64,000 bases of DNA from a virus. This document shows, piece by piece, positions 1 to 64,000 of the stretch. The notes beneath the pieces were generated by a model. The model searched no databases, was not told the origin of the DNA, and worked only from the letters and a program-made list of their open reading frames with translations. The translations under genes were made by a program, and so were the position numbers. Positions within the stretch are counted from its first letter, which is position 1; every line of letters begins with the position of its first letter. The stretch covers positions 1-64,000 of IMG/VR virus record IMGVR_UViG_3300027985_001685. One strand, written 5' to 3'.

Positions 1-2085
1 GTCATTAAGAACTGTAATCTCCCATAATTGACCATCTAAACTTCTAAGCTTAAACCCTTTTCCTGCAGACGATCTATCTATATCAAGGTTTGCACTACCT
101 AGGCCGTTATCAGCAAGTAAGGCGGCGTTTTTATCGCTATTATCAAAACTTCCACTTTCAATCTGTTCAGCCTTTAAAAGATACTCAACTCCTGGTGCAT
201 AGAATGTGCCACTAGGAAAAATAGCTTTGTTGGCCTCTAGATCAAAAGATCTCCAAGGATACACCTGTCCTGTAAGTATATCATAAAACTTCAGGATGTC
301 TTGGTCTACTAGAAAATTAGTAATTTCAAATTCTGTAACATCGTCATCACCAGAAAATGAAAAATATTGAATTTGTTTAGATCCAGTAATGCTTGATACT
401 GAGTCTTGAGCATAAAGAATTCCTAGACCTAGAAGCTTAGTGTCCGCCGTTGCGGCTGTAACTTTCACAATAAGTGATTGCTTATAGCCAGTTAAACCAT
501 AAGTTAAGGCTGTATCACTTGTCGCTGACCAGACTGATCCGTCATATACACTTGAGTTTGAAGTTCCTGTTCCTGCAGTCAATTCTAATGCAGTTGTTGC
601 TGCCACATAAGAGTTTCTATATGCAGAGTCAGGAATAATTTGTAGATGATAGTTTGTATTTCTTTTTAAATGAGTTTTTGAAAGTGAGACAATTACGACG
701 TCTTCTCCACTAGTTAAACTAGAAATATCGATTAAGTCAGAGCGACAAAGTTCTGCTCCAGGAAGTCCACTATTATCTTCATTTACAGTTACAATAAAAC
801 TGCCAAGTGGTGACCCTACTTTATTATAAGAGATTGCATATTTAATTAGATCAGATGTCTCTGTTAAGTTAACAACAAGCGCCGCCCTCTGAGCATCGCT
901 ATCATTTAACTCTAAATTAACACCTTCATTTAAAGCACTACCTAGGCTTACACTATTAGTTGTAAATTCAGGAAGAGTTAGTGTTCCAATATATGTGTTA
1001 GAACCACTAATAGATTCCATAGTAACTTCAGTAAAATTCTTACCATTGTCAGCAGAAACTTCATATGTAGCAACTAGATCTGGAGTTTGCCAGAAAGCCC
1101 ATAACTCTATTGACTTGTTATTCAAATCTGAGTCTAAATAATAATCACAATATAGGTTGGTAGTTTGAAGTGTATCAGCAGAAGCAAATTCATAAAAGTA
1201 TTCACTATTTGCTTTATTTAAGTTCGCAGTAGAGTTAGTCTCATCTGTCAGCCCATCCTCTACAAGAGTAAAATCTAGAGGTGTAACAGCACTAAAGACT
1301 GTATCTTCACTTCTGTCTGTAAGCGTATCTACAATTACAGAACCACCACCTCCACTTCCACTAATTGCTATCCAGTATTCTGATTCAAGGTCAGCAAAAA
1401 AGTCAGCAGATGAAGTATGTCCATTTCCGACAGTATCACATCTATATATAACATTATTTTCTTCAACCCAAACGATTGAGTCAGTAAAGTACTTAGTATC
1501 TGCCTTCCATTTCTCAATTCCACCTTTAGCCTCACCAAGGCTAGAGGCTGTTCCGATCTTCCAAGAACTACCGTCGACAAACCAGTGTAGGTATTGCGTA
1601 GTATCTGCATTATCTAAGCGAACCGCAATAGGGATATAGAGAAGGTTAGAATTGGTGATTGCAGGAATAACTGTTTGATCAATAAAAAGATTAGAGTTAG
1701 CCGAAGTAAGAGAAAAACTAGGCGTGTCTCCAGTACCTAAACCAGCTCTATCAATAACAGCATAGAGAATACTACCAGAAGAGCTAAAGCCAAGAGTCTC
1801 AGTTGAAGGAATGTTATAAGAATGAACATTGCCTGTACTGTTTTGATAAACTTTTAAGTAAATATTTTGACCAGTTTCTATTTGTAATTCAGTTCCAGTA
1901 AAGGTAACTGGGCCATCACTGTGAAGAATAATAGAGTAACGTGATAAGATATCACTTATTGCGTTATTCGCATTACCTAAGAGAGTCCCTAAGTCCTCTC
2001 TTTCTGCACCTCCAAGCACAGCTAGTTCAGCATCATTTCTGACCATTGAACTAGATGGATAACCTGATGTACTTCCTAATTGCAT
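1..2085 (-). CDS. Large tail-fibre/adhesion protein, 3' end cut by the window edge
   Basis: An open frame runs without a stop from an ATG at 2083-2085 to the left edge, giving at least 695 residues. A strong AAGGGAG ribosome site lies 6-7 bases upstream of the ATG, and the start overlaps the end of the upstream gene by 10 bases. The protein is Ser/Thr/Asn-rich and beta-rich, typical of phage fibres. Around residues 190-237 there is a module with the spacing of carbohydrate-binding (chitin-binding type 3-like) domains: a Trp, then Tyr-Phe, Ile-Val-Trp, Val-Ile-Tyr-Arg-Cys, and a closing Tyr-Trp, followed by a Gly/Ser linker. The rest looks like beta-sandwich repeats. As a last gene after many fibre genes it is probably a distal adhesin. 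The fibre role is inferred from composition and context; the binding module is recognised by pattern only. Confidence 0.8.
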   Translation of the reverse strand, partial: MQLGSTSGYPSSSMVRNDAELAVLGGAEREDLGTLLGNANNAISDILSRYSIILHSDGPVTFTGTELQIETGQNIYLKVYQNSTGNVHSYNIPSTETLGFSSSGSILYAVIDRAGLGTGDTPSFSLTSANSNLFIDQTVIPAITNSNLLYIPIAVRLDNADTTQYLHWFVDGSSWKIGTASSLGEAKGGIEKWKADTKYFTDSIVWVEENNVIYRCDTVGNGHTSSADFFADLESEYWIAISGSGGGGSVIVDTLTDRSEDTVFSAVTPLDFTLVEDGLTDETNSTANLNKANSEYFYEFASADTLQTTNLYCDYYLDSDLNNKSIELWAFWQTPDLVATYEVSADNGKNFTEVTMESISGSNTYIGTLTLPEFTTNSVSLGSALNEGVNLELNDSDAQRAALVVNLTETSDLIKYAISYNKVGSPLGSFIVTVNEDNSGLPGAELCRSDLIDISSLTSGEDVVIVSLSKTHLKRNTNYHLQIIPDSAYRNSYVAATTALELTAGTGTSNSSVYDGSVWSATSDTALTYGLTGYKQSLIVKVTAATADTKLLGLGILYAQDSVSSITGSKQIQYFSFSGDDDVTEFEITNFLVDQDILKFYDILTGQVYPWRSFDLEANKAIFPSGTFYAPGVEYLLKAEQIESGSFDNSDKNAALLADNGLGSANLDIDRSSAGKGFKLRSLDGQLWEITVLND

Positions 2086-2270
2086 TTATCGCTCCCTTCT
2101 AAAGGCGTTTCTTTTTTCATGTTTATTATACAGTCTCTTTTAAATTTTCCAAAGAGTGAACACTGATAAATTGTCTCATTATTTATAGTAATACTTACAC
2201 ACTTAAGACATTCTTTGCACTTACGAGGAATATGTTTAAATGATTTAGTGTGTTGTAAATAGTTTTTCAT
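2076..2270 (-). CDS. Small cysteine-rich protein, probable metal binder
   Basis: This 64-residue basic protein has Cys at positions 18, 21, 24, 37, 47 and 63. The first three form a CxxCxxC cluster. Such spacing suggests a bound zinc or iron-sulphur centre, but no family is recognised. Its ATG overlaps the stop of the upstream gene (TAATG), and its own end overlaps the next fibre gene by 10 bases, so it is co-translated with two structural genes. No membrane segment or signal peptide is visible. It could be a small virion component or an assembly factor; function is unknown. Confidence 0.65.
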   Translation of the reverse strand: MKNYLQHTKSFKHIPRKCKECLKCVSITINNETIYQCSLFGKFKRDCIINMKKETPLEGSDKCN

Positions 2271-2551
2271 TACATTTTCTTGAATCTAACTACAGTATTT
2301 ATAGGTAGATCATCCACAGTTGTTATATACTCATTTCCAGATGCACCAGGTATGGTAAAATTCCGCCCAGCTTCAGCGGCTACTGAATTGAAAAAAACAA
2401 GAATTGATGTTGCATCTGTGTATGTTTCAGAGTTAGGTAAGTAGATATCTGTTCCAGCAGGAACAGCTGTGGCAAAATAGAGACTTTCGTCGTATTTTCT
2501 ATCTACGCTCTCTGTATAAACTAGCATTCCGTCTTGAAGCTCTAATGGCAT
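2270..2551 (-). CDS. Short fibre-module protein, stand-alone homologue of a domain in the 830-residue fibre
   Basis: The protein has 93 residues and an AGGA site about 9 bases before the ATG. Its body aligns by eye with an internal segment of the fibre encoded at 4315-6807: both have a YDES start, a Leu-Pro-Asn/Ala-Ser stretch, a central hydrophobic strand with an acidic or Asn turn, then (E/A)(P/A)GRN, and they end in a D-L-P-(I/P)-(N/D)-T-V-V-R-(F/Y) motif. It is therefore a single-domain version of a tail-fibre structural module. It follows a terminator, so its transcription depends on read-through or an unseen promoter. Likely a small virion accessory or capping piece; the exact role is unknown. 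Confidence 0.75.
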   Translation of the reverse strand: MPLELQDGMLVYTESVDRKYDESLYFATAVPAGTDIYLPNSETYTDATSILVFFNSVAAEAGRNFTIPGASGNEYITTVDDLPINTVVRFKKM

Positions 2552-2569
2552 GGTTAATTGTCCTGTTTC

Positions 2570-2614
2570 TATTTAATTTAAAAGTTCTCCACCCTATTAT
2601 CTAGGATGGAGAAC
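2570..2614 (-). terminator. Rho-independent terminator after the 501-residue fibre gene
   Basis: On the minus strand an 11-bp stem (arms 2604-2614 and 2584-2594, one G-T pair) encloses a 9-base AT-rich loop and is followed by TTTT and an AT-rich tract. It starts 21 bases past the stop of the 2636-4141 gene. This is the strongest hairpin in the left part of the window. Confidence 0.85.
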
Positions 2615-2635
2615 AAAAGATCAAGATCTATTTTA

Positions 2636-4141
2636 TTATGCTGAGTAAACACCCATTTGTTGGATGCCACAAACCATAGCTGTTGTTGTGTCAACAACTT
2701 GACCCATCTTAAATACAGCATCACCACTTGTCCAAGTAACATAGCTGTAAGGATAGATCTCACCATTACTTGCAAGATAGAAAGGAAGGCCTTGGTCAGC
2801 AGCTGCCCATCCAAGACTTACAGTATCAAGAATACCACCTTCAACAGTAGCTGTTACAGTTGCACCAGCAGCAGTTGTAGAAGAAATGTAGACGATACCA
2901 AAAGCCCAGAAGTTTTTATCTGCTGTAGCATTAGAGCTAGAAGCTTTATAAACACGGCCAGCAGTTTCACCTGATTTAGCCCAACGAACGGCCCATGTAC
3001 CAGGAGCAAATGACTCACCAAGAATTACTGATTTTTTACCACCAGAAACAGCAAGAGCAGAATCAACTTCAGCAAACTTATTATCAACACCTTTAAAGTA
3101 TGCAGAAGCCTTATCAGTTCCTTCAGCATCAACTTGAGCAGGTGTAAAATTAGTAGGAACTTCAGTAAGAGTTACTTTTTGTCCACTAACAGACTCGATC
3201 TTGGCATCAGTAACATTCAAGTCTGAAATTTTAGATGTTTGAACTGCACCATCAGCAAGGTTTGCAAATCTAACACCGCCAGTAGCGATTTGTAGATAAT
3301 CAACAGCGCCAATAGCAATTTTGCTCTGGGTTACCGCTTCATCAGCAATAGTAAGAACGCCAGCGTTGCTAAGAGTAGCATCACCTGACATTGCTACTGC
3401 AGTAGCAACATTTGAAGCATTACCAACAAAGATTTGGCCAGAAAGAAGATCACCTTCACGAAGAATATCTTGAGCTTCAGTGTTATCAATCTTATCAATA
3501 GACGCAACAGTGATTGACCCATCATTAACGATATCTGTGTTAATAATAAGCATGTCGCCGCTATCTACCTCAATAGTTCCGTCAGAAACAGTAATAGTAC
3601 CGCTTCCAGAAACCTTAAAGAAGTCACCAGTTACAAATCCGTCTCCACCATCAACATAAGCATTTCCTGTTACGTTTCCAGTAAGATCTGAACCAGCAAC
3701 CAAAAGACCACGGTATACAAGCCCAGGAATTGTCCCTTCATAAGCACTTTCCAAAGCTTGAAGAGCAGCTTTAATTGTTGAAGAATCAGGAATTGTAGAT
3801 CCTTCAAAAGTTCCAAGATTTGCTATACCATCAGCAACACCAGTAAGTGTTTGAAGGTTAACAATATCTTCTGCATTAGCGGCAATGGCTGCATTAGCAG
3901 TAGTAAAAAACCCATCAATTTCTGTTTCTGTATAGTAACGTCCATCGTGAGTATGTGCATTAGTAGCGGTAGAAAAATCTGTACCATTTTGAAGGGCTAC
4001 TACATTGTCCAAAATAGTTTTGTTCAATTCTGTATTGCTAGCACTGGTACCAATTAAAAGCGAATTAATACGACCTTTGTCTGTATCGCTAATTGGTTGA
4101 AGCATTCCAGCAATAAGAGATTGTAATACATAAGTTGCCAT
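2636..4141 (-). CDS. Tail fibre protein with AVxxxKI-type repeats
   Basis: The 501-residue protein begins with an AAGGAG site 6-7 bases before its ATG. The N-terminal part carries a T-E-L-N element common at the base of T4-type fibres, then an Ala/Asn-rich probable coiled-coil stretch including a HTHDGRYY motif. Residues about 260-330 carry hydrophobic repeats of the form A-V-x-x-x-K-I and G-A-V, known from trimeric phage fibre shafts. The C-terminus ends in QMGVYSA, matching the RQGVYSS end of the neighbouring 830-residue fibre, so the two probably share a C-terminal domain. It is followed at once by a terminator, consistent with high expression. Fibre class is confident; the receptor is unknown. 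Confidence 0.8.
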   Translation of the reverse strand: MATYVLQSLIAGMLQPISDTDKGRINSLLIGTSASNTELNKTILDNVVALQNGTDFSTATNAHTHDGRYYTETEIDGFFTTANAAIAANAEDIVNLQTLTGVADGIANLGTFEGSTIPDSSTIKAALQALESAYEGTIPGLVYRGLLVAGSDLTGNVTGNAYVDGGDGFVTGDFFKVSGSGTITVSDGTIEVDSGDMLIINTDIVNDGSITVASIDKIDNTEAQDILREGDLLSGQIFVGNASNVATAVAMSGDATLSNAGVLTIADEAVTQSKIAIGAVDYLQIATGGVRFANLADGAVQTSKISDLNVTDAKIESVSGQKVTLTEVPTNFTPAQVDAEGTDKASAYFKGVDNKFAEVDSALAVSGGKKSVILGESFAPGTWAVRWAKSGETAGRVYKASSSNATADKNFWAFGIVYISSTTAAGATVTATVEGGILDTVSLGWAAADQGLPFYLASNGEIYPYSYVTWTSGDAVFKMGQVVDTTTAMVCGIQQMGVYSA

Positions 4142-4153
4142 AATCTAATCTCC

Positions 4154-4303
4154 TTAACCTTTTATGTAAATCTCTGTGTCGAGAGAGAGCTCATACTCAT
4201 CTCCTAACTCTTTAATATTTTTTCTAAATTCTTCATTTAGCTCTTTAATTTTTTCAAATAATTCTGACTTCAAATCTAGGGGTAAATCTTCAATTAAGAA
4301 CAT
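4154..4303 (-). CDS. Small acidic coiled-coil protein (49 residues)
   Basis: A short frame fills the 173-base gap between two fibre genes. It has two adjacent ATGs (4304-4306 and 4301-4303); the second is better spaced (6 bases) from an AAAGGA ribosome site, and its TAA at 4154-4156 is followed directly by the ribosome site of the next gene. The product is rich in Glu, Lys and Leu with heptad-like spacing (SELFEKIKELNEEFRKNIKEL), predicting one amphipathic helix or coiled coil. Length, ribosome site and perfect packing between neighbours support a real gene. It could be a fibre-assembly chaperone like other small helical proteins next to fibre genes, but that is inference. Confidence 0.7.
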   Translation of the reverse strand: MFLIEDLPLDLKSELFEKIKELNEEFRKNIKELGDEYELSLDTEIYIKG

Positions 4304-4314
4304 CATCAATCCTT

Positions 4315-6807
4315 TTAGCTAGAGTAAACGCCTTGGCGTGTAATATTAACTATTAAGTCATTTCCGTCAACTGTCCCAATAATTACTGAAACGTTTCCAT
4401 TGGCAAGTGTAAGGTCTTCTTCTGTAACCATACCTCCCTGGACCGTTGGATTAGCAAAAACAAGATCACCATGACTAAAGCTTGAAGCCCCACCAACTAA
4501 ACGTCCACCTGTTACAACATATCCTGAACCACCGTGAGGAATTGCCTCAAGAGTAACACCAAAAAGTCTGGAATATTTAGATGGAGTTGAAACATCACCT
4601 AGAACAATATGTCCTGCTAGGTACGGGCTGATTGCCACATGAGAGTAAGCGGGGATGGTTGCCCCAGTATTATTTTGGAAGATATCATAAGTTGCTTTAG
4701 ATGAGCTCTCTATCTTTTCGATAAGACTCATGCTTTTCTTTGTGCCTTCACTAACTGAATACTCTGTAACAATAACTCTTCCATCAACATCTGCCCATAT
4801 TTTACTATACTCTGCATCTGTCTTTGGCTCTGAAGTTTGTGGTGATAAACCATACCCTGTTGGAGGGTCAACAAAACCTTCTATTCCAATGTCTCCATTA
4901 ATTTGAAGAACTTTTTCCTCAGTACTCCATGCATTAAAACGAATAGGTCCTCTTGTAGAAGTTGTTGTAATTAATGGTCCAATCTCGTAGGCACCTTGAA
5001 GTGAAGTTGATCCACCTGATCCACCAGAGATACTTGCTCCGGCTGCACCATGTAGCATTCTATATCTAACAACAGTATCAGGAGGTAAATCTTTCGTAAA
5101 AGAAATAGCTGCGGGTGACCCCGATACTTCGTAGTAATTTCTTCCAGGTTCTTGAAAAAGTTCATTAACGAATACTTCTAACTGTCCAGACCCTAAGATA
5201 TAGTCTTGTGGCAGATTAGCGTTTCGAGAGTTTGCAGGCAGTGAAAGAACTGTTCCTGCTGTAATTACAGATGAGCTGTAGACTGATTCGTCATAATATG
5301 CTGATGCCATACCTAATGTTAGGAAAGGTCTCATGTCTTCTATAATCTCTAAAGTTGAGGTATCTATGCTACCTGCACCATCACCTTGAACAACAATAAG
5401 AGCAAGTTTCATATAGGATGATGGAACTAAAGATTGAAAAGCACTAATTGCATCTTCTTTTGAAACCGAGATATCACTAAAATGATAAATTAAATTATCA
5501 TCATAGCTCAATGCCATCTTTATAGCAATCCACTGATCGTTAAGTCCGCCGATAAGTCCTGCATCGGTAATTTTTTCTAGAATGGAAACAGTTTCCCCTT
5601 CATATTTTGAACCTTCTTCCATGGTAATCCAAACTCTAACAATTTCTCCGTCATAGTTATTGGTAAAACCAGGTGAAACAATAAGGCTTCCATCGGTCTC
5701 AGAGTATGAAACTTTTAACATATCAGAAAATGACACATCTCCAATGCCGATGTAACCAGATCTATTTGGAAGAATCCATTCAACATCTTGACTTAACTCC
5801 TCTTTATCTAAGAGGCCAGTAAAGTTCGTATTAAAATCCTTAATAAGAATTGTATCTAGTAATGCTTGACCAAATTCATCTACAGAAAAAACAGCAACAC
5901 TATCATTGATGAGCTCAAATAGGCTCCCATCTTCTAGGTCTAAATGATATCCATCTGCAGACTCAATAATTCCGCTATTCAGTACAACTTCTGTATCTGC
6001 AATATTTTCAATTTCTAGTGTCCCACTAAATTTATCAGTAGCATTCTTTAAACACCTATCAATGCCTTGTTGAACATTTCTTTCTTCTACATTCTCAATT
6101 TTGGCATTATTGTCTAACGTATAATCTTCAGAAACTGGTGAAGCTAGCCCAATAATCCCAGCCTCATAATCAACATAAAGAATAACTATCTCTTCGACAA
6201 GAGAATTGTCATCATAAATATGGATTCTATCATCTTTTCTGAAATAACGAACACGATCTATACCTATATTGATTTGAGTCATTCCAGTGGTTACATCTTC
6301 AGTTAGTAAATAGTACCCACTTTCTGTTTGGCCATAACTTATTGCTGTGGCATCATGAGCATCTTTTTCAATTGAGACATGATTAATACAAGTATTAAGT
6401 GCCTCTGCAATTCCCTCTGACTGTCCTGGTAAAACAATACTATAGAGGTTATCTATTTGCTCTGAGATACCTGCAAAATTTGCATTAACTTGACTTAGCT
6501 GAAGTGAAACACCGTTTAGCTCTGCTTGTGTGGCAACATCAAAGCCAAGTTTAGATAGGAGAATTGTGCCATCTGCTATCAGTCCACCATCAAATGAGCC
6601 CTCAACTAGGGTATGTGCTTGATGGAGTGGCATTGCCAAGTGTTCATTTATGGCCGTATTTGTCTCAGATATCTGATTCAAGTCTTCTGCAGTTCCAGTA
6701 TAATTATTTAGGATATTTATTTTAGACGCTGGAGCTATTAGTCCAGCCAGTAGATTTAGTTCTGTCTCAGTAACTTGAATTTTTTGAATATCGCTTAATC
6801 TAATCAT
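4315..6807 (-). CDS. Large tail fibre protein (830 residues)
   Basis: The likely start is the ATG at 6805-6807, 6 bases after a GAGG site and overlapping the upstream stop; a TTG two codons earlier is also possible. Residues 1-25 contain a T-E-T-E-L-N-L-L-A-G element like T4-type fibre bases, followed by helical stretches. A middle domain near residues 500-600 includes the YDES...GRNYYE...PPDTVVRY module also found alone at 2270-2551. A Gly/Ser linker follows (ASISGGSGGS), and the C-terminal ~130 residues form a beta-rich domain ending RQGVYSS, like the next fibre's end. The gene lies in a run of fibre genes with small overlaps. A peripheral tail fibre is the best call; the attachment site on the baseplate is unknown. 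Confidence 0.8.
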   Translation of the reverse strand: MIRLSDIQKIQVTETELNLLAGLIAPASKINILNNYTGTAEDLNQISETNTAINEHLAMPLHQAHTLVEGSFDGGLIADGTILLSKLGFDVATQAELNGVSLQLSQVNANFAGISEQIDNLYSIVLPGQSEGIAEALNTCINHVSIEKDAHDATAISYGQTESGYYLLTEDVTTGMTQINIGIDRVRYFRKDDRIHIYDDNSLVEEIVILYVDYEAGIIGLASPVSEDYTLDNNAKIENVEERNVQQGIDRCLKNATDKFSGTLEIENIADTEVVLNSGIIESADGYHLDLEDGSLFELINDSVAVFSVDEFGQALLDTILIKDFNTNFTGLLDKEELSQDVEWILPNRSGYIGIGDVSFSDMLKVSYSETDGSLIVSPGFTNNYDGEIVRVWITMEEGSKYEGETVSILEKITDAGLIGGLNDQWIAIKMALSYDDNLIYHFSDISVSKEDAISAFQSLVPSSYMKLALIVVQGDGAGSIDTSTLEIIEDMRPFLTLGMASAYYDESVYSSSVITAGTVLSLPANSRNANLPQDYILGSGQLEVFVNELFQEPGRNYYEVSGSPAAISFTKDLPPDTVVRYRMLHGAAGASISGGSGGSTSLQGAYEIGPLITTTSTRGPIRFNAWSTEEKVLQINGDIGIEGFVDPPTGYGLSPQTSEPKTDAEYSKIWADVDGRVIVTEYSVSEGTKKSMSLIEKIESSSKATYDIFQNNTGATIPAYSHVAISPYLAGHIVLGDVSTPSKYSRLFGVTLEAIPHGGSGYVVTGGRLVGGASSFSHGDLVFANPTVQGGMVTEEDLTLANGNVSVIIGTVDGNDLIVNITRQGVYSS

Positions 6808-7750
6808 TAGCAACCTCTATATCATAGTGAACCCAAAGACTATCGTCTGCATCTACGCCGTCGTTTTCTAGTGCCCTATGCGCATCTGTTATAACAAAAC
6901 CTTTATTGTCTGGCATTTCATAGTAATCTTTAGTTATTTCCTTTTCAAGTCCATTGACAATAACTCTCAATGTACCAGAAATAAATACTTCACCAGATGG
7001 AAGGTAGTATGTTTTGTTTAGACTATTCAAATCTCCAACTGGCACAACCTTATACTTATGTGCATGAAGAGGGAGATTTCCGTGAGACGAATCATTTGTT
7101 GAAGAGTTGTAGTCATGTATTTCTTGAAGTGACTGAAGCTGTTCAAGAATAGAATAAATTAATGATTGTGCACCGTTATTTTTAAGAGCAGAGCTATCCC
7201 CATAAATGTCTAGTTCAATTTGAGAGACATTCTTGTCTATTATTTGTTGAACCCCATCTAGAGATGTAGAAGAGGATGTTGCTTCTGGATCAAAAATCCT
7301 TGCACCAATTGATTGTTTCTGTCTAGAGGTTATTCCAGTATTAGAGGCAGTATTTGCTATCTCTACCTTAAGGTTCTGAATCGCATCATTTAATTGCTCT
7401 TGGATATTGCCTAGTGTCTCTTTTATCGTATATGGTCGTTCATTGTCAGAGTCATAATACTGACCATTATCAGTTGTTTTTGTAGATGTCAGATCTAAAT
7501 AAAGTTGGGATCCATCAAATCCATTAGCAAATGGATCTGGAGTATCTGACCTATCTTCTCTAGAAATACCTGTGTCTCCATTAGGAAGAGTATCCAAAAG
7601 AGGTTGTAGCTCGCTATTCCATTTAATAGCTATTTCTTTTAGAGAATTTATGGTTTCTTCTAATGTCGCATTGTAGTCTACAGAGCTGCTTGGCCCTGCT
7701 TTTGGTGCATAGCGTTCAATAATACTTACATCAAGTTTATTTATTCCCAT
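6800..7750 (-). CDS. Fibre/baseplate-attachment protein with C-terminal fibre module
   Basis: The product has 316 residues. The first ~250 are mostly helical with many Gln, Asn and Leu (long helices around residues 28-50, 110-135 and 195-215), suggesting a trimeric coiled-coil stalk. The C-terminal ~80 residues contain a beta module with LRVIVNGLEKE, then KDYYEMP and a closing L-W-V-H-Y-D-I, resembling the hydrophobic-strand/NG/DYY pattern of the module in the next fibre gene. It starts 3 bases after the preceding gene and overlaps the next by 8 bases. A connector between the baseplate periphery and the distal fibres is plausible. No enzymatic motif is seen. Confidence 0.7.
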   Translation of the reverse strand: MGINKLDVSIIERYAPKAGPSSSVDYNATLEETINSLKEIAIKWNSELQPLLDTLPNGDTGISREDRSDTPDPFANGFDGSQLYLDLTSTKTTDNGQYYDSDNERPYTIKETLGNIQEQLNDAIQNLKVEIANTASNTGITSRQKQSIGARIFDPEATSSSTSLDGVQQIIDKNVSQIELDIYGDSSALKNNGAQSLIYSILEQLQSLQEIHDYNSSTNDSSHGNLPLHAHKYKVVPVGDLNSLNKTYYLPSGEVFISGTLRVIVNGLEKEITKDYYEMPDNKGFVITDAHRALENDGVDADDSLWVHYDIEVAND

Positions 7751-7753
7751 GGA

Positions 7754-9838
7754 TTATTTTCCTAGTCTAACGATGTACTCTTTAAGGACTGGTGATACAC
7801 TCGCATTCTTAGATGTTAATTTCGCTTTAACAATAAAAGACTTAGCTCTTTCTCCCTCTTCTGTCTTAGATATTATAGCGAACTTTTCATTAGTCAGCAA
7901 ACCTTGATTGCGTCTAACACGTACACAAAATCTCCAAAAACCATCAAGATCTTTGCTTATTGCATATATTTGTTCAGCGTCTTTTTCTTCTAAAGTTGAA
8001 AGCTTGTTTAAATTCGACCTTGTAATAGTCTGCTCCCAATATGGAAGCCGATTTCTATAAACTGAATTTGGATCAATTCTATCTATCAATGCTACACCAT
8101 AATATTCAACTGATGTATCTTCGTCTTTAAGCTGACTACCAACTCCCTCAATAAGATATTTATGATTATATGGATACCTTTGGTCCATTATTACTGTCTC
8201 ACCCTTATAGTTGTCTACTGTAATTTCTTGCCAGTTATCCCTATGGGTTGAAAATTTATGAAACCCTTTAGTTAATGTAACTTCTCCAGCAACCTTAGCT
8301 CCGTCTAAAACAGCTTCTGTTTCTCCAAAATCTATTTCAACTCCGGCCTCAATATCGATATAGAAGTTGCAGCTATATGTATTTTCTTCAAGTTTCCATC
8401 CAGTATCAATATCATTTATTTTAACTATAGAACTATTATCTCCTAAGTTTCTAGCAAGAATATATTTTTCTGATGCGATTTCTGATTCGGACATCCAGTC
8501 TAAAGCAAGAATGTTTAGCTCCTTCTTTAGAAAGTTGATACTTTCAGATGGAAGTATCCCTGAATTGAACCCAAAATATGACTCATTCCTGACAAAAGAT
8601 ACAGATTTTTGATATGTACCGGTTGGATCGTTTATAGGGTCAATAGAAACAAAGTTTAAATCTTCTAAAGTTATATTCCCTTCATTATACTCAGTAAGTT
8701 CATTTTCTGTTAAGCCAGCAATCTCATACTCAATACCAGTCTCGTCTGGAATATAGTGACAGACTTTTAAACTAGCCGTAGAGTACTCCCCTTCATTTTC
8801 TGGAATTAGTGGAGAGGATACATATACTGCTTCAGATTTATTGTTTACTGTTTTTAAGGAGATCGAATAAAAAGCGATCCCTGTAATACTAAAGTCATAA
8901 TAGTAATTTCCATTTACAACTCTATCGCTAGACTCTTTTATTAATACAACTCTCCAATATGGAGCTATAACTTCACTAAAATTATAGTTAAATGTTCCTG
9001 ATAATCTTCCAGAGTAAACACCAGATGGATAAAGCCAATTCACCCCATCATTAGAATACTGAATTTCAGCTGTAACAATCTTGCCTATGTTTCCAGAATT
9101 AGAACGAATTGTTATCTTTGAGACGGGCTTTGTTGTGTCTGGCCTTACTTGAACAAAAACCTTCACTATTTTTTGTGTTTTATATGAAATGGAATATAGC
9201 CATGATAGATTTTGTTCATTCAAAATACTGTATATGTCTGATCCACTGGCCTCTACTTCTGACGTCATTGAGCTTCTGTCTTCAGCACTATATGTAACTG
9301 TTGAATTATTTTTTGATAGAGGAATTCTATTTTGAGACTCAAAAGGAAGTGTAACAGAGCTACTTTTTAAATCATGAAATACTTCACTTGCAGAATCAAT
9401 CAGATCGTTTTTACTAAAATTTTCTTGAATAAAATCAGAGTATCCTTCTATATCTTTGGCTGTATTTAATAAAGCCCCAACTTTTGTTTCAAGCTTTTCT
9501 ATTTCTTTTTGAAAACCAAGCAGGGTGCTGTAAGAATAACTATAGTTAGATGTATAGTCTTCTCCGCTTTGTTTAGCTTCATTGTATCCTACGGTCAAGT
9601 CATTTGTAATAGCAGTATAGAGGTTGTTAAAATATTTAACAGAACTTTTTGATTCAGGAGCAACACTAAAAACAAACTCATTTGTTGAGGGTCGATCTAA
9701 TGTTTCATTTTGTAATGACTTAGAGATCGCATCTATTCCATCCTCAATATCAGCAGGAGTAGGAGAAATTCCATCCATTAGGTATTCAACCAGAACCCTT
9801 TCTTTTAGTACTTCATAATAAGTTTCAGCAATTGTCAT
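7754..9838 (-). CDS. Coiled-coil/discoidin-like tail protein, paralogue 3
   Basis: The 694-residue protein has a helical N-terminal part (about 1-150) followed by an F5/8 type C (discoidin)-like beta-sandwich around residues 200-325. Supporting elements are a hydrophobic strand ending V-S-K-I-T-I-R-S-N, an IQYSNDGVNW strand-turn that is very characteristic of this fold, a PYWRVVL strand and a closing F-S-I-T-G-I-A-F-Y-S. The same architecture occurs in the two preceding large genes, so three tandem genes appear to derive from duplication. Discoidin folds often bind glycans, so a role in surface contact is possible. An AGGTGAG site precedes the ATG. The placement as peripheral baseplate or fibre-network protein is inferred from context. 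Confidence 0.75.
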   Translation of the reverse strand: MTIAETYYEVLKERVLVEYLMDGISPTPADIEDGIDAISKSLQNETLDRPSTNEFVFSVAPESKSSVKYFNNLYTAITNDLTVGYNEAKQSGEDYTSNYSYSYSTLLGFQKEIEKLETKVGALLNTAKDIEGYSDFIQENFSKNDLIDSASEVFHDLKSSSVTLPFESQNRIPLSKNNSTVTYSAEDRSSMTSEVEASGSDIYSILNEQNLSWLYSISYKTQKIVKVFVQVRPDTTKPVSKITIRSNSGNIGKIVTAEIQYSNDGVNWLYPSGVYSGRLSGTFNYNFSEVIAPYWRVVLIKESSDRVVNGNYYYDFSITGIAFYSISLKTVNNKSEAVYVSSPLIPENEGEYSTASLKVCHYIPDETGIEYEIAGLTENELTEYNEGNITLEDLNFVSIDPINDPTGTYQKSVSFVRNESYFGFNSGILPSESINFLKKELNILALDWMSESEIASEKYILARNLGDNSSIVKINDIDTGWKLEENTYSCNFYIDIEAGVEIDFGETEAVLDGAKVAGEVTLTKGFHKFSTHRDNWQEITVDNYKGETVIMDQRYPYNHKYLIEGVGSQLKDEDTSVEYYGVALIDRIDPNSVYRNRLPYWEQTITRSNLNKLSTLEEKDAEQIYAISKDLDGFWRFCVRVRRNQGLLTNEKFAIISKTEEGERAKSFIVKAKLTSKNASVSPVLKEYIVRLGK

Positions 9839-9845
9839 TTCTCAC

Positions 9846-12572
9846 CTACAGCATACTGGATGTAATAATAGATAATGTATATCCATCTATTACTGGAGTA
9901 TAATATGGTTCAAGTTCCATATCATTTTCTTCTACCTCTAGAATATACTCATAATCTATTTTTAGTAAAGGTCTAGTTTCGGTTTTTTCTAGTGATTGAA
10001 AGAAGTTAGATAGAACCTTTTCTGGAGAAAATTTTACTATATTATTACTTAGAGAATAAGATGCCTCTGGAATTTTAGAGCAAACATTGTAACTACATAC
10101 AAAATTTGTATACCTGTATTGAATATATACTGACTCTGATATACTTGAAGTAATGTATATTCGACCATTTACATAATCAACACTGTATAAACCTGTAGGG
10201 TACTCAGCCCTTAAATCCTTTGTAAACTCAGAAGAACCATTTACATAGGCTATTTCTTTTGAAAAAAGATTGGAGTTATTTAAAAACCTTATACTTTTCT
10301 TCTCTATATAGTTGTTTGGAAGCTCTCCATATAGCCCATCAAAGGTAATGTTGCATGAACTCTCTTCTGTAACATAGTCCTCACTATTAATTTTAATTAT
10401 ATTTCCATCAACTGTTAGGGGAGAGATCTCCACTCTATCTTGATATGTTACATTGATAGTAGTATCGACACTACTTAAGGTTTGAGAATAGGTATAGAGA
10501 TAACCATTTTCTTTGTCTATTGAGTAGTCACCTTCTTGGATTAGCTCTTCATTTCCATTGTAGAAAAACATTTCTCTAGCGAGTGTTCCAGTTTCTGTAA
10601 TTTCTACTATAGATGATATTTCTTTCTGCTCTAGTCGATGGACTCTGGCATTCTTGCCAAGAATTACATCTATATTTTTCTCTTCATTTTTGATTCTATA
10701 TAAAGAGATATTTGATTTAATACTATCTGAGTCAAATCTTAAAGAGGTAGATATAGAGCTAGAGTTTTCAAACAATAATTTTTCTCTTGGGTTCTTTATT
10801 GAAATATTCCCATATGGCTTCTTTCCGTTTATATCGTTGCCAAAGTAGATAATATTGTTAATATAATCATACTCATAATGCTTATTACTAGAACTTGAAG
10901 AGGATAGGTCTTCTACCCTAGTCCATAGTTCTCCAGAAACAAATACTGATTCTGTCCCACGAATAAAACATTCACTATAAAAAGGGATGATTGGAAGTTT
11001 ATGATAATATCTTGATTCTGCTGCCTCAAGTTCATTTACTCCAATTATATACCCATCACCTTTTCCTACTGAACCAAAAGAAGTATTATAAACTTTTACC
11101 GATCCAGCAACAGGTGTTTCTTCTAATGTAATAGAGTCACTTGTCGGAGAATATGTTTTAAGTTCAGTCTTTTTTGTTCTTATGTTTGCATTAGAGATCT
11201 GAGTGTTGTTATTAAATTTCTCTCTTGTTAAAACAATTTTTGTTCTAATTCCAGATACTGGTGTATCAGTCTTAATTGAACTGTCTTCTGTATCAACATT
11301 TAAGTTTAATATTTCTGGGGATGAGCTAGAGGTAGATGACAGGTCTGAAATCTCGTTCCAGTTACTCCCATTATCTGGAGATATAGAAGTTTCAACTGTT
11401 GTATTAACTCCATTGTTTCTAGAATAGACTTTTAATCCAACCTTTTTTACTTCATCTCCAGGAAGATAGTTGGTGGAGATAGTCTCTCCTTTCTCTTTAT
11501 AAGCCTCTGATGTTATAGTGATTTCTCTCAAACCAATGGCCTTTCTATTTCTCTGACCCAATGGAGTTGTAATGATATATGAGTCTTTTTGTTGAAAGAC
11601 TATATAGAGATATCTTCCTCTTCGTGGTACAAATCTAAGTGTTCTTTTTTCAGAGCCACCTGAATCACTTGGTGAAAGTTTTAGTGAACTATTCTCTGTG
11701 AGTTCTGGGAGTATCGAATCAAAAACCTTTCCATCGATAGATGAGTCAATTCTTGTAATTTCTGCATATTTCTTAGATAAGAAGGTTGTAGTAGCAATAT
11801 CGATTTTATTAAAAATACTTGTTGTTCCTAGGTCAATTTTAAGTTCTAGGATCAGTGGAGTAGACGATGGTTTTGCTGAAACTGCCTCATACTCAAACCA
11901 GGTGTCAAAACTTGAATCATATATTGCCTCTAAATTAGGCTGAGAGACACTGCCAATCTCATCATTATTTCCTCTGTAGCCATTTGATAAATCGCCAATA
12001 GAAATAGAACTGATTTCAACCTGCTTTGTTTTTGTCTTATCAACTGGAAGAAAAAGTTCTCCACTAGAAGTATCTACAGAACATAAAGACTCAGTATACA
12101 TCTCTGAGTCAGACTCTACATTATCCAAAGAAGCATAATCCTCATTATAGTATAGTGCCTTCATTGATTCTTCTGCATATATCTTATAGTCGGCCATTTG
12201 AGACCTAACTCTTTTAAGTTTACTTCGCATTGACTCACTGAGATTAACTATATTGTTATATCCATTAGTTAGGTTGCTAGACAAATCTTGAATCTCTTTA
12301 TATAGAATCTTTATATCTTTATGTATTACCCTAAAGAAATCATTTATCTTTTTAAAATTTGGAGTGTCGGTAGCTCTTAGTTCTGGAGTTTTAAATAGTG
12401 GTTCATAAAGTGTTTTTATAAAATCCCTAGAGACTCTGTGGTATTCGGCAAGAATTCTTTCTTTTTCTGACATATTTTCTTCAGAAATATTTTCCACCAT
12501 ACTTTCTAATAAAACAGATATTTTATTATCTAATAGATTTGAAAAGTTAACAGACGTTGATTTATCTGACAT
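9846..12572 (-). CDS. Coiled-coil/discoidin-like tail protein, paralogue 2
   Basis: The protein has 908 residues with an AAGGA site before the ATG. Residues about 10-150 are helical and charged, predicting coiled coil. A beta-sandwich similar to F5/8C follows at about 220-350: strands around LILELKIDLG, IFNKIDIAT, and RYLYIVFQQKDSY, closing with GLREITITSE. Later domains include VKKVGLKVYSRN with SPDNGSNWNEIS, again a discoidin- or BNR-like strand-turn, and several phage baseplate-type beta segments. The order of elements parallels the 638-residue gene upstream and the 694-residue gene downstream. No catalytic motif is seen. It is probably an elongated peripheral baseplate protein. Confidence 0.75.
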   Translation of the reverse strand: MSDKSTSVNFSNLLDNKISVLLESMVENISEENMSEKERILAEYHRVSRDFIKTLYEPLFKTPELRATDTPNFKKINDFFRVIHKDIKILYKEIQDLSSNLTNGYNNIVNLSESMRSKLKRVRSQMADYKIYAEESMKALYYNEDYASLDNVESDSEMYTESLCSVDTSSGELFLPVDKTKTKQVEISSISIGDLSNGYRGNNDEIGSVSQPNLEAIYDSSFDTWFEYEAVSAKPSSTPLILELKIDLGTTSIFNKIDIATTTFLSKKYAEITRIDSSIDGKVFDSILPELTENSSLKLSPSDSGGSEKRTLRFVPRRGRYLYIVFQQKDSYIITTPLGQRNRKAIGLREITITSEAYKEKGETISTNYLPGDEVKKVGLKVYSRNNGVNTTVETSISPDNGSNWNEISDLSSTSSSSPEILNLNVDTEDSSIKTDTPVSGIRTKIVLTREKFNNNTQISNANIRTKKTELKTYSPTSDSITLEETPVAGSVKVYNTSFGSVGKGDGYIIGVNELEAAESRYYHKLPIIPFYSECFIRGTESVFVSGELWTRVEDLSSSSSSNKHYEYDYINNIIYFGNDINGKKPYGNISIKNPREKLLFENSSSISTSLRFDSDSIKSNISLYRIKNEEKNIDVILGKNARVHRLEQKEISSIVEITETGTLAREMFFYNGNEELIQEGDYSIDKENGYLYTYSQTLSSVDTTINVTYQDRVEISPLTVDGNIIKINSEDYVTEESSCNITFDGLYGELPNNYIEKKSIRFLNNSNLFSKEIAYVNGSSEFTKDLRAEYPTGLYSVDYVNGRIYITSSISESVYIQYRYTNFVCSYNVCSKIPEASYSLSNNIVKFSPEKVLSNFFQSLEKTETRPLLKIDYEYILEVEENDMELEPYYTPVIDGYTLSIITSSML

Positions 12573-12581
12573 ATTTTATCC

Positions 12582-14498
12582 TTAGTTGCTACTCGATGTC
12601 ATAAGTCGAAAACGAGATAAAACTTGTGTTTTTACAATATTATCTGTATTTGTTCTAAAAGTCACCTTTAAAAAAATAGTTGACCTGTCTATCTCTTCGC
12701 CTAGATAAGTGTTAGCGAACTCCACAACCATATCTGAGCTATAGGATTCGACACTAGTTAGCTGATGAAGCTTATCTGTTTCAGAAATAAAGCGTGGTGT
12801 ATAAGACGCATAGTATCTCCCAGTCTTTAAGAGGTCTGTATTATGCAGAATCTTTATTCTTGTACTTTCATTATTTAAAACTGTCTCATCTGTGAGATCA
12901 GACTGCTCTAATCTGTCCTCAAAAACCCAATCTAATCCCCTCTCTAACATTAAGCCATTACGATATAAAGAAATCTCTGACCCATCTCCAGACGTGGTGT
13001 GACCAATAAATCGTAGCGATTTTACATCATTTTGCTTTTTAAAGTAGAGTGGTTCTGAATCAATAGATGTTAAACCTAAAGGAAGAATTGGAATAGATGA
13101 GCGCCTTAATCTTACTCCGCTTTCATTATAGTCACTCTTGTATAAGGTATATTCAATTGAACCATATGGATACTCAAGACTAGAGTCATCGGCCTTTGGT
13201 ATGTAGTCCTCTACATCTAATGCAAATGACTTTAACCCATTAATAGAAACTTTTTCACTAATAAAGTATCCTTCATCATTATACTCTGACAATCCAGCCT
13301 CTACATAATTTATACCAAATGAATACTTATAATATGTTTTATAAACTGAGTCTGCTTTCTGTGTTGTAGAAATTATCTTTATTGTATCTGGGTCAACAAC
13401 ATTTGCCTCAATGTGGTCTGAAAAGATAGATGAATCAGTTGTTTGAACACCTCTTTTAAGGTCGTCAAAAGACACCTTATTTAATGATATATCATGGTCA
13501 TAAACACCATATGAGTCCTGCTCTAAATACAGATAAAGACCGCTTGTAATCACAGTACTAAAAGAAGACTCTATTGTTTCAGATAAAGTTTCACCAATAA
13601 CTCCATCTAGATCTAATGAGACTTTTTCTCCATTTATATCTATATATTTTATATCTAAAACCTTAAATGGAACTTCAGAAGCTGGAGATATTTTAAAATA
13701 GTTAATTCTTTTTTTATCACCAAAGTCTAACCTTAATGTTAGTTTGCAGTTCTCATTAAGTGTTTTTGCTTTTAGAATATTCCAATACCACGATTTTGTG
13801 CTATCGTTTAAGATGTCGCTAAGTGATATATCAGGAAGCTGAATAGATATGTCAGATCCAGTTGATTCAGATTGAACCACTATTGCCTCACTAAAAGTAG
13901 ACTTAACCCTATCCTTAAGTGGAAGAGTTGCTCTCTTTTCATCTGAATTTATAGATAATATATTTTCTTCATTTAAAAAAGTATTCTTCCTAGAATCATA
14001 TAAAGCATCGGCATAGTCTGAATCAAGTCTAGATAGACTATTGGTATTTGAGGAGAAATTATTAACGTAGATATTGTCAAAAATAGACTCTGGGTTTCCA
14101 ACGATAGAAAGAGAATCTAGTTGTTGTTTTGTATCATTAATTAGAAGTGACAGTTCTCCGATATATTTATCTTTGACAATTTTCTCTTGTGCTTTTATCT
14201 TATTCTCAATAGACTGAAGCTCTTCAAATAATACTTCAAGATCCATTCTAATTATCGAAACAATCTCAGTCATCTGCTCAGAAAAAGCAGTACCCTCTTT
14301 GTATAAATTAAAAAGAGGGGTAGACATAATAGGCTCAATACTCTCTTTATTTATATAAGATAATGCTGTTTTTAAAGAGGACTGGTATGCTGTCTTGCTC
14401 TCAAATCTATCATTTTGATACATTCGATTAAAATATTCTGTAATCTTGTTTGCCTGATTGTATAGCACAGTTGAAATATTTCCAGCTATTTCTGCCAT
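12582..14498 (-). CDS. Coiled-coil/discoidin-like tail protein, paralogue 1
   Basis: The protein has 638 residues. Its first ~130 residues form long helices (EELQSIENKIKAQEKIVKDK), then a low-complexity acidic linker, then a beta-sandwich at about 230-345 with KLTLRLDFGDKKRINYFKI, an Asp/Gly turn, YLYLEQDSYGVYDHDISL and a final Val-Ser-Phe strand. These strands match, in order, those of the next gene's domain, especially the L-Y-hydrophobic-x-x-x-Q-x-D-S-Y element. The rest is beta-rich with Tyr/Ser-rich strands. It starts 2 bases after the upstream stop. The evidence supports a structural tail protein; the specific site on the baseplate is unknown. Confidence 0.75.
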   Translation of the reverse strand: MAEIAGNISTVLYNQANKITEYFNRMYQNDRFESKTAYQSSLKTALSYINKESIEPIMSTPLFNLYKEGTAFSEQMTEIVSIIRMDLEVLFEELQSIENKIKAQEKIVKDKYIGELSLLINDTKQQLDSLSIVGNPESIFDNIYVNNFSSNTNSLSRLDSDYADALYDSRKNTFLNEENILSINSDEKRATLPLKDRVKSTFSEAIVVQSESTGSDISIQLPDISLSDILNDSTKSWYWNILKAKTLNENCKLTLRLDFGDKKRINYFKISPASEVPFKVLDIKYIDINGEKVSLDLDGVIGETLSETIESSFSTVITSGLYLYLEQDSYGVYDHDISLNKVSFDDLKRGVQTTDSSIFSDHIEANVVDPDTIKIISTTQKADSVYKTYYKYSFGINYVEAGLSEYNDEGYFISEKVSINGLKSFALDVEDYIPKADDSSLEYPYGSIEYTLYKSDYNESGVRLRRSSIPILPLGLTSIDSEPLYFKKQNDVKSLRFIGHTTSGDGSEISLYRNGLMLERGLDWVFEDRLEQSDLTDETVLNNESTRIKILHNTDLLKTGRYYASYTPRFISETDKLHQLTSVESYSSDMVVEFANTYLGEEIDRSTIFLKVTFRTNTDNIVKTQVLSRFRLMTSSSN

Positions 14499-14500
14499 AA

Positions 14501-15190
14501 TTAATTCTCACTTGAAATAAAAGTTAATCCTACATCTACAGAGAGATGCATGGCTCTAGATAGATAAGGTGGAGTTCTTACAAAGAGTGAAAACTCTGCT
14601 TCCTCTAACCTTCCAATAACACCGCCTTTATATATCAAAGGAATGGCGGTTGTCTTTCCAGTGCCAATACCAGATCTTATTGGTGTTTCTTTATAAATCT
14701 TTATCCTATAGTTTTCACCTTCAACACTTTCAGTAAAACCTTCACTTAATGTGTAGTATTGATTTTCTACGTCATATGATGATATTAAACGACTCTCTCC
14801 AGCCATTTCTCCAGACATAATCTCGATATAAGAATTAGTAAAAATATCTATCTTTTCTTCTCTTGTATAATCAAAGATTCTTAATGAATCATGGTAGTCA
14901 ATGGTTCCTGTTACCTCATAGCTTTGCACTACAAAAAGGCCATACACTCCATCGTATCTCTCTCCAAAAGAGATTATACTTTCATAGTCTTTTAAGGCTG
15001 TAGAGCTTCCTTCATAGCTTTTATATTTTGGCATTATATAAATACCACACCCTTGAATAGGAAGCTTAGATGTATGTTTTACTGAAAAAGTATGCAGGTC
15101 AGAGACTTCTGACTCCTTCATGCTTCCAAGGTTAACCCTACTGTCTGAGGTTATAATATCATTTTTGTATGACCATACTATACTTGTCAT
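14501..15190 (-). CDS. Beta-rich baseplate-associated protein, unknown family
   Basis: This 229-residue product starts in a 4-base ATGA overlap with the FnIII protein gene, so the two are translationally coupled. It is beta-rich, with an SGEMAGESRLISSYD segment followed by YYTLSEGF and YRIKIY. That strand order (Ser-Gly, Ala-Gly, an isoleucine strand, then an aromatic strand) also appears in the upstream FnIII protein (ILTGVNAGDKIKISNI) and is common in phage peripheral baseplate proteins. No catalytic motif or membrane segment is visible. Function within the baseplate is not known. Confidence 0.65.
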   Translation of the reverse strand: MTSIVWSYKNDIITSDSRVNLGSMKESEVSDLHTFSVKHTSKLPIQGCGIYIMPKYKSYEGSSTALKDYESIISFGERYDGVYGLFVVQSYEVTGTIDYHDSLRIFDYTREEKIDIFTNSYIEIMSGEMAGESRLISSYDVENQYYTLSEGFTESVEGENYRIKIYKETPIRSGIGTGKTTAIPLIYKGGVIGRLEEAEFSLFVRTPPYLSRAMHLSVDVGLTFISSEN

Positions 15191-17829
15191 AACCCATAAC
15201 TCCCTTCGCCATATTTGCTAATACCATAGGTTGCTTGTGATTGAACAACAGCATAGTTATAAGGAATTGCCCCAGCTACTCTAGAAGGAAGACTTTCAAT
15301 TCCTGAGTTGATTGCTGTAACCATAAAATAATATGTTTTATTGTTCTCTAGTCCTGTCACTATAACACTATCAAAAACCCCCGCTATTGTCTTGTATAGT
15401 TTAAGGTTATCTGCCGAAACCCCATAGTATATAGAGTAGGATGTTGCACCCACATCTTGCCAAAGCACTTCAACTTCACCATTTCCAGGATTAAGTTTAG
15501 TTATTTGTGTACTATTATCATAGTATTTAATTATAGGATAAGATCCACTCGCAGCATGTTTCTCAACAATTTCTCTAACTTGAGACCTAGTTAAGTTTCC
15601 ACCAACTTCTTGTAAAATACTTCTGGGTATATCAACAATAAATGCACATGCCCCAGGAAAAGCTTGTCCGTCCCAATTTCCAATATCCCAATACCATTGA
15701 ACTTGATCTTGAAGATTTAATGCCTCATTGGTTTTTGATTCATAAATTCCTCCCCCTCTAACTCTTATATCTTTCTTTGAGATATTAGATGGAAAAAGAG
15801 TTTTTACCGGATAAACATCGCCAAGGAGGAGGTAGTAGTGTGGCTCAGCCGTAAAAGTGTCCACAAAGCCACTGTAATTAAAGGTTGTATCCAGTCTTTC
15901 ATTATGATACTCATATCCATTTAGTTTAGAGTTTATTCTAAAGTTTACTCCCTCAACTATAGGGTATTCAAAATTATGCTCAGGAATGATGGAGTAGTAT
16001 GGTGAAGGAATTGTTTTTAATGATGTAGCTATCTGAGGATTATCTTCGACATATGTTGCAACAAGACCGTAGGTTTCTGAATAAATATTAAAGGCGTTAC
16101 AAATCTGACTTGCTGTAGAGACACCATTCTCTATATAGATGGTGTATACATTGTTATTGTACAAGACATATTCACTCCCAGCACTTGTGCCATGAGTGTA
16201 CTTAATTTCTTTCCCTGTATTTAAACCAATACTATCATCTCGATCTGTAAAAGTAACATCACCAACAGTAAGCGTGGATGGCGCAAGCGAAATGTTAGAG
16301 ATTTTTATTTTGTCTCCAGCATTAACGCCTGTCAAGATTTCTAACTCCCTTCCAACACAACTTTGTGGGATTACTGTATTTTCATCCCTTATCTCAGAAA
16401 TAGATCCGCTAGTCGCAGTTGACTCTAAGGTTACGAGAGTTGCATCTTCATTTGAGAAGGTAATATATCCTTTAGAGTCATACACTATGCTGTAGACTGT
16501 TTTATTTAAGCTCTCACCCTCTCTCTCTGGGACTATATATACTAAAACATTTTTGTCTAAGATGTCAGGGTTTATTGATGGGTTCATTTGAAGATCTATA
16601 AGCTGATAGTATCTTTCTTCATATCTAAATGTTACATATGGAGTAAGACCGCTATCAACATCTTCATTTAGTTGAATAAGTCCATCTTCATTACAAAAGC
16701 TATGAATCTTATCTTTCTCATAAAAAATATCAGTGATAACTCCTTGAGGAGTAATATAAGCTGAAGCATCTGGATCATCAGTAAAAGCAGAAATTACTTT
16801 ACCTCTGTTATTTTTGAGTATGATGTAAACATAGAATCCATTTGTACTAAGTGCAGCCAAAGGTGAAGGGGTCACTTTTATTAATCGATTACTAATCCTA
16901 TAAGCCTTCTTTTCTACAATGTATCGGTATGGAATAGATGGATTAAAAGACTGGCTATAATACTCTGGCACCGAATATAGGCACATTTCTGAACCACAAA
17001 TTTTGTAGAAACTTCCTGGGTAAATCCTCATATGCCAGTTGTCATCCGCTGAAGGATCGGCCGGTTTATCTATGTGGATTCGACTATCTCCAGAAGTCTT
17101 GATTGAAAATCTATGGTATCCCTCTATGCTTGTTGGGCTATATGCTCTTGAATCAAAATAAACTGTAACTGTAGACTCTCCAGAAAAAGATGTTTCTACA
17201 GAGTAGGTTCTTGTTTTTGACCCACTTTCAAACATTGACCTGGTATAAAAAGGGGATGAATTCAAAAGTACAGTTATCGTTTTTCCTGTCTCTTGTTCAG
17301 TATATCTAACATAATAAATTTCATACTCAGAGCTAATTATATTTGTTTTGCAAACAAGGTTTGTATATAAGCTATATGCTTCTTCGCCCAACACCTCTGT
17401 CTCATCAACATAAAGAAATAAATCTGAACTTATTCGGTTAAAATTACTGTCTAATATTTCTACACTAGATACTGGGACTGGCAAGCTATGTCTATAATAA
17501 AAGGGTATGACCAGTTCATCAGACGTTGTTTTAAAAATATCTGTGATTAAAAATGAAGACGTTTCAAAGACGGTTGATTGACTGTAGAATGTTTCTTCTT
17601 TATATGTTTTCGGGCTATTTTCACTCATAGAAAGAGTGTTATCAACTATCATCAGGTTATCTTGCGTGTTTATAGGTGGAGCATCCAGATAGGAGACACC
17701 TACACTTGCACCACTGAATGACTCTGAATACCTTATGTGGTTGATTTCATTACGAACACTAATTCTTGTATCAACCTCTGTCTTAACAGAAATATCTTTA
17801 AAATAAAAATCTATACCTATTTTTGACAT
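15187..17829 (-). CDS. Baseplate/tail protein with C-terminal FnIII domain and Tyr-Gly-rich tail
   Basis: The protein has 880 residues and is beta-rich throughout. Residues about 775-860 form a fibronectin type III domain, with VEVLWQ, YSIYYGVS, and a LENNKTYYFMVTAINSGIES stretch covering the diagnostic NxTYYFxVTA core. After it comes a short tail ending TYGISKYGEGSYGL, a Tyr-Gly repeat seen at the ends of some phage tail proteins. The start lies inside the end of the thioredoxin-like gene (13-base overlap), directly linking this gene to the radical-SAM cassette. That position makes it a candidate client of the cassette. FnIII domains in tails often act as sticky surface modules. Confidence 0.75.
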   Translation of the reverse strand: MSKIGIDFYFKDISVKTEVDTRISVRNEINHIRYSESFSGASVGVSYLDAPPINTQDNLMIVDNTLSMSENSPKTYKEETFYSQSTVFETSSFLITDIFKTTSDELVIPFYYRHSLPVPVSSVEILDSNFNRISSDLFLYVDETEVLGEEAYSLYTNLVCKTNIISSEYEIYYVRYTEQETGKTITVLLNSSPFYTRSMFESGSKTRTYSVETSFSGESTVTVYFDSRAYSPTSIEGYHRFSIKTSGDSRIHIDKPADPSADDNWHMRIYPGSFYKICGSEMCLYSVPEYYSQSFNPSIPYRYIVEKKAYRISNRLIKVTPSPLAALSTNGFYVYIILKNNRGKVISAFTDDPDASAYITPQGVITDIFYEKDKIHSFCNEDGLIQLNEDVDSGLTPYVTFRYEERYYQLIDLQMNPSINPDILDKNVLVYIVPEREGESLNKTVYSIVYDSKGYITFSNEDATLVTLESTATSGSISEIRDENTVIPQSCVGRELEILTGVNAGDKIKISNISLAPSTLTVGDVTFTDRDDSIGLNTGKEIKYTHGTSAGSEYVLYNNNVYTIYIENGVSTASQICNAFNIYSETYGLVATYVEDNPQIATSLKTIPSPYYSIIPEHNFEYPIVEGVNFRINSKLNGYEYHNERLDTTFNYSGFVDTFTAEPHYYLLLGDVYPVKTLFPSNISKKDIRVRGGGIYESKTNEALNLQDQVQWYWDIGNWDGQAFPGACAFIVDIPRSILQEVGGNLTRSQVREIVEKHAASGSYPIIKYYDNSTQITKLNPGNGEVEVLWQDVGATSYSIYYGVSADNLKLYKTIAGVFDSVIVTGLENNKTYYFMVTAINSGIESLPSRVAGAIPYNYAVVQSQATYGISKYGEGSYGL

Positions 17830-18101
17830 ATCTTATCTAACTCCGAAACTATCTGACTAAACCCTTCAAGGCATACTTCTTTTTCAGTATCACAATAGGT
17901 TGGAAGATGATTTATCGGCAACCCATCTTCATCTGTTCCAACTATTTCATTTTCCGCATTTTTTATTATAAACTGATTCATGCTTCTATCAAATTCTACA
18001 TGAAGGAAATGTATTTGACTAGCATCAAAACCATTATCAGAGATAGTCTTCAGTAATTTTTTACAAGATTTACAGTCTTTTGACAGGAAAAGTAGTTTCA
18101 T
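17817..18101 (-). CDS. Thioredoxin/glutaredoxin-like protein
   Basis: This 94-residue protein opens with a beta strand (MKLLFLSK) leading into a CKSC redox motif at residues 10-13, the normal position in small thioredoxin-fold proteins. A second strand (HFLHVEF) follows, and an HLPT segment at residues 65-68 supplies the expected cis-proline (P67). Two further Cys (70 and 77) lie just after it. The gene starts inside the end of the radical-SAM gene (32-base overlap) and ends inside the start of the FnIII gene. It could donate electrons to, or keep reduced, the iron-sulphur enzyme or its substrate; that partnership is inferred from the overlap. An independent disulphide role in virion assembly is an alternative. 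Confidence 0.75.
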   Translation of the reverse strand: MKLLFLSKDCKSCKKLLKTISDNGFDASQIHFLHVEFDRSMNQFIIKNAENEIVGTDEDGLPINHLPTYCDTEKEVCLEGFSQIVSELDKICQK

Positions 18102-19407
18102 TATGACCTACCATAAATTCTTCTCTAAAACATTCTGCCGTAGCTTTTGCTGCAGGCGATAATCGAGTAGAATATATTGAGTGAAATCCAATATCCCGAA
18201 GGTGGAGTAAAATCGCATCATAGAACGGTTTGTTGTCCAAATATCTAACAAAGTGATGGTCATCTCCTGCTAGAAGATCAATACTATTTAGGGCGTCAAA
18301 AAAATCTACTCCAAATCTTTCCTCTAGCCCTTTAGCATATATAATAGCTACAGCGTAGGCTTTTGCTGGCTGCGTTATTGCCTTGTTTAAATAGAAATAC
18401 TCAACTACATCTTTCTCAAAAAGTTCAGCTTTAGGAAAAACCTCTTCTTTTTTTTCATAATACCTATGTGTCCGATAACTAATTTCTCTTAGCCTTCTTA
18501 TTCTCTTAGGAAGAAACTGATTGTTGATTCTATCAATGAAATACCTTCCACCAAGACATTCGGTATTTGATCTGTGTTCAGCAGTACATGCATCTTTTTT
18601 CTTACACCCCTTACATATCTTTTGATCCACTTCTGCTAAATACTCTTTTTCATAATCGAGTAACTCTTTTAGAGAGTCTTTCCATACAAACAGTTCATAC
18701 CCATGAACATATACTATAGTTCCAAACTTACCATATGGAGAGATAAAGACATGGTCTTCTCTTGTTGATTTAGATTCTGTAGAATCAGGCTCTATAAGAT
18801 TGCTATTAACTACATTAAAAGGGAGATCTGAAGTTCTTGCCTTAGTTATCAATTTTCTATTGTAACCCCAGTACTCTTCCTGTGAAGGACAAATCTTTTG
18901 GTTGAACATTGTTCTAGTCATAGGCTTAACTTCAAGGTAGCTAATGCCAGTGAACTTTCTGGCTTGTTCTAACAATATCTCTGGGTCTGGCGTTTCTCTT
19001 GAATAGACTATAGTTACACCAATTGATCTTCCCGTTAAAGAAAGGCATCTCAACCTCGCATTTAATTCTTCAAAGTTATCTTTTTCAGGAATCCAACTAA
19101 AAGAAATATCGACATCTCTGCTAAATAGTAATGGAAAAGTTCGTTCTAAATTTGTAACTACAGAGATATTCTCGTCTGTAAAAAAGTTAGCTGTCTGATA
19201 AATCTCAAAAAGCTTTAAATGATCTAGCTCTGACAGTTCTCCGCCATACAAGTCTATGCCAGTTATGTGTCTATGGGCAGAGATTTCTCCTAGGCAATTA
19301 GCTAATTCATGCGGCTTAATTAAGGTTTGATCTGCTACCTTATTACCAAGGTAGCAGAAATTACAGTGTTTAGAACATTTATACGATGGAATTATACTTA
19401 CTTTCAT
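18070..19407 (-). CDS. Radical SAM enzyme with SPASM-like cysteine cluster
   Basis: The protein has 445 residues. Near the N-terminus lies the radical-SAM signature CxxxCxxC (C11, C15, C18, in CSKHCNFC), which binds the catalytic 4Fe-4S cluster. A GGE motif follows at 55-57 (LYGGELSE), which contacts S-adenosylmethionine in this family. At 265-284 there is a second cluster C-x2-C-x5-C-x9-C, as in SPASM/twitch auxiliary iron-sulphur domains of peptide-modifying enzymes. About 155 C-terminal residues are helical and unrecognised. The gene sits 2 bases after the tailspike stop and overlaps the thioredoxin-like gene. A protein- or peptide-modifying maturase for a tail component is inferred; no precursor peptide is visible. 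The ribosome site (AGGA) is very close to the ATG, suggesting coupled translation. Confidence 0.85.
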   Translation of the reverse strand: MKVSIIPSYKCSKHCNFCYLGNKVADQTLIKPHELANCLGEISAHRHITGIDLYGGELSELDHLKLFEIYQTANFFTDENISVVTNLERTFPLLFSRDVDISFSWIPEKDNFEELNARLRCLSLTGRSIGVTIVYSRETPDPEILLEQARKFTGISYLEVKPMTRTMFNQKICPSQEEYWGYNRKLITKARTSDLPFNVVNSNLIEPDSTESKSTREDHVFISPYGKFGTIVYVHGYELFVWKDSLKELLDYEKEYLAEVDQKICKGCKKKDACTAEHRSNTECLGGRYFIDRINNQFLPKRIRRLREISYRTHRYYEKKEEVFPKAELFEKDVVEYFYLNKAITQPAKAYAVAIIYAKGLEERFGVDFFDALNSIDLLAGDDHHFVRYLDNKPFYDAILLHLRDIGFHSIYSTRLSPAAKATAECFREEFMVGHNETTFPVKRL

Positions 19408-19409
19408 TC

Positions 19410-22109
19410 CTATGAGTATAAACTCATAGTCGCAAAAGATAAAGGAAAAATATTAAAAGCATCGAAATAAACATATCCACTATTGTTGCTTACTTCTATG
19501 TATGGTCTAATATATGTTGTTCCTGTAGTAAATCTCAAAATGTTTGATGAAGAGGAGACACCATATCTCATGCCTTGTTTTACAGTCCATGCGGTAGAGC
19601 AAGAGCTTGCATTTGAAATAAATCCACCATAGTTTGTCAGTCCAGTTTTACTAGAGTTGTAATTTAACGCTCCACAACTAAAGTAAGGAGATGTAGAAGA
19701 TGCTTTTACTGAAACATATCCTCCCACGCCCATTGCAGCAAAAACAGGAATATACTCTCTTAGAACCCAAATACCATTACCAGTAACTCTCCAATGGCCA
19801 TAACCTATTTGTGAATCTGTACTTTCAATGTACTCTAGGGTTCCAGACCCAGATATTCTAGACCAGCGATAAAACTCAGATTTTTTGTTTGTATGATCTA
19901 AAATATAGAAGTCATTACTTTCTCCTAATTTTCTAGTCTTTTCAACAAAAATATTTTCACCCGTAGATGCACTTATAATGTTATTTACTACAGTATTATA
20001 CTGAATCTCTCCACTAATAACAACTTCATCAGAGGTATTTAAAAATGAGAAACCATTAGTTAGGTTTTCCAAGATCAGTTCACCTATCAGGATGTTATTG
20101 CCATCAATCTCAGCTCCAGTAGTGAAGCCATCTATAATAAAAGACTTTAATGAATTAAGTCCGTTTAAGACAAGGCATGAAGCAGGAGGTGTTGCTGATG
20201 CTACTAGAATTGTAGATAAACCTTCTCCGACAAGAGAGACTGTTGATGGAACATTTATAGTGTTGCTTATCTCATAAGACCCAGACTTAATCAGGACGGT
20301 TCCACCCTTAGCGGAGATATGATCTATCGCTTGCTGGATTACTGCATCTGTTTGTCCATTATACGTTCCAAAAGAACTAATACCATCTCCAACTGTAATT
20401 GAAATAGATCCACCATCTGACCACCCAGATCCATTATAGGTTACTAGCTTCTTAAGTTGTGGATCATATCTTGTATATCCTTCCTCTGCTGTAAGTCCAG
20501 AAGCATCTCTAGGCAGAAACACGGTTCCTTTCTTAACATATGTCGCACCAGAGAAAAGAGCATTGTCGTCTTCTGTTTTACCAAAAATTGTTCCACCAGA
20601 AACCCTTAGATCACCGTTAACAACTGTGTTTCTAGTTAAACCTGTATCGGTATTTTTTGCTCCAGAGATTTCCAGTGAAGCATTAGTAAAGTTTTGAGTT
20701 AATGAACCTCTACCATATGAAGCAGTAAAATCTGACACCCTTTTGTATCTGGCCTCTGCTCCATCCTCATGTTTCCCAAAGATAACGGCGTAACTATCAT
20801 CTTCTATATTATAACAAGGAACTTCATCTGATGGACCAGTAAATTTAGACCCAACAACAAAATCACCTCTAAAGATATTGCTACCACTACCTGTATCTGT
20901 TGAATTATAACCACTCCTATGAAGATACATAGAGTGGTCATTTCCACTTATTTTAGAAACGCCGTAGTATGTTTGTCTATCCTCAATATCTCCTTCTCCA
21001 CGTAGATTCATAAGTTCTCCGTGGTTTATCATTCTAACAATACCATCGCCCATATGGGTATGGGTATAGAAATCTCTCATAAGAGAGGAAAGAAGGGATG
21101 CATAAGATGTACCAGAGACGACTACAAGATAGTTTCCATCGACATCTAGGGTTACGTCTGAAGCGAATTGAACAATAAATTCAAATCTTCTTTGTGGTTG
21201 AGAGGTTGCCGCCCTAAAAAGCACCGCCCCATCAATTGATTTTTTTGTTGACCAATCATAGATTTTAATTAAATTTAATGGAATTTCTTTTCCAACACCT
21301 GTTTCTGAGTCAGACTCTTCAAGGTCATATCCATCCTCATCAAAAAAGAAATCTGGAAGAGAGTATCTTTCTTCTCCAGAACCCAGTGATGACTGGGTGT
21401 TGCTTAGTGAAATATCTCCAATTTCACCATTCCTATCATAAGCTTTAGTAATGTATGGTAAGGATATTGTATAGATATTTTGAGTTGAATCATTTACAGA
21501 TACTGTAACAAATGGTCCACCAGTCACAGCCTGTGCGATAGATGGAATTGTATTAAATGTTGAAGATGCTCCAGATGATCCTTGACCAGAATAAACTGAC
21601 CTAAAAATAACTGTTCCACCTGTTGAAGGAGAATGTGTAATCAACTTTCTACTTGCTAGAAGATTCCCATTAATTGGTTGACCGATTTCAATTGTCCAAT
21701 CGCCCTCTTCTAGAATTTCTTCTTTTGTTTCTTTATAGCTTCCAGGAGTTACTGATCCATCTGTACTGGCAACAATTAGCCCATCATACCCATCTGTAAT
21801 GATAGGAATAAGATCTAACTCATGTTCGACCTTGTTCACCCCTAGTGTTTGAATATAGTTTTGACGAATAACATTCCCAAGGATAAATGGAGAGAGCAAA
21901 TCTCTGTTCCCTAGGTCCCTAGAAAAGTTGGAAAACCATCCATTTGTATGTCCAGCAGAATGACCAAAGGCATCACCAATTGTTGCCGACAAATAATCAA
22001 ATGCTTCTTCAGACTGAACATTCATTCCAGTAAGTTTCTCGTCAGTAGGTTTTTCGCCTACGCTAAAAGACACTTCTGATGGAATAAGATTCTTGAGTTT
22101 ATCTTCCAT
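19410..22109 (-). CDS. Tailspike/fibre with right-handed beta-helix domain
   Basis: The product has 899 residues and an AAAGGA site 8 bases before the ATG. Residues about 575-690 match the pectate-lyase/tailspike beta-helix start: TDAVIQQAIDHISAKGGTVL, then SGSYEISNTINVPS and VSLVGEG, a pattern typical of phage depolymerase spikes and fibres. The N-terminal region has a baseplate-binding character and a HTHMGDG/HGELMN stretch with HxH-type histidines, followed by a SMYLHRSGY-RGDFVVG segment. The last ~150 residues form a beta-sandwich with several Trp. Polysaccharide binding or cleavage is likely for the fold, but no catalytic residues can be assigned by eye. It is the gene directly upstream of the radical-SAM enzyme. 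Confidence 0.8.
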   Translation of the reverse strand: MEDKLKNLIPSEVSFSVGEKPTDEKLTGMNVQSEEAFDYLSATIGDAFGHSAGHTNGWFSNFSRDLGNRDLLSPFILGNVIRQNYIQTLGVNKVEHELDLIPIITDGYDGLIVASTDGSVTPGSYKETKEEILEEGDWTIEIGQPINGNLLASRKLITHSPSTGGTVIFRSVYSGQGSSGASSTFNTIPSIAQAVTGGPFVTVSVNDSTQNIYTISLPYITKAYDRNGEIGDISLSNTQSSLGSGEERYSLPDFFFDEDGYDLEESDSETGVGKEIPLNLIKIYDWSTKKSIDGAVLFRAATSQPQRRFEFIVQFASDVTLDVDGNYLVVVSGTSYASLLSSLMRDFYTHTHMGDGIVRMINHGELMNLRGEGDIEDRQTYYGVSKISGNDHSMYLHRSGYNSTDTGSGSNIFRGDFVVGSKFTGPSDEVPCYNIEDDSYAVIFGKHEDGAEARYKRVSDFTASYGRGSLTQNFTNASLEISGAKNTDTGLTRNTVVNGDLRVSGGTIFGKTEDDNALFSGATYVKKGTVFLPRDASGLTAEEGYTRYDPQLKKLVTYNGSGWSDGGSISITVGDGISSFGTYNGQTDAVIQQAIDHISAKGGTVLIKSGSYEISNTINVPSTVSLVGEGLSTILVASATPPASCLVLNGLNSLKSFIIDGFTTGAEIDGNNILIGELILENLTNGFSFLNTSDEVVISGEIQYNTVVNNIISASTGENIFVEKTRKLGESNDFYILDHTNKKSEFYRWSRISGSGTLEYIESTDSQIGYGHWRVTGNGIWVLREYIPVFAAMGVGGYVSVKASSTSPYFSCGALNYNSSKTGLTNYGGFISNASSCSTAWTVKQGMRYGVSSSSNILRFTTGTTYIRPYIEVSNNSGYVYFDAFNIFPLSFATMSLYS

Positions 22110-22121
22110 TATTTTATCCTT

Positions 22122-25100
22122 TTATACCACTTTTTGATAACTATAATAAATTGATATTTCACTTCCAGCAGGAAGAATGTAGGAGTCCCATTTTATTTTT
22201 GACAGGTCTCCTGTATTGTCTATCTTCCATGCTACGGCTTTTCTTCCATTAATTTTAAGATCTACAGTATAGCTTAAAACATTTCCATGCTCTAGGGTTA
22301 TTGTATCTGTATCTTCACTTGTAGTAAAGACCATACTATTTATACCAGGGTTAATTGAAATATAGGTGGCTCTTCCAATTTCAGAGCTACTGTAGTTTAC
22401 TAAAGGAATAGGTATTGTCCACTCTCCAATTTGTGTTTCTGCATACTTAACCTTGGTCGTCGCAATGGATGATTCAGTAATTACGCCGTTTGTTTCAGAT
22501 GTGGCTCTTGCTTGTATTGCCTTTGTACAGACAATAGAGTACCCTCTTAGGTTTGGGTCATAATTTGGCTCAGTGTCAGAAAATGGTTGAGGTAAACTTT
22601 GGTCAAAAATAACAACTTTGTTATTAATAGACGATGGTCTCAATACTTCATTTTGTCCTGACTCTTCATTATAATAACTTATAACTTTGTATACTCCGCC
22701 CGTTCTAGTTTCTGGGTCATAGGGAAGGTAAACATCGCCAAGATCATATATCCCAAATAAATAAATGTCCCCTGGCTCATCGGTAATCACCTCTGGACAG
22801 AAGATAATATTGTTTATTAACTCAGATGAGGTAGATCCTATCGCGCTATCATTTGCCACTCCAAGTCCACTGTCTGATTCTTCAAAAAGATCTATTTTAA
22901 GCGTCATATCTTCTGTACTAGAAGATGGATAGTAGGTAACCCTTGCTTCTCCAGAAAAATTAGTTATAGCTGTGCTAGAGCTTAGAGTTCCTCCAGATGT
23001 TCCAAGTAGAGTGAAGTCTACTTCTGCTAAAGGGACACTCTCTCCGTCAATATCAGTAACTCTAGCTATCAACTCTGCTGAACCTAATGTATTGATCTCA
23101 GAAACAGAAAACTCTATATCAATGGAAGAGGGGATTAGTTCTTTTCTAGATAAATAAAGAAAACCAGATGTTAGGTTGTTTTTATTTAAATTTAGATTAA
23201 AGTCTTTTCCTATCCATTCTCCCGATGAATTACTTGGCTCATATTCAATTCTTACACTTTTATTATAAGAACAATAAATCTTCATATATTGAGATGGAAT
23301 TTTTCCGTTAATGCCATCCCCAAATGAGATCTTCCCGTTATCTGAATTTAATGTATATACTGTGTCTTCTTGAGATGAATCTTTAAAGGAGTTTACACGT
23401 GTCCAACTAAGATCAAACTTATTTTCATTAGTATCGTATAGGTATAATTTAAAGTTATCCTTATCTAGATAGTTTTCAGTAGAATAATCTAGTACTGGAA
23501 ATTCTTCAATCACATACACTTGATTTGGTTCATCAGAAGTTTCATCAACAAAACTTAGGGTTGGAATATCTTCAACGTTAGGGTCTGAATCTAAAACCCC
23601 TTTAGACTCAATATAATTGTTATTAAATTCTATATGAGCTGGATAGTCATATGTAAAAGTTGCGTGTCCAATATATTTGAATTTATGTGAGACTAATACT
23701 TCAACAACACCAGTCTTATAGTTGATAGAATAGTCTCCCTCAGAGCTAATTCCATCTCCATACATAAAGTCACTATATAGACCTTCTCCATACCTCTCTG
23801 CTACAAACTTTTTACTTCTAAATACTTCACTATCAGTAAAAACAATAGGGTATTCACTAAGTGGAATCCTTGGAAGAGTAAAAGAAATCTTATATAAACC
23901 TTCTTCCACTTCCTCGTGATCTTTGATTTCGGGAATCCTCCAATTACTATATTTATTATTGTTGTTTGGCACGACGATAAATTCATACTTACTAGTGTCA
24001 ATATTGTCTGAGTTTGAAGAGTCTAGTTCCACTCCATTTTTTACGATACCAGAAAGTTTCCCTTTCTTTACAAAAGTTTTAGAGTTTATGGTCAACCCTG
24101 TTCTTTTGTCTATTTTTAATGTTGAAACATAAAATGGAACACCGACTTTAGGTTCATAAAGAAGGTATTGTTTTGATCTTCCGTCACTAGTCTGGAGTGT
24201 CTTAAGCGTAGAGACAACTGAGTCTGAACTGAACAAATAATATCTTTTATTTCTTACATAGTAAGATCCGCTATTTAATACTGGATACCAAGACTCACTG
24301 TCATTTACAATGAATCTTTTAATATCCTTTAATTTAATCGCATCTCCATGAGCAAAACCAGATCTTAAAAAATCTACTGGAACTTTTGCTGTAGACGGAT
24401 CCCATAAAGTAGGAATACTGCACTCATTATTTTGCATACCTTCTGATATCCACTCATCTTCATCCCAAGTAAAGCCTTCAGACTGACTAAAAAGTTCTGC
24501 TCTAGTAATATTTGTCTTAAAGGTAAAAACAGAGATGGCTACATCATACGAATCAGAGGAGGTGTCCTGTTGGTTGATAGAGAAAAAGGTGTATACTTCA
24601 GGATAGATTTCTTCTTCGGCTGAAGCGTATCCTATAATTATATCTCCAGTCCCAATAGTATTTGGCGGAATTATTCCATCAAAACGGGTGCTCGAAGAGG
24701 ACCTTATCTCTACTGGCTTTTCTTTTACCGAGATAACATCCTCAAAGTAAATACTTTTATATAAAACTGATGTTCCGTAGTAGATACCAGAGCCACTATT
24801 TGCTGTTGAGAAAACTACTTTTGGAGTTACTACTGATGTTGAATGAGATGCGATTAGATAATAAGAGCCATATGTTTTAGCATAGAAGTAAACCATACTT
24901 TGACACTTAACTATCTTTATTGAAGATGTCTTTACCGCATCAATACTAGATCTTGTTTGTTTTGTTACTTCACCATTTTCATATGAAGTTGCTTCAATAA
25001 TAAATCCATACTTATCATCATAGACCAGTTCTAACTGGTCATAGACAAAGCTGTTGTCATCATCATACATCTTTGCCTTTAGTAGAGTTACTCTTGATGA

Positions 25101-25385
25101 CATATACTGTAAGTGCGCTATATAAAAGTCTATCGCTAAACTAAAGGTTGATGGAAGGACTTCTGGAAGATAGACTGAGGATGTACTGCCATTAATTGTG
25201 CCGGTCTTACATAGAAGGCCATCAACTTTAAGTATCTGTTCAGCCGATCCGCTCACAGTCTTGACCAACAAGGTGTCTGTAGATAAATCATAGTTTACAG
25301 CATCTCTTAATAGGTTTTCACCAGTTAGTGCGAAAGGGATATTACCAGAATTTTTAGATCGTATTGGTGTAAAATTACTAATCAC
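22122..25385 (-). CDS. Large baseplate/fibre protein with LamG-like and Big_1-type Ig domains
   Basis: I choose the GTG at 25383-25385, 6 bases after a GGAG site and overlapping the upstream stop (TAATGTG), giving 1087 residues; a TTG four codons earlier is the alternative. The first ~220 residues resemble a concanavalin/LamG-like sandwich (LPSTFSLAIDFYIA, YGFIIEAT, KIVKCQSMVYFYAK). A RYGEGLYSDFMYGDG segment lies in the middle and is followed by a KTGVVEVLVSHKF strand. Around residues 760-835 there is a Big_1 (invasin/intimin-type) Ig domain, recognised by ARVTDIDGESVPLAEVDFTL and FSGEARVTYYPSS. It follows the tail-protein-I-like wedge genes, the usual place for the baseplate-to-fibre connector. 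Confidence 0.75.
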   Translation of the reverse strand: MISNFTPIRSKNSGNIPFALTGENLLRDAVNYDLSTDTLLVKTVSGSAEQILKVDGLLCKTGTINGSTSSVYLPEVLPSTFSLAIDFYIAHLQYMSSRVTLLKAKMYDDDNSFVYDQLELVYDDKYGFIIEATSYENGEVTKQTRSSIDAVKTSSIKIVKCQSMVYFYAKTYGSYYLIASHSTSVVTPKVVFSTANSGSGIYYGTSVLYKSIYFEDVISVKEKPVEIRSSSSTRFDGIIPPNTIGTGDIIIGYASAEEEIYPEVYTFFSINQQDTSSDSYDVAISVFTFKTNITRAELFSQSEGFTWDEDEWISEGMQNNECSIPTLWDPSTAKVPVDFLRSGFAHGDAIKLKDIKRFIVNDSESWYPVLNSGSYYVRNKRYYLFSSDSVVSTLKTLQTSDGRSKQYLLYEPKVGVPFYVSTLKIDKRTGLTINSKTFVKKGKLSGIVKNGVELDSSNSDNIDTSKYEFIVVPNNNNKYSNWRIPEIKDHEEVEEGLYKISFTLPRIPLSEYPIVFTDSEVFRSKKFVAERYGEGLYSDFMYGDGISSEGDYSINYKTGVVEVLVSHKFKYIGHATFTYDYPAHIEFNNNYIESKGVLDSDPNVEDIPTLSFVDETSDEPNQVYVIEEFPVLDYSTENYLDKDNFKLYLYDTNENKFDLSWTRVNSFKDSSQEDTVYTLNSDNGKISFGDGINGKIPSQYMKIYCSYNKSVRIEYEPSNSSGEWIGKDFNLNLNKNNLTSGFLYLSRKELIPSSIDIEFSVSEINTLGSAELIARVTDIDGESVPLAEVDFTLLGTSGGTLSSSTAITNFSGEARVTYYPSSSTEDMTLKIDLFEESDSGLGVANDSAIGSTSSELINNIIFCPEVITDEPGDIYLFGIYDLGDVYLPYDPETRTGGVYKVISYYNEESGQNEVLRPSSINNKVVIFDQSLPQPFSDTEPNYDPNLRGYSIVCTKAIQARATSETNGVITESSIATTKVKYAETQIGEWTIPIPLVNYSSSEIGRATYISINPGINSMVFTTSEDTDTITLEHGNVLSYTVDLKINGRKAVAWKIDNTGDLSKIKWDSYILPAGSEISIYYSYQKVV

Positions 25386-25386
25386 A

Positions 25387-26703
25387 TTAATCTCCAAAGC
25401 GTATGTCTTTTACACTAAAAAGCTCGCCTATATATTCTATAGTGTCAGCTGATGGTTGACCAGGAGCAGTTTTTTCTAGTGGAGACTCATATCTCTCAAG
25501 TTCAACCTCTTTATATAAGAACTCTTTAGATGAACTATCAAAAAACGAGTTTATTATAACATGAGAAGAGACCAATGTGTATGGAAATTCCATCCATGTG
25601 TAAGCAACCGTTCCTTCTCCAGAGGGGAGACTACTACAAATAATAGAACCATTACTGTAGTCTACATAATAAGAGCCAAGTGTATTCCCAACATTCGCCT
25701 CATCTACTTCTAGGTAGAAAACTCCTGTCTCAGAGAAAGAGAGTGTTCCCTCTTTTATTCTTCCATTTATTGATTCTTCTAATGAAAATGATTTGCATCC
25801 AGGTATAGTCTCTCCAGAAACTAGATGGTCTGAAGTTTGCTTTTTTAAACTTATAGATCGCCTGTTGTCTCTTGAATCAGTGAGGTCTTCTGCCTCAAAA
25901 TATTGACTTTGATTAATTTGTTCAACTAAGTCTTTTAGAAAAATAGCATCTTTTCTCAAATCAATATATCTATCTATTCTGTAGTTGTCTTTATTTAAGT
26001 AGTCACGATATAGGACCAACTTAGACGCTGTAACCTCAACCCGTGGATTTTTAGGTTCAACTTTAATGGTCGAAGTAAAAGTAAAAGACTCTTCAAGTCC
26101 GCTTTCTTTTACCTCAATTAGATTATTTTTGTTCTGTGTTATTGTGTAGAGTTTAGAGTCGACAACTAGGCCTAAACCAGTTAAGGTATTATCTTCTGGT
26201 TTAAATGATATATTGATCGACTCATTTAAGACGTTACTCAGATCTCCATCAATAGTAATTGAGTTTTCAGTATTAGCAATGATATTGTAGCTACTTCCTG
26301 CAACATCTACTGTAAACCCAATAAGTGACTCGCTAATCAAGTCACCATTTAAGATAGATATGCTATCTCCAGAGGCTATAACATTTACTCCATCAACAAT
26401 GTAGTCCAATATATAAGTTACCGATATTGTCCTACTACTGTATAAAGAACAGTAGCTTTTTTCTAAATTAAAAATTGACTTAATATTGATTCTCAAAACA
26501 TCTTCTTGAGATAGTCCTAGTTCTCTATTAATGGCATTAATTAATCCAGTATATGTGGACGATCCTCTATTTAAAAAAGTATCCAATAATCTTTCTGAGT
26601 AAGAAGGAAGTGTCTCTCCTGGTAGCCTGTCTACATTATATGGAACACCTATCTCATCTAGGTTTGATCTGACTGTAGTGGTTGTTGGAGTATAAGTTGT
26701 CAT
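25387..26703 (-). CDS. Baseplate wedge protein, tail-protein-I/gp53-like (second copy)
   Basis: The 438-residue protein starts in an ATGA overlap with the preceding wedge gene. Its N-terminus has RLPGETLPSYSERLLDTF followed by SSTYTGLINAINRELGL, the helix-turn pattern found at the start of many phage baseplate wedge and tail-I family proteins. The middle is beta-rich (ITIDGDLSNV, KLVLYRDYL) with small Ig-like strands, and a final segment has YYVDYSNGSIICSSLP and VAYTWMEFPY, a strand pair repeated across these peripheral proteins. It probably links the J-like wedge to the fibres. Exact T4 equivalence cannot be set from sequence alone. Confidence 0.7.
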   Translation of the reverse strand: MTTYTPTTTTVRSNLDEIGVPYNVDRLPGETLPSYSERLLDTFLNRGSSTYTGLINAINRELGLSQEDVLRINIKSIFNLEKSYCSLYSSRTISVTYILDYIVDGVNVIASGDSISILNGDLISESLIGFTVDVAGSSYNIIANTENSITIDGDLSNVLNESINISFKPEDNTLTGLGLVVDSKLYTITQNKNNLIEVKESGLEESFTFTSTIKVEPKNPRVEVTASKLVLYRDYLNKDNYRIDRYIDLRKDAIFLKDLVEQINQSQYFEAEDLTDSRDNRRSISLKKQTSDHLVSGETIPGCKSFSLEESINGRIKEGTLSFSETGVFYLEVDEANVGNTLGSYYVDYSNGSIICSSLPSGEGTVAYTWMEFPYTLVSSHVIINSFFDSSSKEFLYKEVELERYESPLEKTAPGQPSADTIEYIGELFSVKDIRFGD

Positions 26704-28718
26704 GTGATATCTACCGATCCATATTTATAATTAAAATAAAATGTTTTATTAGAGAAGTCAATCAAAACATTGTCTCGAACTAATTCTAGAGTGTGAAGGT
26801 ATCCATCAGAGCTATGAATCTTTAGCTGTTGATCATTCCCTATAAACATGTTTTCAACTTCATTATCCAATAAGATCCTATTTAGTTTATATTTTGCTAA
26901 TGCAACTTTTTTTAAACTTCTAACTATCTTTGTGTCTACTGACCTTTCCCCTGAACTATAGATGGCCATCAGATAAAATACATAATCTCCAGGAAGAACT
27001 AGTTCATACTCAATAGACCGAGACTTAACTTGGTCTGTTGCTAAGGATGGATAGACTGCAGCATCTGTATTAGTGCTAACTATATCTCCATTTTCTTTTA
27101 TGTATTCTACTACTCCATCTGGTTTCTTTACACCAATTAAATATCTTGTAATCTGTCTACCAACAATTTTTTGAACTCCTTGAAGAGATACAATATTGTC
27201 ATCAGTAGAAAGTCCAGCCTCAGTATAGTTTATATCTAAAACCATATCCGCCGAGCCACCATCTTTTTGTAGTTCTTTAATAACTTTTGGGTACTCCTCT
27301 CTTTTGTCATATATATAAAGATTAGAGCTATCAACTCCATAGACATAATCTTCAAATAAGTCTGGAACAATTGACTTTAATATTACAGGAGTCTCTTCAT
27401 CTGTGTCATAAAGCTGGTATTCTTGCCTTGGCTCCTTAGCTCCCCTAGAACTAAGAACTTCTTCTATAGAGTTTCCAATTAATGTCTTTTTTTGCAGGAC
27501 AGATCCAGTACTATTCTCTGCGATAGACCAGTAAGTATTTTTTTTCTGGTCTTCAATATCAATATAACTCAAGTAATTATCAAGAAGTGCCGAGCTGTCT
27601 TCTTGGTGCAGAGTAACACTATAATCTAAATTTGAGTCTAAGTCATGATTAATAAATTCAATATAATTAATTTTCTTATATTTTAGTTTAGTTCGATAAG
27701 ATGAGTTTTCTAGTAAATAGATATCCTCTGTCTCAACTCGTCTTTTGGTCGTAATACCATTAACTCTACAGACAATGGATCTAAGTCTTCCATCTAGGTA
27801 GGTTGAAAACTGACTTCCGTTATAGAAGTTAAACCATATATAACTATCATATGGTGTAAAAACATTTACAACTCTTCTTGTTTTATGGATTAGAGTGTTG
27901 TCTAGCAAAGTAAGTGAATCTAGTTTTATCTTGGAAGACTCAACTCTTGTTGGAAGTGTATCATAATAAAAGTCATCAATACTATTACTAGAACTTGGTT
28001 CTGGACTAAAAATGGTAATGTTATCTCTCGCAATAACCTCTGGGGGAACGATATATTCTTCACCGTCGCCCTTAACGTTACTTTTAAACTCAAATGAGCC
28101 ATCAAGTTGAACTTTGTACACATTTGCGAGCTCATTCATATTCGATGTTTGGACAAAGTAATTACTAGTTTGAAGGTCTATTGTCTTCTCTAGTTTATGC
28201 AAGTATTTTCCAAACCCATTAACTATTTGTTGAAAGTTACTAAACTTATCATATCTTGCTCTCGACCATTCAGGAAGATAATTCGCCACCTCTTGAGTTT
28301 CAGAGTAATAATAAAATTCATTATTTTTGTTACTATAAAACGCACCCTCTTCTGTTGAAAAAGAGAATTTATCAACCCTTTCTTCACCGTCAATATTGTA
28401 AGTTGAGAGTGAACAAACATACTCCTTTCCATAATGAAAAGAGCTGGGGTATATATCTGCAGCCCCATATGTTGCACCTTCTTCACCATATCTCTTTGAT
28501 GAGTACTTTATCTTTCTTCTTGAGAAGAAAGTTACACGCATTGTATTCTTATCTGTCAAAAAATAAGCCGATGGCTGAACCTCTACGTCATTTATTATGA
28601 GTATAGTTTCAGAAGGAATAAAGTCTGAAGTGGAGTTTAGCTCTATAACGATATCACTATTTACCGAAACATCAGTCTGCCCCTTTAATGGAAAGATATT
28701 TAATAAAGATATAGACAT
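26700..28718 (-). CDS. Baseplate wedge protein with N-terminal Ig-like domain and tail-protein-I-like helices
   Basis: The protein has 672 residues. Residues 1-125 look like an SbsA/BIG_5-type Ig domain (FPLKGQTDVSVNSDIVIELN) into which a Tyr-Gly-rich loop is inserted (KRYGEEGATYGAADIYP, about 75-91). Residues about 143-205 contain LPEWSRARYDKFSNFQQIV, then GKYLHKLEKTIDLQTSNYFV and MNELANVYKVQL, the helical pattern of phage tail protein I/gp53-like wedge proteins. The rest is beta-rich. It directly follows the J-like wedge gene, which is the standard order in contractile-tail phages. The assignment rests on motif order and synteny. Confidence 0.75.
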   Translation of the reverse strand: MSISLLNIFPLKGQTDVSVNSDIVIELNSTSDFIPSETILIINDVEVQPSAYFLTDKNTMRVTFFSRRKIKYSSKRYGEEGATYGAADIYPSSFHYGKEYVCSLSTYNIDGEERVDKFSFSTEEGAFYSNKNNEFYYYSETQEVANYLPEWSRARYDKFSNFQQIVNGFGKYLHKLEKTIDLQTSNYFVQTSNMNELANVYKVQLDGSFEFKSNVKGDGEEYIVPPEVIARDNITIFSPEPSSSNSIDDFYYDTLPTRVESSKIKLDSLTLLDNTLIHKTRRVVNVFTPYDSYIWFNFYNGSQFSTYLDGRLRSIVCRVNGITTKRRVETEDIYLLENSSYRTKLKYKKINYIEFINHDLDSNLDYSVTLHQEDSSALLDNYLSYIDIEDQKKNTYWSIAENSTGSVLQKKTLIGNSIEEVLSSRGAKEPRQEYQLYDTDEETPVILKSIVPDLFEDYVYGVDSSNLYIYDKREEYPKVIKELQKDGGSADMVLDINYTEAGLSTDDNIVSLQGVQKIVGRQITRYLIGVKKPDGVVEYIKENGDIVSTNTDAAVYPSLATDQVKSRSIEYELVLPGDYVFYLMAIYSSGERSVDTKIVRSLKKVALAKYKLNRILLDNEVENMFIGNDQQLKIHSSDGYLHTLELVRDNVLIDFSNKTFYFNYKYGSVDIT

Positions 28719-28725
28719 GGTAATC

Positions 28726-29952
28726 CTAGTTATTGTCGATAATAGTAATAGGGTCTGCCAGTGTTGGCTCTACAATGACTCTTTCATATGGCTTAGTCGA
28801 GTATGTCTTAATCAGATTCTGTACAATTTTAGAGTCTGAATATTGTGATCTTTTATGTATCTTAAATTTTTTAAACCTATCTTGCTTTGTACCCATAGAA
28901 AGGATTCTTTCATCTGAATTAAGGATTACTTTTATTATTTGGTCCTCTACTAGGGTTTCACCGATTGCTAAATTATTTATGTAGTTTGCTATATTCTTTT
29001 TTACTTTTGTTTTTATTTCATTTTTTACATTTTCTTCTAGTGAGGTCCTGTAGGTTAGAAGAATCATTAATTGAACACCAACAACAACTGGAGAATAAGC
29101 CCTGTTATCTGAACCCTCAGATTGAATAACGCTGATAACATCTTGTGCCATAGACAATAAGGACGAAGGCACATCTGTGGTTACGGCTTTAATTAGCCAG
29201 TTTGCTGTTCCAATTCCACGGGGAAACTTAATTTTTACAACATCTGAAACTCCAGGGAGAGACAACAGTGACAATCTAATCGCTGTATCATTTGCTGCTT
29301 CACCAGCAAGAGCACTCTGTTGAATTTCAAACTTATAATTCTCATCGGACTCTTCTGCTTTTCCATTTGCAATAGAAGACTCATTGTCCACAAGCAAGGT
29401 ATAATTTAGCGAGTCTGAGTATCCTGTAAAGTCATGATAAATTAAAGTACTTGGGCCAACATTGTAGTCTTCTCCGTCCCCGTTCGCCTCAGCTGCAAAA
29501 TAGACTTTATCTGAGTTAGCAGGAAGAGTAATTGTTTCTGAATTTATATAAACAATAGATTCATCTTCAATTGACTGTGTATTAAAGAAGCGAACAGACC
29601 CAGATGGAATAACTATATCTTCTCCATTATTTATAGCTCCAAAATTTGGACTTAAAGTATAAAAAACAAAATTCTTTTCATGCTTCTTTACATTTGCCTT
29701 TTTACTTGTCTTTCTAGTTCTACCAAACACTTCTCCAATATAATCCAGTACTTGGCCAGACGCATTACGAAGGAGAGGAACTCCAATATTGCTATCTAGC
29801 TTTTCTGCTTGAATTGAAAGTTTATCGTTTATTATATCTAAAATTAGTCTTGCTTTAGAGCCAGGTGAAAGATACGTTACATTGGTATTTTGAGATAGCT
29901 GTTTTATCTCTTCCTCTGTAATAGTTACTTTGTCAAAGTCTAAGTACTTCAT
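28726..29952 (-). CDS. Baseplate wedge protein J (gp6/gp47-like)
   Basis: This 408-residue protein shows the sequence order of baseplate J-family proteins. It has an N-terminal helical part with YLSPGSKARLILDIINDKL, a core with GVPLLRNASGQVLDYIGEVFG and INNGEDIVIPSGSVRFFN, and strands TITLPANSDKVYFAAEANG, where the Ala-Glu-Ala-Gly region is characteristic. A DTAIRLSLLSLPGVSDVVKI segment matches the helix-loop before the C-terminal domain. In contractile systems this protein forms the wedge that ties hub to sheath. It lies between a gp25-like gene and tail-protein-I-like genes, the canonical order. An AAGGTAA site precedes the ATG. Confidence 0.9.
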   Translation of the reverse strand: MKYLDFDKVTITEEEIKQLSQNTNVTYLSPGSKARLILDIINDKLSIQAEKLDSNIGVPLLRNASGQVLDYIGEVFGRTRKTSKKANVKKHEKNFVFYTLSPNFGAINNGEDIVIPSGSVRFFNTQSIEDESIVYINSETITLPANSDKVYFAAEANGDGEDYNVGPSTLIYHDFTGYSDSLNYTLLVDNESSIANGKAEESDENYKFEIQQSALAGEAANDTAIRLSLLSLPGVSDVVKIKFPRGIGTANWLIKAVTTDVPSSLLSMAQDVISVIQSEGSDNRAYSPVVVGVQLMILLTYRTSLEENVKNEIKTKVKKNIANYINNLAIGETLVEDQIIKVILNSDERILSMGTKQDRFKKFKIHKRSQYSDSKIVQNLIKTYSTKPYERVIVEPTLADPITIIDNN

Positions 29953-29956
29953 TTTA

Positions 29957-30391
29957 TTACCTTACCATAAAAGCTTCAGTTGTTAATAGATCGTACACTA
30001 TTCTGATAGTAATTGTACTATTCTCAACTCCTGTGGTCAATGCCTGTTTAAGGTCTAAGTATACCATAATAGATTCCTTATCTACAGGAGCAACTGCTAT
30101 TTCAAAGTCACTTACAGATAGAAAACCATCATATGTTAAAGACAGAGATATCGCAGCTTCCATTCTCGTCCAAGTGCTTTGATTGTTAGCCTCTCCTTTA
30201 AAGTCTGCAACTCCGGCACCCTTGCTCTGACTCAGTTTCCAGTCATTTACTGAAGATTTTATTCTAGTTGTTACCTCCTGAATAAACCCTAAATCCTTTA
30301 CCTTTTTTGTGTCAGCCAAGTCTCCATTACTTAAACTATAGTCTCCATCTGAAGTCCACTTTAAATCAACATATTGAGATAAATTTATCAT
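29957..30391 (-). CDS. Baseplate wedge protein, gp25/W-like
   Basis: The 144-residue product has DLKWTSDGDYSLSNGDLAD near its start, then GFIQEVTTRIKSSVNDWKL and GAGVADFKGE. This reproduces the gp25/GPW fold pattern: an Asp-rich first strand with a G-D-L turn, a long helix with Gln and Arg, and a Trp/Gly loop describing the first base of the wedge. The family forms the inner wedge nucleus where the sheath begins. An AGGTGG site precedes the ATG. It is placed just upstream of the J-like gene, as in other contractile phages. Confidence 0.8.
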   Translation of the reverse strand: MINLSQYVDLKWTSDGDYSLSNGDLADTKKVKDLGFIQEVTTRIKSSVNDWKLSQSKGAGVADFKGEANNQSTWTRMEAAISLSLTYDGFLSVSDFEIAVAPVDKESIMVYLDLKQALTTGVENSTITIRIVYDLLTTEAFMVR

Positions 30392-30398
30392 ATACCAC

Positions 30399-30929
30399 CT
30401 AAATTAATGCTGCAGCTAATGTTCCTGCAACCATTACAGACTCCATGAGAGGTTTTACCATTGCAGATGTAGGAATTGACCAAACACATGTTGGCATTGG
30501 CGTAACTATAGTTGAAGGAAAACCAGAAGTTAACAGTGGGTTTAATGTTGTAATTCCAGACAATCTTACCTGGTGAGGTTGTGCACCAATACTTAATGGG
30601 CCTTTAATAATGTTTGCGCCGCCCTCTCTGAATGAAAAGAAGCCGTAATTACTATTACCTCTTATTGATGCCATATCATCAGTTACTTCAATGATAGGAG
30701 AGTCTGGAAGGCTAGACGTCTTTAAGATCTTAGATAGCGGATGTTCATACTCTTTTTTTTGCAATGGAGCACTATCCCTATCTTTGCTATCTATTAAAGG
30801 TTTGTTGTCTTTTTTTCTTACGACTTTTACTAGATGTCTAGATGGGTCATAGTCTATCACCTTTATCATTGTTCCAGCAAACTCTGATCTTGCAACTGGG
30901 GTTTTATTCATAATATTATTGCCATCCAT
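30399..30929 (-). CDS. Probable baseplate spike/hub-associated protein
   Basis: The protein has 176 residues and a GGAGAG site before the ATG. Residues ~20-45 form a small beta segment (GTMIKVIDYDPSRHLVKVV) like the start of an OB-type fold. A second beta-rich section with SNYGFFSFREGGANIIKGPL and VRLSGITTLNP follows. The last ~30 residues are hydrophobic (MVKPLMESVMVAGTLAAALI). Between the hub and gp25 contractile phages usually encode spike or spike-tip proteins, so this is a candidate. No PAAR or lysozyme motif is visible, so the call is by context. Confidence 0.5.
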   Translation of the reverse strand: MDGNNIMNKTPVARSEFAGTMIKVIDYDPSRHLVKVVRKKDNKPLIDSKDRDSAPLQKKEYEHPLSKILKTSSLPDSPIIEVTDDMASIRGNSNYGFFSFREGGANIIKGPLSIGAQPHQVRLSGITTLNPLLTSGFPSTIVTPMPTCVWSIPTSAMVKPLMESVMVAGTLAAALI

Positions 30930-30938
30930 ATTTCTCTC

Positions 30939-31169
30939 CTACATAAACCCTAGAGCGCTTTCTGCAGTTAAAACTCTAGTAGCCCCTCTTATTTCTGTCT
31001 CGGTCTTACTTTTAGGAATATCTGGGTGTTCAAAAATTTTCCCTAAAATTTTAATTGTTCCGACCTCTGTCACATAACCCTCAGCCCCTATGATGTCACC
31101 ATAAATTGATGACAGTTCTGGGTGCCAATCTGGCCTATGATATACTTCTACTTTATCTGTTGTACTCAT
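30939..31169 (-). CDS. Small hub-adjacent protein, unknown
   Basis: The 76-residue product overlaps the end of the hub gene by 17 bases and has an AAAGGTG site placed inside that gene. It contains a short beta-prone core (GDIIGAEGYVTEVGTIKIL) flanked by polar ends, consistent with a small beta barrel. No cysteines, membrane segment or known motif is present. Its position between hub and spike genes suggests a small baseplate adaptor. No family is recognised. Confidence 0.65.
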   Translation of the reverse strand: MSTTDKVEVYHRPDWHPELSSIYGDIIGAEGYVTEVGTIKILGKIFEHPDIPKSKTETEIRGATRVLTAESALGFM

Positions 31170-34100
31170 TCATCACCTTTTCTAGGGCCGAGTTTAGTTC
31201 AACCCCATTAGACAATTCATTTACTATATCTGCAGATGTAACCTTCTTGTTCTTTTTAACTACTTCATTCCAAGCAGCATCTCTAATTTTTTCTTTATCT
31301 TTAATATCATTTACAATATATCTTTCTTTATCTTCTTTTGAAACTAAGTCTGGAAGAAATTCATCGGAAATAAAATTAGTAATGGCCTTTACGTCTCCAA
31401 GAATCTCTTTTCCAAAAGTAGATACAGCGTCCATGGCAGTATTATTTCTAAAGCCATATAGGCCAGTATACCATGGTTTACCTTTTCTTATTAGTGGCAT
31501 AAAGCCAATGGGTTGCCTAAATTCACACCAATTTGTAATTGGACCAGAAACGTAACTTGCAATAAAGTCAGCACCAAAAATACCAGCAACTTTCCCTACC
31601 ATACCTGCCATACCTTTTAAAGCAGGAACAGCCGCACTTGCTGTGGTTAACAGAACTTTTGAGAGAGTTCCTCCAGCAGTAGACATACCAGCAAAGTATG
31701 GCGCAGCCGCTTTTACTCCAGCTCCTAATATAGCCACATTGGCTAAGGTTGACGCTGTTGATAATGCAGAGCTAGTTCCACTCAATGCTCCAGTTAAAGC
31801 TCCAGGTAAAACTTGATCGTTACCTTGATTATATCTTATATCAAATTCTCTCTGACTAGCAAAAGTTGAATAAAATCTAAGATTGTTCCTGATAAAAACA
31901 GATGCTATATGTTTTTCTATAGCCTTTATCAACATTCCCTCTGTTGCCTCTGATGGAAAGACAATCATTCTAGGTGTAATTTCTGTTAACCAGCCCTTCT
32001 CTGGAGTTAGTGTTTGAACTACATCTCCAGCTTTAATCGACCCATAGATCCCATTATAGTTATCGTAAATAAACACCACATCTTCAGGTTTAATATTACT
32101 TCTTCCTAGAATTACTAGTTTTCCTGTATATGCTTTTTTTAGTGAATTACATAACGTAGATACTGCATATTTTTGTGGCATATATGGATCGTAGTCTTTG
32201 TGTGCGTTATGATAAAGGACAGTTTTCTTCTTTATAAAGTTCTTGTTTAAATCATCATCTGCCTTTATATCTCCAGACTTTTCATATGAAGAAAATCCTT
32301 CTGATCCATCTGCATTAATATTAGACCCCGTATCTGGATGAACAACCTCAATATTATTATATACGTCATCTGTATTTGTCATAATTTCATTCAAGACTAT
32401 ATCGTGCTCGCTAGTAACAAGATGGTAGTTTCTGAATGGCTTTATACAATCTTTTATATTTGTAATATCTCCTTCAGATGAGTCTGTCTTTAAAGACTTC
32501 TTGCTTCTTCTATCTGACATATCTCCGTATAGGTTCTCAAATATCTGCCTATTTGTATCTTCGTAGAGTGTACCATTGTTATCATTGATTGCCGATAAAT
32601 AGTTAATGCCACGGTAGAAGTAAAGCTGGTCTGGGTATCCAAAAAATAACGTGCTTCTATTGTCATAGGGGACGACCCTGCAGATAGTCCCAGGGTGTCT
32701 TAATGTTAATTCTTGAAGAACATCCCAGATAGTTTGTTCATAAATAACGAAACGTGATCCTTTTATATAATCCTTTATCATTCCTGCAGCTACTGCTGCG
32801 CCACCAATTAAAAGTATAGGCGTGGCTGTTAAACCTACCGCAACACCAATCGCTCCTGCTACTAATGATGCTGTAGTTCCTAGCCCAATGCCTTTAGCGA
32901 AGGATCCAACTGTACTGCTTACCCACTCTTTACTGCCTACATCTTTTATGGAGGGAGCAAAGATATTATCCATCATTGGACTACTATCATATCCAAGAAA
33001 ATTTCCAGTAAATGGGGCGACATTTCCTAGTACATTTTTCTCTTTTCTTCCGAAGTTCTTTAGTTCTTCAGCACCTAAGAGCAAATCCCCAATTATCTTA
33101 GTCGTATTCTTTCCAGAGAAAGTATACTCTTCCTCTACTCCAACACCTTTTAATTCCTGAACAAGTTCAATTCCATCACCAACGCACACTATCTCTATAA
33201 CGTCTCCGCCCCCTACTTTAACGACTCTTCCAGAAAACTCTACACTCAGCTTGTTAGGATTAACATCATATCCTAATCTTAACTGAACCTTAGTTCCTTC
33301 TGTAAAGATTAGTCCATCACGAGGGTCAGAATTTACTTCTTTCTTTTTATCTTCTTCTTTCTTATTTAGCTCATCGATAGTCTTTGTTTTATCACTATAA
33401 TAGGATCCTAAAATATCGTCAGATGTATTTGTCATTCTAATTATAAGTGTTGGTGCTGGACCATCTTCAGGTACAGGCATACGGATATCTACAATAGAGT
33501 TTAGGTCATAAAAGTCAGCAAAAGATTTCCATAAAGAGGACTGTCCCTTTAACCTTCTACTATGCATATCTCCAAAACTTAGAATACTAGTACTTGTTGC
33601 CGGTTCCATAAAATACAGCTTAAAGGTTGGCATAGACCTTCTCATTGTATAAGTCGTGTCTGTAAAGTTTTCAATAGATGACCTTAAGACAAAATTTTGT
33701 TGATTTGGATCTAAAGGCATTTGAACTAACATGTTACCTAGGTCGGTGTCTTTTTTTGCAGCTGCTTCATTGGAAGCAAAAGGCGTCATTAGTGGAGATA
33801 TCTGCATCTGAGATGTCGGTTTTAATTTTGCCGTATCAGAAATTACGCTATTGTAATAATTATCAAACACCTCTTGATATTTTTTAGATATACTATTTTG
33901 TGCAGAATTTACATCTTCCTTATACTCATCATCTTGGTTGTAGTAATAGTAGTCTGGCTGTTCATACTTTCCACTATCATTTTTTGGTAGAAGTAGGTCA
34001 GGATAACACGAGTCATCAACTACATAGTTATACTGTTTAATATCACTACTGCAACAGGTGTATGGATTTTCCTTTCCAGTTTTATTTTCAGTCTTTATTG

Positions 34101-35727
34101 ATCTAAAAAGAAGATCTTGGCCAAAAGAATTAGCAAACTCTCTACACAAAAGAGTCCTATTAGAAAGGTTTATTCTTTCCGTAGACAACTCTTCTAGCTG
34201 AGACTCTACCCAATCCCTACTTTTTTCAAAAATACCTTGCTCAATGGCTTCATCAATAGTACCTATTCCTAGTGGAGAAGTATTCATTAGCGCGGTGCCT
34301 AATGCTTTTGCGTCTAATTGATCAGGGTAGTTATCTTTAGCTTTACTATACTGAACTGATTTTCCATTCATCTTTATGTTATATCTATCTGAACAAATTT
34401 TCATTGCAGAAAGAATAGAGTTGTTTAGTTCAGAGACAGATCCTTTACCTTCAACCCCAAGTGTTGGATTTGAAGAGACAAGGCTCTCACTTAATTTCAC
34501 ATTAAAATTAGAACAAAATGGAAGCCCTGGTATTGTTGTAGACTCCTGACCTTCTATCATGCAACTTAAACATTCATTTGGATCAAAAATACCAGAAGTA
34601 TTATTTCCCATATCTACATATGTTTCTTTTGTAGTGTCTGAATAGATTTTATATTTAAGGATACTAATAAGTGGATGACGGATATAAATATTAGAAGATT
34701 TTTCCTTATCCCTGTAGACCACACTATTCCTGTTAACAGTTTCTAGTGCGTTATTTAGAAGCTCCAGTTCTTCCGATGTCTCTACTGGTTTCTCTCCATC
34801 TAACTTTGCATTAGCAAAAAAAGACAAATTTAAGTCTGTTGTTGAGCCTCCTAAGAATTGAAAAGTAGGAGTTGTATGTCCCTGTAAGGGAATCTTTGCA
34901 ATATTCATTTTTATAGAAGCAGCTAAACTTCTAAGTAATAGGGCGCTTGATTTTATAGTATGTGTTTTTGGAACTAGTATTCTTCTATATCTGTAAGCAT
35001 AGGCGTTGCCACTATTATCTCTATCTACACTCCACCCTTGTTTCCACAGCTTTGTTTCACTGTCTGTATCTCCAAGACTTGTATATAGTTTTTCTTCTGG
35101 TAGATATTCTTTAAAAAAAATCTCCATATCATCTGATAGAGTCTCTTTTATTTCATTAATATATCTCCCATCCAGGTAAGTTCCATTTTTAACATACTCA
35201 TCAAACAACCTTCCTGGCTTCTTTGATGGGATGCTTGCTCCATTTGGAGAGAGTTCTTTATAATAAAAGTTTGAAGAATATGGATAGTAATTAAAATAGC
35301 TCATTGTCAATCTAACTGAGATCATCTCAGGTGATTGTGAGTCGAATTGTATATCTACACCATTAACAGCAAAGGCGAGAGAAGACCCTTCTCCGATATT
35401 ATTACCAAGAGAGGCTCTTGTTTCTTTTTCTATTTTTTCATTTTCGACATAAACGAATGGGTTTTTTCTTATTTGGATAAGCAAAGGAGCTAGTTGTGAG
35501 TTTATCCATGAGGTAACTGTCTGCTCTCTTTTAGATAAATAATTTATACCTGTTGCAAACCTTAGGTCAACAAAAACAACAATATCCCTTTTACCTGATT
35601 TAACTTTTGTTGCAATCTGTGAACGAAGAGAAAAGGCACCCGTATTGTAATCATCCTTAACAATCTGGATTCTTTCTGGAGGTATTTCAAAAGTAATATT
35701 GTTTATAGTCAGTAGTGATGAGCTCAT
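31153..35727 (-). CDS. Giant baseplate hub protein (gp27/gpD-like core)
   Basis: The 1524-residue protein begins TINNITFEIPPERIQIVKDD, similar to N-terminal domains of large phage tail hub proteins. Residues about 690-880 contain a gpD/gp27-like section with GTKVQLRLGYDVNPNKLSVE, FSGRVVKVGGGDVIEIVCVG and a long helix. Around 1000-1040 lies an IWDVLQELTLRHPGTICRVV / YDNRSTLFFGYP stretch typical of hub beta-barrel domains. Between them, about residues 940-990, is a long hydrophobic Ala/Gly/Val segment, and a second hydrophobic region lies near 1370-1440. The start overlaps the upstream stop (TAATG) and has AAAGGG before it. The length far exceeds usual hubs (~400 residues). No lysozyme domain is seen. 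Confidence 0.75.
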   Translation of the reverse strand: MSSSLLTINNITFEIPPERIQIVKDDYNTGAFSLRSQIATKVKSGKRDIVVFVDLRFATGINYLSKREQTVTSWINSQLAPLLIQIRKNPFVYVENEKIEKETRASLGNNIGEGSSLAFAVNGVDIQFDSQSPEMISVRLTMSYFNYYPYSSNFYYKELSPNGASIPSKKPGRLFDEYVKNGTYLDGRYINEIKETLSDDMEIFFKEYLPEEKLYTSLGDTDSETKLWKQGWSVDRDNSGNAYAYRYRRILVPKTHTIKSSALLLRSLAASIKMNIAKIPLQGHTTPTFQFLGGSTTDLNLSFFANAKLDGEKPVETSEELELLNNALETVNRNSVVYRDKEKSSNIYIRHPLISILKYKIYSDTTKETYVDMGNNTSGIFDPNECLSCMIEGQESTTIPGLPFCSNFNVKLSESLVSSNPTLGVEGKGSVSELNNSILSAMKICSDRYNIKMNGKSVQYSKAKDNYPDQLDAKALGTALMNTSPLGIGTIDEAIEQGIFEKSRDWVESQLEELSTERINLSNRTLLCREFANSFGQDLLFRSIKTENKTGKENPYTCCSSDIKQYNYVVDDSCYPDLLLPKNDSGKYEQPDYYYYNQDDEYKEDVNSAQNSISKKYQEVFDNYYNSVISDTAKLKPTSQMQISPLMTPFASNEAAAKKDTDLGNMLVQMPLDPNQQNFVLRSSIENFTDTTYTMRRSMPTFKLYFMEPATSTSILSFGDMHSRRLKGQSSLWKSFADFYDLNSIVDIRMPVPEDGPAPTLIIRMTNTSDDILGSYYSDKTKTIDELNKKEEDKKKEVNSDPRDGLIFTEGTKVQLRLGYDVNPNKLSVEFSGRVVKVGGGDVIEIVCVGDGIELVQELKGVGVEEEYTFSGKNTTKIIGDLLLGAEELKNFGRKEKNVLGNVAPFTGNFLGYDSSPMMDNIFAPSIKDVGSKEWVSSTVGSFAKGIGLGTTASLVAGAIGVAVGLTATPILLIGGAAVAAGMIKDYIKGSRFVIYEQTIWDVLQELTLRHPGTICRVVPYDNRSTLFFGYPDQLYFYRGINYLSAINDNNGTLYEDTNRQIFENLYGDMSDRRSKKSLKTDSSEGDITNIKDCIKPFRNYHLVTSEHDIVLNEIMTNTDDVYNNIEVVHPDTGSNINADGSEGFSSYEKSGDIKADDDLNKNFIKKKTVLYHNAHKDYDPYMPQKYAVSTLCNSLKKAYTGKLVILGRSNIKPEDVVFIYDNYNGIYGSIKAGDVVQTLTPEKGWLTEITPRMIVFPSEATEGMLIKAIEKHIASVFIRNNLRFYSTFASQREFDIRYNQGNDQVLPGALTGALSGTSSALSTASTLANVAILGAGVKAAAPYFAGMSTAGGTLSKVLLTTASAAVPALKGMAGMVGKVAGIFGADFIASYVSGPITNWCEFRQPIGFMPLIRKGKPWYTGLYGFRNNTAMDAVSTFGKEILGDVKAITNFISDEFLPDLVSKEDKERYIVNDIKDKEKIRDAAWNEVVKKNKKVTSADIVNELSNGVELNSALEKVMNEYNR

Positions 35728-38700
35728 TAGTAACCCTTTTTAATTAAATCATCTATAGTATATTTTGACATCGATGATCTGTCATCTACTATTCTAACTC
35801 TGGTGTCTCCCTTGTTTGACATTTTTGTGATAGCAGAACTCTCTTTAGCTCCACCCTTAATAGATATTCTTTTCTTTTCCATTTTAGGTAAATCAAAGAC
35901 AGTTTTTGGGTGAGATACAGTGTTTTGTTCTTGTTGAAGCTCATGGTCTCTACCTGTATCTTTTACTACCTCTAGTGTTTTTGCATCTGAATCTGTAAGA
36001 GTTGCAGCAAGACCTATCGCAGCAGCAGGAAGGACACCCCACTTCATGAAACGTGTATTTAACTTTTTAAAGACTTTTCCGGCAGAGTCTTTCATGTTCT
36101 GAACTCTTCCTAATACAGTGGGTTTAACTCTACCTTCTTCAAACATTTTTCTAGAGAAGCCTATAACATCATCTATATTCTCGTCATGAGATCCTATCAT
36201 TCCCTTAAAGACTTCATCCGAAGTTATTGAAGCATAATATTCTGCTGTTTTAGAATTAAAACCTTTCCCGACAGACTCAATAATATCAGAAATCTCTTCT
36301 ACTCTTCCGCCTTTCCAAGACCTCAATCTAGTCCCAATCTCGGTCCCTGTTTCTCCAAAAACAAGTTTATCAAAAGACCCTCTCATGGCCTCCATTCTTT
36401 TATTTACTGAAAGGTTCTTATTTCTTAATGTATCTAGAATATAATCTGCCTCGTTATTTAATAATGCCGAAGTACTTTGATGTTTTGCCTTTAAGATATT
36501 TTCTACGAATAAGTGGGAGAGGTTTTCTGTCTTTGCTGCTAGATCTGGACTCATTCCACTCATAACATCCTTAGCCACACCAATGTGAATAGCTTTAAAC
36601 TCATTTGAAAAGGATCCGATTGCGCCTTTTTCAAGGTATCTTGCAGAAAGATTTGTTTTTACAGTATCAGACAAGGACATAGATAGAACATCTCTTGGAG
36701 CCTTATTTTTGATAGTAAAAGAAGACATTCTTTTTTGTGCTTCCCAGTAGCTTCTAGACATCTGGGTTTGTTGATTAATAAACCTCTTTATTTCCTCTGA
36801 TGCATCTGCTCCTTTAACCATATGTAAGTGCAGGGGGTCTCTGTCAAAGTCGACACCAATCCCTTTTCTAAATAATGACTTTTCTTGTTGGGCCCCAGAA
36901 AGATAAATCTGATTAGGATCTACATCTTTTGAAAACTCTTCTGCAATTCTGATTTGTGTTGGAACTGATGTGGTGAAGCTTTCAGAAGGCTCCCTAGTCA
37001 ATATCCCATACAGGTCACCCCTCCTCGCTCTTTCAAGACCTTCTTCACCCAGTCTCTCTAATATCTTCTTCTCAGAAACAGCTACAACTGGACCAATAGA
37101 GTCATCTAGATGTCCTGCTGCTTTGGCCAGATCTCTACCAGCCTGATCTAGTCCAGGAAGTGATGAGGACGCTTTTCCGTAAACACTTGTGGAAATTTTA
37201 GAACTATAGAGGTTTGCCTCTGCTGTTTTTATGGCTTCTGCATGAGCTGACAAAAACTTTTCTTTTAAAGTATTTATTCTATCTGTACCTTCACCTTTCA
37301 TTGCTGCAGTCAGTAGGTCTTTTGTCGCTCTATCTAGTTTTGCTAAAGATTTTTCTGAACCAATTTGTTTTCCTGTCATGTTAGACAGTGCTTCCTCAGA
37401 ATAAACTGGAACCCTACTCAGCCCAGGGATTCTGCCTCCGACATCGACATTTAAAATATTTTTTCCTGTATACTCTAACCTCTTGGTTAAGTCTTGATCA
37501 AAAAGGTTCCTCATTGAAAGTGATTCAATAGATGGCCCAACCATTTTGCTATCTCTCATGGCAGATTCACCCTGTAACAGAGTTGACATCGCCTTATGTA
37601 TATCTGTTGCCCCTGCGCGATTTCCATAAATATCAGATAGAGTTTCATTAAGCCCCATTGTAGATATATTTAAAGCAGCTCTTTCTGATAAGGTCCCAAG
37701 TCCACCAAACCCCATCTGACTAAGATGATAGTCACCAGACGCCATATGTCTGAATAAGGCACCAGAGGCATATTCTTCGCCAACTGCTTTAGTAAGTGAT
37801 CCTTCTTTTTCTACAGCCAGCTTAAGTGTATTGATAACTTCTGTGTTAGAAATACTTCCTGCATACTTCCCTTCTACCACACCTAGTCTTTTTAATTCTT
37901 CAGGTGTAGCTCCTGCAGCCTCTAGCTTGTTCACATATGACATATAGGCAGAACTTAGATCACGAGAACTTAATGCATCCTTTGTTCCAATAACTTCATC
38001 AACTGCAATAGAATGAACACTGCTAAACATTCCTTTTATTTCAGACTTTATTAATTCTTTTTCTGTTGCCAGTCTATCTCTTACTCCAGAAACTTTCTGC
38101 CACTCCATCTGCTCTAAAATACTTTCTGTCGGAGCTAAAGCCTTTACTACAGGCTTCCCTTTTCCTCCAGTAAAAAACTTTGTTCCAGACTCGATACCAT
38201 AGTCTGATTCCATCTGTATTTTTATCTTTCCATCAATGATAGAAACATTTCTAATTTTATCTTTTACTCCACGTCTAACTTTAAACTTAACTTGATTTCC
38301 ATTTTCGGCAATAGCAAGAGATTTATTTTCCATAAAAGTCTTGAGCTCTAAATCTGCAGCCTCTCTTTTTGCAACCATTGAAGCCCAATGCTGTTTTAGC
38401 ATTTCTGCCTCTTCAGTTTTTACGCTCCTAGTATAGGTCTTAAAAGCCTCCCTCTCACTTCTTCTATAGGTACTTCTTTTGTCTCTTAATGACCCTATAA
38501 GATCTAAGTCTGTATCAACTCCACCGGGTCTAGCCATGGCAGTAAATAGATCGTCTCTATTCATTCCTGTCGCTAACTCTAAATTTTTAAACATTATTTC
38601 AGAGCCTATAGTCCCCGCATCTTTTACCTTGAAACTATAAGTATTCATATTGTTTTTAATGCGAACACCTCTTGCTAATCTTTGATTAAAAAGGATTTCT

Positions 38701-39830
38701 TCATCAGCGATTTCACCATAATCCTTCCCCATTAATGAAAGGACGTTTTCTAAGTCTGACTTCTCTGAGACAACGAATGTATTCATCTGTCCAATAGTAT
38801 CAGAAAGCTCTCCTCCCCACTTTATGGGAGAATGTAGTCCAGATATTTGACTTTGTCTTACAAGCTGATATGATGATGAAGAGATCTCCGCTCCTGGTAG
38901 CCCAGAGGAGATTACCGATTCTGGAAGATTGACTACTCCTGCTGCCATTTGAGAGGCTGAACCTCCAGCCATTCCTGGGATTCTCTGCATTATATCTTTA
39001 GTCTTTAAAAGCCTTCCTTGTGTGCCAAGATCACTAAATGGATCTACAACAGCTTGATTAGCTCTCATCTTTGCTAAAGCTGGATTCTTTTGAGCTGAAT
39101 CAAAAAAGATTCCGGTAGAGTCTTCATATAGGGCAGCCTTCATTCCTGTATCTAATATCTCTTTTGGGGTCGTTTTGCCAGCAATGATCTGAGATAAGGA
39201 GTCTCTGTATCTCTTAACTAAAGAGACATCTATTCCTTCTACTGCACCGGTTGCTGAGTCTGACAACACTGACCTTACAACATAACCTCTACCTAGATCT
39301 TTCCCTAAGGCCACCTTTCCTTCACCGGAAATTAAAGGAATATCAAACTTTTGCTTCTGCCCATCAATCAATGCCTGAACGGTAACGCCTCTAACATCAG
39401 AACCTTTCATTCTCCCTATAAACTCTAGAGATCCTCTATCTGCGATACTTTCTAATCTTTCAGAGAAAGATGTTAGTTCTTGCATAAAAGCAGCTGATCT
39501 GCCACTATAACCACTATAACTCCCCAAGCTTTGATTTAAAGAATTCAATGACCCAAAGGTTTTTGATTCCACAAACCTTCCTGCAGGATTAAAATTGCTT
39601 AAAAAAGATGTAAAGTCTTGTGACGCAGACGTCGCTACGGAAGATACTTGTTTTGAGAATGATCCTGCTGCAGCTAAATTTTTAGATAAACTATGGTTCC
39701 TAAAAGGATTTTTATTGATGCTCTCTCTGGCTGTAACATAGGCAGATGCTAATCCACCTGCAACTAATGCTCCACGCCCCATTACTGATGCCCAGTCATG
39801 CTTATCTTTAAATTCTATGTTTTCAATCAT
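35727..39830 (-). CDS. Giant tail-interior/ejection-type protein (tape-measure candidate 2)
   Basis: The 1367-residue protein starts in an ATGA overlap with the preceding giant gene. It has a hydrophobic N-terminal segment at about residues 18-36 (GALVAGGLASAYV) and another near 1265-1285 (GVLPAAAIGLAATL); most of the rest is helical with many Ser, Lys and Glu. Between residues 150 and 260 there is a beta-containing part (FIGRMKGSDVRGVTVQALID). A conserved-looking DFDRDPLHLHMVKGAD segment lies around residues 990-1010. No enzymatic motif was recognised. Two consecutive giant proteins with hydrophobic stretches after the chaperone genes are expected to include the tape measure and an ejected protein; which is which is not decided by the sequence. 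Confidence 0.65.
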   Translation of the reverse strand: MIENIEFKDKHDWASVMGRGALVAGGLASAYVTARESINKNPFRNHSLSKNLAAAGSFSKQVSSVATSASQDFTSFLSNFNPAGRFVESKTFGSLNSLNQSLGSYSGYSGRSAAFMQELTSFSERLESIADRGSLEFIGRMKGSDVRGVTVQALIDGQKQKFDIPLISGEGKVALGKDLGRGYVVRSVLSDSATGAVEGIDVSLVKRYRDSLSQIIAGKTTPKEILDTGMKAALYEDSTGIFFDSAQKNPALAKMRANQAVVDPFSDLGTQGRLLKTKDIMQRIPGMAGGSASQMAAGVVNLPESVISSGLPGAEISSSSYQLVRQSQISGLHSPIKWGGELSDTIGQMNTFVVSEKSDLENVLSLMGKDYGEIADEEILFNQRLARGVRIKNNMNTYSFKVKDAGTIGSEIMFKNLELATGMNRDDLFTAMARPGGVDTDLDLIGSLRDKRSTYRRSEREAFKTYTRSVKTEEAEMLKQHWASMVAKREAADLELKTFMENKSLAIAENGNQVKFKVRRGVKDKIRNVSIIDGKIKIQMESDYGIESGTKFFTGGKGKPVVKALAPTESILEQMEWQKVSGVRDRLATEKELIKSEIKGMFSSVHSIAVDEVIGTKDALSSRDLSSAYMSYVNKLEAAGATPEELKRLGVVEGKYAGSISNTEVINTLKLAVEKEGSLTKAVGEEYASGALFRHMASGDYHLSQMGFGGLGTLSERAALNISTMGLNETLSDIYGNRAGATDIHKAMSTLLQGESAMRDSKMVGPSIESLSMRNLFDQDLTKRLEYTGKNILNVDVGGRIPGLSRVPVYSEEALSNMTGKQIGSEKSLAKLDRATKDLLTAAMKGEGTDRINTLKEKFLSAHAEAIKTAEANLYSSKISTSVYGKASSSLPGLDQAGRDLAKAAGHLDDSIGPVVAVSEKKILERLGEEGLERARRGDLYGILTREPSESFTTSVPTQIRIAEEFSKDVDPNQIYLSGAQQEKSLFRKGIGVDFDRDPLHLHMVKGADASEEIKRFINQQTQMSRSYWEAQKRMSSFTIKNKAPRDVLSMSLSDTVKTNLSARYLEKGAIGSFSNEFKAIHIGVAKDVMSGMSPDLAAKTENLSHLFVENILKAKHQSTSALLNNEADYILDTLRNKNLSVNKRMEAMRGSFDKLVFGETGTEIGTRLRSWKGGRVEEISDIIESVGKGFNSKTAEYYASITSDEVFKGMIGSHDENIDDVIGFSRKMFEEGRVKPTVLGRVQNMKDSAGKVFKKLNTRFMKWGVLPAAAIGLAATLTDSDAKTLEVVKDTGRDHELQQEQNTVSHPKTVFDLPKMEKKRISIKGGAKESSAITKMSNKGDTRVRIVDDRSSMSKYTIDDLIKKGY

Positions 39831-42800
39831 GATAATCTCTTAAGGTCACGGAGGTAGCTTTTTACTTCTTCCTCTCTTGATTGACTTAGGTCTAAACTCG
39901 TAGAGTCCTTCTCTGAATTATATACTGTAATTGTAGGGTTTTCAATACCCATAGATCTTGCGTCCTTGTAAATATCAAGCATATCTGTTTCAACAGGAGC
40001 TGCAGCAGTCTCCATTAACTCATCGAGAGCTTGCTTAACATACGGTTTTCTTTCTAGTAAGTTAACCCTGTCTTCCCACAAATCATATTCGTGAAAGTCT
40101 CTACCTGTGTCGACCAGATATTGAAGTTGGATATCATCCATTTTTATTCTTGGGTCCCATCCAAGCCAATCATCTTTCGGTAATATGCTGGATGTCGTAG
40201 CCTCTAAAGCCCTAGAACTTCTCTCGTTAATTAAAAGGCTTTTTCTAGTTTCTATTTCTTTAATTTCTTTACTTCGACCTTCACTCTCTTCTTGAAGGCT
40301 TAGCTCTTCAAGTCTCTTTCTGTCCCATTGTGCAACATATATTTCTGCCATTTCTGGTGAAGTAAGTGAAAGAATCTCTCCTTTCTCTTCTTCTGTAGCG
40401 TCTAAAAATCTTTCAAAATATGGTTTTTCATGTTTGGGTATAATGTATTTTAGGTTTTCTCTGTCAGAGTATGGATCAACTCCAGTCATGGTTCTTCTAG
40501 ACATGAAGTTAAACTTATTTGCGGAACGCTTATCTCCAGATGCGATAGCCTCTTGTTCAAGTTTTTTATATTTTGCATATTCTAGTCTATCAAAAGCATT
40601 TAATATCTTTTCTCTCTCACTCTTTTCAGTTAGCTCTACACCATCAGCCACATCTTGAGCTGCTAAAGCAACTGCTGGTGCCGCAAAACTCTCTATTGGA
40701 CTCATCCAATCCCTAAAACTTTTAGAGACTTTTTCTCTTCTATATTCACTTACTGCAGAATAAGAAGGAAGAAAGGATGAAGCAGGAGAGAATGGAGTTA
40801 GCCTATCAATTGGGTTAGATTTTAATGTTTCAGTAAAAACCTTTGCATATGTTCCAATGAAGCTGTCATCAGCCTCCAAGAACTCCTTTTTCTCTAGCTT
40901 AGACTCTAGCTGTTTATTTATTGTATCAACCGCATTCTTTTCCTCTTCAGACAATGCTGTTTTAAATATCTCATTTCTTGTATCTCTAAATTCATGTGAG
41001 TACGGAGCTAGGTCCGCCAAAATTCGATACCTATGTACTAGCGAATATTCTTCTGGATCAACCCCTTTAACATCTTTAAATCGAGAAGCATAACCTTCTC
41101 CTGGTAGTCGATATCCTGCATCTAGAATTCTATGATAAGGTGACCCCTCTTGAAAGTTAGTAAAGTACTCTTCACCTGGCATCCAAGATGGCATAGTATT
41201 TCTTATCTCATTTATCCTTTGCTCGAAATAAGATTCATGACCAAGAAGACGTCTGTATCCTTCTGTTAACCCAGCTGCACCACCTAGGTTTAAATCTGCA
41301 TACTGTCTTCTTATTCCAAATAAGTCCTTAGATCTTTGAAGGTATGGTTCTCCCAAAAATAAGTCATGAGACCCTGTTAATCTCTCTTTCATTGTTTTGG
41401 CTGCAAGACCCCTAAGACCTGCTGCTTCAGTAATGGCATCCCATGTCCGATGCATATACCCTTTAAACGAATATGGGTTGACTGGAGCAGGTGCACCAAT
41501 TCCACCTAATTCCTCAACTGGAGCTATTTTTGGATTCTCAGTTATTCGGTCTTTACTCCACTGATCCGTATGCATATATGCAGGTGGTTTAATAACCCTT
41601 CCAACAGTAGCCTCATAAAGAGTTGACAACATACCAAATCCAGCACCAGAACTACCTGCTACAGGGAAGGGACTAGTGTTGTACGTCTTCTCTTCTTTCC
41701 AGTAGGGATTAACAAAACTTTTATATGCCTCTTCAAACGGATTAACTTCTATTGAGGGATCTAACTTACTGTCAGGCTTATCAATTAGTCTTCGATACCA
41801 GTTAGGTCTGTAGTACATAATCTGGCCACCCTTAAATGGGCCAGCATTAAACTCCCACCATCTACCCTTTCTAATTGCAACGTCTTTCTCTCCACTGTAC
41901 TCTTTTTTTAATTCATCATAACTTTCACTAGAACCTATTCCAGTAAGTAAGAATGGGAGAGCTAGGGCCGCCCCTATTGTTGCACCAACAATAGAACCTC
42001 TTTTTAGTAGTCCATATTCTTTTTTATAAAGATCTAATGGTATCTTTTTAAACACCCCAGGTAGACTCTTTGTTTCCTGTAGGTTTTTTGCTAGAATCCT
42101 ACCTCCATCGCCAGAAGAGAATTCTTTTGCTGCTCCGTAAGAAGCTGCAGCAAAAAAGCCAGTTAATGCACCACTAAATGCACCGCCTGCAAAAGGCAAA
42201 ATCCCGGTTGACCCTGGAGCAGATTCTTCTACGCTTCTTCTTAAAGAAGTTAACCCTAGGATGTCAGAGGTCTTTGCATATGATAAGTGTCCAGCCTTGA
42301 CTACCTCTGCAGCGGCTCCAATAAGACCTGATTCACCAATTGCGGTTCCTTCTTCTCCTAAAGACTTAACCATCCAGTTTGCTGCACCTAAGGCAAAACC
42401 ACCAAGTACAACCTTTGGAAACAAATTCATAGCATGAGCTTTAGTTAATCCAAAAAGATTCTGTTCTAAAGCCTTAGCGTTTCCCACACCTAGTGATGGA
42501 AAAAAGGAACCTAGTTTTTGTGCGGCAGATGTTATCCTTGGTGAGATATCAGGAACAACTTCTTCTAGTGCCCATGCTGGATTATCTAAAAGCTTTAAGT
42601 ACTTAGTTAGTGTTTCATGTGCATAGGCACTACCAAATCGTAATGCTTTTGATACCCTGCTATTTCCTCCAGTAACAAGATATTCATATCTTTTTGGAAG
42701 GACTTTTCCTCCAACGTCTAATTCATATGACCTCGTAAACTGAGATAAACTTGCACCAAATTCTGTTACATTTCTTCTTGGAAGAAGGCCTGCATTTTTT

Positions 42801-44629
42801 AATAGAAGAGTTTCTTTTCCTGAATATGTAAGACCATATAGCTTACCTTCTCTGAACTCAATGGAATGGATTCCGCTAGAGAGAAGATCTTTTCTTTTTG
42901 TCAGAGACTCTATGTATTTTCTGTATGTCTCTGAGCCTTTTTCAGAAATACTATATTTAATTCTAGCAGAAGAATAGACATTTTCTGCAAACATATTCGA
43001 GATACCAAAAACTCGAGGCATCCCTTTCGCCGATGCTTCTAATCTTTTAGCTCCTGAATATAGAATGTCACTAAGGTTGGCTTTTTTTCTTCCAAAGAAA
43101 CTAGATGGATTCTCTACTCCTAGATATTTTAATGAATTAATATCAATGTTGGTTTTCGGATTCCAAGCGTATAGACCACCTGAAACACCCAGTGTACCGA
43201 TGCCATATAGCATACTCGGGTTTATTTTATTTGAATCAAGTCTTTCTTCTGCTTGGCGATATGAATATGTTTGAGATTTAAAACCAGAGCCAAAATCAGA
43301 CCGACTATTTCTTGTCTTACCATACCATCCATGTCTTAACCCTTCTGTATGGAGGTAGTTATCATCCCTTCCAGAAAAGCGTGAGGCGGCTGCACCAAAA
43401 ATAGCCGTTGCCCCTACAATGCCAGCAAGAACTCGCTTGTCTTTTATTTTTGAGAACAACTTCTGTTTTGTTCCATCTGTCCCCTGTTTATATAACTTAA
43501 AGGCCTTGTCTACAATCTCTTCTTGAGATATACCAAAGTCTACAATTCTTGCTCCTTGTGAAGAAGCTCCATATAGACTAAATCTCCCCCTCCCTGCAAG
43601 AGCATCAATTAATTCTTTTTCTGTCCTTACGGCAAGTGTTCCAGACCTTACAAGATGCTTACCTGTTTCTTTTATTGATTCTAAACCTGAAGCGATAGCT
43701 CTTGCTTGAGCTTCTACTTTTAGGTTTAGAGCATTTCTATTCCATTCTTTAGCCCACTTAGCAACATCTTTATTCTTAGCTAAAAATGATTTTACATCTA
43801 AATTTGGATTTCTTAATGCCTCTAGCCTTTTTACTAGAACTGGAGTTAGCTTATTTTGAATGTCTACATCTTGTACAGCAATATGCCTTTCAGTTTCTCC
43901 AACAAAAAATTTAGATAAAAAATCTACACTTGTTCCAAGAGCAAGATCTCCTGTTGCAGGAATCAACCCTCTTTTTTGACCAAGAGCATTTAGCGTTTTA
44001 GCTATCTCCATGGAGTCAATAAGTGCTCCACCTTTTCTTGCTTCTTTTCTTATGAGAAGATATCTAGATAGTTGTCTCTCTATATCTTGAGCTCTTGCCT
44101 GGGCTGCACTTAAGCTCCCAGCTGCAACTTTTCTAGCATCAATGGATCTTTCAGAAGCTTGCTCTGAAACCATTTTCATATACTCTGGAGAAAAAGATAC
44201 TGGTAGAGATGAGAAATTAGATGTTGAGAAGTGCCTTAACTCAAATGGGGCATTATGAATAATAATATTTTTGCCTCTATACCCAGGGGCAGTGAGAATT
44301 GACTTGGCGATACTAGAGGCCTTGTCTTCCTGCAGTACAGAGGAGAAGATTTTCCTTCCACCATAATCAGTAAAGGACTTAAAGTTTGAGGCAATATTTA
44401 AATTTGTTCCTGTCTCTCTATAATAGTCTCTAAGGCCACCGGCCCTTTTATGGAAAGATGAAAACGGTGAATTGTTATCAGTAAATAGGTTTAATTCAAA
44501 ACGTCTATTAGATGGAGTCTGAATACCTAGTTGAAGGATAGACTTCTTTTCTGGAGTAATAGTTCTAGACTCAATATCGAGACCGAATTGATTCTCAAAG
44601 AATGAGTGAATTGGCTGCTTCTTTGCCAT
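39827..44629 (-). CDS. Giant tape-measure/ejection protein with N-terminal DnaQ-like exonuclease domain
   Basis: The 1600-residue protein starts with the three motifs of DEDDh 3'-5' exonucleases. Motif I is FGLDIES (D18, E20) followed by KKSILQLGIQ; motif II is IIIHNAPFELRHF (H125-N126, with Glu130 at the usual Asp position); motif III is ERHIAVQDVDIQ (H249 with D254, the HxxxxD spacing). An IDSMEIAKTLNALG segment (204-216) lies where DnaQ proteins have their D-x-x-x-L-A-R-x-L helix. Hydrophobic Ala/Gly segments follow near 397-415, 738-752, 810-835 and 878-898. A WWEFNAGPFKGG...YYRPNWYRRL motif lies near 920-945. Position and hydrophobic segments favour a tape-measure or ejected role; the nuclease may act on DNA during packaging or entry, which is inference. 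Confidence 0.7.
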   Translation of the reverse strand: MAKKQPIHSFFENQFGLDIESRTITPEKKSILQLGIQTPSNRRFELNLFTDNNSPFSSFHKRAGGLRDYYRETGTNLNIASNFKSFTDYGGRKIFSSVLQEDKASSIAKSILTAPGYRGKNIIIHNAPFELRHFSTSNFSSLPVSFSPEYMKMVSEQASERSIDARKVAAGSLSAAQARAQDIERQLSRYLLIRKEARKGGALIDSMEIAKTLNALGQKRGLIPATGDLALGTSVDFLSKFFVGETERHIAVQDVDIQNKLTPVLVKRLEALRNPNLDVKSFLAKNKDVAKWAKEWNRNALNLKVEAQARAIASGLESIKETGKHLVRSGTLAVRTEKELIDALAGRGRFSLYGASSQGARIVDFGISQEEIVDKAFKLYKQGTDGTKQKLFSKIKDKRVLAGIVGATAIFGAAASRFSGRDDNYLHTEGLRHGWYGKTRNSRSDFGSGFKSQTYSYRQAEERLDSNKINPSMLYGIGTLGVSGGLYAWNPKTNIDINSLKYLGVENPSSFFGRKKANLSDILYSGAKRLEASAKGMPRVFGISNMFAENVYSSARIKYSISEKGSETYRKYIESLTKRKDLLSSGIHSIEFREGKLYGLTYSGKETLLLKNAGLLPRRNVTEFGASLSQFTRSYELDVGGKVLPKRYEYLVTGGNSRVSKALRFGSAYAHETLTKYLKLLDNPAWALEEVVPDISPRITSAAQKLGSFFPSLGVGNAKALEQNLFGLTKAHAMNLFPKVVLGGFALGAANWMVKSLGEEGTAIGESGLIGAAAEVVKAGHLSYAKTSDILGLTSLRRSVEESAPGSTGILPFAGGAFSGALTGFFAAASYGAAKEFSSGDGGRILAKNLQETKSLPGVFKKIPLDLYKKEYGLLKRGSIVGATIGAALALPFLLTGIGSSESYDELKKEYSGEKDVAIRKGRWWEFNAGPFKGGQIMYYRPNWYRRLIDKPDSKLDPSIEVNPFEEAYKSFVNPYWKEEKTYNTSPFPVAGSSGAGFGMLSTLYEATVGRVIKPPAYMHTDQWSKDRITENPKIAPVEELGGIGAPAPVNPYSFKGYMHRTWDAITEAAGLRGLAAKTMKERLTGSHDLFLGEPYLQRSKDLFGIRRQYADLNLGGAAGLTEGYRRLLGHESYFEQRINEIRNTMPSWMPGEEYFTNFQEGSPYHRILDAGYRLPGEGYASRFKDVKGVDPEEYSLVHRYRILADLAPYSHEFRDTRNEIFKTALSEEEKNAVDTINKQLESKLEKKEFLEADDSFIGTYAKVFTETLKSNPIDRLTPFSPASSFLPSYSAVSEYRREKVSKSFRDWMSPIESFAAPAVALAAQDVADGVELTEKSEREKILNAFDRLEYAKYKKLEQEAIASGDKRSANKFNFMSRRTMTGVDPYSDRENLKYIIPKHEKPYFERFLDATEEEKGEILSLTSPEMAEIYVAQWDRKRLEELSLQEESEGRSKEIKEIETRKSLLINERSSRALEATTSSILPKDDWLGWDPRIKMDDIQLQYLVDTGRDFHEYDLWEDRVNLLERKPYVKQALDELMETAAAPVETDMLDIYKDARSMGIENPTITVYNSEKDSTSLDLSQSREEEVKSYLRDLKRLS

Positions 44630-44636
44630 CTAAAAC

Positions 44637-45212
44637 CTACATATTGTCTTGTGAATTAATTTTCTCTATATCCAAGATAGATGTATATTCATCAAGTCTT
44701 TTTAAAACCTGTGATGAATCATCTTTTTTCTTTGAAAGATCTAATTGTTTTCCTGTAACATATTCTGCTTGAGCCAATCTTTCTAGCATCGTATTCCAGG
44801 GCATTCTTTCTATATCTTCTATTGTATATGATGGAAAGACTTTTGCAATAACAGCACTAATCTGTTTTTTTGCATTACTAGTTACATCATCACGAGCTAT
44901 AGCTAGTGTTTCAAAGAAGTCATTTTCATCTTTTGGCGTAGATAATTCTAATACAACTTTAGCTAGAACAGTTATGGTTCCAGCTAATAGATCTTCATGG
45001 TGATAGTCGAATGAATGCTCAATTACACATTCATCCCATATCTCGTCTTCAATATCACACTCAAGTTCTGGATAGTAACTTAAAACATATCTATAAGACT
45101 CTGCTACTGAAAAAGGAAGGACCTTAAATAAGATCCTTCCTCTACTTGAAGCATACAGGTATAGCTTATCTAAGTCATCCCTTAATGTGGTAAAGGTCTT
45201 TGACTTTGACAT
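44637..45212 (-). CDS. Tail assembly chaperone candidate, second gene
   Basis: This 191-residue acidic, helical protein has YRYVLSYYPELECDIEDEIW and a MPWNTMLERLAQAEYVTG segment, and a charged C-terminus. It lies directly before the tape-measure-like gene, the place of gpG/gpT-type tail assembly chaperones. Its ATG comes two codons after the TAG of the previous gene and in the same reading frame. No convincing ribosome site is visible, so expression may rely on re-initiation or on read-through of the TAG. The chaperone role is inferred from position; the sequence shows no specific family signature. Confidence 0.6.
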   Translation of the reverse strand: MSKSKTFTTLRDDLDKLYLYASSRGRILFKVLPFSVAESYRYVLSYYPELECDIEDEIWDECVIEHSFDYHHEDLLAGTITVLAKVVLELSTPKDENDFFETLAIARDDVTSNAKKQISAVIAKVFPSYTIEDIERMPWNTMLERLAQAEYVTGKQLDLSKKKDDSSQVLKRLDEYTSILDIEKINSQDNM

Positions 45213-45218
45213 AGTTAA

Positions 45219-45749
45219 CTACAGTTTTCTTACAAGAGATGCGGCATATTCCACTGGCATAAAGTTTGATGCTGTAAGGATATCATCTTTTAATGCAGTA
45301 GCAATTCCTGCATCAAGGCCACCAATAATATCTGGAGTTAGCTTCGGCCATAGAACACCTTTCTGCACAATAGCTTCTTCTTTTTTTTCTTCGTCTAATT
45401 TTGCAATGGCTTTCATTAAGTTTCGCCATTCTTGACGTCTCAATCCTCTAAAGATATAATTCTTTTTTTCACCAAAAGAAGTAAAATAAACTTCGCCAAC
45501 TTTACTTTTTAATTCTTCGATTTGGGCTTCTGAAGGCTTATTGTCTAACTTGTTGAACATATCCATAATAGGATCAACTTCTGCCATTTTTTCCTGTACA
45601 CGGAAATAAATCTCTCTTTCTTCAGGTGTAAGATCCTTTAGTTCTTCTGGAATCATCTCTTGTGCTGCTTCTACACCAAACTCTTCCTCGTCATCTAGGT
45701 TAAAATCTTCCATAGAAAATTCTTCTGTTGATTGATCATCTGCTAACAT
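45219..45749 (-). CDS. Tail assembly chaperone candidate, first gene
   Basis: The 176-residue protein has a strongly acidic first 50 residues and then an alpha/beta core (VGEVYFTSFGEKKNYIFRGL, then RRQEWRNLMKAIAKLDEEKK), followed by helices around GGLDAGIATALKDDIL. A GGGAG site precedes the ATG. The location between tube-fold genes and the giant tape-measure genes is typical for the upstream member of a tail chaperone pair. It ends with TAG and the next gene continues in the same frame after two codons. No classical slippery heptamer is seen near its end. Confidence 0.6.
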   Translation of the reverse strand: MLADDQSTEEFSMEDFNLDDEEEFGVEAAQEMIPEELKDLTPEEREIYFRVQEKMAEVDPIMDMFNKLDNKPSEAQIEELKSKVGEVYFTSFGEKKNYIFRGLRRQEWRNLMKAIAKLDEEKKEEAIVQKGVLWPKLTPDIIGGLDAGIATALKDDILTASNFMPVEYAASLVRKL

Positions 45750-45763
45750 TTAATACTCCCTTT

Positions 45764-46369
45764 TTATTTTATTTTTCTAGCTATAAAAGAATAAGTTTCG
45801 TGAACAGGAACACCAGAGACATTTATTGTTTTCCCTTTTCCAATTATCTCAACGTCCTGAATCGTTTCTTTTACAGCACTATCTGCATTGTAACCATACC
45901 CTATTTTAATGTTAAATGGTATATGGTTAAAAAAGTTTTCATCACTCTGCACACTTGTCCCCTTAAGTGTATTATCAAACTTCTTAATTTGATTTTCTTT
46001 AAAGGCTTTTGGGTTTGTATATTTTAAAGCCTTGCTTAAATTTGTTCTATTATCATCACTAAAAGTTTCAGAATTTTTATTTGGGTCACTTGATTTATTT
46101 TTGCCTAAATTTAATGTGTTCCTACTTTTATAGATCTCAATAATAAGCCAGAGATAATTAGGTTCCCTGAAATTGATATCAAAAGATCCCTGAACTATGT
46201 GAGTTCCTTTTGCTAAAAAATCATAGTACTCTGACCCATACCCATATATAGGTGTTTTATTTGCTGACTCAGTATAGTCTATTCTATCTATATCATCAAC
46301 CCATATATCTCCTATATATAGAGAGACTTGTGATCCAGAGAAATATTCGCCATTAATCTCTACGCTCAT
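45764..46369 (-). CDS. Tail tube-fold protein, third paralogue
   Basis: The 201-residue product contains TPIYGYGSEYYDFLAKGTHI followed by VQGSFDINFREPNYLWLII. This aligns by eye with the motif of the major tube gene (AVYTMGKADPRAFSRGKR, then AIAGSLIFIVFDRHAL). A closing ETYSFIARKI matches the tube's QAYSFVARAL. It overlaps the preceding paralogue by one base. In T4-like tails, additional tube-fold proteins cap or initiate the tube at the baseplate, so an initiator or connector role is likely. The insert around residues 85-135 is poly-Lys/Asn rich and not shared with its paralogues. Confidence 0.75.
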   Translation of the reverse strand: MSVEINGEYFSGSQVSLYIGDIWVDDIDRIDYTESANKTPIYGYGSEYYDFLAKGTHIVQGSFDINFREPNYLWLIIEIYKSRNTLNLGKNKSSDPNKNSETFSDDNRTNLSKALKYTNPKAFKENQIKKFDNTLKGTSVQSDENFFNHIPFNIKIGYGYNADSAVKETIQDVEIIGKGKTINVSGVPVHETYSFIARKIK

Positions 46370-47322
46370 TAATACAATCCCCTTGAGTTTTGTAGGTATT
46401 TTTGTACTAAATTTTTATCTAATAGTTCGGTGCTAGCTTCAAGTCTACTTGCACGAGTAGTACTGTCGGTATACCTTGAACTTTTTTCCTTTACATTTTT
46501 AATGGACTTTGCTAGTCCTTCTAGCATTTCTGCTTGTGATGAAAACGTCCCTCCAATGTTTACCAAAGGAAGAACAGTCTCCGCATAATAGTTAACTGAG
46601 TTATATAAAACCGGTCTATCTACAGAGATCTCTTGTCCTTCGGTATTTATATCTACATTAATAACGTGCATCACTGAATATTGACCATACTCATTTGCGA
46701 ATACAAGGGCAAGGTTAAAAGGTTTTAACTGATCTAAATGAGACATCATTGCTTGAGCATGAGATGTAGCTTCTTTTGAAGAGCTTTTCATTGCAGCATC
46801 ATTCCCGAATAGTCGGATAAACTGAAATAGTTGTGATTCTTCTATTGTATTAAAGACCATAGATCCGGCGACAGTTCTCGCTCCCCTGGTATAGGCTTTT
46901 GAGTGAGATCTTCCAAGTGTTCTAACAGCATTTTTTTCCCTGAAAGAAGAGTAGCTAAAGGTATGTAAGTTTCCAAGATTGTAGACATTCTCTTGAAAGG
47001 ACTCTTTGTTTTTGTTTCCATCAATATCAGAAATGTAATCTGCTCCAGCCGAATATTCTCCTCTGCCAAGCGCAGACTGTTCTTGTGTAAGGAGGCCTGT
47101 TCCATCAGTTCCTATCGACGGAAAACCCCCTATACTTGATTCTGACTGGAGCCTCGTCTTGTTTATGATATTACCATATATATTAAGTGAACTTCTCAGC
47201 TCTTCTTGATCTTTTTTTCTTTGATCATTAAGTCTTTTTCTTGCATTATCTAAATTGTAATATGCATAGACAGATACATCGGTTCCTGAAAATGTAGTCA
47301 TTGGCATAGCTGGTACAGACAT
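46369..47322 (-). CDS. Tail tube-fold protein, second paralogue
   Basis: The 317-residue protein has AVRTLGRSHSKAYTRGARTV followed by AGSMVFNTIEESQLFQFI, the same pattern as the major tube protein, and NEYGQYSVMHVINVDINTEG matching the tube's NEYGAQSIMKIYGVEVLNEN. It is about 110 residues longer than the tube owing to an N-terminal Lys/Arg-rich segment (~residues 25-130) and a charged C-terminus. An AGGAG site lies 6 bases before the ATG. It could be the tube initiator or another baseplate/tube connector. It follows the tube terminator, so expression may be lower than that of the major tube. Confidence 0.8.
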   Translation of the reverse strand: MSVPAMPMTTFSGTDVSVYAYYNLDNARKRLNDQRKKDQEELRSSLNIYGNIINKTRLQSESSIGGFPSIGTDGTGLLTQEQSALGRGEYSAGADYISDIDGNKNKESFQENVYNLGNLHTFSYSSFREKNAVRTLGRSHSKAYTRGARTVAGSMVFNTIEESQLFQFIRLFGNDAAMKSSSKEATSHAQAMMSHLDQLKPFNLALVFANEYGQYSVMHVINVDINTEGQEISVDRPVLYNSVNYYAETVLPLVNIGGTFSSQAEMLEGLAKSIKNVKEKSSRYTDSTTRASRLEASTELLDKNLVQKYLQNSRGLY

Positions 47323-47344
47323 TTAAGCTCCTAAAAACAGAAAA

Positions 47345-47368
47345 GGAGAGAGGTTTTACCCTCTCTCC
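47345..47368 (-). terminator. Rho-independent terminator after the major tail tube gene
   Basis: On the minus strand a perfect 9-bp stem (arms 47360-47368 and 47345-47353) with a 6-base loop is followed by TTTTCTGTTTTT. It begins about 40 bases after the tube stop and lies just before the ribosome site of the next gene. Confidence 0.9.
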
Positions 47369-47408
47369 CAATAATAGTAATCTATTAAGCTTTTTATTGC
47401 AAGACTTA

Positions 47409-48023
47409 TTAGTTTTCTATACTTTGTTTGATCTCTTTAAGGCGATCAGAACTAGTAGCGTCATACTCCCATCCTGTTAAAGCTCTTGCTACAAAGCTAT
47501 ATGCTTGCTCAGTCACAAGATCATCGATAGAAACACCTGAATTTTCATTCAATACTTCTACACCATAGATCTTCATAATTGACTGTGCTCCATATTCGTT
47601 TGCAGCAGCAAGAACGATATCAAATGGAGGAATCTGATCAGCATACCATGGAGTCGATGTCACCTGATTAAAATCAGATGAAGCAGCATTAACTCCTACT
47701 GCAGCCTCAGAATCAAAAAGGCTGTCGGCACTTACACCACTTCTACTTCCAAGACCTGTCTCATCCTTGTCAGCAGAGAACATTGAATTTTTAAAACGAT
47801 CCAATAGAGCATGTCTATCAAAAACAATAAAAATCAATGACCCAGCAATCGCTCTTTTCCCTCTTGAGAAAGCGCGAGGATCAGCTTTACCCATTGTGTA
47901 AACAGCTGCTTTTTCTCTGTTTACAGCATAAGAGATAGCTTGAATCTCTCCAATAGGTTGACCTTGAAAAATAGGAGTAATATCTACACCACTGTAATTG
48001 TTATAACTTCTGTAGTTTGACAT
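47409..48023 (-). CDS. Major tail tube protein
   Basis: The 204-residue protein has an AGGAGG site and begins with a short beta strand followed by VDITPIFQGQPIGEIQAISY. The core AVYTMGKADPRAFSRGKR is very typical of tail tube proteins of large contractile-tail phages. A NEYGAQSIMKIYGVEVLNEN strand-turn and QAYSFVARALTG C-terminal strand follow. It lies directly downstream of the sheath gene and is followed by its own terminator, both usual for the most abundant tail protein. It would form the hexameric rings through which DNA passes. The assignment is strong from motif and synteny. Confidence 0.88.
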   Translation of the reverse strand: MSNYRSYNNYSGVDITPIFQGQPIGEIQAISYAVNREKAAVYTMGKADPRAFSRGKRAIAGSLIFIVFDRHALLDRFKNSMFSADKDETGLGSRSGVSADSLFDSEAAVGVNAASSDFNQVTSTPWYADQIPPFDIVLAAANEYGAQSIMKIYGVEVLNENSGVSIDDLVTEQAYSFVARALTGWEYDATSSDRLKEIKQSIEN

Positions 48024-48035
48024 GTAACCCTCCTA

Positions 48036-50090
48036 TTAAGCTGCCAAAGATGTGATAATTCTAACTTTTCTCATTTCGAGAGCAGGATAGAATACAAGTT
48101 CAACAAGAGTTTCACCCAAGATTGTTTGAGATCTAGTAGCAGATACTCTAACTTGAAAACGTTGAATTGTTCCGTCTTCTTGAAGAGCTGCCAGTTCTCT
48201 TTGGATACCTGTTTCCATTGAAGCTCTAGCTACAGCAGTGTTTGGTCCACCGATGTAAGGATTCGCTACAAGTCTTACAGCATCAACACAATCTTTAGTA
48301 ATTCTCTTAGTTGTTAAACGTTGATAGTCAGAGTCATTTTTAGCTGCTGTAGCAGCATCAGAAAACCTTAACACTCCGCCTTTTTCTTTAACACTAACAT
48401 ACTTATACTTAGACAAAAGATTAAGCTTAGTTTTGCTAATCTTAATTGGAGCTGAAACTCCAGTAAGCTCCTTATTAAGAGGAGAAATCTTACTTGGAAG
48501 AGTTGAAATAAAACCAGCATAATATGCTGCCATGCTAGCTGCATATCCATATCCAGTTGTATCAATTGGGTTATAGTAAGTCAAATAGAATTGAGCAATA
48601 CTTATATATTTACCAATATCAACTCTGTGTCCATTTCTGTCAGTAATAATGTTAGGGTCGGTTTCTAGATTTGCCCCTGATGGGATAAAACCAGAGTATG
48701 TTGCGAAGAATCCTGGCTCTTGGTTTACTTTACCAGCCAAGAACTTATTGCCAAGAAGACCTGAACCATTAACAATAATTTTTCCATCGCTATCAAGGGT
48801 TGGCTCTTTACCAATCCAAAATGCAATATCTTTTCTAGAACTAGAACGTGGAGGACGAACGCCAATTACACCATCCACTTCATTGTCATAAACTGAAAGC
48901 ACAAAGCAAAAATTAGCTAGCTGATAAGCAAAGTTAACTTCTTGAAAATCATCAGAGCTTAGTGCTGACCCATCAATTTTAGTGGTAGCAGAAGCTAAAC
49001 CAACTGATGGATAAATTTCAGCTTGACCATCAAGATTAATGTCCCAAAAATAGAAGAATTCGCCTTCATATTCTTCAACATAAACTTTACCTAAAGCATC
49101 ACCAGGTGTTCCAGCAATAGGATATCTTTGACCAGCAGGAATAGCTACGTCACTTGATAGAACAACAGAGTCACCATCAACAACGTTTTTGTCATCAAGA
49201 TATACATTTTGTGGAATAATTATATCAATATTTTCACTCTCAAGAGAACGATAGGCTTCATCAAGGGCTTCATAGAGCTCCATTCTTGAAGGATTTAGAC
49301 CATCAGAACCAGAACGAATAGATAATGGTTCAATAGTATAATTAACTTCAATGGCTTCACCATCATTTCCTAGTCCAGCATTAATAGCAAGAGTTCCGTC
49401 AACAAAAGTATATTCTGCTGAGTCAACTAATACGCTATTAATATAAACTGATACAATTGTTGCATTTTCATCAACAGCAACATCAGATCCATTTACATCA
49501 TCATAGAGACCACCATCTAGAACTTTTTCAAATACAAGAGCAGCTGCTTCTGTAAAGGAAACATATTCATCGATATCTTCTCCGCCTGTAAAGGATCCAG
49601 ATACTACAACACTACCAGTGTTCAAAACTTGACCACCAGGATTATTGTCGTAAACGATATTGTCATTAGAATCTTTTACAATTAGCTGTCCAATAGTTCC
49701 ACCTAAAGTTGCAGGTGAAGTATATTTGAGCAGATAATTGTCTCCAGCACTAGCGTCTTTTTCCGCTGTCTCAATGAAAGTAGGATTTAACTCTTGATCA
49801 TCAGTACCTACTCCATAAAGGATTGCAGATCTTGTATTGATACGATAGAGCATTGTGTTCGTACTTCCGCCAGCTTTAGCCTCATACATCCCTCTAATTA
49901 GAGTTCCAGACTTTCCAAAAGCTTGTTCACTTTCTTGGGCTCTTACAACAGGGATCATCTTTCCAGATGTGCCACTTTCAGATGTACCAAGAACAAGCGT
50001 AATTGGAGCAGATGTGGATTCGCTAATTTGAAGGCCACCGTCCTGAAGTTCACTTACAGACCCGGGGAGGTATTCAAATTTGTCTGACAT
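48036..50090 (-). CDS. Tail sheath protein
   Basis: The 684-residue protein begins with YLPGSVSELQDGGLQISES and an APITLVLGTSESG strand, typical of sheath N-termini, and has a 'GMYEAKAGGSTNTMLYRIN' segment early on. The C-terminal 130 residues have DAVRLVANPYIGGPNT, TGIQRELAALQEDGTI and ETLVELVFYPALEMRKVRI, the conserved sheath C-terminal domain. The middle ~350 residues hold large, variable insertions, as is usual. It contracts around the tube during infection. The AAGGAG site is strong, and the gene lies directly upstream of the tube gene. Confidence 0.9.
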   Translation of the reverse strand: MSDKFEYLPGSVSELQDGGLQISESTSAPITLVLGTSESGTSGKMIPVVRAQESEQAFGKSGTLIRGMYEAKAGGSTNTMLYRINTRSAILYGVGTDDQELNPTFIETAEKDASAGDNYLLKYTSPATLGGTIGQLIVKDSNDNIVYDNNPGGQVLNTGSVVVSGSFTGGEDIDEYVSFTEAAALVFEKVLDGGLYDDVNGSDVAVDENATIVSVYINSVLVDSAEYTFVDGTLAINAGLGNDGEAIEVNYTIEPLSIRSGSDGLNPSRMELYEALDEAYRSLESENIDIIIPQNVYLDDKNVVDGDSVVLSSDVAIPAGQRYPIAGTPGDALGKVYVEEYEGEFFYFWDINLDGQAEIYPSVGLASATTKIDGSALSSDDFQEVNFAYQLANFCFVLSVYDNEVDGVIGVRPPRSSSRKDIAFWIGKEPTLDSDGKIIVNGSGLLGNKFLAGKVNQEPGFFATYSGFIPSGANLETDPNIITDRNGHRVDIGKYISIAQFYLTYYNPIDTTGYGYAASMAAYYAGFISTLPSKISPLNKELTGVSAPIKISKTKLNLLSKYKYVSVKEKGGVLRFSDAATAAKNDSDYQRLTTKRITKDCVDAVRLVANPYIGGPNTAVARASMETGIQRELAALQEDGTIQRFQVRVSATRSQTILGETLVELVFYPALEMRKVRIITSLAA

Positions 50091-50100
50091 TTTTTACTCC

Positions 50101-50838
50101 TTATTTTGTTTGTTTAACGAGTCTGATTGCAATCTTATTAATAGCATACTCATCTACACTAGTAATTTTTTCTGTCCTAACATAGTAGTAATGAGGTCTG
50201 TTTTGATACATTTGGTGTCCAGCCCGAATTGAATCACCATATTCAAAACCATCAAAATAATAATGACTAAACCCTTTTAATGCAAAATAGAGTCTATTTT
50301 TAGTCATCAAATCTTCAAACCACCTACTAAGTTCTTCAGCTCGCTTATTGGTTTTAGCACAAACCCTAAAACAAATCATATTATCAAAAGCCTGGGAGTA
50401 GATAAGCTTAACTTGATTTGGGTTTTCTGCACTGTTTTTTATTATATTTTTTAATACTGGCTTTAACATCCTTCTCTCTTTAGAGAAGGGTGTATTCCCG
50501 CCAGCTGTTGATGCAGGGCCTCTTCTAGATATAGAATAAGCCACAACACCAGACATATCATACTGTTCATACTCAGAGTCTTGCATAATTTCTTCTTCAT
50601 TCCACATGGGGACAAATCCGATTTTATTTTCTGCATCCTCTTGATCTAGTTCAATTACTTCGCCAACACATTTTATAAAATCCTCAATATCTCCACAAGG
50701 GAATGTCTCATCTCTTGATGCAGCGACTTTAGATATTGACCTGACATCTTTTGACTGATTATATATTTCTGAAACTATAGCCTCTTTTGCCTCAAGTGCT
50801 TCTGCGGTTAAATTTTCATTATATTCAAATAAAGTCAT
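50101..50838 (-). CDS. Tail terminator/completion candidate
   Basis: The 245-residue protein is upstream of the sheath, where tail terminator or tail completion proteins are normally coded. It has an alpha/beta core including FSKERRMLKPVLKNIIKN, NQVKLIYSQAFDNMICFRV and RAEELSRWFEDLMTKNRLYF, with final strands HYYYVRTEKITSVDEYAINK. The helix-strand order (LIYSQAFDNMICFRVCAKTN preceding a Trp-Phe helix) fits tail-terminator-type folds, but no specific family signature is certain. The start overlaps the upstream stop by four bases (ATGA). The role is inferred from synteny. Confidence 0.55.
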   Translation of the reverse strand: MTLFEYNENLTAEALEAKEAIVSEIYNQSKDVRSISKVAASRDETFPCGDIEDFIKCVGEVIELDQEDAENKIGFVPMWNEEEIMQDSEYEQYDMSGVVAYSISRRGPASTAGGNTPFSKERRMLKPVLKNIIKNSAENPNQVKLIYSQAFDNMICFRVCAKTNKRAEELSRWFEDLMTKNRLYFALKGFSHYYFDGFEYGDSIRAGHQMYQNRPHYYYVRTEKITSVDEYAINKIAIRLVKQTK

Positions 50839-51431
50839 ATATTTTTGTTTCTTCTTGGTGTTGACGCAACTCTAATCCTATAATACTCTATTCGACCATG
50901 ACTGTCCAATCGATTCGTTGCAGCAGTACTAATATTGTAATATCCTGTTGCAGTAATAGGAGAAATAATATCTCCATCTTCTGTTAGTTCTATAAGAATT
51001 ATCTCATCTCTACTTTTAACCTCAAAACTAGAGTTATCTAGTAATTGCTCAGGTATTTCTTTTGATGCAATATAAACTATTCTGACATCTTTATCTTCTG
51101 AACCTATTTCTGAGTCTCTGAATCTTGGCCTATCATTATTGATTGAAGACTCCTCTCTTATGAAGCCTCTTACTAGATAGTCTTTGAATATTCTGCCCGT
51201 CCCTTCACAGATCTTACACTGGATGTCTATGTCTGGTTCTTTAGTGTAACTGTTTTTAACACAATCACAAACAATGTCTGACACCCTTCTGTATACAAAG
51301 TATTGAAAAACTAGATCTTCATCCATTAAGCCATAGAACTCATCACGTAAAGAAATTCCACCCGTAACATTTGTTCCACTTGAGTAGACGTTTATTTTAT
51401 TTTCGTTAATGTTATTCTCATAAATATTCAT
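50835..51431 (-). CDS. Neck/tail-completion protein with zinc-knuckle-like cysteines
   Basis: The protein has 198 residues. Cys55, Cys57, Cys72 and Cys75 form C-x-C-x14-C-x2-C in VCDCVKNS... and QCKICEGTGRIF; the CxxCxGxG part resembles DnaJ-type zinc motifs. Beta strands (DVRIVYIASKEI, DEIILIELTEDG, RIEYYRIRVAS) make up the second half. Its ATG overlaps the preceding stop (TAATG), and its end overlaps the next gene. A neck or head-tail joining role is likely from its place among three small genes before the sheath. The zinc site is predicted by spacing only. Confidence 0.6.
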   Translation of the reverse strand: MNIYENNINENKINVYSSGTNVTGGISLRDEFYGLMDEDLVFQYFVYRRVSDIVCDCVKNSYTKEPDIDIQCKICEGTGRIFKDYLVRGFIREESSINNDRPRFRDSEIGSEDKDVRIVYIASKEIPEQLLDNSSFEVKSRDEIILIELTEDGDIISPITATGYYNISTAATNRLDSHGRIEYYRIRVASTPRRNKNI

Positions 51432-52123
51432 TATCGTATTGGCCTTATATTTTCAGAATAGACTTTTCCCCATAGAACTGTCTTTCCAGTAACCCCTTTT
51501 GCAGATCTTTCAATAGTAAACCACTCTCTACCTTTTAATGGTTTGTTTACATCAAGTCTGCCCTTCTCTACTAGTCTTGATGCTTGTGGCAAGTATGGCA
51601 TATTCTCATTTGATTCTAATCCCAAACAATTTATAGCAGGGTCAGAGCACTTTCTAATTGCAAATTCATACTTAAATAGTTCACACTCAAGAGTTTCTAG
51701 TGTAGCTCCTACGCCGATATTTGATGAAGACGAGACCTCTCTTTCAATTGTAAAGTCACCGAGCTTCTTTAGTGTTCTTCCGGCCAAGCCCTTAAAGTCA
51801 TCACTGTTGTAAATAGCTGTAATTGCTGCCTTTAGTGACACCCACTCTCCAGCATACATTAGCCACTTACTTGATACTTCACATCTGTCTCCAATGCCAT
51901 CAGCAATTTGAGAATATTTTAGAATTAATTGATTAATTGCATCATCTGACACCTTGTCTATGTAGGATCCAGCTATTCCCCTCACTACTAGGGCGGAGGA
52001 ATACATGGGCGACATTTCTGTTGTAAAGTAGCTTTCTTTCGTCGACAAGAGCTCTGTTCCATCAGTGCTTTTAATTCCAGGAAGAACAGATATTCTTATA
52101 AGTTGATTAAGGGATAAGCTCAT
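51431..52123 (-). CDS. Head-tail adaptor/neck protein candidate
   Basis: I prefer the ATG at 52121-52123 (230 residues), which leaves a 17-base overlap with the upstream fibre gene and places an AAAGGA site about 11 bases upstream; a 13-residue-longer start at 52162 is possible. The sequence contains ESYFTTEMSPMYSSALVVRG followed by DKVSDDAINQLILKYSQIAD, a helical adaptor-like pattern seen in neck proteins of marine phages. Two Cys near 175-182 and a Trp/Gly-rich end follow. It begins the three-gene neck block just before the sheath. The assignment is from position and pattern. Confidence 0.6.
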   Translation of the reverse strand: MSLSLNQLIRISVLPGIKSTDGTELLSTKESYFTTEMSPMYSSALVVRGIAGSYIDKVSDDAINQLILKYSQIADGIGDRCEVSSKWLMYAGEWVSLKAAITAIYNSDDFKGLAGRTLKKLGDFTIEREVSSSSNIGVGATLETLECELFKYEFAIRKCSDPAINCLGLESNENMPYLPQASRLVEKGRLDVNKPLKGREWFTIERSAKGVTGKTVLWGKVYSENIRPIR

Positions 52124-55100
52124 TCTGATATCCATCCTTTGTGCTTGAAATATATTGACCATTATCTATGTCAACACTAAACATAGTCTCTAAATATGTA
52201 TCGTCATAATATAGTACGGTTCCAACCTTTAAAAGCTTCTCATACTTAGGTTTAACTCTTCTATTTGTTGATTCACCTTCAGATAGAGCATAAAACTCAT
52301 TTAAAAAGCTACTACTACCAAAATCATCCCAATTTTCAGTGATTGTTATGTTGGAGATTGTTGTTGTCAGAGCTATAGCTAGGTCAGACCTACCACCCTT
52401 ATACACAGTCAATTCAGAGGTTCCACCTAAAAGGGATCCTGTATTAGTTAAAAAAGCTGATGATGAAGAGACTACATAGGAATTAGCTACAACTCCTGGA
52501 AAAATTGCTTTAATAATAATGCAATCGCCATTACATTGAGCTAAGCATTTATGTCCTGCATCTGCAGTTGTTGCTCCATAATCTCTTGTTTCATTGATCT
52601 TTTTAGTTAAGTTCAAAATTGTAGAAAATAGTGATGGCCCAACTTCAAATTCAAGTCGACTTGATGGAGATACTGATGCGGTTAAAATAATGCCATTTAC
52701 AGTTACAGTGTCTCCTGCAGAAAGATTTGATGTTAAAACTACGGTTCTAGTTGCCCTCTCCCCAGAGATAAATGCTTTTGGAACAAAATTATCTGTTGAA
52801 GTTATGGCAGTAGAATCATTTATTGCTTTAATTATGTTATCTCTATGCTCGTCTGTTGTTGCTGGAGAAAGACTGTTTATTGTTCTTGTTATTGTAGTAC
52901 TATCTACCGTAAATGTAAGCAAGCCGCCTATAATACTACCTGTAGAATCAATGGAGATTAATGCTCTACCAATTGGAGCAACATATAGTGTTTCACCAGG
53001 GTTAAAGTTTGTATCTACCTCTACAGCTCCAATGGTTCCAGATACCTTACCATTCGATCTTATCCATCCAGCCTGATCATGTGCTATAGAAGGAGAATCA
53101 ACGACTCCATAGACCTTCATATAGGCTGCAGCCTCAGGAACGACAGGGTCTTCATCTATGTCGATAGCATAAAGATTAACAGGGTCAACATCTGAATAAA
53201 CAGACACTAACTCTTTATTCGATTTAATACCTACAGGGTACCCCGCAGATAGTGAGACTCCAATATTATTTGTTAACCACGATAGGTTTCCATTTATTCC
53301 TTCAGAAATATCTCCAAAGAGGCTTCCAGAATACCCTTGTGTAGTATCCAGTTTATCAGGAATAACATTTAGGTGTGTAGCGCTTGATACATTTGACCCA
53401 AGAAGAGAGGCTGTATTTCCAGATTCTCCAATAATAAAAGAGTCTGAGTTTAGTTCTAGTATTCCTGGAGCTGTTATTTCCAGATTTAGATCAGATATAA
53501 TAGACTGAATATCTCCAGCCAAAACAAGTGATTTATAAAAAGTAACATTATCTTGGTTAAAAGCTATTACAGCCTCATCGAGTGCATTATTTATTGTAAG
53601 ATTTTTTGTTTCATCTAGTACTAAGAATCCATCTGCTTGATTATTATACACACCTTGAAGAGTACTTCCAGATGGTGCTGATATTGTTAATGTCTGGCCA
53701 GACTGAACTATCTCAACTCCTACGCCAGGAGACACAAGAACATCACCCACAATCTTTGCTGATTCACCACTTTTCTGTATTGAGCTTACTGTCCCATGTG
53801 GATTAGCTGCAGACAAGTGATTGCTTACAGCGGCATGATCAGTTCCATCTCCAAGTCTATGATTTCTGTTCTCGGCTGACTCATACAAAAGTCCATATGA
53901 ACCTATTGTTACATCATTTGCGACAACATTACCTAGTCCATTAACAGAAAAAACTGTTACATTTGAAGAGTTTTTTATATCTACATACTTGGCAGATTCA
54001 CTTCCAACAGGGACATTGATGTCAACCTTTAAGTGTGAGCCATCTAGTGCACTGTGCTCTAGCTCTAAATAACCAAGTCTAGTTGCATTCTGTACTCCAA
54101 CACTATAAGACTCATTTATGGCTCCAAAAAGACTTTTTTTAGCTGTAGTTAAGACTTCACTTCCAGTTTGGGTTAGATTCGCTGACCCCCTGCTATCCTG
54201 AAAGTTAAGATCTCCACTAAGATTTTGAAGTCTAGGTGCACTAAGATAAGTTGCACTTTTTAGGTATCCATATGACTCAACGTTTCCTGTAGAGGAAATG
54301 CTTAAGTTGACTGCCGACCCTGGGCCGACTGTTAAGCTATCGACATCTAAAAAATCAATACACTCAATACCGCCATGAACTTGTATTGCTGGAACTGTAG
54401 TTGTCCCTGAACCATTGCGAACTATGAAGGGGCCTCTGGCGAGTGATGTTATTATTTCTACTGGTGCAGACTGGTCATAGATATCTTGAAAACTAACAGT
54501 AGACACAAGAGTATTCACCTCATTAATTGCTCCAACGATACTTTGAGATAGTGTGTTTAGGGTATAAGTACCAGTCTCTGATAAAGAGATATTTGCAACT
54601 AAATTGCCGTCTTTTAAAAATAGATCTCTTCCTGACTTTAATAGGGCATCTTTTGTCGACCCAGTTGTTCCAAATGTAAGATTTGTAGTCCCTGATGTTA
54701 TACCATTGTAGGCTACATCCATCTTAGCGGATCCACGATAGATGCTCATCGAAGTTGGGTTCATCTTAATGTTGCCACTACTGTCTAGTTCAAACTCACC
54801 ATTAGACCCAAATACAAGATTGTTTCCTGGTGTTACTGTTATTGATCTCCCATTTTCATAGGCTAGCTGAAGTGTTGTCGCTGTAACATTGTCTTCTAAA
54901 AGTTTTACTCTTTCAAAAAGACCATGGTCAACATCGATAAGACTTAGTGGTGAATAAATTGTTGCATTAAGAAGTAGGGCTTGAGTATCTGTTATTGCCT
55001 CTGCCAACTGATTTGGATCTTCTGCTAAGATATCATCTCCAGTGATTGAACCACTATCATTTGTTCTTAAAACCCATTCATCGGGTGTACCAGAATCTAT

Positions 55101-55124
55101 ATTCTTTATTCTAAATTGACTCAT
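52107..55124 (-). CDS. Large fibre protein of the head/neck region
   Basis: The 1005-residue protein has an AAGGAG site. It shows repeated beta segments such as TLQLAYENGRSITVTPGNNL and FELDSSGNIKMNP, typical of Gly/Ser-rich phage fibres built from stacked short strands. A SVGVQNATRLGYLELEHSAL helical stretch lies in the middle, and a globular domain at about 640-1005 has KVYGVVDSPSIAHDQAGWI and SAGDTVTVNGIIL. A short Cys pair (KCLAQCNGDC) lies near residue 850. It sits between capsid genes and neck genes, so it may be a head or collar fibre (whisker) rather than a baseplate fibre. This placement is inferred from gene order. Confidence 0.7.
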   Translation of the reverse strand: MSQFRIKNIDSGTPDEWVLRTNDSGSITGDDILAEDPNQLAEAITDTQALLLNATIYSPLSLIDVDHGLFERVKLLEDNVTATTLQLAYENGRSITVTPGNNLVFGSNGEFELDSSGNIKMNPTSMSIYRGSAKMDVAYNGITSGTTNLTFGTTGSTKDALLKSGRDLFLKDGNLVANISLSETGTYTLNTLSQSIVGAINEVNTLVSTVSFQDIYDQSAPVEIITSLARGPFIVRNGSGTTTVPAIQVHGGIECIDFLDVDSLTVGPGSAVNLSISSTGNVESYGYLKSATYLSAPRLQNLSGDLNFQDSRGSANLTQTGSEVLTTAKKSLFGAINESYSVGVQNATRLGYLELEHSALDGSHLKVDINVPVGSESAKYVDIKNSSNVTVFSVNGLGNVVANDVTIGSYGLLYESAENRNHRLGDGTDHAAVSNHLSAANPHGTVSSIQKSGESAKIVGDVLVSPGVGVEIVQSGQTLTISAPSGSTLQGVYNNQADGFLVLDETKNLTINNALDEAVIAFNQDNVTFYKSLVLAGDIQSIISDLNLEITAPGILELNSDSFIIGESGNTASLLGSNVSSATHLNVIPDKLDTTQGYSGSLFGDISEGINGNLSWLTNNIGVSLSAGYPVGIKSNKELVSVYSDVDPVNLYAIDIDEDPVVPEAAAYMKVYGVVDSPSIAHDQAGWIRSNGKVSGTIGAVEVDTNFNPGETLYVAPIGRALISIDSTGSIIGGLLTFTVDSTTITRTINSLSPATTDEHRDNIIKAINDSTAITSTDNFVPKAFISGERATRTVVLTSNLSAGDTVTVNGIILTASVSPSSRLEFEVGPSLFSTILNLTKKINETRDYGATTADAGHKCLAQCNGDCIIIKAIFPGVVANSYVVSSSSAFLTNTGSLLGGTSELTVYKGGRSDLAIALTTTISNITITENWDDFGSSSFLNEFYALSEGESTNRRVKPKYEKLLKVGTVLYYDDTYLETMFSVDIDNGQYISSTKDGYQNELIP

Positions 55125-55127
55125 CTA

Positions 55128-55364
55128 TTACTCCTTATCAGTCTTAAGAGCTAAAAGAACAAATACCTTTGATGCCAACATACTATTAATGTCAGTTCCA
55201 TCACCCATAAGAAGTGTTTCGATACTTTTTTTGCAATGACTACATTTAGGTAAAGGAATAGCTTTTCCTTGAACTATTTTTAAGGAATCCAAGTTTATTT
55301 CATTTAGCTCTCCACATGTATTGCACTTTTGAATTATAGTATCTTTGGTTATTTTAGTAATCAT
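55128..55364 (-). CDS. Small zinc-ribbon protein
   Basis: The 78-residue product has two CxxC knuckles, C14-x2-C17 (CNTCGE) and C41-x2-C44 (CSHCKK), separated by 23 residues that form a beta hairpin. This is the zinc-ribbon arrangement. The C-terminal part is a helix (NSMLASKVFVLLALKTD). It is packed 2-3 bases from both neighbours, two large fibre genes. Zinc ribbons in phage structural clusters may stabilise small structural or regulatory proteins; a late-transcription role is also possible. Function unknown. Confidence 0.7.
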   Translation of the reverse strand: MITKITKDTIIQKCNTCGELNEINLDSLKIVQGKAIPLPKCSHCKKSIETLLMGDGTDINSMLASKVFVLLALKTDKE

Positions 55365-55366
55365 AA

Positions 55367-56698
55367 TTAGTTACCTACTGTTATGTAATGTCCTCTTACA
55401 CTTGCCGATCCTACTTCTGGAGTATCGAAAACAAAGAAGAAGCCATACTCATCTACATGTGTTACAGACAGATTGCTAATATTTGACTCTTCATCTATTG
55501 AAAGAGTAATAGAAGAAGGAGTATTTGCCATCTTTGTTTTAAAATTAACTCCAGCTCCATAGAAGATGCCGCCAGCATTATTAGAATAAGTTGTAAGTCC
55601 GAAATACCCTTCTTCTTGAACCCCAGATTTTAACTCATGGTTTCCAGTTAGGAGTCGGGCGTCTTCATCTATTTTAAATAGAAGACTTGTAGATACTTCA
55701 TTATCTCCACTATCATTATTCTTCGTGATAGTAAATGATGACTCACTGCTACTGTCTCCATTGTCCAACTTAACTAAAAAAGAACTTGCAGATGTGTCTA
55801 TTCCATTCTCACTTAAGCTAGAAACTGAATTTAAAACTACAGTGTTTGTGTTAACTAAGCTAGATGATATTGACCCAGCAGAGAGAACGTCTCCCGACTC
55901 ATTTATTGAAACGACTTCTGAGCCAAGACCATTATATATATAGAAGTGTGCATCTAGAGCCTCACCATCTAAGGCATCATCAGCGTCCAGTCTCACCCAA
56001 AAATTTCCTCTTGAACTAACTCCCACATCTTCACTAAAATCTATAAATGATGCATTCTCGTAGTCTAGAACAGAGATCTTGGTTCCTTCAATCATTGATA
56101 TATCATTTTTAGCATTGATCAATCCATTGATAGTTATCTCTCCATTAGAGACTAGTGATCCAACTGTTACAGATCCAATTAAATTTGAGTCCAACCCAAC
56201 CTGTAATCCTTTTGCTATAGTTATGTCGCCTTCTAATGATTGTGACCCTGACTTCATAACATATCTAGAATCTAGAGAATAGCCATTAACTATTCCTCCT
56301 GTCATTATTGCATCAATGTTTACCTGATGTTGAACAAGTGCATTTTGAACATTAGATGCAGAGAGGTTTCCAATTGGTGTTACGCCAATTACATAGGCAT
56401 GATGCTGTGAGGGATCTGTCGGAAGAGTATAAGTTCGATGTGCATTAAAAGAGGTATACAAACTTCCTAATGCAGTATCTAGTGCTTCAAGGCAGACTTT
56501 ATATGATGTGTCATCTGAAATATAGTTCGTAGAGTCATATGAAATCTCTTTTCCAGCTCCTGCCAATAACTCTTGAACAGATCTAACTGAATCTTGTAGG
56601 TCAACAACATGTGCCGCCTTTACTAGATCTACCCCGTCTACCTTTATATATGTTGGGTTTGCAAATGAATCAATTGATTGAGGAAATACTGAGCTCAT
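55367..56698 (-). CDS. Fibre protein with conserved attachment-type N-terminus
   Basis: This 443-residue protein starts with a strong AAGGAG site. Its N-terminus has YIKVDGVDLVKAAHVVDLQD followed by VRSVQELLAG, a pattern common at the base of phage fibres. Residues ~110-140 have GNLSASNVQNALVQHQVNID, and then a beta-rich shaft with many Ser, Gly and Asn repeats (SLEGDITIAKGLQVGLDSN, GEITINGLINAKNDISMIEG). The C-terminal ~100 residues form a compact beta domain. It neighbours the 1005-residue fibre through the zinc-ribbon gene. Head- or neck-fibre character is inferred from the position before the neck genes. Confidence 0.7.
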   Translation of the reverse strand: MSSVFPQSIDSFANPTYIKVDGVDLVKAAHVVDLQDSVRSVQELLAGAGKEISYDSTNYISDDTSYKVCLEALDTALGSLYTSFNAHRTYTLPTDPSQHHAYVIGVTPIGNLSASNVQNALVQHQVNIDAIMTGGIVNGYSLDSRYVMKSGSQSLEGDITIAKGLQVGLDSNLIGSVTVGSLVSNGEITINGLINAKNDISMIEGTKISVLDYENASFIDFSEDVGVSSRGNFWVRLDADDALDGEALDAHFYIYNGLGSEVVSINESGDVLSAGSISSSLVNTNTVVLNSVSSLSENGIDTSASSFLVKLDNGDSSSESSFTITKNNDSGDNEVSTSLLFKIDEDARLLTGNHELKSGVQEEGYFGLTTYSNNAGGIFYGAGVNFKTKMANTPSSITLSIDEESNISNLSVTHVDEYGFFFVFDTPEVGSASVRGHYITVGN

Positions 56699-56710
56699 CT
56701 TTCTGCTCCT

Positions 56711-56896
56711 TTATAGGAATGAATTAATCAATGAAAAAATAAGTAATTTAAATTCTAATATTTTATCTGCGAATATGATACCATAAAATGGTAAAAACGT
56801 TAGTATATAAAACATAATCTTATTCAAATTAAAATATTTTTTCTTTATGTTCTTAGCCTTGTAGAGACTTATTTTTGTTTTGGCTTTTATTTTCAT
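56711..56896 (-). CDS. Small membrane protein (61 residues)
   Basis: The first 26 residues hold many Lys (about ten), then a hydrophobic stretch at about 28-43 (IMFYILTFLPFYGIIFA) and a second at 50-61 (KLLIFSLINSFL). This predicts one or two membrane segments with a positive N-terminus inside. The ATG overlaps the stop of the upstream 30-residue frame (ATGA), and an AAAAGAAC stretch acts as a weak ribosome site. No lysis or fibre motif is visible. A small holin-like, superinfection-exclusion or other membrane role is possible, but none can be assigned. Confidence 0.55.
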   Translation of the reverse strand: MKIKAKTKISLYKAKNIKKKYFNLNKIMFYILTFLPFYGIIFADKILEFKLLIFSLINSFL

Positions 56897-56985
56897 CTTG
56901 TTCTTTTCTTTTTACTTTTTCTAACTTGAGCTATCTTACAGATTAAGTGTTTTTCTTTCTTAGTCAAAGTCTTCTTACTACTCAC
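56893..56985 (-). CDS. Very small basic protein (30 residues), translationally coupled
   Basis: A GTG at 56983-56985 sits 6 bases after a GAGG site and overlaps the end of the upstream gene. The frame of 30 codons ends in a TGA that overlaps the ATG of the membrane protein gene (ATGA). It has 10 Lys and 3 Arg of 30 residues, so the product would be very basic. The frame fills a gap that otherwise holds nothing. Good ribosome site and tight coupling argue for translation; short length and non-ATG start keep confidence moderate. Confidence 0.5.
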   Translation of the reverse strand: MSSKKTLTKKEKHLICKIAQVRKSKKKRTR

Positions 56986-57649
56986 TTACTACCTCATGTA
57001 AAACGGCATTAATTCCAATATTCTTACTTTCTGTATCATTATTAATATATTCAACCTTAATGACCATTCCATAATGCAACTCTGCATCATAATTACTAGA
57101 ATCAGCATAAAATAGGTCGCTAACACATACATTAAATCCAAACTGATTCAATATTGCGCCTGCATATCCAGAATATGTTCCAGAGTCGTCATCACAAACT
57201 AAAAAGTTTGCATTATCATTTCCGCCACAGTTAATAATTTCTAATTCATCAATCTTACATGTAACATACGGAACTGACATAGTTAATGTTGTTGTTGATT
57301 CTCCCGCACACTCCCCTCTAAATCCGTGCTTTCTTCTATACAGTTTACTGCCATCATCTAAAACTTTTTTAGCAAAGGCATATTGCTGTGGAACCTCGTC
57401 TACTTTGACATGTGTTGGAGTGTTTTTCTTTAGAATATTTATTGCCGTATTAGCGTCAGAAATGTCTACGCCATAATTATTTAAGACGATAGATCCACTT
57501 ATTATATTAGAGATAACAGAAGTATTATTACCCCAAACTTCATAGTCAGTTATGGGGATCTCATATTCATTTTCTCCAGAACTTAGCTCTCTAAGAAGGA
57601 TCTCACATAGTAATATTTCTTCTTCTGTCACATTCTTTATAATCATCAT
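56978..57649 (-). CDS. Virion protein of the head-fibre block, unknown
   Basis: The 223-residue protein starts in an ATGA overlap with the previous gene. Its first 80 residues have helices (EEEILLCEILLRELSSGENE) and a NAINILKKNTP segment. A basic KLYRRKHGFRGE stretch follows, then a beta domain with TTTLTMSVPYVTCKIDELEI and FNVCVSDLFYADSSNYDAEL. Five Cys are scattered, with no clear metal-binding spacing. It is coupled to the three preceding small structural genes and is probably a virion decoration or fibre-associated protein. No known family is recognised. Confidence 0.6.
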   Translation of the reverse strand: MMIIKNVTEEEILLCEILLRELSSGENEYEIPITDYEVWGNNTSVISNIISGSIVLNNYGVDISDANTAINILKKNTPTHVKVDEVPQQYAFAKKVLDDGSKLYRRKHGFRGECAGESTTTLTMSVPYVTCKIDELEIINCGGNDNANFLVCDDDSGTYSGYAGAILNQFGFNVCVSDLFYADSSNYDAELHYGMVIKVEYINNDTESKNIGINAVLHEVVSE

Positions 57650-58479
57650 ACAATTGTTTCCTCTATCCTTATAACTATTGTTACGTTATCAACTGAAACA
57701 GCAACTCCAGATCCATATTGTCTTATGAACTTTAAGCCTAAAAGATCTCCCTTAGTAACATTAAACTCTATCTGACTTTGTGAATCCGCAAAAGCAGTAA
57801 GTACAGATGAATCCCAATATGCACCAATATTATATGAGCTGGAGTCAACGCTAAGACTTATATCCCCTAACTTTGATCCCTCATCTTCAAATCCAACTTT
57901 CCATAACTCGAACCCTATGCTTACAGTCTCATCTGGCGTAGAGTCAGTAATGGCAACACCTGTAACCGCTATAGTTGCAGCTACAACTTTTCCATTAAAG
58001 GGGCATAGTAGTGGGGCACAATTATTATTTTTGTATCCAGTTGAATCGCTTCCAGACCTCTTACTTCCATGAATATTTGCATATAAGTATTGAGAGTAGT
58101 TCATCTTTCCTATATGCTGGAATTGGGGCATAAATTGCTGGAGAGTTATGGGGTTAGATCTTGCTTCCTCAATTGCTTCTTGAACTGTTGTTGCTTGAAA
58201 TCCATTTGATCTTACAGGGATAGTATTTTCACTTTCAAAAACTGTAGCTAAAGCATATGTTTCTTTGAGCTTAGCTAAGCTTAAATATGGAGATATATCA
58301 CTTTCTCCATCATTTAGGATAGCCCCTTCTTCTTCGATAGCAGCAACAAACGATTCATCATTTAATAACCTTGGGATATCTACACCCTCTACAGTCGTCT
58401 GCTCTCCTGGTTCTAGGCGCACTCCTCCCCATTTTTTTACTGATGAAGTTGTATTTTTAACTATGAACGATTTACTCAT
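57646..58479 (-). CDS. Head-fibre/decoration-like protein with VQEAIEEA motif
   Basis: The 277-residue protein contains IPVRSNGFQATTVQEAIEEA near residue 100. This short helix-forming motif is frequent in phage fibre-type virion proteins and is shared with the upstream gene (NGFSSKNAQDAIEEAL). The C-terminal ~140 residues form a beta-sandwich: CPFNGKVVAATIAVTGVAIT, VSIGFELWKVGFEDEGSKLG and VDNVTIVIRIEETIV. The start overlaps the preceding gene by four bases (ATGA). A trimeric head fibre or decoration is the best inference, since the gene lies between the capsid and neck genes. Confidence 0.65.
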   Translation of the reverse strand: MSKSFIVKNTTSSVKKWGGVRLEPGEQTTVEGVDIPRLLNDESFVAAIEEEGAILNDGESDISPYLSLAKLKETYALATVFESENTIPVRSNGFQATTVQEAIEEARSNPITLQQFMPQFQHIGKMNYSQYLYANIHGSKRSGSDSTGYKNNNCAPLLCPFNGKVVAATIAVTGVAITDSTPDETVSIGFELWKVGFEDEGSKLGDISLSVDSSSYNIGAYWDSSVLTAFADSQSQIEFNVTKGDLLGLKFIRQYGSGVAVSVDNVTIVIRIEETIV

Positions 58480-58985
58480 ACACCACCATTTAATGAAGAG
58501 CTAAAAACAATTTGCATATGTGGTTTTGAAATTGCTCCAGATGTAATTCTGATCTCGATATTAGCTCCTGATTGAATAGAAAAAAGTGGAGACAAGGCAG
58601 TCCCTATGAGTTCTACTTGTTTTTCTCCATTAAAGATGACTTCGTATATAGGCACTGTTCCTGATATCTGATTATCAAAAAACCCAATAGTACATATTGC
58701 GGATGTTGCTGCAGTTCTTGCAATTACAGCTATAACATTGGATCCTCTTGGGAATACAAGAGGTGCCTCTTCAGAGTCAATGCCAACATAAAACTCAAGA
58801 TGTCTGCCAACGTTTGCATTTCCATTATACTGAGATAAGACTAGAAATACGTCATTTGAAACGGCTAATGCCAAAGCTTCTTCAATTGCATCTTGAGCAT
58901 TTTTTGAAGAAAAACCATTATCTCTATCTGGTTCAGATAAAAATGGAACTGATTCAGCTACAGGTGTTGTAAAAGGGCCAGCCAT
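58476..58985 (-). CDS. Head-fibre/decoration-like protein with QDAIEEA motif
   Basis: The 169-residue protein has NGFSSKNAQDAIEEALALAV near residues 23-42, matching the motif of its downstream neighbour. A beta-sandwich with VGRHLEFYVGIDSEEAPLVF, NVIAVIARTAATSAICTIGF and GANIEIRITSGA follows. Its ATG overlaps the preceding stop (TAATG). It is probably a shorter paralogue of the next gene, forming small trimeric capsid or neck fibres. No enzymatic motif is seen. Confidence 0.65.
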   Translation of the reverse strand: MAGPFTTPVAESVPFLSEPDRDNGFSSKNAQDAIEEALALAVSNDVFLVLSQYNGNANVGRHLEFYVGIDSEEAPLVFPRGSNVIAVIARTAATSAICTIGFFDNQISGTVPIYEVIFNGEKQVELIGTALSPLFSIQSGANIEIRITSGAISKPHMQIVFSSSLNGGV

Positions 58986-59374
58986 TAACTTAACTCCCCA
59001 AATGCTACACTTCCAGTACCACTAGACATGATAAACCAGATCTCAGTATTCTCACCTATTGGAACCATAATTAATTGACTTTTAAACAGATCAAAACTTT
59101 GAGTTGAATTTGAAAACCCCCACTTAACTCCAGTGCTAAGGGCTTCCATTATTACATATTTCCTATTTGCTTTTTTTGCCGTACTAACCATTCCCTCAAC
59201 TGGAGTAACATCATCGAGAGTTAGTATTGTATCAAGGCCACCGTTGTCATGTGTGTCTCTAATATAGACTTCTTGAGTAGAGGAGACACCAGCGAAATTA
59301 GTTTCACTACCATCCTGATTACTCCCTATAAGCTTAAGGGTATCACTTGATTGTTCTTCACCTAAATCGCCCAT
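58985..59374 (-). CDS. Small virion protein of the capsid-decoration block
   Basis: The product has 129 residues and a strong GAGGAG ribosome site. It is Ser/Thr-rich at the N-terminus and has beta strands around NRKYVIMEALSTGVKWGFSN and SQLIMVPIGENTEIWFIMSS, compatible with a single small beta-sandwich. It is one of several small single-domain proteins after the capsid gene. No motif of a known family is recognisable. Confidence 0.65.
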   Translation of the reverse strand: MGDLGEEQSSDTLKLIGSNQDGSETNFAGVSSTQEVYIRDTHDNGGLDTILTLDDVTPVEGMVSTAKKANRKYVIMEALSTGVKWGFSNSTQSFDLFKSQLIMVPIGENTEIWFIMSSGTGSVAFGELS

Positions 59375-59391
59375 ATCTCCTCACTAATTAA

Positions 59392-60087
59392 TTAGACTAA
59401 TTCACCTACAATAGTAGAATACAAGTCTTGAGCCGCTTTGTCTCTGTTTAATTTTACGATCTCTACTACTTGGCCTTCAGTTAATGAAAGAGCTTCAGCA
59501 TCAATCGTAAACTCTACACCTGGTTTAGATGTTGAGTTGAAATCCACAAACAATGTATTTGTAGATCCAAGATCTCCAGCTTTAACTTCAAACCTCATTT
59601 TTCCTGATGCAGAACCAAAAACTCTAGTTAGCCTCAAAGTGCTTCCAGCAGGAACTGTATAAGTATGAGTAACTGATGCATCAGTCGCTACCTCGGATCC
59701 TTGACTAAAATCTACTACAGCTGTTCCAGGGTTATTTGCTGAAACATAAACAGGTAGTGGGTTAGCTGTTGAAATTTTTGCCCCACTAGAGTCTCTTAGT
59801 GCAACATCAATTGCCACTGCATTGTCTTCACCGCTAGTTGCAGTTACTCTTTGTGTTTGAGTATCTACTCCTGGTGTCGCTGAAGCAACGTGAGCAATCA
59901 AAGCTGTACTTGATGGATCAACATTATTTGAGCCATCATACACGCCATCTGTTTTTACAGCAGCATTACCATTGGCATCAATCTCTTGCCCTTGGTCGGG
60001 GTTGTTAAAGTCTACATTCTTAACTTGCACTCTTTCATCAGGATCTGCTTCTGATCTGATAGGGAGTGAGCTGTCATAATCTGCCAT
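59392..60087 (-). CDS. Virion decoration-type protein with C-terminal beta-sandwich
   Basis: The 231-residue protein has a GGAGG site and a TAATG overlap with the upstream gene. The N-terminal half is Asp/Ala-rich and low in complexity, suggesting an extended surface arm. The C-terminal ~95 residues (THTYTVPAGSTLRLTRVFGS, KMRFEVKAGDLG, GQVVEIVKLNRDK, STIVGELV) match by eye the C-terminal domain of the 243-residue gene upstream (VTYTVGANKTFTLLSATASA, DTIEIIGVAHK, ARIYGEEL). Two paralogous proteins sharing a beta domain near the capsid gene suggest decoration or fibre functions. Confidence 0.65.
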   Translation of the reverse strand: MADYDSSLPIRSEADPDERVQVKNVDFNNPDQGQEIDANGNAAVKTDGVYDGSNNVDPSSTALIAHVASATPGVDTQTQRVTATSGEDNAVAIDVALRDSSGAKISTANPLPVYVSANNPGTAVVDFSQGSEVATDASVTHTYTVPAGSTLRLTRVFGSASGKMRFEVKAGDLGSTNTLFVDFNSTSKPGVEFTIDAEALSLTEGQVVEIVKLNRDKAAQDLYSTIVGELV

Positions 60088-60281
60088 TATTCCTCCTCAG
60101 TTTTAAGGTCATATAGCCTTTCATATTCTTTAAGGCTATCCTCCAATTCCTTGTCTATTTTCATTAGACTTTCTTCTGTAATTCTTTTTCTTAGTTTTAG
60201 GCTTAAAATTTTCTTATGAAGTAACTGTTTTTTGTATTTAATTTTATTTTTTTTACAGTCTTTTCCTATCAGAGCTTTCAT
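60087..60281 (-). CDS. Small lysine-rich coiled-coil protein
   Basis: The 64-residue product overlaps its neighbours by 4 bases at its start (ATGA) and by 1 base at its end (TAATG). It is Lys-rich in the first 35 residues (KDCKKNKIKYKKQLLHKKIL) and Glu/Lys-rich with Leu heptads in the rest (EESLMKIDKELEDSLKEYE), predicting a coiled coil. It has a single Cys and no known motif. It may be a small scaffold or oligomerisation factor for the flanking decoration proteins; that is inference. Confidence 0.65.
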   Translation of the reverse strand: MKALIGKDCKKNKIKYKKQLLHKKILSLKLRKRITEESLMKIDKELEDSLKEYERLYDLKTEEE

Positions 60282-61009
60282 AGCTCCTCTCCATATATCC
60301 TAGCATTCATCGGCTTCCCGGTCAATTTATGGGCAACCCCAATAATCTCTATTGTGTCTCCAGAATTAACTGGAAGACCCAAACTAAAGCAATCAAACTT
60401 AACATTTCTAGATGTCCAGGCTGTTCTCTGTGCATCGATATTATTGCTAGAAATTCTTAGATAAAATGTCACATCTGTCATTGCTGAAGCAGTTGCGGAA
60501 AGTAATGTAAATGTTTTATTTGCCCCAACAGTATAAGTTACAACAACAACCTCTTCTTCAGCGATAGTATTTACTTCTCCAAAAACAGAAAGTGTATCTG
60601 TTGATGAGGAGCTTACTACTCGAAGAACCCCCTCTTCTGTAACTGAAAGAGGAGTTGGCTGTTCTTTATTACCATTTACATAACCATAAACCCCGACACT
60701 ATCACCGTCTTCAGCATCAACTTCTATCTCAAGTTCTGTAATACTCAAAGAGATTCTAGAATCAACTAAGAGTCTCCCATCATCTGATATACGAATAGAT
60801 TTAAATGCATCAGAATTATCAATCCCTCCAATAAGAAGGCCTTCTCTGACGTCTGGGGGAGAGTATTCTCCCTCTCTAAAAATGCTGTCAACTGAAAAGG
60901 GAGTATCTAGTGTAACCCGTAGAGCTCTGGCATTATCACTATAGACATAGTCATGAAGCCATCTAGATACAATGTCTGCTGGTTTTGACTTGTCTATATC
61001 CCAACTCAA
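60278..61009 (-). CDS. Virion decoration-type protein with C-terminal beta-sandwich (TTG start)
   Basis: The 243-residue protein appears to begin at a TTG (61007-61009) preceded by a GGGGTGA site; the only nearby upstream ATG is followed at once by a TGA. Its body is beta-rich with TTTITELEIEVDAEDG-like strands (ITELEIEVDAEDGDSVGVYG). The C-terminal ~95 residues are homologous by eye to those of the 231-residue protein at 59392-60087. Position two genes after the capsid gene suggests a capsid-surface protein. Exact function is unknown. Confidence 0.65.
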   Translation of the reverse strand: MSWDIDKSKPADIVSRWLHDYVYSDNARALRVTLDTPFSVDSIFREGEYSPPDVREGLLIGGIDNSDAFKSIRISDDGRLLVDSRISLSITELEIEVDAEDGDSVGVYGYVNGNKEQPTPLSVTEEGVLRVVSSSSTDTLSVFGEVNTIAEEEVVVVTYTVGANKTFTLLSATASAMTDVTFYLRISSNNIDAQRTAWTSRNVKFDCFSLGLPVNSGDTIEIIGVAHKLTGKPMNARIYGEEL

Positions 61010-61024
61010 GATTCACCCCATATA

Positions 61025-62314
61025 TTAAATAAATGATATAGTTAAAGTTTTTCCAGATACCTCAATGGAATAGTTTTCTTTTTTCTCTAAACTTGAGGGA
61101 TAAATTCTTTGAGAGTAAATTCCTATTTTATTTTGGATAGATGTCTCGTCTATATCTTTATTAAAAGTTATTACTATTTTTGTTTGTTCTTCACCGTCTA
61201 TAATCGTATAGCTTCCAATAGAGGGGATTGCTGTCCCCACTAAATTTGCAGTTAAAAAGCTACTTAAAAAAGATGTGTTTATAAGTACTTGGATTACCGC
61301 CAATTGAGTTGCGGCATTTATATGTATTAATGCACTCCCGTCTAAATCTTGAACAGACTCTTCACCAAGATTTGCATCATATAAAACATTTAAAATATAT
61401 CCATTGTAAGCATCAGTTCTTTCTTTTGTTATAACTTGGATTCCACCTAGAAGTGTAGAACCAACTCTTCCGATAGGATTAAGTGAACTGGCATATTCTG
61501 GATTTATACTTACAATTGAAAATGAGTCTGAGTTTGCAGACTCGACTCCACCTGCAACTGGGAGACCAATAATAGATCCTGAAAGTTTATCTTCTGGAGT
61601 TTGTATAGCTCCAGATCCTGTTGAGAACCCCCATGCTACAACAGACCCAATTAGATCTTTTGGTAAAACTTTAATAGTACATGTTTCGCCTATTAGATAG
61701 CTTCCCCTAAACTTTAGAGAAAAGCCATTATCAATTTCTGTTAGACGAGAACTCGTCTTGAATGGCCCGAAAACCTTATTGTCGGACTGTCTAGTCACAT
61801 TGTAGATAGCTTCATTCTCTGCGCCAGCAATTAATATTTCTACAGTATAGTTTTCTTCTGACTGACCACTATAAACACCTTCAGCAAAAATTCTACCTTC
61901 TAGTGTTCCCTTTGGGTCAAATGTAGAAAGAATAGAAGTTCTTGAACTAACAAGACAGACATAGTGTGTATTAGGTTTCAATATACCTTTTGGAATAAAG
62001 GAAACTTTTGTCCTATATAACTCTCTTGGTGAAACATCTCCATAATCTTTGATTGATGTTGGCGTCTCAACTCCCAGTTCGAGTCTTGTATAGTTAACTG
62101 AGTCTAACTCGATAGACTTATTTAGTAGGTCAGAATCGGCAAGGAGTTCTTCGATAGATCTATTTTCAGACCTTTCTGTCTCCACAATAATACAGGATCC
62201 AGTATTAATAGATGCTTTTTCTAGGGGAATATCAGAGATCAGATATGGAATAATGCCAACTGAAACCCCAGTGCTATCTACGACTGGAGACACTATAGTA
62301 TTTATTTGAGCCAT
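61025..62314 (-). CDS. Virion surface protein with terminal Ig-like domain
   Basis: The 429-residue product has an AAAGG site 8 bases before the ATG. It is beta-rich, and its last ~60 residues look like an SbsA/BIG_5-type Ig fold (GEEQTKIVITFNKDIDETSI, IEVSGKTLTISFI). Residues ~120-215 have a similar strand pattern (LKPNTHYVCLVSSRTSI, FSLKFRGSYLIGETCTIKVL). Multiple Ig-like domains on a protein encoded next to the capsid gene suggest a capsid-surface or head-fibre role. No catalytic motif is seen. Confidence 0.65.
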   Translation of the reverse strand: MAQINTIVSPVVDSTGVSVGIIPYLISDIPLEKASINTGSCIIVETERSENRSIEELLADSDLLNKSIELDSVNYTRLELGVETPTSIKDYGDVSPRELYRTKVSFIPKGILKPNTHYVCLVSSRTSILSTFDPKGTLEGRIFAEGVYSGQSEENYTVEILIAGAENEAIYNVTRQSDNKVFGPFKTSSRLTEIDNGFSLKFRGSYLIGETCTIKVLPKDLIGSVVAWGFSTGSGAIQTPEDKLSGSIIGLPVAGGVESANSDSFSIVSINPEYASSLNPIGRVGSTLLGGIQVITKERTDAYNGYILNVLYDANLGEESVQDLDGSALIHINAATQLAVIQVLINTSFLSSFLTANLVGTAIPSIGSYTIIDGEEQTKIVITFNKDIDETSIQNKIGIYSQRIYPSSLEKKENYSIEVSGKTLTISFI

Positions 62315-62317
62315 TTA

Positions 62318-62656
62318 TTATGCCTTTGCTTTGCGCTTTTTGCCCTTAGTCTTAGACTGAGATTCTACAATCTCTATCTCTTCGGGTGTTTCTACTACAA
62401 CTTCTTTGGGAGTAGATAACTCTTCTAATCCTTCAGTGCAGATTATATCACCTGTTTGAATGGCATACAAGAGTACTTTTTTAGCCCACTCTGGCTGCTT
62501 ATTCCAAGCTATTTCTACTGGGCCAGGATTATTTTGCGTTAACACTAAGCATTCTGCAGCAAAGCCTCTACCTCCACCTGAAGGTTTTAGGTATTCAAAA
62601 TAGATTGGGTGCTGCAATCCCCATATCATTTTATGATCTGCAAGTTTAATTTTCAT
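62318..62656 (-). CDS. Small head-associated protein with basic C-terminal tail
   Basis: The 112-residue protein is preceded by an AAAGGGG site and follows the capsid terminator. It has a compact N-terminal part (MIWGLQHPIYFEYLKPSGGG, RGFAAECLVLTQNNPG), then an acidic stretch (TPEEIEIVES) and a Lys/Arg-rich C-terminus (KTKGKKRKAKA). A charged tail of this type might contact capsid or DNA. It resembles no family I can name. Its place right after the capsid gene suggests a head-completion or capsid-associated protein. Confidence 0.65.
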   Translation of the reverse strand: MKIKLADHKMIWGLQHPIYFEYLKPSGGGRGFAAECLVLTQNNPGPVEIAWNKQPEWAKKVLLYAIQTGDIICTEGLEELSTPKEVVVETPEEIEIVESQSKTKGKKRKAKA

Positions 62657-62683
62657 TTGTACCCCTTTTAATCCTTGCTATAC

Positions 62684-62712
62684 AAAAAAGGGGGCCGTTT
62701 TACTTGCCCCCT
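62684..62712 (-). terminator. Rho-independent terminator after the major capsid gene
   Basis: On the minus strand a 7-bp GC-rich stem (arms 62706-62712 and 62689-62695) with a 10-base AT-rich loop is followed by a run of at least five T. It begins about 40 bases after the capsid stop. Confidence 0.9.
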
Positions 62713-62753
62713 CGTTTATTTTAACTCATTGAATTAAAATTGTCACCCTAAGA

Positions 62754-64000
62754 TTAAACAATCGCAACTCTCTCAGGGATTTGCTCTAGTCCACCAGAAA
62801 CTGTTGGGTTGCCATCTTTATCGAGGGCTGCAACAGGAATGTGAGGGATAGAAGGCTGAGAGCTGATAGCATTGCTAACGTTAACAGCATTCTTAATAAG
62901 AGCTACACCTTGACCTTCATTCAAGATACCAAGATTGTATCTTTCACGAATTTTGATCTTACGGATATCACGAGCAGGATCTGCCCATTCTTCAGTTGTA
63001 GGATCTTCGTCAACTAGAATAACACCAAGTTCATTAGCATCAAAGATAGAGATGTGGCATGTTTTAGTGTTAACATCATAGTGAGCAAAAGGAGTAACAA
63101 CTACGTTCATAACGTTAGGAAGGTATCCTGGAAGCTGAGGAGCAGATGTCAAAAGTTGATTTCTCAACTCAACGTCAGTATCAGGTCCAATATTTTCATA
63201 TTTACCTTCTGACAATCCACCAGCAGCTGTTGCCCAAGGATTTCCACCTTTAGCATTTCCTCTCCAAGTAGCATACATAATGTTTGTATTTGCATTGAAG
63301 AACATAGAACGGATGTTAGGATCTTTACAGAACATTGTGAAGCACAATGGGTGAAGCAACATAGTGTTACCATTGAAACCACGAGCTAGGACTTGTCCCC
63401 AGATATCGAAAAGGTCATCAGTAGTAACAGAACCATTAGCAGCACCATTGAAATCACGTCCATGGGTTACACCAAGAACTGATTCTGTAGGATTTCTGTT
63501 ATCGAAATAAACAACACCGAGGTTGCTGATCATATTAAAGATCTTTACTTCTTTATGACGAGCCAAGCAACGACCAGCTGCACGAAGGTGCATATTGATT
63601 ACGTCGATTTGTGAGTAACGAACCATTTCATCAGTAATCTTAACGGCAATACCGCTTTTACCGATGTTCGCTACCATGGCTGATCCACCCTGAGAGATTT
63701 TAGCTTCTGGGTATTCACCAGCTTCTGGGATATCTAGTTCGGCTACAGACAGTGCTGAAGCAGAAGGAAGAACTAGGGTTTGTCCCATTGTGAAGTTGAT
63801 TCTTTGAAGAAGGCTTGTACCAATCAACATAGGCTCAATAGCTTCACGAACAACAGTTGTAACTACTTTAGGAAGTAGAACAGGAGCATCTGGAGTAGCA
63901 TACATGTCTTTTAGAGCCCACTGTACACCTTCAGCATCAACACCATTGTTGTTCCAAATGAAGTCAATACGACTAGAAGCATCCTTATATGTCTTCAAGA
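62754..64000 (-). CDS. Major capsid protein (HK97 fold), 5' end cut by the window edge
   Basis: About 415 residues are visible. The frame is open to the right edge; the only start-like codon near the edge is a TTG at 63996-63998, so the true start is probably outside the window. The sequence has the course of HK97-type capsids: a long N-terminal arm (KTYKDASSRIDFIWNNNG), TLVLPSASALSVAELDIPEA, an E-loop-like GEYPEAKISQGG, a spine helix segment with MVRYSQIDVINMHLRAAGRC and A-domain strands with NGNTMLLHPLCFTMFC. Near the C-terminus IREIK-like basic strands (DIRKIKIRERYNLGILNEGQ) match the common capsid end. It is followed by a strong terminator. Confidence 0.88.
   Translation of the reverse strand, partial: LKTYKDASSRIDFIWNNNGVDAEGVQWALKDMYATPDAPVLLPKVVTTVVREAIEPMLIGTSLLQRINFTMGQTLVLPSASALSVAELDIPEAGEYPEAKISQGGSAMVANIGKSGIAVKITDEMVRYSQIDVINMHLRAAGRCLARHKEVKIFNMISNLGVVYFDNRNPTESVLGVTHGRDFNGAANGSVTTDDLFDIWGQVLARGFNGNTMLLHPLCFTMFCKDPNIRSMFFNANTNIMYATWRGNAKGGNPWATAAGGLSEGKYENIGPDTDVELRNQLLTSAPQLPGYLPNVMNVVVTPFAHYDVNTKTCHISIFDANELGVILVDEDPTTEEWADPARDIRKIKIRERYNLGILNEGQGVALIKNAVNVSNAISSQPSIPHIPVAALDKDGNPTVSGGLEQIPERVAIV

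Follow-up and report, generated by a model that had tools for sequence, protein, structure and literature searches.

A divergent radical-SAM enzyme encoded in a phage tail operon belongs to a conserved viral cassette that probably modifies the C-terminal peptide of a dedicated protein

We report that the 445-residue protein encoded in the tail operon of a stretch of viral DNA of 64,000 nucleotides (hereafter the window; positions 1 to 64,000 of the IMG/VR record IMGVR_UViG_3300027985_001685) is a real, divergent radical-SAM enzyme. Judged from its relatives, it is one putative enzyme of a conserved viral cassette that comprises four radical-SAM families (A to D), a partner F and, in most cases, 2OG-Fe(II) oxygenases and a cupin. 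As the probable explanation, we propose that the protein, a fusion of D and F, serves a RiPP-like phage cassette, where the enzymes A to D modify the C-terminal peptide of a dedicated precursor protein and this peptide is carried on the virion. The conserved radical enzymes of well over 100 environmental phages apparently remodel by chemistry the invariant CHxSCHxSCHxSRGRR end of a protein that is probably virion-borne. The features are collected in Table 1.

Table 1. Features of the window and of the record, with their positions and the evidence for each
Feature	Position	Strand	Evidence
Family-D radical-SAM enzyme, C-terminally fused to partner domain F, 445 aa	18070..19407	-	sequence, homologues, profiles, predicted model, tree
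CX3CX2C (C11, C15, C18), motif for the SAM-binding [4Fe-4S] cluster	19354..19377	-	sequence; invariant in 33 homologues
GGE (55-57) inside invariant YGGE (54-57)	19237..19245	-	sequence; invariant
Auxiliary-cluster motif C265-x2-C268-x5-C274-x3-H278-x5-C284, SPASM-like, fourth Cys replaced by His	18556..18615	-	invariant C265, C268, C274, E277, H278, C284
Domain F (residues 326-433; phrog_20737)	18109..18432	-	F profile E 4.6e-24; phrog_20737 E 1e-17
Thioredoxin-like protein, 94 aa (CKSC, cis-Pro), 32-base overlap with D	17817..18101	-	sequence; weak profile matches
Upstream neighbour: 899-aa spike-like protein, pectate-lyase-like stretch	19410..22109	-	Pfam PF12708 E 2.3e-4, below cut-off
Downstream neighbour: 880-aa protein, FnIII-like domain	15187..17829	-	Pfam fn3 E 0.0023, below cut-off
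Precursor-like protein, ending CHTNCYSKCHSNCHSRSRR	record 174874-175554	+	c4 profile match

Results

The enzyme and its tail-operon neighbours

The motifs that the first-pass annotation had read in the 445-residue open reading frame are exact to the residue, namely C11-x3-C15-x2-C18, G55-G56-E57 and C265-x2-C268-x5-C274-x9-C284. Since CxxxCxxC, YGGE, H219, C265, C268, C274, E277, H278 and C284 are all invariant across 33 homologues, these motifs are not due to chance. The Pfam model Radical_SAM (PF04055) gives 16.5 bits, below its cut-off of 29.5, which is a detection threshold and no biochemical trait, and this divergence is bridged by the match to phrog_1802 (radical SAM, E 1e-7), by the homologues and by the structure. 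In the comparison of the AlphaFold model (mean pLDDT 79) with the PDB, all 30 matches with E ≤ 0.001 are radical-SAM enzymes, the top ones being SuiB (peptide-bound), SkfB, TigE, anSME and EpeE, with E down to 3e-7; viperin is also among the matches. This outcome fits the partial TIM-barrel fold of the superfamily. The motifs, the phrog_1802 profile and the structural matches therefore agree with the radical-SAM identity that had been assigned from the letters. The radical-SAM/SPASM layout given at the same time holds in part: the predicted fold is closest to those of peptide-modifying enzymes, but the second cluster is CX2CX5CX3H...C, with a His at the site of the fourth SPASM Cys and with the first SPASM Cys pair absent, and the full seven-Cys motif CX9-15GX4C...CX2CX5CX3C...C is not matched. 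The protein is therefore SPASM-like and no full SPASM member. Note also that a sequence search of the PDB with the protein gave no meaningful match, that a plasmid search found nothing, and that a scan of viral contigs with the protein alone returned no close relatives, the family alignment being needed for their detection.

The window has profile matches to tail sheath, baseplate wedge, major head protein and tail fibre, so that the surroundings of the D gene are predicted to be a myovirus-like structural region. The spacing is as the annotation had given it, with a gap of 2 bases to the upstream spike-like gene and an overlap of 13 bases with the downstream gene of the FnIII-like protein. 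Likewise, the 94-residue reading frame contains C10-K-S-C13 and an L-P-T-Y candidate for the cis-Pro, and its overlap with the 445-residue frame was correctly read. Its profile matches, Spx/ArsC-like (E 0.0027) and Thioredoxin_2 (E 0.081), are below the cut-offs; zero homologues were found in 50,697 phage records and no comparable CxxC reading frame in the other cassettes. The thioredoxin-like partner is thus peculiar to this phage. Two kinds of tail-protein motif were considered as possible substrates and rejected: among the YG-rich and C-terminal motifs of the tail proteins in the window there is no conserved motif of note, and the C-terminal WRxVWPPxWQ of tail proteins beside a few jumbo-phage cassettes occurs at too few loci.

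The cassette

Among 50,697 phage records searched by tblastn, family D is present in only a few large phages (Atu_ph07, Phosso, DT01, SURPRISE13, FLC6 and FLC8), where it lies in clusters of several radical-SAM genes beside virion genes, mostly together with 2OG-Fe(II) oxygenases and a cupin. When the D alignment was used to scan IMG/VR, 191 stretches proved to be related; 80 of them were kept, and the counts below refer to 85 loci selected by D, with the own genome of the window excluded. The radical-SAM paralogues split into families A to D (plus E), each forming a clade of its own with support of 95-99. The window protein falls within the D clade (SH-aLRT 99) and has the F partner in fused form; because the tree is a quick one with long branches, we state this placement cautiously.

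All four families A to D occur together in 79 of the 85 loci (A in 80, B in 81, C in 83, D in 85 by selection), and F is present in 80. The accessory genes are 2OG-Fe(II) oxygenases (77), a cupin (68), c5 (51), c8 (37) and E (29), with a B12-binding radical-SAM gene (21) and a tryptophan halogenase (8) being rarer. F, of about 136 residues (phrog_20737), has a gene of its own in 80 other loci and stands directly after D in 63, and D and F are fused in the window protein and in one further locus (L028). This arrangement points to a joint action of D and F. Among the recurrent genes no protease, exporter or transporter family was recognised, c5, c8 and F being unannotated; host enzymes could perform the leader removal or the export. 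Neither the precursor nor F nor c5 is covered by a family in the NCBIfam release of June 2026. A tail-fibre-like gene lies inside the fetched flank in 56 of the 85 loci, and a scattering of the D homologues away from tail genes, which would have told against the first-pass annotation, is not observed.

In the phage studied here the cassette is split. The record has 188,132 bases with a terminal repeat of 144 bases and is therefore circular or complete. The D-F gene and the thioredoxin-like gene are in the tail operon, and A (173791-174861), B (177039-178112), C (178113-179165) and a second B-type gene (179149-180174, minus) lie 26-31 kb off, near tail-fibre genes; on the circle the distance from D is about 25.9 kb to the second B and about 30.5 kb to the precursor. 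The tail-fibre-like genes (phrog_4492, E 1.2e-20 and 7.6e-12) are at 183-186 kb, 3-6 kb past the cluster. The family A protein matches the SPASM model TIGR04085 with 31.9 bits, above the cut-off of 27, and resembles the maturases of dynobactin, darobactin and other RiPPs. The c5 protein matches its family with E 1.1e-23, and no 2OG-Fe(II) oxygenase was detected in this genome. With A, B, C, the precursor and c5 all kept and a single copy of D, the genome is as expected if D still serves that pathway.

The precursor and its Cys/His peptide

The precursor is cassette family c4, with its usual place between A and c5. In the other viruses it consists of a folded body followed by CHxSCHxSCHxSRGRR and the stop codon, the body being variable and the extreme C-terminus invariant; in the alignment of 26 precursors no sequence departs from the three CH pairs or from RGRR, compared with a mean column identity of 45 % over the whole protein. 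The precursor of the own genome, with the C-terminal end YYYCHTNCYSKCHSNCHSRSRR, matches the c4 profile at full length with E 3.2e-24, and with the C-terminal peptide removed from both the profile and the query still with E 4.5e-15.

In order to avoid the bias of a search that starts from the radical-SAM genes, the viral contigs were scanned with a DNA pattern of the peptide only. This gave at least 120 stretches, and a control with the reversed pattern gave 0 matches. Among the 119 viral matches listed, 112 have a true precursor reading frame and 106 also have a radical-SAM gene of the cassette families. The 123 distinct precursors among the matches listed have A as upstream neighbour in 66 cases and c5 as downstream neighbour in 70, and at the positions that the pattern leaves free they have S in 112, 97 and 112 and G in 111. 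When whole records were checked, the peptide was present in 8 of 8 records that bear D, again with zero matches of the reversed pattern. The loci with no peptide are mostly on short contigs, and the peptide was found in 5 of 23 such records. The cassette thus encodes a putative precursor with a conserved core together with its candidate modifying enzymes, as a RiPP pathway does.

The model of one precursor (L036; pLDDT 83) has a folded body and a C-terminal peptide of low confidence, so that the peptide is probably flexible; a predicted folded body with a flexible tip would be a layout fit for display. The body had no match in the PDB, the fold matched only relatives among the viral models, and a literature search for the peptide itself returned only chance letter strings.

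One link of the precursor to the virion comes from Atu_ph07, where the precursor is CDS 170 by gene count. The gene numbering was checked against PMC6102473, and gp125 (head completion), gp132 (sheath), gp198 (portal), gp204 (prohead core) and gp215 (capsid) agree. According to that paper, CDS 170-215 is one of three clusters of virion proteins identified by mass spectrometry, and the precursor is its first gene; from this cluster boundary we infer that the precursor itself was detected in the virions. Moreover, tail-fibre genes directly adjoin the cupin-A end in many loci, and they are direct neighbours of 23 of the 123 precursors among the matches listed. The precursor protein is thus probably virion-borne.

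The peptide pattern has no more than 19 matching stretches in 84,980 genomes of bacteria and archaea; 15 of them have a precursor reading frame, 14 of these with radical-SAM genes, and 8 of the 19 stretches have Bdellovibrio- or Bacteriovorax-like titles. It is also observed that two loci of the latter kind (L229 and L245) adjoin prepilin-like genes.

Discussion

In the pathway that we propose, A, B, C and D (with F) would modify the CHxS repeats at the end of the dedicated protein. The usual products of such radical-SAM enzymes are thioether or C-C crosslinks. In many phages the 2OG-Fe(II) oxygenases, the cupin, the B12-type radical-SAM enzyme or the tryptophan halogenase would add further steps. 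The folded body of the precursor would act as a built-in recognition domain and would anchor the modified peptide to the virion. The vicinity of the tail fibres is its most likely place, and there the displayed peptide may take part in host contact or metal binding. We can only guess at this last role, from the Cys and His residues of the peptide and from tail fibres for which His motifs that bind iron have been published (PMC11705849). The probable task of the thioredoxin-like protein is to hold the Cys-rich peptide in its reduced state or to serve the redox of the iron-sulphur clusters.

By contrast, it was suggested by the first-pass annotation that a radical-derived modification or crosslink is installed on a tail protein. 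The part of this suggestion that stands is that an enzyme of the peptide-modifying type lies near tail genes and that the modification is probably tied to the virion. The part left unsupported is that the adjacent spike or FnIII protein is the substrate: neither the spike-like nor the FnIII-like gene is conserved beside D in other phages, and what is conserved instead is the A-B-C-D-F cassette and the precursor. One could still suppose that in this particular phage D is a dedicated modifier of the spike (19410-22109) or the FnIII protein (15187-17829), that the thioredoxin-like protein supplies the reducing power and that the precursor is left to A, B and C. In favour of this, D lies inside the tail operon in close coupling with its genes, apart from A to C, on a long branch and beside a thioredoxin-like neighbour found nowhere else; against this stand the retention of every active-site and auxiliary-cluster residue of family D and the single D copy in a genome that keeps the rest of the pathway. 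We consider such a dedicated role quite unlikely, while noting that D may have switched substrate in this phage, because it is about 26-31 kb away from the remaining cassette and has a long branch.

It is also conceivable, if unlikely, that the cassette gives a diffusible modified peptide, redox cofactor or metallophore that is cut from the precursor, is directed at the host, competitors or co-infecting phages and forms no part of the virion. The gene content is indeed like that of RiPP clusters, and the radical-SAM genes of Campylobacter phages were argued to be metabolic (PMC2853527), but the precursor is large and folded, adjoins tail-fibre genes and opens the virion-protein cluster of Atu_ph07, and the recurrent cassette genes include no recognised protease or exporter family. 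Still another supposition is that the enzymes act on no peptide and modify DNA or tRNA bases or nucleotides, by hypermodification or in a viperin-like way. Phages do use radical-SAM enzymes for base modification, and the structural matches of D include viperin. Yet the best structural and profile matches are peptide maturases, the cassette has no recognisable nucleotide-modifying partners and the invariant peptide travels with the cassette genes, which makes this supposition very improbable. We thus retain the proposal that the enzymes A to D modify the C-terminal peptide of the precursor.

Extending this proposal to the bacterial carriers, one may speculate that a common system of phages and predatory Bdellovibrionota equips an attachment protein on the surface with a radical-modified, possibly metal-loaded Cys/His tip. 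Such a tip would help the carrier to enter Gram-negative cells, for instance through contact with receptors for metal uptake; we regard this extension as doubtful. The presence of the system in predatory bacteria hints at a common solution for attacking Gram-negative cells.

Phages with several radical-SAM genes have been noted before. Phage 332-Vera has eight radical-SAM genes in its structural gene cluster, called 'highly unusual' (PMC12390700), pelagimyophages have radical-SAM cassettes in their gene cluster for host recognition, to which the tail fibres belong (PMC7029224), the Campylobacter phages CP220 and CPt10 have radical-SAM genes for which the authors proposed metabolism (PMC2853527), and several such genes are also present in FLC6 (PMC8066314) and S13 (PMC11898562). 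No precursor or peptide-maturation role is named in these five open-licence papers as searched, and an earlier description may exist elsewhere. With the present proposal, phage radical-SAM clusters that were previously unexplained or assigned to metabolism gain a specific, testable substrate, the invariant 16-residue C-terminus, which is present in well over 100 viral contigs and at least five cultured phages. If confirmed, a dedicated multi-enzyme chemistry would mature a virion protein; it would also offer new peptide chemistry and might be an unrecognised determinant of host contact.

Comparison with known systems

Two known systems come near to the phage cassette. The first is the His-Xaa-Ser (Hxs) system with HxsB and HxsC, described by Haft and Basu as cited in PMC9062424. 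The phage repeats contain H-x-S, and family C has a weak likeness to HxsC (36.7 bits, cut-off 267.9); in the phages, by contrast, the His always follows a Cys (CHxS), the peptide ends in RGRR, there are extra enzymes and the context is that of phage and tail genes. As HxsB and HxsD had no match in the proteins scanned and the likeness to HxsC is below the cut-off, we do not assign the cassette to this system.

The second is the group of RiPP radical-SAM/SPASM maturases (SuiB, SkfB, TigE, EpeE and anSME), which D resembles in the fold, in CX3CX2C, in GGE, in the auxiliary Fe-S motif and in the cassette beside a precursor; DynA and DarE are in turn similar to family A, whose member in the own genome has the SPASM domain. 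Unlike these maturases, D has a partial SPASM motif with a His, and unlike the known RiPP systems, the phage cassette has four or more paralogous enzymes per precursor and no recognised protease or exporter, and its core peptide forms the C-terminal end of a folded protein with an apparent link to the virion. The phage system is best read as a maturation of the RiPP type whose substrate is unusual and probably borne by the virion.

Variants of the cassette in other viruses and in bacteria

The precursor with the C-terminal CHxSCHxSCHxSRGRR, the proposed substrate of the radical-SAM enzymes, also occurs together with radical-SAM genes on contigs of predatory Bdellovibrionota (L229, L233, L238, L240, L241, L242 and L245), with which L243, from an unclassified bacterium, is grouped. 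In L229 and L245 these genes adjoin both prepilin-like genes and a gene for an uncharacterised protein of 184-197 aa.

Among viruses, a tryptophan-halogenase-like gene is a member of the cassette in eight loci, including L029, L048, L066 and L072. One virus group has two tandem short precursors of 124-137 aa and several E-type radical-SAM genes. It is also noted that in jumbo phages the tail proteins directly ahead of the cassette have a conserved C-terminal peptide, W-R-x-[VI]-W-P-x-x-W, which is possibly another modified end.

Features of the virus's own genome and of related loci (L numbers, fetched stretches)
Feature	Position	Strand	Remark
Radical-SAM protein outside families A-D	G000:108539-109321	+	
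Radical-SAM protein outside families A-D	G000:124841-125989	+	
ORFs with the common N-terminus	G000:127722-130709 and 154883-155804	+	in L024, L025, L026
Tail proteins with the conserved C-terminal peptide	L062:2192-3835; L104:736-2310; L005:4076-5197; L006:4120-5241		
Tryptophan-halogenase-like gene	L029:10885-12168		PF04820, E 2.3e-60
Tandem short precursors	L042:2326-3143; L096:19675-20447; L107:19728-20485		similar sites elsewhere

The virus's own genome

The record containing the window (G000) has a 144-base direct repeat at its ends (window 1-144 and the end of L027), so the genome, about 187,988 bases long, is either circular or complete. Note also that nine of its ORFs, of unequal length, have the N-terminus MK[KIV]R.GFVSNSSS[SA]SF in common. 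This N-terminus, not found in the remaining fetched loci, resembles a common leader or targeting peptide.
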